A DNA stretch of 33,309 nucleotides. Source: Bacteroidaceae bacterium. GTDB taxonomy: Bacteria > Bacteroidota > Bacteroidia > Bacteroidales > Bacteroidaceae. The translations under genes were made by a program, and so were the position numbers. The DNA lies in assembly GCA_017541025.1 (NCBI GenBank), contig JAFXZY010000018.1, positions 1 through 33,309 of the forward strand, read 5' to 3'. Of this stretch, positions 1 to 33,309 are shown one piece after another. The notes beneath the pieces are model-generated. The model was not told the origin of the DNA. It made no database searches and saw nothing but the letters and a program-made list of their open reading frames with translations. The number at the start of each line of letters is the position of its first letter. The first letter of the stretch is position 1.

Positions 1-30
1 AAGTGTGATAATATAAGATATTAAAGCAGG

Positions 31-1368
31 ATGAAAGAGAGAATCGTTGTTTTAGGTGCAGCCGAGAGTGGTGTGGGTGCAGCAGTCCTGGCGCTCAAGA
101 AAGGTTTTGATGTTTTTGTCAGCGACATGGGAACCATAAAACCAGAATACAAGAGTATGCTGGAACAATATGCCATTGAGTGGGAGGAAGGACATCATTC
201 AGAAGAAAAGATTCTGAACGCTAAGGAAATCATTAAGAGCCCTGGTATCCCTGAGAATGCTCCGATGATCGTTAAAGCCCGTGAGGCAGGGATTCCCATC
301 ATCAACGAAATTGAATTTGCCGGCAGGTATACCCATGCTAAGATGATTTGTATTACAGGCTCTAACGGAAAGACCACAACCACCAGCCTCATCTATCATA
401 TCTTCAAGAATGCAGGTTATAACGTGGGGCTAGCAGGTAACATAGGCAGAAGCTTGGCGCTGCAGATTGCTGAAGGCAAGGAATATGACTATTATGTCAT
501 TGAGCTGAGCAGTTTCCAGCTCGACAACATGTATAAGTTCCGTGCCAACATTGCTGTTTTACTGAACATCACCCCCGACCATCTGGACCGCTACCACAAC
601 AGCATGCAGGAATATACAGATGCCAAGATGCGTATTTTACAAAACCAGACAGAAGAAGATGCTTTTGTATACTGGGCAGACGATCCCATAATTGCAAAAG
701 AATTAAAGAAATACGGTATAAAGTCTCAGATGTGTCCCTTCAGCATCCTCAAGAAGAACGGCATGATTGGCTACATCAACGATGGCCACTACGTAATTGA
801 ACGTCCTACCCCATTCAACATGGAGCAGGAAGGTCTGAGTCTGCATGGCAAGCACAACATGTACAACAGTCTGGCAGCAGGAATTGCCGCACACCTGAGT
901 GGCATCAAAGATGAAACGTTGAAAAAAAGCTTGGGAGACTTTGAAGGCGTAGAGCACAGGTTGGAGAAAGTGGCTCGTGTGGGCGGTGTACAGTACATCA
1001 ACGATTCTAAGGCAACAAACGTGGATGCCTGTTGGTACGCATTGGAGAGTATGACCACCCCCACCATTCTCATTATTGGAGGAAAAGACAAAGGCAACGA
1101 CTACAATGCCATTAAGGATTTGGTGAAGAAAAAATGTGCCGGATTGGTATTCCTGGGGGCTGATAACACAAAGTTACATAACTTCTTTGACGGCATGGGA
1201 ATACCCATAGCAGATACGCACAGCATGAAGGACTGCGTGGCAGAATGTGTAAAAATGGCTAAGCCAGGTTATACCGTACTACTGAGTCCCTGCTGCGCCA
1301 GCTTTGACCTTTTCAAGAACATGGAAGACCGGGGCGAACAATTCAAAGAACTGGTAAGGGCACTGTGA
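31..1368 (+). CDS. murD: UDP-N-acetylmuramoylalanine--D-glutamate ligase MurD
   Basis: Cytoplasmic ATP-dependent ligase that adds D-glutamate to UDP-MurNAc-L-Ala in peptidoglycan precursor synthesis. The 445-residue length is normal for MurD. An N-terminal Rossmann-like start (VVLGAAESGVG, residues 6-16) is followed by the Mur-ligase ATP loop GSNGKTTT (110-117). The central domain carries LLNITPDHLDRY, and the substrate-side motif HRLE..INDSKATN is near residues 310-330. The start follows a purine-rich AAGCAGG about 4 bases upstream. It heads the visible part of a dcw cluster; mraY would be expected just upstream, outside the window. Confidence 0.97.
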   Translation: MKERIVVLGAAESGVGAAVLALKKGFDVFVSDMGTIKPEYKSMLEQYAIEWEEGHHSEEKILNAKEIIKSPGIPENAPMIVKAREAGIPIINEIEFAGRYTHAKMICITGSNGKTTTTSLIYHIFKNAGYNVGLAGNIGRSLALQIAEGKEYDYYVIELSSFQLDNMYKFRANIAVLLNITPDHLDRYHNSMQEYTDAKMRILQNQTEEDAFVYWADDPIIAKELKKYGIKSQMCPFSILKKNGMIGYINDGHYVIERPTPFNMEQEGLSLHGKHNMYNSLAAGIAAHLSGIKDETLKKSLGDFEGVEHRLEKVARVGGVQYINDSKATNVDACWYALESMTTPTILIIGGKDKGNDYNAIKDLVKKKCAGLVFLGADNTKLHNFFDGMGIPIADTHSMKDCVAECVKMAKPGYTVLLSPCCASFDLFKNMEDRGEQFKELVRAL

Positions 1369-1386
1369 GTTGAGGGACTTATTAAA

Positions 1387-1407
1387 GTTTAGAGTTTAAA
1401 GTTTAAA
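1387..1407. repeat. Heptamer tandem repeat between murD and ftsW
   Basis: Three consecutive 7-base units, GTTTAGA-GTTTAAA-GTTTAAA, lie in the 48-base gap between murD and ftsW. Read on the other strand they resemble the TCTAAAC units at 15365-15392. They sit at a gene border and do not interrupt coding sequence. Confidence 0.75.
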
Positions 1408-1416
1408 GAACAATAT

Positions 1417-2610
1417 ATGACACTGAGCAATCTGAAGGAAAAAAGCTGGATGCAAGGCGACATGGTAATATGGATGGTGTTCCTATTCCTTTGCATGATA
1501 TCTGTTATTGAAGTTTACAGTGCCACAAGTACCATGACATATTCCAGCGGGCATTATTGGGACCCAGTGTTACGTCATAGCGCTTTCTTGGGTATAGGAA
1601 TAGTTTTTGCCTGGATCATAACGCAGATTTCGTGCAACTGGTTCAAACTCGCTTCACTTGTCGTACTGGCCATTTCCATATTGTTGCTCATTATTGTACT
1701 GTTTACAACCAAGATTAACGGTGGAGCCCGTTGGCTTGAGATAGGAAGGATTTCCTTCCAACCGTCTGAGTTGGCAAAAATGGGTCTGATTGGCTTCGCT
1801 GCTTTCGTACTCTCAACGTCAAGGGACGAGAAAGGAGCCTCCAAGATAGGCACCAAATGGGTTCTGGGTATTACAGCTTTCGTGCTTCTCCTTATTGCTA
1901 CCGAGAACCTTTCTACAGCAGGCATTATAGGTATAACCATCTTTGGCATATTATTCTATGCACAGGCACCCAAGAAATATCTTGCTGTCATTGTCGGGTT
2001 AGTCTTTGCCGGCCTTGTGTTAGGAGGTACTGCGGTCTATACCCTATCGAAATCAGAGGAAACAATGGAAAAGATGGCGCAAGGACCATTACACAGAATT
2101 CCAACCTGGATTCACCGACTTACCACAAGTAATGAGATTCCTGAAGACCCACAAGACTATCCTTTAACAGAGAATATACAAGTTACGCATGCCAACATTG
2201 CCATCGGAACATGCGGCATCATAGGAAAAGGACCGGGCAACTCAGTGCAGCGCGACTACCTGCCTCAAGCGTATTCCGACTTCATCTATGCTATCATCAT
2301 TGAGGAAACAGGAGTTTTTGGTCTGTTTGGCGTAATGTTCCTATACTTGCTATTGATGTGGCAGTCTATGAAGATTGCCAGTAGGTGCAAGTCGAGGTTC
2401 CCGTCGTATCTGGTTATGGGACTGGCGCTAATGATAGTGATTCAGGCTATGGTGAACATGGCTGTTGCTACGGGAGCATTCCCTGTAACAGGTCAGCCGC
2501 TTCCACTAATCAGTCGAGGCGGAACCAGCACCTTTGTGAACTGTGCCTATTTCGGCATGATTTTAAGCGTAAGCAGAACAGCAAAGAAGAAAGAAGAGAA
2601 TTCTATATAA
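1417..2610 (+). CDS. ftsW: FtsW, septal peptidoglycan glycosyltransferase (SEDS family)
   Basis: Polytopic SEDS protein that polymerises lipid II at the division septum with a class B PBP. At 397 residues it has many hydrophobic segments from about residue 17 onward. SEDS signatures present are NGGARWLEIG (about 96-105), FQPSELAKMG (about 109-118), GPGNSVQRDYLPQAYSDF, IIEETG, and the C-terminal PLPLISRGGTS. Position between murD and murG separates it from its paralogue RodA, which normally sits with mreBCD/pbp2. It is preceded by a short heptamer-repeat spacer and followed by murG after 12 bases, so it is probably in the same operon. Confidence 0.95.
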   Translation: MTLSNLKEKSWMQGDMVIWMVFLFLCMISVIEVYSATSTMTYSSGHYWDPVLRHSAFLGIGIVFAWIITQISCNWFKLASLVVLAISILLLIIVLFTTKINGGARWLEIGRISFQPSELAKMGLIGFAAFVLSTSRDEKGASKIGTKWVLGITAFVLLLIATENLSTAGIIGITIFGILFYAQAPKKYLAVIVGLVFAGLVLGGTAVYTLSKSEETMEKMAQGPLHRIPTWIHRLTTSNEIPEDPQDYPLTENIQVTHANIAIGTCGIIGKGPGNSVQRDYLPQAYSDFIYAIIIEETGVFGLFGVMFLYLLLMWQSMKIASRCKSRFPSYLVMGLALMIVIQAMVNMAVATGAFPVTGQPLPLISRGGTSTFVNCAYFGMILSVSRTAKKKEENSI

Positions 2611-2622
2611 TATATAAGGTAT

Positions 2623-3732
2623 ATGGACGATTTGAGAGTCATAATAAGCGGTGGTGGAACTGGAGGGCACATTTTTCCTGCAGTAAGCATTGCCAATGCA
2701 CTGAAAGAACTGTGTCCCAGGGCAGAGATTCTCTTTGTTGGTGCTGAGGGAAGAATGGAAATGCAAAAGGTTCCTGCTGCCGGCTATAAGATTGTGGGAC
2801 TGCCTGTCAGAGGCTTATTACGTCCCCTTTGGAAACCAGGCAACATAGGCGTGCTATGGGATTTCCTAAAAAGCAAGAAGGCTATCAAAAAGACCATACG
2901 CCAGTTTAAGCCACATGTAGCAGTAGGAGTAGGAGGATATGCCAGTTCCGCCACACTGAATGCCGCGTATGAGTTGGGTATCCCCTGCCTGATTCAGGAG
3001 CAGAACAGTTTTGCAGGACTGACCAACAAAACGTTGGCTAAGAAAGCCAGCAAGATTTGCGTCGCTTACGAAGGAATGGAACGTTTCTTCCCAAAAGATA
3101 AAATCATGCTCACAGGCAATCCTGTTCGGCAGAATCTGGTGAACAACAGCATCACGAAAGAAGAAGCTGCTAATGCCTTTAACCTTGAGGCCAACGTGCC
3201 AACCATACTCCTTGTAGGAGGAAGTCTGGGCGCTCGGACCATGAATGAAAGCGTTCTCCGGAATCTGGATAAGATAGCACAAGCTCCTGTTCAGTTTATC
3301 TGGCAGACAGGAGGCTATTACAAAGAAACCATCGCAAACGAGCTGAAAGGCAAGAATGTGCCCGACAATCTGTATATAACAGACTTTATTAGCAGAATGG
3401 ATATGGCATACCGACTGGCTGACCTTGTGATAAGCAGGGCTGGAGCCAGCAGCATAAGCGAACTTTGTCTGTTAGGGAAGCCAAGCATATTGGTTCCCAG
3501 CCCCAATGTGGCAGAAGACCATCAGACACATAACGCTATGGCATTGGTGAATAAACAGGCTGCCCTCTACGTTAAGGATGCCGATGCGGTATCAGAACTT
3601 ATCCCACTGGCTCTAAGAACGGTTGTTGATGCAGACAAGTTGAAGACATTAGGGGAGAATGCCTACAAAATGGCATATAAGGACTCTGCACGCGTCATTG
3701 CAGAGGAGGTTTTGAAATTAAAAAAGGAATAA
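2623..3732 (+). CDS. murG: MurG, lipid I to lipid II N-acetylglucosaminyltransferase
   Basis: Membrane-associated GT28 glycosyltransferase that transfers GlcNAc from UDP-GlcNAc to lipid I on the inner face of the cytoplasmic membrane. The N-terminal G-loop SGGGTGGHIFPA is at residues 9-20. A second glycine-rich element (LLVGGSLGARTMNES) opens the C-terminal domain. The UDP-sugar binding region includes ISRAGASSISEL and the downstream PSPNVAEDHQTHNA. Its 369-residue length is normal. The gene ends 4 bases before murC, consistent with translational coupling in the dcw operon. Confidence 0.97.
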   Translation: MDDLRVIISGGGTGGHIFPAVSIANALKELCPRAEILFVGAEGRMEMQKVPAAGYKIVGLPVRGLLRPLWKPGNIGVLWDFLKSKKAIKKTIRQFKPHVAVGVGGYASSATLNAAYELGIPCLIQEQNSFAGLTNKTLAKKASKICVAYEGMERFFPKDKIMLTGNPVRQNLVNNSITKEEAANAFNLEANVPTILLVGGSLGARTMNESVLRNLDKIAQAPVQFIWQTGGYYKETIANELKGKNVPDNLYITDFISRMDMAYRLADLVISRAGASSISELCLLGKPSILVPSPNVAEDHQTHNAMALVNKQAALYVKDADAVSELIPLALRTVVDADKLKTLGENAYKMAYKDSARVIAEEVLKLKKE

Positions 3733-3736
3733 AGAT

Positions 3737-5116
3737 ATGAATCTGAACGATATAAAATCAGTATATTTCGTCGGCATAGGCGGTATAGGAATGAGTGCCA
3801 TAGCCAGATATTTCCTGCACAGAGGAATGATTGTGGGCGGATACGACAAGACACCCAGCGACCTGACCAAGAAGCTGCAGGAAGAAGGCGCCTTTATTCA
3901 CTACACAGAAGATGTAGAACTGATACCTGCCGAATGTAAGAACGCTGACTCAACTCTTGTTATCTATACACCGGCAATACCTTCAGAGCACAAGGAACTG
4001 GTATTCTTCCGCGAGAACGGATTCGAGATACAGAAACGCGCTCAGGTTCTGGGTACACTTACCCGTTCGCTGAAAGGACTCTGTGTGGCAGGCACTCATG
4101 GTAAGACTACCACCAGTAGTATGGCAGCACATCTGCTGCATCAGAGCCATGTGGACTGCAATGCCTTCCTCGGCGGAATCACCAAGAACTACGGGACAAA
4201 CTATATCATCAGCAAAGACAGTCCTTACGTAGTGATAGAGGCTGATGAGTTCGACCGTAGCTTCCACTGGCTGACACCCTTTGCCAGTGTTATCACAGCC
4301 ACAGATGCCGACCATCTGGATATTTACGGAACAGAGGAGGCCTATCTGGAGAGTTTCAGCAAGTACAGCAGCCTCATCCAGCCTGGCGGATACCTTATTC
4401 TACATACTGGATTGAAGATGAAGCCCCGCACACAAGCAGGTGTTACCACTTATACCTATAGCCGTGAAGAAGGAGACTTCCATGCCGAGAATGTAAGGAT
4501 TGGCAATGGAGAAATCATTTTCGACCTGATATCACCACTTGGGAACATAAAGAACATCAAACTTGGTGTTCCCGTCAGTGTGAACATTGAGAACGGTATT
4601 GCGGCTATGGCACTCGCACAGATAGCAGGCGCCAATGAAGAAGAAATCCGCAGAGGAATGGAAACCTTCGGTGGCGTGGACCGCAGATTTGATTTCCGAC
4701 TGAAAACAGGCAAGATGGTATATCTAAGCGACTATGCTCACCATCCGGCAGAAATCCGGCAGAGCCTGCTAAGTATCAGGCAGCTTTATGAAGGAAAAAA
4801 AATAAAAGTTATATTTCAACCTCATTTGTACACAAGAACAAGAGACTTCTATCGCGAGTTTGCAGATGTGCTCTCTTTGCTGGATGATGTAACCATAGTA
4901 GACATCTATCCAGCAAGAGAAGCACCTATCCCTGGAGTGACCAGCGCACTTATCTACGACAACCTGCGTTCTGGCATAAAAAAGCAGATGTGTAAAAAAG
5001 AGGAGATATGCAATGTGGTACGTCAGGGAGGATTTGATGTACTTATCACATTGGGAGCAGGAGATATCGAGAATTATGCCAACCAAATAACAGAAATACT
5101 CAAGCCACTATCATGA
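3737..5116 (+). CDS. murC: UDP-N-acetylmuramate--L-alanine ligase MurC
   Basis: First amino-acid-adding Mur ligase, joining L-Ala to UDP-MurNAc in the cytoplasm. It has 459 residues, with an N-terminal dinucleotide-like loop FVGIGGIGMSAIA (11-23) and the ATP loop GTHGKTTTSS (119-128). The central domain has EADEFDRSF and ATDADHLDIY, and the C-terminal Mur domain has VDRRFDFR, DYAHHPAE and FQPHLYTRT. The stop codon overlaps the ftsQ start by 4 bases (ATGA), which argues for coupled translation. Confidence 0.97.
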   Translation: MNLNDIKSVYFVGIGGIGMSAIARYFLHRGMIVGGYDKTPSDLTKKLQEEGAFIHYTEDVELIPAECKNADSTLVIYTPAIPSEHKELVFFRENGFEIQKRAQVLGTLTRSLKGLCVAGTHGKTTTSSMAAHLLHQSHVDCNAFLGGITKNYGTNYIISKDSPYVVIEADEFDRSFHWLTPFASVITATDADHLDIYGTEEAYLESFSKYSSLIQPGGYLILHTGLKMKPRTQAGVTTYTYSREEGDFHAENVRIGNGEIIFDLISPLGNIKNIKLGVPVSVNIENGIAAMALAQIAGANEEEIRRGMETFGGVDRRFDFRLKTGKMVYLSDYAHHPAEIRQSLLSIRQLYEGKKIKVIFQPHLYTRTRDFYREFADVLSLLDDVTIVDIYPAREAPIPGVTSALIYDNLRSGIKKQMCKKEEICNVVRQGGFDVLITLGAGDIENYANQITEILKPLS

Positions 5117-5859
5117 GAATCGCCATCAAAGTAATACTCCTCCTATTGGTTGCAGGCTATCTGGGCTTCGCAATAATACGGTTCTCCCAACGTACGGAAG
5201 ATCGTGTATGCGAAGCTGTGGACATACAGATAACGGACAGTCTGGAAGGTGGATTCGTGACCACTGATTACATACATAATGTTTTAACCAAGAATAAAGT
5301 CTTTGCTGAAGGGCAGAAAATAAGCAGCATTGACATACAGAGGTTAGAGGACATCCTGCAGAAGGATCCTTATATCGACAGCGCCAGATGTTATTGCTCT
5401 GCAGCAAGCCATCTGTGTATTCAGATTATTCCACAACGGCCTATTCTTCATGTGATACAGGAGAACGGGAACAACTATTACCTTGACAGAAGCGGAGATA
5501 CCATGCCTGTAGACTATGTGAACATAGACCTTTGCGTTGCAACAGGCAACATCACAAAAGAATATGCAAAGAAAAACCTCCTGGAACTGGCAAGATTCAT
5601 ATACGAAGATGATTTCTGGGACAAACAGATAGAACAGATTCACGTAACAAGCAACCGCGAGATAGAGTTATACCCCAGAGTTGGAGAACATATAATAGTA
5701 TTAGGAACTGCAGATAACTTCCGAAAGAAGTTGGATAAGCTTATGATATTCTACAAGAAAGGACTCAGCAAGACAGGATGGAACAAATATTCCATTATTA
5801 ATCTGTCATATAACGGGCAGATAGTATGTACCAGGAAGAATAACACAAAAAAATTATAG
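5113..5859 (+). CDS. ftsQ: FtsQ/DivIB-type cell division protein
   Basis: Bitopic division protein expected to link the early Z-ring with FtsL/FtsB and the septal synthase. The 248 residues start with a short basic segment and one transmembrane helix (about residues 5-23, VILLLLVAGYLGFAII). A periplasmic POTRA-like region follows, with FVTTDYIHNVL and the typical IDIQRLEDILQKDPYIDSA, and then a beta-rich C-terminal domain. Sequence identity in this family is low, so the call rests on topology, the POTRA pattern and the position between murC and ftsA. It overlaps murC by 4 bases and ends 3 bases before ftsA. Confidence 0.88.
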   Translation: MRIAIKVILLLLVAGYLGFAIIRFSQRTEDRVCEAVDIQITDSLEGGFVTTDYIHNVLTKNKVFAEGQKISSIDIQRLEDILQKDPYIDSARCYCSAASHLCIQIIPQRPILHVIQENGNNYYLDRSGDTMPVDYVNIDLCVATGNITKEYAKKNLLELARFIYEDDFWDKQIEQIHVTSNREIELYPRVGEHIIVLGTADNFRKKLDKLMIFYKKGLSKTGWNKYSIINLSYNGQIVCTRKNNTKKL

Positions 5860-5862
5860 ACT

Positions 5863-7260
5863 ATGGGAGCAGAAAAGGACATTATCGTTGCCGTGGAACT
5901 AGGTTCCACCGCCATTAGGGGCATTGCTGGTAAAAGGGAGCCAGACGGTACCATGCGAATCTTGGCTATTGCACAAGAAGAAACCAAGGATTGCATCAGG
6001 AAAGGACTGGTTGATAATATTGACAAAACCACGCAAGCCATATCGCATGTTGTAAAGAAAATTAACGAGGAGTTAGGCATTTCCACAAAACGTGTCTTTA
6101 TGGGATTGTCTGGCCAGTCTCTAAGAACACTGGAGAATAAGGTTCCTTACCAGTTTGCAGAGAAAACACTCATCGACAACAAGCTGATTGACCAACTAAA
6201 GGAGATTAACAATGGTATTGTATATCCTCAAGCTAAAATCCACGATGTCATACCTCAGGAATACAGGATAGGCAATCGGTTTATTCAAGATCCTGTAGGT
6301 ATGCAAAGTGAACAGATAGAAGCACGCTTCGTCAATGTTGTTGCCCGTAATGGCATGAGCGAGAATATTGAACGGTGCGTCAGAAATGCCGGTCTTGAGG
6401 TGGCAGATTTGTTTATCTCTCCCATTTGTCTGGCAGACAGTCTGCTTTCAGCCAACGAGAAGCGTTCAGGTTGCGCGTTAGTAGATATCGGAGCCGACAC
6501 AACAACTATCTCTGTGTATTATTCCAATTTGCTACGGCACCTCGTTGTTATTCCTTTGGGAGGTAACAATGTCACCACAGACATCAGTACTAAGAGCATC
6601 GAGTTAGGAGAGGCTGAGGAGCTTAAGCTTAAATATGGCACAGCCTGGCATGAGAGCGAAGAGGAACCAAACAAGAACAAGATTCAAATAAGCTTTGATC
6701 GCACCATCACAGAAGGTGAGCTCAATAATATCACAGAAGCCCGATATGAGGAGATTATCGTTAATATCTGGGCACATATTGAACCATACAAGGACAAACT
6801 GCTTTCAGGGATACTACTGACTGGCGGAGCAAGCAAGGCAAAGAATCTTGCCAAGGCTATTACTGAGTACACACAAACTGATAAGCAAATCAGGTTTGCA
6901 AAAGGACTGCCACTAAACATAAAACTGGCTTCAAACATTCACGTTCCAGAAGACAGCAATCTGAACACACTTATGGCGTTATTGCTAAAAGGCGACCAGA
7001 ACTGTGTCGGTGAAGCCCCTGAAATAACAGAAGTTAGTCCTGTAGAGGCAGAAGAACCTGCTGTGGGAATCTCCACAAAGGAAGATGAACCCGCAGTTGT
7101 AGATAGCTCTGCGAACCTACAAGACGAAAACGCCGAGGAGGAGAAAAAGCCTAAGAAGGATGGCAATGTAAAGAAGAAGATACATAATGTATTTAGTGTA
7201 ATAAAGAAGATGTTGACCGACCCAGAGGAGGAAGATGAAGAGATAACTGACGAAAATTAA
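5863..7260 (+). CDS. ftsA: FtsA, actin-like Z-ring membrane tether
   Basis: Actin/Hsp70-fold ATPase that anchors FtsZ filaments to the membrane. The 465 residues open with AVELGSTAIRG (phosphate-1 loop). Later landmarks are CALVDIGADTTTISVY (phosphate-2 region) and GILLTGGASKAKNL (adenosine region). After the fold comes a long acidic linker rich in Glu/Pro/Ala (about 385-430), then a basic amphipathic stretch (KKKIHNVFSVIKKML, about 438-452) that fits the FtsA membrane-targeting sequence, and an acidic end. It is followed by ftsZ after 20 bases. Confidence 0.95.
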   Translation: MGAEKDIIVAVELGSTAIRGIAGKREPDGTMRILAIAQEETKDCIRKGLVDNIDKTTQAISHVVKKINEELGISTKRVFMGLSGQSLRTLENKVPYQFAEKTLIDNKLIDQLKEINNGIVYPQAKIHDVIPQEYRIGNRFIQDPVGMQSEQIEARFVNVVARNGMSENIERCVRNAGLEVADLFISPICLADSLLSANEKRSGCALVDIGADTTTISVYYSNLLRHLVVIPLGGNNVTTDISTKSIELGEAEELKLKYGTAWHESEEEPNKNKIQISFDRTITEGELNNITEARYEEIIVNIWAHIEPYKDKLLSGILLTGGASKAKNLAKAITEYTQTDKQIRFAKGLPLNIKLASNIHVPEDSNLNTLMALLLKGDQNCVGEAPEITEVSPVEAEEPAVGISTKEDEPAVVDSSANLQDENAEEEKKPKKDGNVKKKIHNVFSVIKKMLTDPEEEDEEITDEN

Positions 7261-7280
7261 CAGTAAAAGTAGGATGTATT

Positions 7281-8600
7281 ATGGCAGACAATATGAATTT
7301 CAACCAAGGAGGCATTTCATTTAATTTCGAGTCAAAAGCATCACAAAGCATCATCAAGGTCATTGGTGTTGGCGGTGGTGGCGGAAATGCCGTTAATCAC
7401 ATGTATCGTGAAGGTATCCATGATGTTACCTACGTTCTATGCAATACCGATAAAAAGGCGTTAAGCGACTCTCCCATACCCAACCATCTGCAGTTAGGAA
7501 AAGACGGACTTGGAGCAGGAAACCGTCCTGAGAAGGCAAGACAGGCTGCATTGGAGAGCTTGGACGAAATCAAGGAAATGCTCAGTGACGGTACCCGTAT
7601 GGTATTCATCACGGCAGGAATGGGCGGAGGAACCGGTACCGGTGCAGCACCGATCATTGCCCAGTGCGCCAAGGATGCAGGCATCCTTACCGTCGGAATT
7701 GTTACCATTCCCTTCAAGTTCGAGGGCAATAAGAAGATTAATCAGGCATTGGATGGCGTAGAAGAAATATCCAAGCATGTTGATGCCCTGTTGGTCATTA
7801 ATAACGAACGTCTTCGCGAAATCTATCCGGAACTCACCGTGCTGACTGCTTTTGCAAAAGCTGATGATACGCTTAGCATTGCAGCAAAGAGCATTGCAGA
7901 GATTATCACCATGCATGGTATCATGAACCTCGACTTCCAGGATGTAACAACTGTCCTGAAAGATGGTGGTGTAGCCATTATGAGTACAGGATACGGAGAA
8001 GGAGAAAATCGTGTAACAAAGGCCATCAATGAGGCATTGAACAGTCCTCTGTTAAATAACAACGATATCTTCAACTCTAAGAAAGTGCTCCTGAATATCA
8101 ACTTCTGCAGCGATAAAGAAGACGAAAGTCTTATGATGGAGGAAATGAACGAGGTGAACGACTTCATGAGAAAGTTCCGCGAGGATGTAGAGACAAAATG
8201 GGGTTTGGCTACCGACAGTTCATTGGGCAATAAGGTTAAGATTACCCTGCTCGCTACCGGTTTCGGCTTACAGAACGTTCCAGGCATATCGGAAATATCT
8301 GAGCAGCAATCCCGCGAAAAGGCTGCCATTGCCGCTGAAGAGAAGCAGAAAGAGGGCGAGCGTATCGAAATGTACTACGGAAGCGATGTCAGTTCACCCA
8401 GACGCCGTCGGTATGTCCACATCTTCAGAGACGACGAACTCGACAATGATGACATCATTTCTATGGTTGAAACATTGCCCACTTACCGTCGCACCAAGGA
8501 AGACCTGAACAAGCTCGCCTCGGCCAAGCCCGCAGCAACCCCATCATTGGACAGCCCGTCCGAGCCTGAGCCGGATGGAATTCTGACATTCAATTTTTAA
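7281..8600 (+). CDS. ftsZ: FtsZ, tubulin-like cell division GTPase
   Basis: Forms the Z-ring that scaffolds division. It has 439 residues. The glycine-rich IKVIGVGGGGGNAVNHM is at 25-41, the tubulin signature GGGTGTG at 115-121, and the T7-loop region is the segment NLDFQDVTTVLKDGG. The C-terminal part contains a linker and a basic/acidic stretch with DDIISMVETLPTYRRTKEDL. This differs from the textbook IPAFLRRQ tail but fits the proline-arginine pattern of the FtsA-binding peptide (inference). It is the last gene of the visible dcw cluster. recO converges on it with only 15 bases between stop codons, and no clear terminator hairpin is visible there. Confidence 0.98.
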   Translation: MADNMNFNQGGISFNFESKASQSIIKVIGVGGGGGNAVNHMYREGIHDVTYVLCNTDKKALSDSPIPNHLQLGKDGLGAGNRPEKARQAALESLDEIKEMLSDGTRMVFITAGMGGGTGTGAAPIIAQCAKDAGILTVGIVTIPFKFEGNKKINQALDGVEEISKHVDALLVINNERLREIYPELTVLTAFAKADDTLSIAAKSIAEIITMHGIMNLDFQDVTTVLKDGGVAIMSTGYGEGENRVTKAINEALNSPLLNNNDIFNSKKVLLNINFCSDKEDESLMMEEMNEVNDFMRKFREDVETKWGLATDSSLGNKVKITLLATGFGLQNVPGISEISEQQSREKAAIAAEEKQKEGERIEMYYGSDVSSPRRRRYVHIFRDDELDNDDIISMVETLPTYRRTKEDLNKLASAKPAATPSLDSPSEPEPDGILTFNF

Positions 8601-8615
8601 TAAGGTTCAGTAGTT

Positions 8616-9341
8616 TTACGAGAATACCGTTCGCAGCACATCCAAGGATTTCAGTTCAGGAAATTCCGGGATGTGCATGCGATAGTACTTCAGCAGAGCA
8701 TTCAGCACTCTTGCCCTTTGCTGACGGTTGAACCTGAAAAGATGCATCGTTGCATAATCCATCCTCAGGAGGTGAGGCAGGAAAGCCGATTCTTCCGAGT
8801 CCAAGTACTCACCGTGGGCCGGTAGTACACCTATCATTGTCGCCTCTCTCATGTCAAACACCATCCCTTGAGCACTTTTCTGTACATTAGGCCAGAAACC
8901 TAGAAAACGAGTAAGGCGAATCAGGAATACAAGGTGGAAATTAGCAACAGCTTTTTCTGAACGGTCCAACCATTGCAGGCTGTTACATATATAAAGAAAC
9001 AAAGACGGGTTCTCCGTTTCGTGCTTTAAAGCATGGTACAGGAACTCGGAAAGAAAGAGAGAGAGCGTCCCTTTGATAGGATCGTAAGGCAATGAATCAT
9101 AAGAGGTGTACAGCTTCATATCACGTATCCGTTGCAGAGCCTGATTCGGCCTGTAATCAAAATCCACTTCCAGTATATTCAACGGACGCAACAGAAGCGT
9201 CTTTACATTACTGCGCTTCTGCTTGGGCATTTTAACCAGAAAGCCCAGATTCCCATGCAGCTGGGTATAGATATTCACAATAACGCTCTCGTCATTGTAT
9301 CTTACCTGATGAAGCACTACTCCTATCGTCCGCTCTAACAT
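8616..9341 (-). CDS. recO: DNA repair protein RecO
   Basis: Recombination mediator that, with RecR, loads RecA on SSB-coated DNA. It has 241 residues. The N-terminal OB-fold region includes TIGVVLHQVRYNDESVIVNIYTQ and LGFLVKMPKQKRSN. A helical C-terminal half follows, with the family-like segment FHLVFLIRLTRFLGFWPN. No CxxC pair typical of zinc-binding RecO forms is seen. It is transcribed toward ftsZ and divergently from the tRNA-Glu/rpsT unit. Confidence 0.9.
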   Translation of the reverse strand: MLERTIGVVLHQVRYNDESVIVNIYTQLHGNLGFLVKMPKQKRSNVKTLLLRPLNILEVDFDYRPNQALQRIRDMKLYTSYDSLPYDPIKGTLSLFLSEFLYHALKHETENPSLFLYICNSLQWLDRSEKAVANFHLVFLIRLTRFLGFWPNVQKSAQGMVFDMREATMIGVLPAHGEYLDSEESAFLPHLLRMDYATMHLFRFNRQQRARVLNALLKYYRMHIPEFPELKSLDVLRTVFS

Positions 9342-9444
9342 GCTCGATTATCTCATATTTTATGGTAAAGTTAACAAAAATAATGATGATTTTGGGTCTG
9401 TCAGCCAATTTTTACACAACAAAATACATTTTTCTTCAAAAATA

Positions 9445-9476
9445 TTTTGTCAGTCAACGAAAAACGCCTACCTTTG
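9445..9476 (+). promoter_or_regulatory. Bacteroidetes-type promoter for tRNA-Glu and rpsT
   Basis: The -7 box TACCTTTG (9469-9476) matches the Bacteroidetes consensus TAnnTTTG exactly. A TTTTG -33 box (9445-9449) lies 19 bases upstream. Transcription would begin about 10 bases downstream and run through the tRNA into rpsT. The rest of the 188-base recO-tRNA gap is AT-rich with no other feature seen. Confidence 0.8.
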
Positions 9477-9529
9477 CAACCGCAATTGAGGACACCACCT
9501 CGAAAGCACTGGTTAAACACCGAAGGTTT

Positions 9530-9601
9530 GGTCCCTTCGTCTATCGGTTAGGACGAGAGATTTTCATTCTCTAAAGAGGAGTTCGACTCTCCTAGGGACT
9601 A
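9530..9601 (+). tRNA. tRNA-Glu (anticodon UUC)
   Basis: A full cloverleaf can be drawn by hand. The acceptor arm GGTCCCT pairs with AGGGACT (G1-U72 wobble). The D arm contains GGTTAGGAC. The anticodon stem AGAGA/TCTCT has the loop TTTTCAT, giving anticodon TTC. The T arm is GAGGA-GTTCGAC-TCTCC. CCA is not encoded; the discriminator base is A. It lies 31 bases upstream of rpsT with no terminator between, so the two are probably co-transcribed and separated by tRNA processing. Confidence 0.96.
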
Positions 9602-9632
9602 CAAAAGAACAAAATAAAAAACAAAATTCAAA

Positions 9633-9887
9633 ATGGCTAATCACAAATCATCAGTCAAGAGAATCCGTCAGGAGGAGAAGAGAAGACTCCACAACAGATA
9701 TTACGCTAAGACTATGCGTAATGCTGTACGCAAATTGCGTGCAACCACAGACAAGGCTGCAGCTATTGAACTGTACCCAAGTGTTCAGAAAGCTCTGGAC
9801 AAGTTGGCAAAGGTTAACATTATTCACAAGAATAAGGCTGCAAACCTGAAGTCTAAATTGGCTCGCCACATTCAGAAGTTGGCTTAA
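9633..9887 (+). CDS. rpsT: 30S ribosomal protein S20
   Basis: Small basic ribosomal protein that binds the body of 16S rRNA. It has 84 residues, starting [18 protein letters not shown] and rich in Lys/Arg/Ala, with the helical pattern typical of S20 ([14 protein letters not shown] and [19 protein letters not shown]). It is transcribed with tRNA-Glu and ends 32 bases before a strong terminator. Confidence 0.97.
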
Positions 9888-9919
9888 TACGCACAATATT
9901 TGTCATAGCGGACACAACA

Positions 9920-9952
9920 AAAGCAGTTTCCATACGGAAGCTGCTTTTTTTT
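9920..9952 (+). terminator. Rho-independent terminator of the tRNA-Glu/rpsT unit
   Basis: A 12-bp stem (AAAGCAGTTTCC with GGAAGCTGCTTT, one G-U pair) encloses an ATAC tetraloop and is followed by an eight-base T run. It lies 32 bases after the rpsT stop. Confidence 0.92.
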
Positions 9953-10041
9953 GTATTCCTTTACCTCGTTATCGTTGACGTTGAATTCAGAATACATTTC
10001 TAAATTATTTCCACTCGGGAATAAAAAATAAACTTGTTTAT

Positions 10042-10072
10042 TTTGTATTCCGCTCGATTTTTTGTACCTTTG
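10042..10072 (+). promoter_or_regulatory. Bacteroidetes-type promoter of gyrB
   Basis: The -7 box TACCTTTG (10065-10072) and a TTTG -33 box (10042-10045) are spaced by 19 bases, the same geometry as the rpsT promoter. The predicted start leaves a short leader of about 20 bases before the gyrB ATG at 10100. Confidence 0.82.
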
Positions 10073-10084
10073 TGCCAAAATTAA

Positions 10085-12067
<1,983 letters not shown>

Positions 12068-12092
12068 TATCCGTTAAATTCAGATAAAAGGC

Positions 12093-12134
12093 AAGTGGGG
12101 GTGAACTTCGGAATTAGTTCACCCTCACTTTTTT
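12093..12134 (+). terminator. Terminator of gyrB, overlapping the 3' end of the protease gene
   Basis: The left arm AAGTGGGGGTGAAC (12093-12106) pairs fully (one G-U) with GTTCACCCTCACTT (12117-12130), followed by TTTT. The right arm encodes the final K-V-R-V-N of the convergent C10 protease, whose stop codon lies in the loop. On the - strand the hairpin is followed only by a weak, interrupted T run, so it may terminate both transcripts unequally. Confidence 0.85.
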
Positions 12135-14552
12135 CCCATTCATTATGTACAGGCCCTTTTGGGGAACCTTGGGCAACTTTCTGCCGGAAAGGTCGTAGAT
12201 GGGAGCAGCGGAGACAGATTCTTCCTCCTTTGCAAGAATAGCATCCTCCGAGTTATCTGCAACCATATAGGGATACTTCGCCTTTGTTTCATTGTCTGTG
12301 TTCCGGATACACTCGCAATCTTCCCCCAGGAAGCCGTCCTGTACCACAGAAGAGAAATATCCGCCTCTGCATAGAATGGAAGATTCTTCAGAGTTGTAGA
12401 AAAGAGTTTTGGACTTAAGCCAGCAACTGTATATGGTCACATTAGAACCAGAATACGCAAGGCATCCGCATCCGGAAGAATTCGTATTGTCGATAGTGGC
12501 ATGGCTAATCGTCGCATCACCATTGAAACATAATGTCTGGTTTCCTCTGCTGCTGAATGTACCACCGGAAATACTTGTCTCACTGCCCTGAGCAGTCCAG
12601 ATAGCCCGACGATAATCTGAGCCGGAAACAGAAAGCAGGGAATTCTTGATTGTCCCACCCTGAATATCCAATGTTCCGTAAGTATTGTAGTTACCTATCA
12701 CTGAATTATTACCTTGAGAGACGAAATCCCCACCTGAAATTGTAGCATCTCCATTGAAACACAACGTATTGCCTTTGGAAGTGAATGTGCCGCCAGATAT
12801 TCTCGTGTCACTGCCCTGAGTAGTCCAGACAGCCCGACGATAATCTGAGCCGGAAACAGAACCCAGGGAATTTGTGAATATTCCACCCAGAATATCTATT
12901 GTCCCGTAAGTATTGTAATTACTTATCACCTCACTATTTCCTTTGCAAGTAAATTCTCCCCCCAGAATAGTAGCATCTCCTCTGAAACAAAGAGGCGTGT
13001 TATTTCTCGTACTGAAAGATCCTCCTGAGATTATGGTCTGGCTACCCTCATCCGACCAGATGCAGCGGCGGTAATATTCCCCTTCAGCACCCTTATATTC
13101 ATTTGTGAACGTACCACCTTCGATTACCAATGTTCCATAATTCACAAATAATTCATTGTTTGAAAAAGGCTGGTTGATACACCCGCCATGGGCATTGTCC
13201 GTAACAGTGAGTTTTCCTTTGACTGCAAACGAAGACGACATGTCTAACTTTTTGCCATTGAGTTCCAGTGAAATATCCTGACCGCTCGCAATTTCAACCC
13301 TGTCACACGGCGTATTCTCAAGCAATGATACTGTGACCGGCGACGAGGAGCTTTCCTCGGCAAGCGCCACGGCAATAGCCAACGACGGGCATTCCCTCTC
13401 CCCCACTTTTGCCACATTCCTCTGTTCATACATCGGCATGGGAATGCATGAGAGGAATGCCGATTGATGGCTGGTATAATCATCCACTTCACTCGGAATC
13501 ATTGCATCCAACGCAAAATAACCATTGCAGTCTCCACCCCACCCCCAATTAACATGGAAATAATCTTTGTCCGTATAACCGTCAAGGATAAAGGCATGTC
13601 CGTCCCCCTTTTGGTTTTCTGCTCTATAGATAATAGGTCTGTTCTGATTCAACTCGGCACACAACAATCCATACCAGTTCTCAACAGAATTCGCACCCTT
13701 ATACTGTTGCCATCCAGGGAAATAGTCGAAATTCACAAACAGCTGTGCAAGGCCCAAAAATCCCACCGTAACATCCGTTTTATAATCAACTTGCAAGGCT
13801 CCACCAATGTCTGCCATCAGAGTTGCCACATTACTTGCCTGTTTTGCCGTGTATTTCCCATTTACGAATTCCATAGGCATATTGTCCCAGTCATATTCAT
13901 GATGCAGGTCGCGAATAGCCACGTTTATTCCTTTGGTTGCTGTCTCGTAGAACTTAGTCAGCCCCTTTCCTCTGGTAGGATAATTATAGTACTTCATCAG
14001 AATGGCGTATGCCGTAGGAACACAGCCAGTGAGAGCCCTTGCATTTCCGTCCATAGGACATTGGTTGTTAAACGGATAACGCTGATTCCAGAGTGCCGTA
14101 CTCAATTGCTTTAGTACATTACCCTCTGGTGGCGCAGCCCACTGCCTGGTTACGTCCTCGCTCGGAGAAGCCTGTCTGCTCTGTGCCGCCGATATCTGTC
14201 GTTCTATGTCATTAAGCCAGTCCTGCATACCCAGGGGGAGATTATCCTTATCACCCAGACGAGCATCTGCAGAATAACCCAGAATGGGCCGAGCCAAGTC
14301 ATCTCCCGCAACAATAACGAACCCCATACTATCGCTACTGGTGAAAATATAATACGGATCCTGCGATTGGGACTTCTCATAATTAGTATTTTTTCTTATG
14401 CCGTTCCATCGCACCAGAGCACGATGCCTTAAGCGATTCGCATTCATGAACCGCTGTGCCACGCTCAACGCCCTCTCCTCACTAATAGTTTCTGACATAC
14501 AAGGCAGACATATTAGCGAGAAAACCCATAGAAACAAAGAAAAATACTTCAT
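12114..14552 (-). CDS. Secreted peptidase C10 (streptopain-like) cysteine protease with repeated C-terminal region
   Basis: It has 812 residues. An N-terminal signal sequence (about 1-20) precedes a propeptide of the Spi type (to about 150). The C10 catalytic domain follows, with the nucleophile in TGCVPTAYAILMKYYNYP (Cys177) and the histidine in GDGHAFILDGY (His319); FHVNWGWGG matches the family's active-site Trp/Asn region. Residues about 470-705 hold about three repeats of roughly 76 residues with GDATISGG and SDYRRA.W motifs, suggesting a beta-helix or adhesive stalk (inference). The end, IYDLSGRKL..KGLYIMNGKKV, resembles type IX secretion/C-terminal tail sequences of Prevotella surface proteins. 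The family includes SpeB of Streptococcus and interpain of Prevotella. The start is supported by a promoter 45 bases upstream. Confidence 0.9.
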   Translation of the reverse strand: MKYFSLFLWVFSLICLPCMSETISEERALSVAQRFMNANRLRHRALVRWNGIRKNTNYEKSQSQDPYYIFTSSDSMGFVIVAGDDLARPILGYSADARLGDKDNLPLGMQDWLNDIERQISAAQSRQASPSEDVTRQWAAPPEGNVLKQLSTALWNQRYPFNNQCPMDGNARALTGCVPTAYAILMKYYNYPTRGKGLTKFYETATKGINVAIRDLHHEYDWDNMPMEFVNGKYTAKQASNVATLMADIGGALQVDYKTDVTVGFLGLAQLFVNFDYFPGWQQYKGANSVENWYGLLCAELNQNRPIIYRAENQKGDGHAFILDGYTDKDYFHVNWGWGGDCNGYFALDAMIPSEVDDYTSHQSAFLSCIPMPMYEQRNVAKVGERECPSLAIAVALAEESSSSPVTVSLLENTPCDRVEIASGQDISLELNGKKLDMSSSFAVKGKLTVTDNAHGGCINQPFSNNELFVNYGTLVIEGGTFTNEYKGAEGEYYRRCIWSDEGSQTIISGGSFSTRNNTPLCFRGDATILGGEFTCKGNSEVISNYNTYGTIDILGGIFTNSLGSVSGSDYRRAVWTTQGSDTRISGGTFTSKGNTLCFNGDATISGGDFVSQGNNSVIGNYNTYGTLDIQGGTIKNSLLSVSGSDYRRAIWTAQGSETSISGGTFSSRGNQTLCFNGDATISHATIDNTNSSGCGCLAYSGSNVTIYSCWLKSKTLFYNSEESSILCRGGYFSSVVQDGFLGEDCECIRNTDNETKAKYPYMVADNSEDAILAKEEESVSAAPIYDLSGRKLPKVPQKGLYIMNGKKVRVN
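12603..12860 (-). repeat. Internal 228-bp direct duplication in the protease gene
   Basis: A 29-base stretch beginning AGCCCGACGATAATC is identical at 12603-12631 and 12831-12859. The surrounding sequence is also very similar (NYNTYGTxDIxGG, GSDYRRAxW, CFNGDATISxG). The offset is 228 bp, or 76 codons, so the reading frame is kept. A more diverged third unit lies at higher coordinates (about 12900-13140). Confidence 0.85.
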
Positions 14553-14596
14553 GCTTAATAATTGCTGAAAAAAAACAAATATAACTATTCCCCATG

Positions 14597-14627
14597 CAAA
14601 GATACGATTAAGTGAGAGAAGAACAAA
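14597..14627 (-). promoter_or_regulatory. Bacteroidetes-type promoter of the C10 protease gene
   Basis: On the - strand, TATCTTTG (14604 down to 14597) matches TAnnTTTG and TTTG (14627-14624) lies 19 bases upstream. The predicted leader is about 40 bases long. Confidence 0.8.
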
Positions 14628-14640
14628 ATAAAATCACAGA

Positions 14641-14668
14641 AAAAGGCATCCATTTGGGTGCCTTTTTT
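14641..14668 (-). terminator. Terminator downstream of prdX
   Basis: The stem AAAAGGCATCC/GGGTGCCTTTT (one G-U pair) has an ATTT loop and T runs on both sides. It lies about 100 bases beyond the prdX stop and just upstream of the protease promoter, so it probably insulates the protease gene from - strand read-through. Confidence 0.75.
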
Positions 14669-14675
14669 CTTCTTT

Positions 14676-14707
14676 CATCCCTTGGAGGGGAGGTCGGAAG
14701 GGGTCTC
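14676..14707 (+). repeat. GC-rich hairpin repeat, copy H
   Basis: The short imperfect hairpin CATCCCTTGGAGGGGAGG is followed by a G-rich tail (GGAAGGGGTCTC). It belongs to the repeat family described for the suf region and lies in the gap between prdX and its terminator. This copy is on the + strand, opposite to the flanking genes. Confidence 0.6.
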
Positions 14708-14770
14708 TGGAGGGTCCATCACCACGGGTCCTTCACTTTCGGCGGACAACAGGTATATAGTTCCCTTATA

Positions 14771-15289
14771 TTATAATGGAATGTATTCGTAGGTGTTACT
14801 CACTATCTGAAGGTAACGTTCAAACTCTGTTCTGCTTATCACCACCGTTCCCCGGCAATCGTTGGGATGGAAACTCAAGGTTTCAGCTTGCTGCAGACGG
14901 CTGTCGAGGAAAAGGTGAACGTGATGCTCTGCATCGTTAATCAATCCAAAGGGAGAGACACTACCAGGCTCTAAGCCCAAATAACGCATCATACGTTCTG
15001 GCGAAGCAAAAGAGAGTTTCCCCGGAGCATTCTTCCCCTGTGCCGTCAAAGCTGCCTTTAGGCGATGTTCCAAGTCGTGAATATCCAAATCATAGTCGCA
15101 ATGAAAGCATACCAGATAATGCTGATTCCCCTTGTGATTACGCAGGAAGATGTTCTTGCAATGAACACTGCCGTCATCCTTCCACCACCTCTTGGCTTCC
15201 TCTATGGTCTTACCTTCAGGATGATTATAGTTGGTAAAACTAATCCCATGCTTCCTCAAGAAAGCAAGAACCTTTTCTTCTCTTTCCAT
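14771..15289 (-). CDS. prdX: Prolyl-tRNA editing protein, ProX/PrdX type (YbaK/EbsC superfamily)
   Basis: Stand-alone trans-editing domain that hydrolyses Ala-tRNA(Pro). It has 172 residues. The N-terminal region has FLRKHGISFTNYNHPE. The family motif HCKNIFLRNHKG (about 44-55) carries the conserved lysine and asparagine. The body has LSFASPERMMRYLGLEPGSVSPFGLIND, and the motif RGTVVISRTEFERYL lies near the C-terminus. The SPFGLIND segment favours PrdX/ProX over bacterial YbaK, which edits Cys-tRNA(Pro). It is the last gene of a probable - strand unit with ung and the DUF3109 gene, separated by a 97-base repeat-rich gap. Confidence 0.85.
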   Translation of the reverse strand: MEREEKVLAFLRKHGISFTNYNHPEGKTIEEAKRWWKDDGSVHCKNIFLRNHKGNQHYLVCFHCDYDLDIHDLEHRLKAALTAQGKNAPGKLSFASPERMMRYLGLEPGSVSPFGLINDAEHHVHLFLDSRLQQAETLSFHPNDCRGTVVISRTEFERYLQIVSNTYEYIPL

Positions 15290-15314
15290 AATACTCTAAA
15301 CTCTATAAGTTGAC

Positions 15315-15392
15315 GTTATCGGTTATTGGTTATCGGTTATTGAAACCGTAAACTCTCTAAACTGACTCTAAACTCTAAACTCTAAACTAAAC
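15315..15392. repeat. Two heptamer tandem arrays between DUF3109 gene and prdX
   Basis: Four alternating 7-base units (GTTATCG-GTTATTG-GTTATCG-GTTATTG, 15315-15342) are followed by a run of ACTCTAA heptamers (15365-15385, then a partial unit). The TAG stop of the DUF3109 gene (15387-15389) falls in the last partial unit. Confidence 0.8.
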
Positions 15393-15923
15393 ATACCCTT
15401 GTTTCGTAAGTTCCTCCACCACTTGCTCCAGTTCCTTGTACCAGACCTCGCCAAATCTGCGTATAAGCGGTTCCTTCAGGAACTGATAGATGCGTATGTT
15501 GCGTTCTTTTCCTAATGCTACAGCATCCTTGCAGATATCCCAACGGTGATAGTTAATACCCGTAAGGGTACCTAATTTCTTTTCCCTGATGGGATAAAGG
15601 TGGCAACTGATGGGACGCTGTTTCAACAAGCAGCCTTTCTGACCGCGAAAACAACAGTCGCAACTACCGATTATACTGGTTACCAGTTCGCCTTCAGGGT
15701 CGGTATAGGCAACGCCCTGTTTATCTATCACAGCCTGAGCCTGAGCATTAAGGCGGGGCCATATCGTGTCCAACTGGTCCTCTATGTATGCTATCTCGTC
15801 CAGAGTTACAGGTGCCCCTGCATCACCTTCCTCGCAGCAACGGCCCTGACACTTGCCTATATCGCAACAGAAATATTCCGTCACGATATCCGTATGCACA
15901 ATCACATCGCCCACCATCAGCAT
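15387..15923 (-). CDS. Cysteine-rich DUF3109 family protein
   Basis: It has 178 residues from the preferred start at 15923. A longer reading back to 16028 would overlap ung by 89 bases and lacks family-like sequence, whereas MLMVGDVIVHTDIV matches how family members begin. AGAAGG lies 13 bases before this ATG. Two cysteine clusters stand out: FCCDIGKCQGRCCEEGDAGAP (C19, C20, C25, C29, C30) and SCDCCFRGQKGCLLKQRPISC (C88, C90, C91, C98, C107), plus C131. They suggest a bound metal or Fe-S centre, as in the related YkgJ-like group (inference). Function is unknown. It starts 17 bases after ung. Confidence 0.85.
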   Translation of the reverse strand: MLMVGDVIVHTDIVTEYFCCDIGKCQGRCCEEGDAGAPVTLDEIAYIEDQLDTIWPRLNAQAQAVIDKQGVAYTDPEGELVTSIIGSCDCCFRGQKGCLLKQRPISCHLYPIREKKLGTLTGINYHRWDICKDAVALGKERNIRIYQFLKEPLIRRFGEVWYKELEQVVEELTKQGYV

Positions 15924-15939
15924 GGGTGACAACGCCTTC

Positions 15940-16602
15940 TTACCACTGGATGGGCTGCTGTCCATGCTGCTGCAGATATTGGTTGCACAAGTTGAAATGG
16001 TTGTTGCCGAAGAATCCCCTATAAGCACTCAGAGGACTGGGATGTGCCGACCGCAGAATACAATGCCTGCCTGCATCTATCAAGGCAGCCTTCTTTCCTG
16101 CAGGAGCCCCCCAAAGCATAAAGACCAGACCTTCACGCTCACGACTTAATGTACTGATAACGGCATCCGTAAACGATTCCCATCCGTGTCCACTATGACT
16201 GAAAGCCTGATGCTGACGCACGCTCAGACAGGTGTTCAGCAGGAACACGCCCTGCCTGGCCCATCTGGTCAGATTCCCGCTCTGTGGCATGGGAGCGCCC
16301 GTTTCTGCCTCTATTTCCTTGAAGATATTTACCAGTGAAGGAGGAAACGGCACCCCGTCATTCACGCTGAAGCACAAACCGTGTGCCTGACCGGGTTCGT
16401 GATAAGGGTCCTGACCCAAGATGACAACGCGCACCTGGTCGAAGGGCGTGGTATCAAAGGCATTGAAGATAAGTCGGCCTGGAGGATAACAAACGCAGGA
16501 GCCATACTCCGAGCGGACAAACTGTGTCAACTGCTCAAAGTATGGCTTCTCGAATTCTGTATTCAGATGAGCCTTCCAGCTCTCTTCTATTCTAACGTTC
16601 AT
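15940..16602 (-). CDS. ung: Uracil-DNA glycosylase (family 1)
   Basis: Base-excision repair enzyme that removes uracil from DNA. It has 220 residues. The catalytic water-activating motif GQDPYHEPGQAHGLCFS starts at 63 (Asp65). The uracil-binding region LLNTCLSVR and the DNA-minor-groove loop HPSPLSAYRGFFG (187-199, His187) are intact. It is probably co-transcribed with the DUF3109 gene. The 58-base gap to gpmI upstream contains a GC-rich hairpin repeat. Confidence 0.96.
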   Translation of the reverse strand: MNVRIEESWKAHLNTEFEKPYFEQLTQFVRSEYGSCVCYPPGRLIFNAFDTTPFDQVRVVILGQDPYHEPGQAHGLCFSVNDGVPFPPSLVNIFKEIEAETGAPMPQSGNLTRWARQGVFLLNTCLSVRQHQAFSHSGHGWESFTDAVISTLSREREGLVFMLWGAPAGKKAALIDAGRHCILRSAHPSPLSAYRGFFGNNHFNLCNQYLQQHGQQPIQW

Positions 16603-16621
16603 TGAGCATTAAGAGATTAGT

Positions 16622-16659
16622 TCTCCTCCCTCTCTCGGGGGGAGGTTGGGAGGGGGGCT
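16622..16659 (+). repeat. GC-rich hairpin repeat, copy G
   Basis: CTCCTCCCTCTCTCGGGGGG followed by AGGTTGGGAGGGGGGCT: a pyrimidine arm, a purine arm and a G-rich tail. It fills almost the whole gap between ung and gpmI and ends 1 base before the gpmI stop codon. The element runs on the + strand, opposite to both genes. Confidence 0.75.
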
Positions 16660-16660
16660 A

Positions 16661-18178
16661 TTACTTTATCAGGCACTTACCTGTCATATCGACAGGCTGC
16701 TCCAGTCCCATGATATGCAGGATGCTGGGAGCCACATCTGCCAATACACCGTTCTCTACCTTAGCATCCTTGTTCTCTGTTACATAGATGAAAGGAACAG
16801 CATTCAGGGAGTGCGCCGTATTGGGAGTTCCGTCGGCATTCAAGGCATTGTCGGCATTTCCGTGGTCGGCAATGATGATGGTCTCGTAACCCACCTTCTT
16901 GGCGGTCTCTACCACCTCGTTCACGCACTGGTCAACGGCCTTAACAGCAGCCTCGATAGCCTCGTAAACACCTGTATGGCCTACCATATCGCCATTGGCA
17001 AAGTTAACTACGATAAAGTCGTACTTATCCTCCTTGATGGCAGCCACCAACTTATCCTTAACCTCAAAGGCACTCATCTCGGGCTTCAAATCGTAAGTGG
17101 CAACCTTAGGACTGGCAACCAAGATACGCTCCTCACCCTCGTAGGGAGCCTCACGACCTCCATTGAAGAAGAAGGTTACATGAGCGTACTTCTCCGTCTC
17201 GGCCGTATGCAACTGCTTCAGGCCCTTGCTGCTGATATATTCGCCCAACGTATTGTTGACATTCTCCTTGGGGAAAAGAATGTGTACGCCTGTGAAGCTG
17301 GCATCGTATGGAGTCATACAATAGTACTGAAGGCCGGGGATGGTCTTCATACCCTGTTCTGGCATATCCTGCTGGGTGAGCACGATAGTCAGCTCCTTGG
17401 CACGGTCGTTGCGATAGTTAAAGAAGATTATCACATCGCCTTCCTTGATGGTACCGTCGATGGTGCTATTATTGATAGGCTTGATGAACTCGTCTGTTAC
17501 GCCCTCGTCGTAGCTTTCCTGCATAGCTTCCACCATATCGGTGGCCTGCTTGCCCTCGGCACTAATCAGCAAATCGTATGCAATCTTCACACGCTCCCAG
17601 CGCTTATCACGGTCCATCGCATAGAAACGACCGACGATGCTGGCAATAGCAGCATTACCTGCCTCGTTGCACTTAGCCGTAACTTGTTCGATAAAGCCCT
17701 TACCGCTCTTGGGGTCGGTATCACGACCGTCCATAAAGCAGTGAACAAAGGTATTCTGAACCTTATATTCCTTACCAATCTCAATCAGTTTGAACAGATG
17801 ATCCAGTGAAGAGTGAACGCCACCGTTGCTAGTAAGACCCATCAGATGAACATTCTTGCCGTTGAGCGTTGCATACTCGTATGCATTTACGATTTCCGGG
17901 TTCTTCAGGATGCTTCCGTCAGCACAGGCACGGTTAATCTTTACCAGGTCCTGATAGACAATTCTTCCTGCACCGATATTCAGGTGACCTACCTCGGAGT
18001 TACCCATCTGTCCGTCAGGAAGACCGACATTCTCGCCACAAGCCAGCAACTGGCTGTTGGGATAGTTCTTCTGCAAATAATCCATGTAAGGAGTTGGTGT
18101 ATTGAAGATAACATCACCCTTACCCTTATTACCGATGCCCCAGCCGTCCAGGATCATCAAAAGTGCTTTCTTTGCCAT
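16661..18178 (-). CDS. gpmI: 2,3-bisphosphoglycerate-independent phosphoglycerate mutase
   Basis: Mn-dependent glycolytic enzyme interconverting 3- and 2-phosphoglycerate. It has 505 residues. The alkaline-phosphatase-type metal site includes [10 protein letters not shown] (Asp11), and the phosphoserine motif is [18 protein letters not shown] (Ser61). Later metal ligands are in [25 protein letters not shown] and [10 protein letters not shown]. Length and motifs are complete. It has a probable promoter 41 bases upstream. Confidence 0.97.
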
Positions 18179-18218
18179 AATATTCTCTGTTTTTATTTAT
18201 TATACTTCAAATTTGCTG

Positions 18219-18226
18219 CAAAGGTA
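18219..18226 (-). promoter_or_regulatory. Probable -7 box of the gpmI promoter
   Basis: TACCTTTG on the - strand matches TAnnTTTG exactly and lies 41 bases before the gpmI start. No clear TTTG is found at the usual 19-base distance, so the -33 part is weak or absent. Confidence 0.6.
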
Positions 18227-18265
18227 CAACAAAAAAACGAGATACTTTCAGTTGTCAAGCGCTTT

Positions 18266-21200
18266 TTATTTCAACACCACTTTTTTACCACCTACAATGT
18301 ACAATCCCTTTCCCGCATTACTTATCCGCTGACCATTCAGGTTATATACAGTCCCTTCGTTATGAATGACGGATTGAGGATTATGAATTTCCTTAACACC
18401 TGTTGTGGCTTCCCACTCATCAAGGTCGCCGACAATGGTACCATAGTTTTTCCAGTCGGAAGCCTTGTATTTTGCGAGGGCGCTGGCATAGACATGGATA
18501 ACGGGATTGCTGCTGAACGTGTAACCGTTGGTACTGGGAGGCGTGAGTGCCTTGACATAGACATCCTTAACCGCAGATTCGTAGAAGGCACCTTTCGACA
18601 AAGTCTTTATGCCCTTGCCTAAAATGACGGTATTCAGACTGCTGCAATAGGCGAATGCGTCTTCCTCGATAGTTGTTACTTTGTCGGGAATATCAATCAT
18701 CCTAAGCCCCGAAGAGGAGAAGGCGTTGTAGCCAATCTTGGTAAGCGTCTGGGGAAGTTTCATGGCAACAAGTTTCGTAAACCCTTGGAAAACATAGTCA
18801 CCAAGGATGTTATTTGCGGTAATCTTGTAGCTCTGGTAGTATGCTAGACCGCCTGACATAACCTGGGCATCTGTAAGGTCGATAGATGCCAGGTGATTTT
18901 CGGTAATAAGCTTACGCATGTGTTTGATGTCCGTTCCGTTAAACTTCCCGCTAAGGATAAGCTTTACGGTCTGGTCGGACATACTGTTGGGAAGCTGTCC
19001 GACCTTCTCCAATGTAACATGTTCCTCACCGCCCTCTGCCTTAGCGACTTCGTGCATCGTACCGTCTGCATCAATGGAGTAGATGGTAAAGTCACGGCCC
19101 ACACTCCTGGGAATGCAGATGTCCCTGGCATTGGAGGCATACTTGAGATTACCTTCTTCATCCTGCATCAGGAAGCCTACACCTCCCTTACCATCCAAAG
19201 CATAGAGGCTGTCGGCCTTCAGACATACATACGCCGAGGGCTCGCATGCGCCCGGACGATAGCTGGTGAACTGACCCACGTCGCCACACTGACCTAACTG
19301 TTCGCCGCTGCGATAGTAACGCTGTTTTCCTGCCGTAGTAACAAAACCTGTGGTAGGAACATTCTCCACGCGATCCTCAACAAAGATTATCTCGCGGTTC
19401 TTTTTCTCATATTGGGAAATCTTTCTTTTTGTGCTGTTAATGTCCAGTTGCCTGTTGGTAACATAATGGTCACCGTAGCATTCCAGGTAGCGATTGTTAG
19501 CCGGTTCAAAGAAACCGTAAACAGTGAAGAAATCGGTAAGGTCTTCCTGTGCGACCTCGCATACCTTGCGCACAAACTTCAGACCCGAGTTGTTGGTATT
19601 TGAACCATAGGGAACTATCCTGTCCGTACGCAATGCCTTAAAGAGTTCAGGGTAGAACGATGTGTTCTTCTGTCCCTGATGATAGTAGAGGTAAAGAGAG
19701 TAGTACATACGGAGGCAACTGTTATCAACCGGTCTCCAATAGAAAGGTTCATGTTTCGAGAATTCCTGCATGGTAACACTCAGGGGCCTGCCGGTAGATG
19801 CTCTGTGACCCATAAGGAAACGGCAAATGTTAGCAAAAAGGTCGTTGCTGCCTTCTGTAACACCCTCCAGCATGATAGGAGACTGCAGCTGATGTCCGAA
19901 TTCGTGTGCAATACCTCCCTCGTCATACCCGTCTATAGATGTGCTGTAAGGATTCAGGAAATACTGGGAAGCACCTTCGGAAAGGTGAATGCCAAACTCC
20001 GTGGCATGGGCATAAGAACCGGGCGAGTCGTTATCTACGAATGTGGGGTTATTGAAATAGCCCGGGTAAAAGGCGTCACCGCCTGTAATATACCAAGGTG
20101 CCCCTGCTTTTTCTCCGTTAGCGACGGATTCGCAGATGCCGGTAACGTCTTTTTCCCATACCGAAAGGCTGTCGGTACACTCAACAGTCTTGGCAATCTT
20201 ATTCGGGTATCTTTTCCTGAGGATGGATGTCCAAATGCTCAGGACAGAATGTTTACCCTTCATGACGAAAGCAGAATGGGTGGCATTAGCAAGCAATTTC
20301 TTGTAATCGGTATCGGTATGCCGTGAAGCATCGAAGTAACCCTCTACCTTACCACCTTCGATGTGTATCTTTATCTCGGGCCACTCGCTGACCCGTTTGG
20401 TCATTGTCTTTGTGTCAACTGTATATAAAATATAGAATAGTTTACCTGCATCACCATCAATAATATTGAGACCTTTCTTGAGCTTCTGACCTGTCTTCGC
20501 ACTTGTAATCATCTTATCAACTCCAATGCCTGCTATATACAGTGTGGCATCGGAAGGAACATCGCTGTCAACAAAGACATACAGCTGCTCTGTGTAAGAT
20601 TGGGAAAGGATACCTGTTGGGTTACCCATATAGGAAGCGGCCCTACTCCAAAGTTTATCGTTCCAATACTTGGCATCGCTGTAAGCCTTGTAACTGTGAA
20701 TACGGAATTCCTGTTCGTAGGCTGCCCATGAGTTGTTCTTCACCTTGAGAGCAATATTGACCATATACTCAGGCATACCGCCCTCTGTCATAGCTGTGGT
20801 TAAAGCCTCGTCACTCATGGCCTGGTATTCAGCTTTCAGCTGCGTACATGCCGCATCCTCGAAGAAGTTGCCAGTCAACTCGCTGACGACATCACTTTCC
20901 TCCGGTTCCTCCGGATAAAAGTTTGCCAGTGAACCGTAGATATTGCTATAATATTCTTTCCATGCCGACGATGCCTTATAGTCAGCCAATGCATCCTTAT
21001 AGACATACATGGTAACCTTCGAACCAAACAGATAGGATGATATGGCAGGAGGTGTCATGGGCTTCACATAGGCTTTAGTGACAGCAGAGCCGTAGAACGC
21101 CCCTTTGCTCAGTTGGTTTACCTTTTTACCGATAACAACCGTTGCCAGCGAATTACAATACGCAAAAGCATCCTCGCCAAGCGACCTGACGCTGTTAGGA

Positions 21201-21616
21201 ATGTCTATAGTCTTTAGGGCCGTTCCAGCAAAAGCATTCTTCTGGATAGTTGTAGCAGTATTAGGCAACAACATTGCCTGAAGCTTCGAGCAGTTATAGA
21301 ACATCTTCTCGCCTACAACATCATCTGACGTTGTAAAATTCTCGTTGTAGGCCTCGCCACCTGAAACGATGCGGACTTCCGACCAGTCAAGCGAAGTAAC
21401 TGTTCCATTAGTGACCAACGAACGGATGTACTTGATGTCGGTACCGTTAATGTAGCCCGTCACCCTGAGTTCCTTTTCTGTCGATGACAGAAGCGAAGAG
21501 AGCGTGCCTGCCGTTTCCACATGAATCTCAGTCCTTGACCAAACGCTGGTGGAGACGAGACAGGTCATAGCTGCCAGTAGCAGTCTTAAAATTCCATTGG
21601 TGTTGTTTTTATTCAT
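18266..21616 (-). CDS. Secreted M60-like metallopeptidase flanked by two BspA-type LRR modules
   Basis: It has 1116 residues with an N-terminal signal sequence (hydrophobic 11-27). A first BspA/TpLRR-like module (about 35-230) has FYNCSKLQAMLLPNT and AFAYCNSLATVVIGKK. A central M60/enhancin-like region (about 340-700) has the zinc motif HEFGHQLQ (571-578) in GGIAHEFGH, with a candidate third ligand Glu588 in VTEGSNDLF. A second LRR module (about 866-1065) is homologous to the first (AFAYCSSLNTVILGKG). The C-terminus is YNLNGQRI..GKGLYIVGGKKVV. M60 peptidases are known to cut mucin-type glycoproteins; that substrate here is inference. It lies between rnhB (48-base gap) and gpmI. No promoter was recognised directly upstream. 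Confidence 0.88.
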   Translation of the reverse strand: MNKNNTNGILRLLLAAMTCLVSTSVWSRTEIHVETAGTLSSLLSSTEKELRVTGYINGTDIKYIRSLVTNGTVTSLDWSEVRIVSGGEAYNENFTTSDDVVGEKMFYNCSKLQAMLLPNTATTIQKNAFAGTALKTIDIPNSVRSLGEDAFAYCNSLATVVIGKKVNQLSKGAFYGSAVTKAYVKPMTPPAISSYLFGSKVTMYVYKDALADYKASSAWKEYYSNIYGSLANFYPEEPEESDVVSELTGNFFEDAACTQLKAEYQAMSDEALTTAMTEGGMPEYMVNIALKVKNNSWAAYEQEFRIHSYKAYSDAKYWNDKLWSRAASYMGNPTGILSQSYTEQLYVFVDSDVPSDATLYIAGIGVDKMITSAKTGQKLKKGLNIIDGDAGKLFYILYTVDTKTMTKRVSEWPEIKIHIEGGKVEGYFDASRHTDTDYKKLLANATHSAFVMKGKHSVLSIWTSILRKRYPNKIAKTVECTDSLSVWEKDVTGICESVANGEKAGAPWYITGGDAFYPGYFNNPTFVDNDSPGSYAHATEFGIHLSEGASQYFLNPYSTSIDGYDEGGIAHEFGHQLQSPIMLEGVTEGSNDLFANICRFLMGHRASTGRPLSVTMQEFSKHEPFYWRPVDNSCLRMYYSLYLYYHQGQKNTSFYPELFKALRTDRIVPYGSNTNNSGLKFVRKVCEVAQEDLTDFFTVYGFFEPANNRYLECYGDHYVTNRQLDINSTKRKISQYEKKNREIIFVEDRVENVPTTGFVTTAGKQRYYRSGEQLGQCGDVGQFTSYRPGACEPSAYVCLKADSLYALDGKGGVGFLMQDEEGNLKYASNARDICIPRSVGRDFTIYSIDADGTMHEVAKAEGGEEHVTLEKVGQLPNSMSDQTVKLILSGKFNGTDIKHMRKLITENHLASIDLTDAQVMSGGLAYYQSYKITANNILGDYVFQGFTKLVAMKLPQTLTKIGYNAFSSSGLRMIDIPDKVTTIEEDAFAYCSSLNTVILGKGIKTLSKGAFYESAVKDVYVKALTPPSTNGYTFSSNPVIHVYASALAKYKASDWKNYGTIVGDLDEWEATTGVKEIHNPQSVIHNEGTVYNLNGQRISNAGKGLYIVGGKKVVLK

Positions 21617-21664
21617 AATATAGTGATTTAAGATTTGTTGTTTTTCTGTTTTTGTAAGGTCTTT

Positions 21665-22321
21665 TCAACCGAAATCAAATTCCAACTGTTGTGTATCCCC
21701 CAATAGGTTAAAACTCATCCTGTGGTAAGGCGTCGTACCATACTGACGGATAGCCTCGCGGTGCACCTTAGCCGGATAGCCCTTGTTCTTGTCCCAATGA
21801 TACTGGGGAAACTCCTCGTGGATGCGCAGCATGAAGTCGTCCCTGTATGTCTTTGCCAAAATGCTGGCTGCTGCGATAGAGAGATATTTACCGTCACCCT
21901 TTACAATGGTGGTAGCCGGCACAACTTTTGGCTCGTTATCGTTATCGTTAACGTTATCGTTAGCCGTAAGCTCTTGATACGGTTTCCATCGGTTGCCGTC
22001 CACAATGATATACTCAGGCCGAACGGTCAACTGATCCAAGGATCGGTGCATAGCCAGAATGCTGGCATTAAGAATGTTTATTTTATCAATCTCCTTATTA
22101 TCGACAATTCCCACAGCCCAAGCCAAGGCCTCACGTTCTATAACCTCCCGCAACTGATAGCGCTTCTTCTCGGTCAGCTGCTTGGAGTCGTTCAGCATCT
22201 CGTTCCTGAAGTCGGAGGGCAGAATCACAGCTGCGGCAAACACAGGGCCTGCCAGACAACCACGGCCAGCCTCATCACAACCGGCCTCAATCAGTCCTTC
22301 TTTATAATATGCTTCTAACAT
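21665..22321 (-). CDS. rnhB: Ribonuclease HII with in-frame repeat insertion
   Basis: Removes RNA from RNA-DNA hybrids, including single misincorporated ribonucleotides. It has 218 residues. The catalytic DEAGRG motif is at 16-21 (Asp16, Glu17), Asp108 is in IIVDGNRWKPY, and SIAAASILAKTYRD (148-161) supplies the last acidic residue. Between Asp108 and KGDGKY the sequence TANDNVNDNDNEPK (119-132) replaces a shorter loop. It is encoded by GATAAC-type hexamer repeats and is probably a tolerated loop insertion. It lies downstream of sufS with a 51-base gap and is likely transcribed with it. Confidence 0.95.
   Translation of the reverse strand: MLEAYYKEGLIEAGCDEAGRGCLAGPVFAAAVILPSDFRNEMLNDSKQLTEKKRYQLREVIEREALAWAVGIVDNKEIDKINILNASILAMHRSLDQLTVRPEYIIVDGNRWKPYQELTANDNVNDNDNEPKVVPATTIVKGDGKYLSIAAASILAKTYRDDFMLRIHEEFPQYHWDKNKGYPAKVHREAIRQYGTTPYHRMSFNLLGDTQQLEFDFG
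21934..21963 (-). repeat. In-frame GATAAC hexamer array inside rnhB
   Basis: Five hexamer units (CGTTAT, CGTTAT, CGTTAA, CGTTAT, CGTTAG on the + strand) encode the Asn-Asp-rich segment of RNase HII. The same hexamer (GATAAC) occurs as tandem units in non-coding sequence at 30658-30674. Confidence 0.85.
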
Positions 22322-22330
22322 CTTTAAGTA

Positions 22331-22362
22331 GCCTCACCCAGGTCCTCTCCAAAGAGAGAGAA
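22331..22362 (-). repeat. GC-rich hairpin repeat, copy I (diverged)
   Basis: On the - strand, TTCTCTCTCTTTGGAGAGGA precedes CCTGGGTGAGGC. It is a pyrimidine arm, a purine arm and a G-rich tail with the family's layout but lower GC. It occupies the sufS-rnhB gap. Confidence 0.5.
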
Positions 22363-22379
22363 CCTCAAAACCTCAAAAC
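22361..22379. repeat. Octamer tandem repeat containing the sufS stop codon
   Basis: AACCTCAA-AACCTCAA-AAC (two units and a partial third). The sufS TGA stop (22375-22373 on the - strand) is inside the second unit. Confidence 0.75.
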
Positions 22380-23686
22380 ATCTGCCTTACTCTATTTATG
22401 CCGGCCACCAAGGCATCCACCTCTTCACGGGTGTTGTATAAGGCAAAGCTGGCGCGGCAAGTTCCCTCAATACCCAATCGGTGCATCAAGGGTTCCGCAC
22501 AATGGTGTCCTGTGCGGATGGCAATCCCCAACCGGTCGAGCAACGTTCCCATATCCAGATGATGGATAAAACCCCTCTCCTGACCTCCCCCGAGGGGAAG
22601 GAATAGTTGGAAACTGATGACAGCGTCGTGCTGTTCAATATCCTTGGGCCCGAAGATGTGCATACCCTCTATCTCATTCATTTTCTGCATAGCATAGGCG
22701 GTAAGATCACGCTCATGGGCTCCGATGGCATCCCAACCCAGTGCACTGACGTAATCCAATGCCCGTGCCAGACCTGTGCTGGCTACATAGTCGGGCGTGC
22801 CGGCCTCGAACTTGAAGGGAAGTTCATTAAAGGTTGTTTTCTCGAAAGATACATTCTTTATCATCTCACCGCCACCCATATAAGGTGGAAGTTTCTCTAA
22901 CCATTTCTCCTTACCATACAAGACACCGATACCCGTAGGGCCGTAAATCTTATGACCGCTGAAAGCAAAGAAGTCGCAATCCAACTCCTGTACATCTACC
23001 TTCATGTGGGGCGTACTCTGAGCGCCGTCTATCAGCACGGGCACTCCATGTTCGTGGGCAATACGGATAATCTCTTTAACGGGATTGACGGTTCCCAATA
23101 CGTTACTTATATGTGTCACACTAACGATACGCGTGCGGTCGGAAAAGAGTTTTTCATATTCTTCCATCCGCAGTCGTCCGTCATCCGTGATAGGAATTAC
23201 GCATAGCTTAATGACTTTACGCTGCTGTTGCAACTGCCAGGAGACGATATTGCTGTGATGCTCCATCTCACTGACAATCACCTCATCGCCTTCCTTCATG
23301 AAAGCATCGGAGAAGCACTGAGCCACCAGATTGATGCTCTCCGTGGTGCCTCGAGTGAAAATAATCTCGCTGGTGCTTCGGGCGTTCAGGAACTTCCGTA
23401 CCGTTTCCCTGCTGCCCTCATGCAGTTCTGTGGCCTGCTGTGACAGGAAGTGAACGCCTCTGTGTACATTGGCATTCACGTTATAATATTCCTCGGTCAT
23501 AGCCTCCACCACAACACGGGGCTTCTGCGTAGTAGCTGCGTTATCCAGATAAACCAAAGGGTACTTCCCATAGATGGTCTTATCAAGGATTGGAAAATCG
23601 TTTCGGATCGGACCCACCCCCATCCCCTCCCTTGTATGGAGGGGAACAATTACTTTTTCTATCTTATTATTCTCTATTATACTCAT
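22373..23686 (-). CDS. sufS: Cysteine desulfurase SufS with repeat-derived insertions
   Basis: PLP enzyme that takes sulfur from cysteine for Fe-S assembly. It has 437 residues versus about 405 usually. Landmarks are LVYLDNAATTQKP, the PLP-binding SGHK (Lys246), and RTGHHCAEPLM with the sulfur-carrying Cys396. Extra length comes from residues 361-372 (LFLPLGGGQERG), inserted just before IHHLDMGTLLD, and from residues about 11-27, which contain a second repeat copy. The latter could be avoided if translation starts at Met22 (23623), which would give the usual distance to DFPIL. The longer start is kept because MSIIENNKI also looks family-like. It follows sufD after 59 bases. Confidence 0.93.
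   Translation of the reverse strand: MSIIENNKIEKVIVPLHTREGMGVGPIRNDFPILDKTIYGKYPLVYLDNAATTQKPRVVVEAMTEEYYNVNANVHRGVHFLSQQATELHEGSRETVRKFLNARSTSEIIFTRGTTESINLVAQCFSDAFMKEGDEVIVSEMEHHSNIVSWQLQQQRKVIKLCVIPITDDGRLRMEEYEKLFSDRTRIVSVTHISNVLGTVNPVKEIIRIAHEHGVPVLIDGAQSTPHMKVDVQELDCDFFAFSGHKIYGPTGIGVLYGKEKWLEKLPPYMGGGEMIKNVSFEKTTFNELPFKFEAGTPDYVASTGLARALDYVSALGWDAIGAHERDLTAYAMQKMNEIEGMHIFGPKDIEQHDAVISFQLFLPLGGGQERGFIHHLDMGTLLDRLGIAIRTGHHCAEPLMHRLGIEGTCRASFALYNTREEVDALVAGINRVRQMF
22571..22601 (-). repeat. GC-rich hairpin repeat inserted in frame in sufS, copy E
   Basis: On the - strand, CTTCCCCTCGGGGGAGG is followed by TCAGGAGAGGGGTTTT. The hairpin arms are CCCCTC/GAGGTC-like with a G-rich tail, as in the intergenic copies. 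It is read as Leu-Pro-Leu-Gly-Gly-Gly-Gln-Glu-Arg-Gly-Phe. Confidence 0.85.
23610..23644 (-). repeat. GC-rich hairpin repeat at the sufS N-terminus, copy D
   Basis: On the - strand, CCCCTCCATACAAGGGAGGGG precedes ATGGGGGTGGGTCC. The arms CCCCTCC/GGGAGGGG are strong. If translated from the upstream ATG it gives Pro-Leu-His-Thr-Arg-Glu-Gly-Met-Gly-Val-Gly, in the same phase as copies E and F. An in-frame ATG (23623) lies inside it. Confidence 0.85.
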
Positions 23687-23711
23687 CCAATGATGTTTGT
23701 TCTTATTTTTT

Positions 23712-23747
23712 CTCCCGCCCTAAAGGGAGGGACGGGGAGGGTCCCTT
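23712..23747 (+). repeat. GC-rich hairpin repeat between sufD and sufS, copy C
   Basis: CTCCCGCCCTAAAGGGAGGG followed by ACGGGGAGGGTCCCTT. It has a clear hairpin and G-rich tail and runs on the + strand. Its last bases overlap the sufD stop codon. It fills most of the 59-base sufD-sufS gap. Confidence 0.85.
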
Positions 23748-24966
23748 ATTTACAAAGTTTGCATCCTTCGCACTTTGAAAGTTCGCCTCTGAGACGCTTG
23801 TCCACCAATACATGTAGGCGGTCTCTGAGTGCTTCAAGGGGGATGGTCTCTATCACCTCGGTAATAAATGCCGACTTCAGCAAGAGTCTGGCTTCCTGCT
23901 CCGATATACCACGCTGACGCATATAGAAGAGGGCCTCATCGTTCATCTGACCCACCGTACTGCCATGACTGCACTTTACATCATCGGCATAGATTTCCAG
24001 CATAGGCTGGGTGTACATACGGGCTGAGGAGGTAGCACAGAGATTAGCATTGGTCTCGTTGCTGATGGTTTTCTGAGCGCCTTCACGCACCAGGATTCTG
24101 CCGGCAAAGGCACCTACAGAACTGTCGTCCAATACATATTTGTAGAGTTCGTTGCTCTGGCAGCAACCCACCTGATGGTCTATCAGCGTATTGTTATCTA
24201 CATGCTGGGTCTTATCGGCTATCACACAACCATTCAGGATAACCCCGGAGCCTTCGCCTTTCAGACTTACGTCCATGCGGTTACGGGTATGCCCGTTAAA
24301 GAGCGTAAAGCTGGTGTGATGTACATGACTGTCCCTCCCCTGCTGGACGAAAACACTGCTATAACGGGTGCAAAGCAGATGGGTCTCTTCCACCTCGTAC
24401 AGATTCAGATGACTGCCGTCACCGGCAAAGACTTCCACCACCTGATTAGAAAGGAAGTGCATCTGATCCACCGCTTTATCTGTTATGACGATATCAGCCT
24501 CGGCACACTGCTCCAGAATGATAAGGATGCGACGGTTTACCATCGTGTCCTGTTCTCCCTTCAGCACGTTGCTTATCTGAATGGGGTGCTCCACTTTGGT
24601 ATTGCGTGGTACATAGATGACCAAAGCATCCACACTGAGCATGGTGTTCAGTGCCACCACAGCATCTTGCCTGTCCGCCAGTTTGTTATAGTATGGGGTA
24701 ACATCCACGGGAGCTTCGCTGATACGATGGCAATAAGGAAGATTCTTCACTTCCAGCGGAGTCAGTGCTATGCCGTAGTCGGGAGCAAAATCCTCCGCCA
24801 CGTCGGTATATTTGTAGCGTTCCACCTTCTTTGTGGGGAAACCAAGGGCCGAGAAAGTCCGCAAAGCCTCAGCACGAGGGGCATTCATCACCTCGCAAGA
24901 GCGCTCGCAGATAAGTTTTCCTGCCTGAGCGTAGAAATCTGTATATTGTCTTGTGTCCTCTGCCAT
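23746..24966 (-). CDS. sufD: Fe-S cluster assembly scaffold subunit SufD
   Basis: Partner of SufB and SufC in the SufBC2D scaffold. It has 406 residues. An N-terminal helical region with FPTKKVERYKYTDV precedes the beta-helix core. The C-terminal SufB/D signature includes KCSHGSTVGQMNDEALFYMRQRGISEQEARLLL and the end KCEGCKLCK. The His in KCSHGS corresponds to the residue near the SufB-SufD interface (family knowledge). It lies 3 bases after sufC in the same operon. Confidence 0.95.
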   Translation of the reverse strand: MAEDTRQYTDFYAQAGKLICERSCEVMNAPRAEALRTFSALGFPTKKVERYKYTDVAEDFAPDYGIALTPLEVKNLPYCHRISEAPVDVTPYYNKLADRQDAVVALNTMLSVDALVIYVPRNTKVEHPIQISNVLKGEQDTMVNRRILIILEQCAEADIVITDKAVDQMHFLSNQVVEVFAGDGSHLNLYEVEETHLLCTRYSSVFVQQGRDSHVHHTSFTLFNGHTRNRMDVSLKGEGSGVILNGCVIADKTQHVDNNTLIDHQVGCCQSNELYKYVLDDSSVGAFAGRILVREGAQKTISNETNANLCATSSARMYTQPMLEIYADDVKCSHGSTVGQMNDEALFYMRQRGISEQEARLLLKSAFITEVIETIPLEALRDRLHVLVDKRLRGELSKCEGCKLCK

Positions 24967-24969
24967 AGC

Positions 24970-25722
24970 TTACAGGCCTACTTCTTCCTTTATCCAGTCG
25001 AAACCGCGATTCTCTATCTCCAAAGCCAGTTCCGGACCGGCTGTCTTTACTATCATTCCACCGATAAGCACATGTATAATGTCGGGCTTCAGGTAATCCA
25101 GCAAACGCTGATAATGGGTAATCACCAAGGCGCTTGTCTGGGGCGTGCGAAGCTTGTTGAACCCCTCGGCCACAATGCGCAAAGCATCTACATCCAAGCC
25201 GCTGTCTGTCTCATCCAGAATACTGAACGTAGGTTCCAACATAGCCATCTGGAAAATCTCGTTGCGTTTCTTTTCTCCACCTGAGAAACCTTCGTTCACG
25301 CTTCTGCTGGTCAGCCGGCTATCCAACTCGACAATCTTACGCTTCTCACGCATCAGCTTCAGGAAATCGCCGGCACTTAAAGGTTCCTCGCCCTTGTACT
25401 GACGCTTGGCATTCAGTGCTGCACGCATAAAGTTGACCATGCTTACACCGGGAATCTCCACAGGTTGCTGGAACGACAGAAAGATACCTTCGTGAGCACG
25501 TTCCTCGGGTGCCATCTTCAACAGGTCCTTGCCGTTGAAGATTATCTCGCCTTCTGTCACCTCATAGGCGGGATGTCCCACAATCACATTGCTCAGCGTA
25601 CTTTTACCGGCACCGTTCAGTCCCATTATGGCATGCACCTCACCGTCTTTTACGGTCAGGTTGATACCTTTCAGAATCTCCTTGCCATTTATTGTGGCAT
25701 GTAAATTATTTATCTGTAGCAT
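24970..25722 (-). CDS. sufC: Fe-S assembly ATPase SufC
   Basis: ABC-type cytoplasmic ATPase that drives the SufBCD scaffold. It has 250 residues. Walker A is GLNGAGKS (34-41), the Q-loop is in FLSFQQPVEIPG, the ABC signature variant is SGGEKKRNE (147-155), Walker B is SILDETDSGLD (167-177), and the switch His is in ITHYQRLLDYL. The FSGGEKKRNEI form is typical of SufC. It is preceded by a 103-base gap holding an inverted pair of hairpin repeats and followed by sufD after 3 bases. Confidence 0.97.
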   Translation of the reverse strand: MLQINNLHATINGKEILKGINLTVKDGEVHAIMGLNGAGKSTLSNVIVGHPAYEVTEGEIIFNGKDLLKMAPEERAHEGIFLSFQQPVEIPGVSMVNFMRAALNAKRQYKGEEPLSAGDFLKLMREKRKIVELDSRLTSRSVNEGFSGGEKKRNEIFQMAMLEPTFSILDETDSGLDVDALRIVAEGFNKLRTPQTSALVITHYQRLLDYLKPDIIHVLIGGMIVKTAGPELALEIENRGFDWIKEEVGL

Positions 25723-25736
25723 AATTATCTCAACTC

Positions 25737-25771
25737 AAGCCCCCTCCCCGCTCCCCCTTTGGGTGAGGGCC
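25737..25771 (-). repeat. GC-rich hairpin repeat in the sufB-sufC gap, copy A
   Basis: On the - strand, CCTCACCCAAAGGGGGAG is followed by CGGGGAGGGGGCTT. It is oriented with the genes and opposite to copy B 26 bases away. Confidence 0.85.
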
Positions 25772-25826
25772 TTAATTATTTTACTCTCAATTTATCACTC
25801 CCCCTAGGGGGAGATGGAGGGGGCTT
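25737..25826. repeat. Inverted pair of hairpin repeats (A and B) between sufB and sufC
   Basis: AAGCCCCCT (25737-25745) is complementary to AGGGGGCTT (25818-25826), and CTCCCCCT (25751-25758) to AGGGGGAG (25806-25813). The pair could form one long interrupted stem, or each copy could form its own hairpin, within the sufB-sufC transcript. The apical part is AT-rich. Confidence 0.8.
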
Positions 25827-25827
25827 T
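25798..25827 (+). repeat. GC-rich hairpin repeat at the sufB stop, copy B
   Basis: CTCCCCCTAGGGGGAG is a perfect palindrome, followed by ATGGAGGGGGCTTT. The tail reaches into the sufB stop codon (25826-25828). Confidence 0.85.
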
Positions 25828-27274
25828 ACCCTACGCTTCCTTCCAGACTCACGCCTAACAGCTTCTGTGCTTCTACGGCGAACTCCATGGGCAGTTTGTT
25901 AATCACCTCTTTGGCATATCCATTCACTATCAGGCTCACAGCCTCCTCAGTATTGATACCACGTTGATTGCAGTAGAAAAGCTGGTCTTCCGATATCTTG
26001 CTGGTCGTAGCCTCATGCTCCACAACGGCCGTATTGTTGTGTACGTCCATATAAGGGAAGGTATGAGCGCCGCACTTGCTGCCTAACAACAACGAATCGC
26101 AACTGCTGTAATTGCGGGCATTGTCGGCCGTCTTAGCCACCTTTACCAAACCGCGGTAGGCATTCTGACTCTTCCCTGCGCTGATACCCTTGCTGATAAT
26201 GGTGCTCTTGGTGTTCTTGCCGATGTGAATCATCTTGGTGCCCGTATCAGCCTGCTGATAGTTGTTGGTCACGGCCACGCTGTAGAACTCGGCCTGCGAG
26301 CCTTCGCCGCTCAGCACACAGCTGGGGTATTTCCATGTGATGGCACTACCCGTCTCCACCTGTGTCCAGGAGAGCCTGCTGTTACGTCCCCTCAGATGTC
26401 CGCGTTTGGTTACCAGGTTCAGCACACCGCCCTTGCCCTCGCTGTCACCGGGGTACCAGTTCTGGACAGTACTGTACTTCACCTCGGCATTCTCCTTCAC
26501 TACAATCTCCACGATGGCAGCATGTAACTGGTTCTCGTCGCGCATCGGAGCCGTACAGCCTTCCAGATAACTCACGTATGCATCATCGTCGCAGACGATA
26601 AGGGTGCGTTCAAACTGACCCGTTCCTCTGGCATTGATGCGGAAGTAGGTACTCAGCTCCATCGGACAGCGTACACCCTTGGGGATATACACGAAGGAGC
26701 CGTCAGAGAATACTGCCGAATTAAGGGCTGCAAAAAAATTGTCCCTGTACGGCACCACCGAGCCCAAGTATTCACGCACCAGTTCGGGGTGTTCCTTCAC
26801 CGCCTCGCTGATGGAACAGAAGATAATTCCCTTCTCTTTCAGTTTCTCGCGGAAGGTGGTCTTCACGCTCACCGAATCCATCACAGCATCCACAGCCGTA
26901 CCACTCAGTGCCAGACGTTCTTCCAAGGGAATTCCCAACTTGTCGAAGGTCTTCATCAACTCAGGGTCAATAGCACCCTCTTTTCCCCCAAGTGGGGATT
27001 TTTTCGTCGGATCGGCATAGTAAGAAATGTCCTGATAATCTATTTCGGGCATCTTCAAGTGTCCCCAAGTGGGAGCCTCCAGCGTTTGCCAGTAGCGGAA
27101 CGCCTTCAGTCGGAACTCCAGCAGCCAGTCGGGTTCGCCCTTTTTCTGTGAAATAAGACGCACCACATCCTCCGAGAGTCCTTTATCTATCACCTCGGTC
27201 TGCACATCGGTAGTGAAGCCGTACTGGTACTTCTTCTCCGCTACCTCTCGCACAAACTCATTCTTTTCTTCCAT
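25826..27274 (-). CDS. sufB: Fe-S cluster scaffold protein SufB with short repeat-derived insertion
   Basis: Core scaffold of the SUF system on which the cluster is built. It has 482 residues. Family landmarks are [55 protein letters not shown], and the C-terminal [17 protein letters not shown] (Cys401) and [14 protein letters not shown]. Residues 93-100 (SPLGGKEG) form an extra piece between YADPTKK and IDPELMKTF and are encoded by a hairpin repeat copy. First gene of sufBCDS; a possible -7 box lies just upstream. Confidence 0.96.
26973..26998 (-). repeat. GC-rich hairpin repeat inserted in frame in sufB, copy F
   Basis: On the - strand, TCCCCACTTGGGGGA is followed by AAAGAGGGTGC. It is a shortened copy with a clear hairpin, read as Ser-Pro-Leu-Gly-Gly-Lys-Glu-Gly in the same phase as copy E in sufS. 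Confidence 0.75.
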
Positions 27275-27294
27275 TCATATTTCTATTTGGGCGA

Positions 27295-27302
27295 CAAAAT
27301 TA
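27295..27302 (-). promoter_or_regulatory. Possible -7 box of the suf operon promoter
   Basis: TAATTTTG on the - strand matches TAnnTTTG and lies 20 bases before the sufB start. No TTTG is seen at the usual -33 distance, and the leader would be very short, so this is tentative. Confidence 0.35.
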
Positions 27303-27409
27303 CGATTTTTATTTGGTTTATCTTTGATAAACAACATTTTTTTCTGTTTACATAATAAAAAAACACTCATAACAAACGCACAAACATTTGTTTTTTTGCC
27401 TCTCTATCC

Positions 27410-27440
27410 TTTGGCGTTTGATAAAATAGTATTATCTTTG
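27410..27440 (+). promoter_or_regulatory. Bacteroidetes-type promoter of the L-galactose locus
   Basis: TTTG (27410-27413) and TATCTTTG (27433-27440) have a 19-base spacer. The predicted leader is about 30 bases to the ATG at 27477. The rest of the 202-base divergent gap (27275-27476) is AT-rich with no other recognised site. Confidence 0.8.
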
Positions 27441-27476
27441 CGGTGTTATAAACAAAAAAACGACAACTTTAAACTA

Positions 27477-28424
27477 ATGGAATACCGAAAACTTGGAAAA
27501 ACCGGCTTGCAGGTTTCTGCGCTGAGCTTTGGTGCCTCGTCGCTGGGCGGGGTCTTTCACACGATAGACGAAGGACGGGCCGTTGAAACCGTCGGCGTAG
27601 CCCTCGAAGGGGGCATGAACCTGATTGATGTCTCACCATACTACGGCCATTATAAAGCCGAGACGGTGCTGGGAAAAGCCCTGCGCCAACTGCCTCGCGA
27701 CAAATACATTCTCTCTACTAAGGTGGGACGCTACGGCAAGGATGGCGTGAACACATGGGACTACAGCGGCAAACGGGCGCAGGAAAGCGTCTATGAAAGT
27801 ATGGACCGACTGGGCGTGGAGCACATCGACCTGATTCATGTTCACGACATTGAGTTTCAGGCTTCACTCCCCGGTGGTTTGCAGAAGGTCGTGGATGAGA
27901 CACTGCCGGCACTCGTTGAACTAAAGCAGAAGGGCATCGTGAGCCACGTAGGCATCACCGACCTGCAAATCCCCAACCTGCGCTGGGTCATCGACCACAG
28001 CCCCGAAGGTACCGTTGAGACCGTACTGAACTTCTGCCATTATTGCCTGAACGATGATGCGTTGGCCGATAATCTGGATTACTTCGAGAGTCACGGCATA
28101 GGTCTTATCAATGCCTCACCCCTCAGCATGGGCTTACTCTCCATGCGTGGTGTACCCGACTGGCACCCGGCTCCCAAGCCTTTGGTAGAGGCCTGCCGTC
28201 GTGCAGCAGAACATTGTGCCGCCAAGGGCTATCCCATCGAGAAGCTTGCCATGCAGTTCTCTGTGAGCAATCCCCGTGTGCCTTCTACCCTGTTTTCTTC
28301 TGCTAATCCCGACAATGTGCGCCGTAACCTGCAATACATCAGCGAACCCATCGACTGGCAGCTGGTACGCGAGGTGCAAGAAATCATTGGCGACCAAAAA
28401 CGCGTGACATGGAAAAACAGTTGA
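27477..28424 (+). CDS. Aldo/keto reductase, probable L-galactose dehydrogenase
   Basis: NAD(P)-dependent oxidation of L-galactose to its lactone is the likely role; L-fucose is an alternative substrate. The start at 27477 gives 315 residues beginning MEYRKLGKTGLQVSALSFGA. The frame is open 88 codons further upstream, but that part crosses the promoter and has no family likeness. The AKR tetrad is Asp51 and Tyr56 (DVSPYYG), Lys82 (TKVGRYG) and His121 or His123 in LIHVHDIEF. VLNFCHYCLND and NASPLSMGLL..PDWHPAP closely resemble plant L-galactose dehydrogenase (recalled, not searched). It overlaps the next gene by 16 bases. Confidence 0.88.
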   Translation: MEYRKLGKTGLQVSALSFGASSLGGVFHTIDEGRAVETVGVALEGGMNLIDVSPYYGHYKAETVLGKALRQLPRDKYILSTKVGRYGKDGVNTWDYSGKRAQESVYESMDRLGVEHIDLIHVHDIEFQASLPGGLQKVVDETLPALVELKQKGIVSHVGITDLQIPNLRWVIDHSPEGTVETVLNFCHYCLNDDALADNLDYFESHGIGLINASPLSMGLLSMRGVPDWHPAPKPLVEACRRAAEHCAAKGYPIEKLAMQFSVSNPRVPSTLFSSANPDNVRRNLQYISEPIDWQLVREVQEIIGDQKRVTWKNS

Positions 28425-29308
28425 TTGTTGACGCCCATAGCCATCTGTGGCTGAAGCAGGATACTTTAGTGGATGGCTGCCCCATCCGCACGCTACAGCC
28501 GAATGGCAGCCGGTCGGAATTCTTCGGCGAGGAGCGCCAGATGCTGCCACCCTTTATGATTGACGGCAAGAATACTGCCGAGGTGTTCCTTTCTAATATG
28601 GATTACGCCCAGGTGGGTGCTGCCGTTGTGGTGCAGGAAGTCATCGACGGCAACCAGAATGCCTATCTCACCGAGGTGCAGGCTAAGTACCCCGACCGCT
28701 TCTTCTGCATGGGTATGACCTGGACGCTGGAGGAAGCAAAGGCCGTCCGTACTGCCGGATTGAAAGGCATTGCCTTCCCAGGGCATCGCATAAAGGAACC
28801 GCTGCACTCGTTTATGCCTATCTTCAAATTCATGGAGGAGCAGGACATGGTGCTGTCGATGTGCTTAGGCGAAGACCCTCGTCAGATAGCAGAGATGGCT
28901 GAAGTAATCCAGGAATGCCCCCGACTGAAGGTTGCTATCGGACACTTCGGAATGGTTACCACACCGGCTTTCGAAAGTCAGGTAAAACTGGCTTTAGAGG
29001 GTCCGAACGTGATGATTGAATCAGGCGGCATCACCTGGCTCTATAACAGCGAGTTCTACCCCTACCCTTCTGCCGTGCGCAGCATTCGTCAGGCTGCCGA
29101 CTGGGTCGGCATAGACCGTCTGATGTGGGGCTCTGACTACCCTCGCACCATCACAGCCATCACCTATCGCATGAGTTACGACTTCCTATTCCGCAGCAAC
29201 CTTCTCACCCCCGATGAGATAGGCGCTTTCCTGGGAGGAAATGCCAAACAGTTCTATGGCTTCGGTCCCCTCCCCACCCTACCTTATATAAAGAATATGA
29301 GTGAATAA
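28409..29308 (+). CDS. Amidohydrolase (COG3618), probable L-galactono-1,5-lactonase
   Basis: It has 299 residues. The metal-site HxH is in VDAHSHLW (His10, His12). Later ligand motifs are GHFGMV (His179) and LMWGSDYPR (Asp243), which fit COG3618 lactonases acting on sugar lactones. Between the dehydrogenase and the transporter, it most likely hydrolyses the lactone made by the upstream enzyme; L-fuconolactone is an alternative substrate. Its start lies inside the 3' end of the upstream gene (16-base overlap), implying translational coupling. The gap to fucP (19 bases) contains short ATAACC repeats. Confidence 0.86.
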   Translation: MEKQLIVDAHSHLWLKQDTLVDGCPIRTLQPNGSRSEFFGEERQMLPPFMIDGKNTAEVFLSNMDYAQVGAAVVVQEVIDGNQNAYLTEVQAKYPDRFFCMGMTWTLEEAKAVRTAGLKGIAFPGHRIKEPLHSFMPIFKFMEEQDMVLSMCLGEDPRQIAEMAEVIQECPRLKVAIGHFGMVTTPAFESQVKLALEGPNVMIESGGITWLYNSEFYPYPSAVRSIRQAADWVGIDRLMWGSDYPRTITAITYRMSYDFLFRSNLLTPDEIGAFLGGNAKQFYGFGPLPTLPYIKNMSE

Positions 29309-29327
29309 CCTTATAACCACATAACCA

Positions 29328-30620
29328 ATGGAAAAGAAACCGTTAGTTGAGAGGAAATACCTCTTCACTTTTATCCTCATCACCTCGCTCTTTGCGCTGT
29401 GGGGCTTTGCCAACGACCTGACAAATCCCATGGTAGCAGCTTTCCAGACGGTGATGGAGTTATCTGCCGCCAAAGCCTCTATGGTGCAGTTTGCTTTTTA
29501 CGGCGGTTACGCCACTATGGCTGTGCCTGCTGCGCTGTTCATTCGCAAGCATACCTATAAACACGGCGTGCTGCTGGGATTGGCACTCTATGCCATTGGT
29601 GCCTTCTTGTTTATCCCTGCGGCCCAGTACCAGCAGTTCTCGTTCTTCTGCATCTCGCTGTATATCCTGACGTTCGGTCTGGCCTTCCTGGAGACAACGG
29701 CCAATCCGTTCATTCTCTCGCTGGGCGAAAAGGAAACCTCCACACGTCGGTTGAATCTGGCACAGGCCTTCAACCCCGTAGGTTCTCTGTCAGGAATGGC
29801 TGTAGCATCGTTCATCGTGTTGCCGCAACTGCTTTCCGACAAGCGCGATGCTGCCGAACAGATCATCTTCGGTTCGCTCTCCGAGGCCGAAAAGGCAGAC
29901 ATCCGTCTGCACGACCTTGCTGTCATCCGCGATCCCTACGTAGCCATCGGATTAGTTGTGGTGGTGATGCTTATCATCATTGCCCTGACAAAGATGCCGC
30001 GTTTGGCTGGCGAAGGACAGAAGTTGCACCCCAAGCATACGCTCAACCGCCTTTGGCACAACACCATCTATCGCGAGGGCGTATTGGCCCAGGTCTTCTA
30101 TGTAGCCGCACAGATTATGTGCTGGACCTTCATCATCCAGTATGCCGACCGTCTGGGTATCAACAAGGCTACGGCACAGGTATTTAATATTGTGGCTATG
30201 TCGCTGAACCTCAGCGGTCGTTTCATCGGCACCTTTATCATGCGCTACGTCAACACCCGCCGTCTGCTGATGATCTTCGGTATCTGTGCTTCTGTCTGTA
30301 CCCTCGGAGCCATCTGTATCGACGGACGGTTGGGCCTCTACTCATTGGTATGTATCAGCCTCTTCATGTCCATCATGTTCCCCACCATCTATGGTGTAGC
30401 ACTGGAGAATGTCGATGCCGAGGACACCTCTCTCGGTGCCGCCTTCCTGGTGATGGCCATCGTAGGCGGTGCGCTGATGCCTCCGCTGCAAGGCATGATT
30501 ATCGACTTAGGCAGCGTCTCCGGATGGCCTGCCGTGAACGTTTCGTTCTGCCTGCCCCTGATTTGCTTCATTTTCGTAGCCCTTTACGGCTACCGTACAC
30601 ATAAGGCTTTACTGAAATAA
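29328..30620 (+). CDS. fucP: FucP-type sugar:H+ symporter (MFS)
   Basis: Inner-membrane proton symporter with 430 residues and about 12 predicted transmembrane segments. Family features are LFALWGFANDLTNPMVAAFQ (about 17-36), AFYGGYATMAVPAALF, and FLETTANPFILSLG in the first half. A cytoplasmic loop (about 175-200) precedes the second six helices. FucP proteins carry L-fucose and often L-galactose, its 6-hydroxy analogue, so in this locus L-galactose is the likely cargo (inference). A 249-base gap follows before the next gene. Confidence 0.9.
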   Translation: MEKKPLVERKYLFTFILITSLFALWGFANDLTNPMVAAFQTVMELSAAKASMVQFAFYGGYATMAVPAALFIRKHTYKHGVLLGLALYAIGAFLFIPAAQYQQFSFFCISLYILTFGLAFLETTANPFILSLGEKETSTRRLNLAQAFNPVGSLSGMAVASFIVLPQLLSDKRDAAEQIIFGSLSEAEKADIRLHDLAVIRDPYVAIGLVVVVMLIIIALTKMPRLAGEGQKLHPKHTLNRLWHNTIYREGVLAQVFYVAAQIMCWTFIIQYADRLGINKATAQVFNIVAMSLNLSGRFIGTFIMRYVNTRRLLMIFGICASVCTLGAICIDGRLGLYSLVCISLFMSIMFPTIYGVALENVDAEDTSLGAAFLVMAIVGGALMPPLQGMIIDLGSVSGWPAVNVSFCLPLICFIFVALYGYRTHKALLK

Positions 30621-30657
30621 CAGGAGTTAAAGAAGTTAAAGACGATAGTTGAGAGGT

Positions 30658-30674
30658 TAACGATAACGATAACG
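30658..30674 (+). repeat. GATAAC hexamer repeat downstream of fucP
   Basis: TTAACG followed by ATAACG-ATAACG units, the same hexamer that is inserted in frame in rnhB. It is followed by looser TTAAC-type repeats up to 30705. Confidence 0.65.
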
Positions 30675-30705
30675 AAAACTGATTAACAATTAACAACGAA
30701 AAACC

Positions 30706-30754
30706 GTTAACAGTAAACGGTAAACAGTAAACAGTAAACGGTAAACAGTAAACG
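30706..30754 (+). repeat. Heptamer tandem array (GTAAACR x7)
   Basis: Seven uninterrupted 7-base units: GTTAACA, then GTAAACG/GTAAACA alternating irregularly. It lies in the gap between fucP and the alcohol dehydrogenase gene, directly before the mini-hairpin array. Confidence 0.92.
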
Positions 30755-30762
30755 AAAACTAC

Positions 30763-30848
30763 GGAGCGAAGCGGTAACTTCGGAGGGCAGAAAGCCCGGT
30801 AACTCCTAGGCCGTAAGGCCGATAACTCATGAGCGAAGCGATAACTCC
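30763..30848 (+). repeat. Array of four mini-hairpins each followed by GRTAACT
   Basis: Four units of about 19-24 bases. The hairpins are GCGAAGC (30766-30772), GGGC-AGAAA-GCCC (30785-30797), GGCC-GTAA-GGCC (30809-30820) and GCGAAGC (30833-30839). Each is followed by GGTAACT or GATAACT. The array ends 21 bases before the next start codon. The hairpin sequences differ while the linker is conserved. Confidence 0.85.
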
Positions 30849-30869
30849 TTTTACAAAAAAAAATAACAT

Positions 30870-31889
30870 ATGAAAGCATTACAGATTTCTGATACTCATT
30901 TGCTGGAAGTCATCGGACTTCCAACGCCACAGCCCGCTGCCGGCGAGGTGCTGTTGCGCATTAGTTACGTCGGCTTTTGCGGTTCCGACCTCAACACCTT
31001 CCGCGGTCGTAACGCTATGGCCCTGAAGCCCGTCATTCCCGGGCACGAAATCAGCGCCATTATAGAAAAGGTAGGCGAAGGCGTTCCTGCCGGTTTTCAG
31101 ACGGGCCAGTTGGTTACCGTCGATCCCTACACTGCCTGTGGCAACTGTCCGAGCTGCCGCCGCCGTCGTTTCAACGCCTGCCAGCACAACGAGACCCTTG
31201 GTGTACAGCGTCACGGAGCTATGCGCGAGTTCATCTGCGTTCCATGGCAGAAGGTGATTCCTGCCGAGGGGCTTGCTCCGCAGGACATTGCACTCATCGA
31301 GCCCATGAGTGTGGGCTTCCATGCCGTAGATCGCGGTCAGGTGACAGACAGCGATACCGTTCTGGTTATCGGCTGCGGCATGATTGGTGTGGGTGCCATT
31401 GTACGCGCCAGCCTGCGTGGTGCTACCGTCATTGCAATGGATTTGGATGACGAGAAGCTGGCTCTTGCCCGCGAACTGGGTGCCTCGGCTACGGTCAACA
31501 GCGGAACAGATGATGTTCACGCCCGCCTGCAGGAACTGACGGGCGGTGCCGGTCCCGATGTGGTCATCGAGGCTGTAGGTGCAGCTCCAACCTATAACTG
31601 CGCTATCAACGAGGTTGCCTTCACGGGACGGGTTGTCTGCATCGGCTATGCCCCGGGCGATGTCTCATTGCCCACGCGATTCTTTGTACAGAAGGAACTC
31701 GATATCCGCGGCTCCCGCAATGCCCTGCCCGATGACTTCCGCGCTGTCATCCGCTATCTGCGTCGTGGCCAGTGCCCCACAGCACGCCTTATCTCGGGCA
31801 TCGTTAAACCCGAGGAAGCAGCTCAGGCTATGACCAATTGGGATGCTGCCCCAGGTAAAGTCTTCAGAATACTTGTTAACTTCTCATAA
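30870..31889 (+). CDS. Zinc-dependent alcohol dehydrogenase, probable L-galactonate 5-dehydrogenase
   Basis: Medium-chain dehydrogenase of 339 residues. The catalytic zinc site is Cys37 (YVGFCGSD), His59-Glu60 (PGHE) and probably Glu144. The structural zinc lobe is Cys90, Cys93, Cys96 and Cys104. The NAD fold has VIGCGMIGVGA (166-176) followed by IAMDLDDEKL. Length and context match enzymes oxidising L-galactonate to D-tagaturonate (E. coli LgoD type and the Bacteroides L-galactose pathway, from memory). The downstream tagaturonate reductase supports this product. It is followed after 12 bases by that gene. Confidence 0.87.
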   Translation: MKALQISDTHLLEVIGLPTPQPAAGEVLLRISYVGFCGSDLNTFRGRNAMALKPVIPGHEISAIIEKVGEGVPAGFQTGQLVTVDPYTACGNCPSCRRRRFNACQHNETLGVQRHGAMREFICVPWQKVIPAEGLAPQDIALIEPMSVGFHAVDRGQVTDSDTVLVIGCGMIGVGAIVRASLRGATVIAMDLDDEKLALARELGASATVNSGTDDVHARLQELTGGAGPDVVIEAVGAAPTYNCAINEVAFTGRVVCIGYAPGDVSLPTRFFVQKELDIRGSRNALPDDFRAVIRYLRRGQCPTARLISGIVKPEEAAQAMTNWDAAPGKVFRILVNFS

Positions 31890-31901
31890 AACCAGCAGAA
31901 T

Positions 31902-33309
31902 ATGAAAATTATCCAATTTGGGGAAGGAAACTTCCTACGTGCCTTCGTTGAGTGGATAGCTCAACAAATGAATTACAGCGTAGCCATCGTTAAGCCCCGG
32001 CCTGGCAACACTTTGGATGCTTTGCGTGCACAAGGGTGCCGTTACCATGTAAACCTGCAAGGCTTACTGAACGGAAAGACCATAGATACAATGGAAGAAA
32101 TCACCTGTGTCACCACAGCCGTAAACCCTTACGAAGACCACGAGGCCTTCCTTGCGCTGGCAGAAGATGCCGAGGCACGCTTCATTGTGTCCAATACCAC
32201 CGAGGCCGGTATAACCTTCGACCCTGTCTGCCGGCTGAACGACACACCGCCCACCTCATACCCTGCCAAACTGACGCAGTTGCTTTACCATCGTTTTCGC
32301 ACCTTCAACAGCGACCCTGCCAAGGGCTTTATCATCCTGCCCTGCGAACTCGTTTTCGGCAATGGTCATCTCTTGGAGCAATGCGTTCATCAATATATTA
32401 ACCTTTGGGCAACAGAGATAGGCAGTGATTTCGATGACTTTTCCCATTGGGTACAACAGTCATGCTACTTCTGCACCACCCTTGTGGATCGTATTGTGCC
32501 TGGATATCCCAAGAAAGATGCTGAGGCGCTGCAAGCCCGACTGCCTCAGCATGATCCCCTGCTGGTGCAAGCCGAGCCTTACCACCTTTGGGTCATTGAG
32601 GCGGCCAAGAACCTTTCCCTGGAGCAACTGGAGAAGGAGTTCCCTGCTGATAAGGCCGGACTGCACGTTGTCCTGACCCACGACGAATCACCTTACCACG
32701 AACGTAAGGTAACCTTGCTGAACGGGCCCCATACGGTGCTCTCGCCTGTTGCTTTCTTGGCTGGCCTGAATATCGTCCGCGATGCCTGTCAGCACGAGGT
32801 AATCGGCCCCTTTGTCCGTCGTGTGATGTTCGACGAGCTGCTGCCCACGCTTAACTTGCCCGAGGATGAGTTGCGCCGTTTCGGAAACGATGTGATGGAA
32901 CGCTTCTGCAATCCCTTCGTTGATCATCAGCTTACGAGCATCATGCTCAACAGCTTCCCCAAGTTCCAGACGCGCGACCTGCCCGGACTGAAAACCTACC
33001 TCTTGCGCAAGGGCACATTGCCCAAGGGAATCGTCTTGGGCTTGGCTGCCATCTGTGTCTATTACCGGGGCGGTCAGCGTGCCGACGGCACACCTATTCA
33101 GCCCAACGACGACCCACGCATCATGCAACTGCTCACCGGCCTGTGGGCAACAGGCGATGTACATAAGGTAGCGGAGGGAGTTCTGGCAGCCAAAGAACTT
33201 ATCTGGACAGAACACGGCGACCTCAACACCATCCCAGGTCTTACCGACCTCCTCGCCGAAGACATCACCAGCATCTTAGAGAAGGGAATGATGGAAACGG
33301 TTAAAGGAT
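31902..33309 (+). CDS. uxaB: Tagaturonate reductase (altronate oxidoreductase), truncated by window end
   Basis: Mannitol-dehydrogenase-superfamily enzyme reducing D-tagaturonate to D-altronate. From the ATG at 31902 the frame stays open for 469 codons to the window edge. The N-terminal dinucleotide site is IQFGEGNFLRAFVEW. Later motifs are IILPCELVFGNG, FCTTLVDRIVPGYP and KVTLLNGPHTVLSPVAFLAG (the conserved Lys region). About 10-20 residues are probably missing, judging from the usual length near 480. It directly follows the L-galactonate dehydrogenase gene, whose product would be its substrate. Confidence 0.9.
   Translation, partial: MKIIQFGEGNFLRAFVEWIAQQMNYSVAIVKPRPGNTLDALRAQGCRYHVNLQGLLNGKTIDTMEEITCVTTAVNPYEDHEAFLALAEDAEARFIVSNTTEAGITFDPVCRLNDTPPTSYPAKLTQLLYHRFRTFNSDPAKGFIILPCELVFGNGHLLEQCVHQYINLWATEIGSDFDDFSHWVQQSCYFCTTLVDRIVPGYPKKDAEALQARLPQHDPLLVQAEPYHLWVIEAAKNLSLEQLEKEFPADKAGLHVVLTHDESPYHERKVTLLNGPHTVLSPVAFLAGLNIVRDACQHEVIGPFVRRVMFDELLPTLNLPEDELRRFGNDVMERFCNPFVDHQLTSIMLNSFPKFQTRDLPGLKTYLLRKGTLPKGIVLGLAAICVYYRGGQRADGTPIQPNDDPRIMQLLTGLWATGDVHKVAEGVLAAKELIWTEHGDLNTIPGLTDLLAEDITSILEKGMMETVKG

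Follow-up and report, generated by a model that had tools for sequence, protein, structure and literature searches.

In bacteria, the best-known examples of mobile DNA within functional proteins come from Rickettsia. SufS is an essential enzyme; in a 33,309-nucleotide stretch of the genome of a gut Bacteroidaceae bacterium (hereafter, the window), its gene encodes an extra segment at residues 361–372 (LFLPLGGGQERG), which a preliminary description read as a copy of a GC-rich hairpin repeat that also lies between adjacent genes. Is this segment a copy of such a repeat, how did it come to lie in the gene, and what does its presence mean for the protein?

The sufS gene (22373..23686, minus strand) is an intact open frame encoding a cysteine desulfurase of 437 amino acids, matches Aminotran_5 with an E-value of 1.8e-145, and retains Cys396. 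The preliminary description located the segment correctly but gave its extent as 22571..22606; the exact replaced segment is slightly larger, comprising 39 nt at 22568..22606 (minus strand) that code for L361–F373 and occupy the part of a SufS loop between Q360 and I374. The loop lies, as had been described, 24 residues before the catalytic cysteine in an otherwise intact gene, and an alignment of 35 SufS rows shows no variation at I374 or Cys396. The segment is missing from 4w91, 5vpr, and 5xt5, the best three of 95 matched chains, and from the closest relative found (G104), in agreement with the statement that usual SufS sequences have no counterpart to it.

In the repeat unit, which measures about 32–39 nt, a G-rich tail (GGGAGGGGGCT) follows the hairpin CTCCCCC-nnn-GGGGGAG; the unit occurs dispersed, both singly and in divergent pairs. 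We used two covariance models, the first built from 44 copies (four from the window region, with two further window copies entering via loci L011 and L012) and the second, R2, from 37 copies with zero window sequences. A strict pattern gave 47 matches in the window's genome versus none in a reversed control, and at E ≤ 0.01, with 150 of 871 candidates scored, the first model finds at least 113 copies in this 3.28-Mb genome. Where two copies lie less than 200 nt apart, 20 of 21 pairs are divergent and one is same-strand. Two consensus-like copies fold, as DNA, somewhat better than shuffles (z -1.5 and -1.9). The consensus, CACTCCCCCAAAGGGGGAGCnGGGAGGGGGCTT, contains neither a GTAG nor a CGTC tag, Rfam gave 0 matches above the gathering score in window positions 21000–28000, and in the literature, at the level of titles and the starts of abstracts, we found no description of this repeat in these bacteria. 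Matches are present in 109 of 139 genomes of the genus, the window's included (E ≤ 0.001, stricter filters, at most 48 candidates scored in each), and in 59 of 201 genomes of the family, representing 11 of 30 genera in an even draw that included the genus itself.

The sufS segment belongs to this repeat. R2 places the copy at 22567–22605 with 23.2 bits and an E-value of 1.2e-4 over the window, and the nearest copy (L026) is identical in 30 of 36 columns. Compared with 47 other copies, the segment reaches a best match score of 24, whereas the maximum in 500 mononucleotide shuffles is 16 (0/500 as good). The preliminary description needs a correction here: the hairpin of the sufS copy is degenerate and folds, as DNA, no better than its own shuffles (z 0.28). 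Ordinary variation in the length of the SufS loop, with a native extension whose G/C richness merely resembles the repeat, might be proposed instead, and long loops with no evident likeness to the repeat do occupy the same site in other lineages (the EVKPLGATKDTPY type in 8 rows, the LVRQPGIPETDTSFEHF type in 3, and EVSSATGEV in L117), the EVKPLGATKDTPY and LVRQPGIPETDTSFEHF types each forming one supported clade. The E-value from the window-free model, the shuffles, and a nearest relative that is short between identical flanks largely refute this reading, which we regard as very improbable. The idea of an assembly artefact draws on the state of the window's genome (95 contigs, 84% complete) and the tendency of assemblies to fail at repeats, but the sufS copy differs from all 47 strict copies compared, lies inside a contig, and has counterparts at the same site in 12 other tree rows labelled repeat-filled, so that an artefact is hardly credible.

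The SufS of G104 is 98% identical to that of the window, and the two genomes, both draft assemblies and that of G104 a metagenome assembly, form a pair of filled and empty alleles. In place of the 39-nt segment, G104 has GTGGGCAAT, 9 nt encoding V-G-N, and the adjoining DNA is identical for 131 nt in one direction and 36 nt in the other. The window protein reads FQ-LFLPLGGGQERGF-IHHLD, and short relatives mostly read FQVGN-IHHLD. The segment had been called an insertion, which is right in that it is extra in-frame DNA; the difference is, however, a local replacement of 9 nt by 39, with a net gain of 30. Between sufS and the next gene (window 22330–22375), which we take from its sequence to be ribonuclease HII-like, a further repeat-like hairpin is present in G104 and missing from the window.

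Presence and absence of the segment were then followed in a quick tree of 79 SufS rows, 68 from the genus and 11 from an outgroup of Bacteroides, Phocaeicola, Paraprevotella, and Prevotella records. Manual labels gave 13 rows with a repeat, 12 with another long loop, and 54 empty. The site is short in 43 of the 68 genus rows and in all 11 outgroup rows, and because of the latter the short state is taken as ancestral. Scored as repeat versus the rest, the tree requires at least eight state changes, or seven if only R2-confirmed rows count; these numbers are rough, because one outgroup row is placed on the wrong side and 28 of 76 inner branches are open. R2 recovers a SufS-site copy in 10 of 33 relatives searched (L037, L041, L042, L043, L047, L054, and L081–L084, of which L084 is outside the tree), the matches being assigned to the gene by arithmetic on positions. 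At E ≤ 0.1 it finds no copy at this site in L033, L044, or L053, all labelled repeat by hand. L054 and a 24-row clade are separate from the window's clade in the SufS tree. Among other named records, L204 and L233 carry long SufS loops of another kind.

Genomes with a filled SufS site also carry more copies of the repeat, with a median of 37.5 (n = 14) versus 9 (n = 42; p 0.002), or of 44 (n = 11) versus 9 (n = 42; p 0.0004) when three doubtful genomes are left out; both comparisons ignore kinship, and they use SufS states typed by hand for the 56 genomes and counts from at most 48 candidates per genome. The distribution of states bears on a further possibility, namely that the clade acquired the insert long ago and that some members, G104 among them, have since lost it or recovered the short form through recombination with a relative whose site is empty. 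The repeat of G136 (L041) and that of the window have a GGTCAGGAG tail in common, and a remnant-like stretch of eight residues (LVAQEGSF) occurs in L033, which belongs to the window's clade, as such a history would lead one to expect. Nevertheless, this supported clade of eight rows contains six empty ones, with L033 a possible remnant, the outgroup is uniformly empty, and the identical flanks mean that the replacement tract in G104 would need to be small. We consider an old insert unlikely.

An AlphaFold model of SufS computed from the 35 rows (mean pLDDT 78, pTM 0.81) puts the segment between predicted strand 356–363 and predicted helix 376–385, with pLDDT below 50 at residues 367–369, in keeping with an apparently disordered loop. 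SufS with this loop presumably works normally. The loop might instead be selected, tuning SufS activity, partner binding, or expression via an mRNA hairpin. Its location shortly upstream of the catalytic cysteine and the repeated switching of the site within the genus are in keeping with a function of this kind, but the sequences vary widely among species, including short, decayed-looking, and unrelated forms, and DNA folding gives the sufS hairpin no more stability than its shuffles; selection for the loop thus appears rather improbable, and we retain the reading in which it is tolerated.

That a palindromic repeat is tolerated in frame, as had been proposed, draws support from the nearly identical relative whose site is empty and from the occurrence of this repeat in further genes. 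Copies are also carried by GltB, QueA, an RsmF-like protein, a sugar epimerase, and a CarA-CarB linker; five joined query pieces were searched in eight relatives. The in-frame copies of the window's genome add 21 nt in GltB, 18 nt in the RsmF-like methyltransferase, and 36 nt in the GlcNAc 2-epimerase relative to repeat-free relatives. In the epimerase, the repeat is present in the window's genome and G123, with a gain of 12 residues, and missing in six other relatives. In GltB, it is shared with G104 and absent in G033 and G089 (three relatives compared), and in the RsmF-like protein it is again shared with G104 and absent in five other relatives. At one QueA site, the window's genome and, by eye, five of seven relatives have repeat-like segments that differ in sequence, and none of the seven offers an empty site of clear form; stop codons were flagged in four of the QueA matches, the joined query piece having begun before the likely start. 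In the CarA-CarB fusion, the linker is hypervariable and contains repeat pieces. The RsmF-like copy sits on top of another repeat, which codes for LNSQLSTLN-type peptides.

This second, less GC-rich repeat (TCAACTCTCAACT) codes for such peptides in L248, L249, L256, L258, and L260, and it occupies the same positions in the RsmF-like protein, QueA, and the CarA-CarB linker. CarA and CarB form one open frame in the window's genome (L025, 1–2760) and in seven relatives (L241, L242, L245, L247, L250, L251, and L260); frames of about 1080 amino acids matching CarB are also present in seven of the eight relatives searched.

At the junctions in SufS, the RsmF-like protein, the epimerase, GltB, and QueA, inspected by eye and with ambiguous boundaries, no target duplication was seen. 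The copies replace 8–10 native nt in SufS, the RsmF-like protein, and the epimerase, and more in GltB, also by eye. Because native nucleotides are replaced with no target duplication, the copies may have originated by gene conversion or a microhomology event.

The consensus of the repeat is open in all six frames, and the 47 strict copies are open in 121 of 141 forward and 104 of 141 reverse frames, compared with 63% for random 39-mers. Codon scoring of the 113 copies placed 12 inside genes, 18 at gene ends or in uncertain positions (sufS among these), and 83 outside coding frames. Under the same strict codon test, which misses known in-gene copies such as that in the RsmF-like gene, copies are rarer inside genes (12/113) than random positions (208/545). 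A bias in the orientation of in-gene copies was also considered and set aside: codon scoring gave 27 of 30 forward, yet several reverse copies occur in long ORFs (for example, in L001, L002, L018, and L143).

Further copies lie elsewhere in the window. A divergent pair separates sufC and sufB, with one half at 25734..25772 (minus strand, 47 bits) and the other at 25793..25829 (plus strand, 31.5 bits), both identical in G104. Single copies occur on the plus strand between sufS and sufD (23710..23748, 18.8 bits, E 0.0019), between the ORFs at 15940–16602 and 16661–18178 (16624..16662, 28.4 bits, the repeat identical in G104), and, more weakly, in the intergenic region at 14673..14710 (19.1 bits, E 0.0016). 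SufS itself has a second repeat-like segment in frame at its N terminus (VPLHTREGMGVGP; 23612..23646, minus strand), which is a marginal match (12.2 bits, E 0.13), represents a divergent subfamily, and is identical in G104. Neither this segment nor the genus-wide recurrence at the SufS site was part of the preliminary description. The SufS N terminus of L083 contains tandem GENCRESLTPQ units, apparently an expanded repeat-derived segment. A weak match (15.4 bits, E 0.017) at window 29260–29306 lies at the C-terminal end of the ORF at 28409–29308, where G104 failed to align. A segment in the SufB N terminus, considered as a third copy in a suf gene, was dropped, as it is not among the model matches and G104 has another repeat there. 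That site (window 26955–27005, L151) is variable, and G104 codes for AGNSGNSGNSG from a tandem GGAAATTCC repeat.

What moved the repeat was approached through candidate HUH transposases. PF01797 had no match in the window's genome at E ≤ 0.001, and it matches in 62 of 139 genomes of the genus, many of the matches weak. These 62 genomes have a median of 11.5 repeat copies versus 7 in the 77 without (p 0.026; at most 48 candidates scored in each). This link is weak, since 5 of the 20 genomes with at least 40 counted copies, the window's among them, lack a PF01797 match. For a 419-amino-acid HUH protein encoded by G104, three loci of the window's genome contain distant homologues (E < 1e-9), with no repeat copy near them in the stretches examined; a fourth match is very weak (E 0.17, no HUH motif found) and has a divergent repeat pair about 0.7 kb away. 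With a loose pattern, a copy was found at 4 of 30 transposase loci of relatives, one of which (L079) has a divergent pair upstream of a Y1 transposase, and none was found on the 3.6-kb G104 contig with the NHIH/YIHQNP gene. HUH-type proteins of about 420 amino acids (L137, 2321–3599; L121, 859–2118) are distantly like REP-associated tyrosine transposases, and the one from the window's genome contains four tandem units of an internal repeat (GEAQGTMLRREDI).

Comparison with known systems places the repeat close to REPs, which are described as dispersed hairpin units of 20–40 bp, often in close opposite-orientation pairs and some inside ORFs of known proteins, with GTAG and CGTC tags defining their classes (PMC3733652). 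Like REPs and REPINs, it is a short hairpin unit with a high dispersed copy number, divergent pairs, and some intragenic copies; unlike them, it has no GTAG/CGTC tag, no RAYT gene was found flanked by it, and the same protein positions are struck repeatedly in different species. A G104 protein has NHIH and YIHQNP motifs resembling those listed for TnpA-REP subclass 2.6, REP-type HUH transposases of Bacteroidetes reported to be associated with atypical secondary structures (PMC6006769), although the window's genome has no PF01797 match at threshold. The Rickettsia palindromic elements (RPEs), to which the segment had been likened, are palindromic repeats that lie in frame within metabolic genes, which appear to tolerate them (PMC10969869, PMC3733652). 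By analogy, the repeat works like RPEs in its behavior, as an in-frame palindromic repeat apparently tolerated in a metabolic gene. The parallel does not extend to the unit, which is far shorter (about 32–39 nt versus about 150 bp according to a MITE review, PMC10969869), occurs in another phylum, and forms REP-like divergent pairs; RPEs were compared by description only. By this comparison, intragenic REPs are the nearer precedent.

Considered as a whole, the evidence makes it likely that the sufS segment derives from a REP-like mobile repeat, a copy of which entered a variable loop, kept the frame, and was tolerated. The match of the segment to the repeat, the allele without it, the unbroken reading frame, and the recurrence at the SufS site are shown; the degenerate sufS copy, the lack of a mobiliser linked to the repeat, the absence of a target duplication at the junctions compared, the scarcity of in-gene copies under the codon test, and the draft state of both assemblies count against this reading. 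From its REPIN-like arrangement, we infer that the repeat was probably mobilised by an HUH transposase, through single-strand (HUH/RAYT-type) transposition or copying. A copy would have entered the length-variable loop between the predicted strand and helix, displacing three residues (VGN) while keeping the frame (+30 nt), and would add a short flexible peptide at a permissive position. Selection may then have filtered out only frame-breaking events. The copy would persist in SufS because the C/G-rich repeat rarely has stops in any frame and codes for a Gly-rich, apparently disordered loop.

Intragenic REPs and in-frame RPEs have been described before (PMC3733652, PMC10969869). What seems to be new is that identical protein positions are used repeatedly across the genus and that empty and filled alleles exist as natural pairs. 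In proteins predicted from these genomes, peptides like LPQRGSGEGA or SPLPTREGLGEG are probably translations of repeats and not domains. With filled and empty alleles occurring in nearly identical relatives, tolerance, neutrality, and usefulness can be tested directly on natural enzyme pairs differing by one loop. More tentatively, and with somewhat less than even confidence, we propose that in this one rumen Bacteroidales genus a REP-like element is a continuing source of new protein loops, repeatedly entering, in different species, the same permissive loops of core enzymes (the C-terminal site and N terminus of SufS, QueA, GltB, the RsmF-like protein, and the CarA-CarB linker). If this is true, loop evolution there would be driven by mobile DNA, not by point change.
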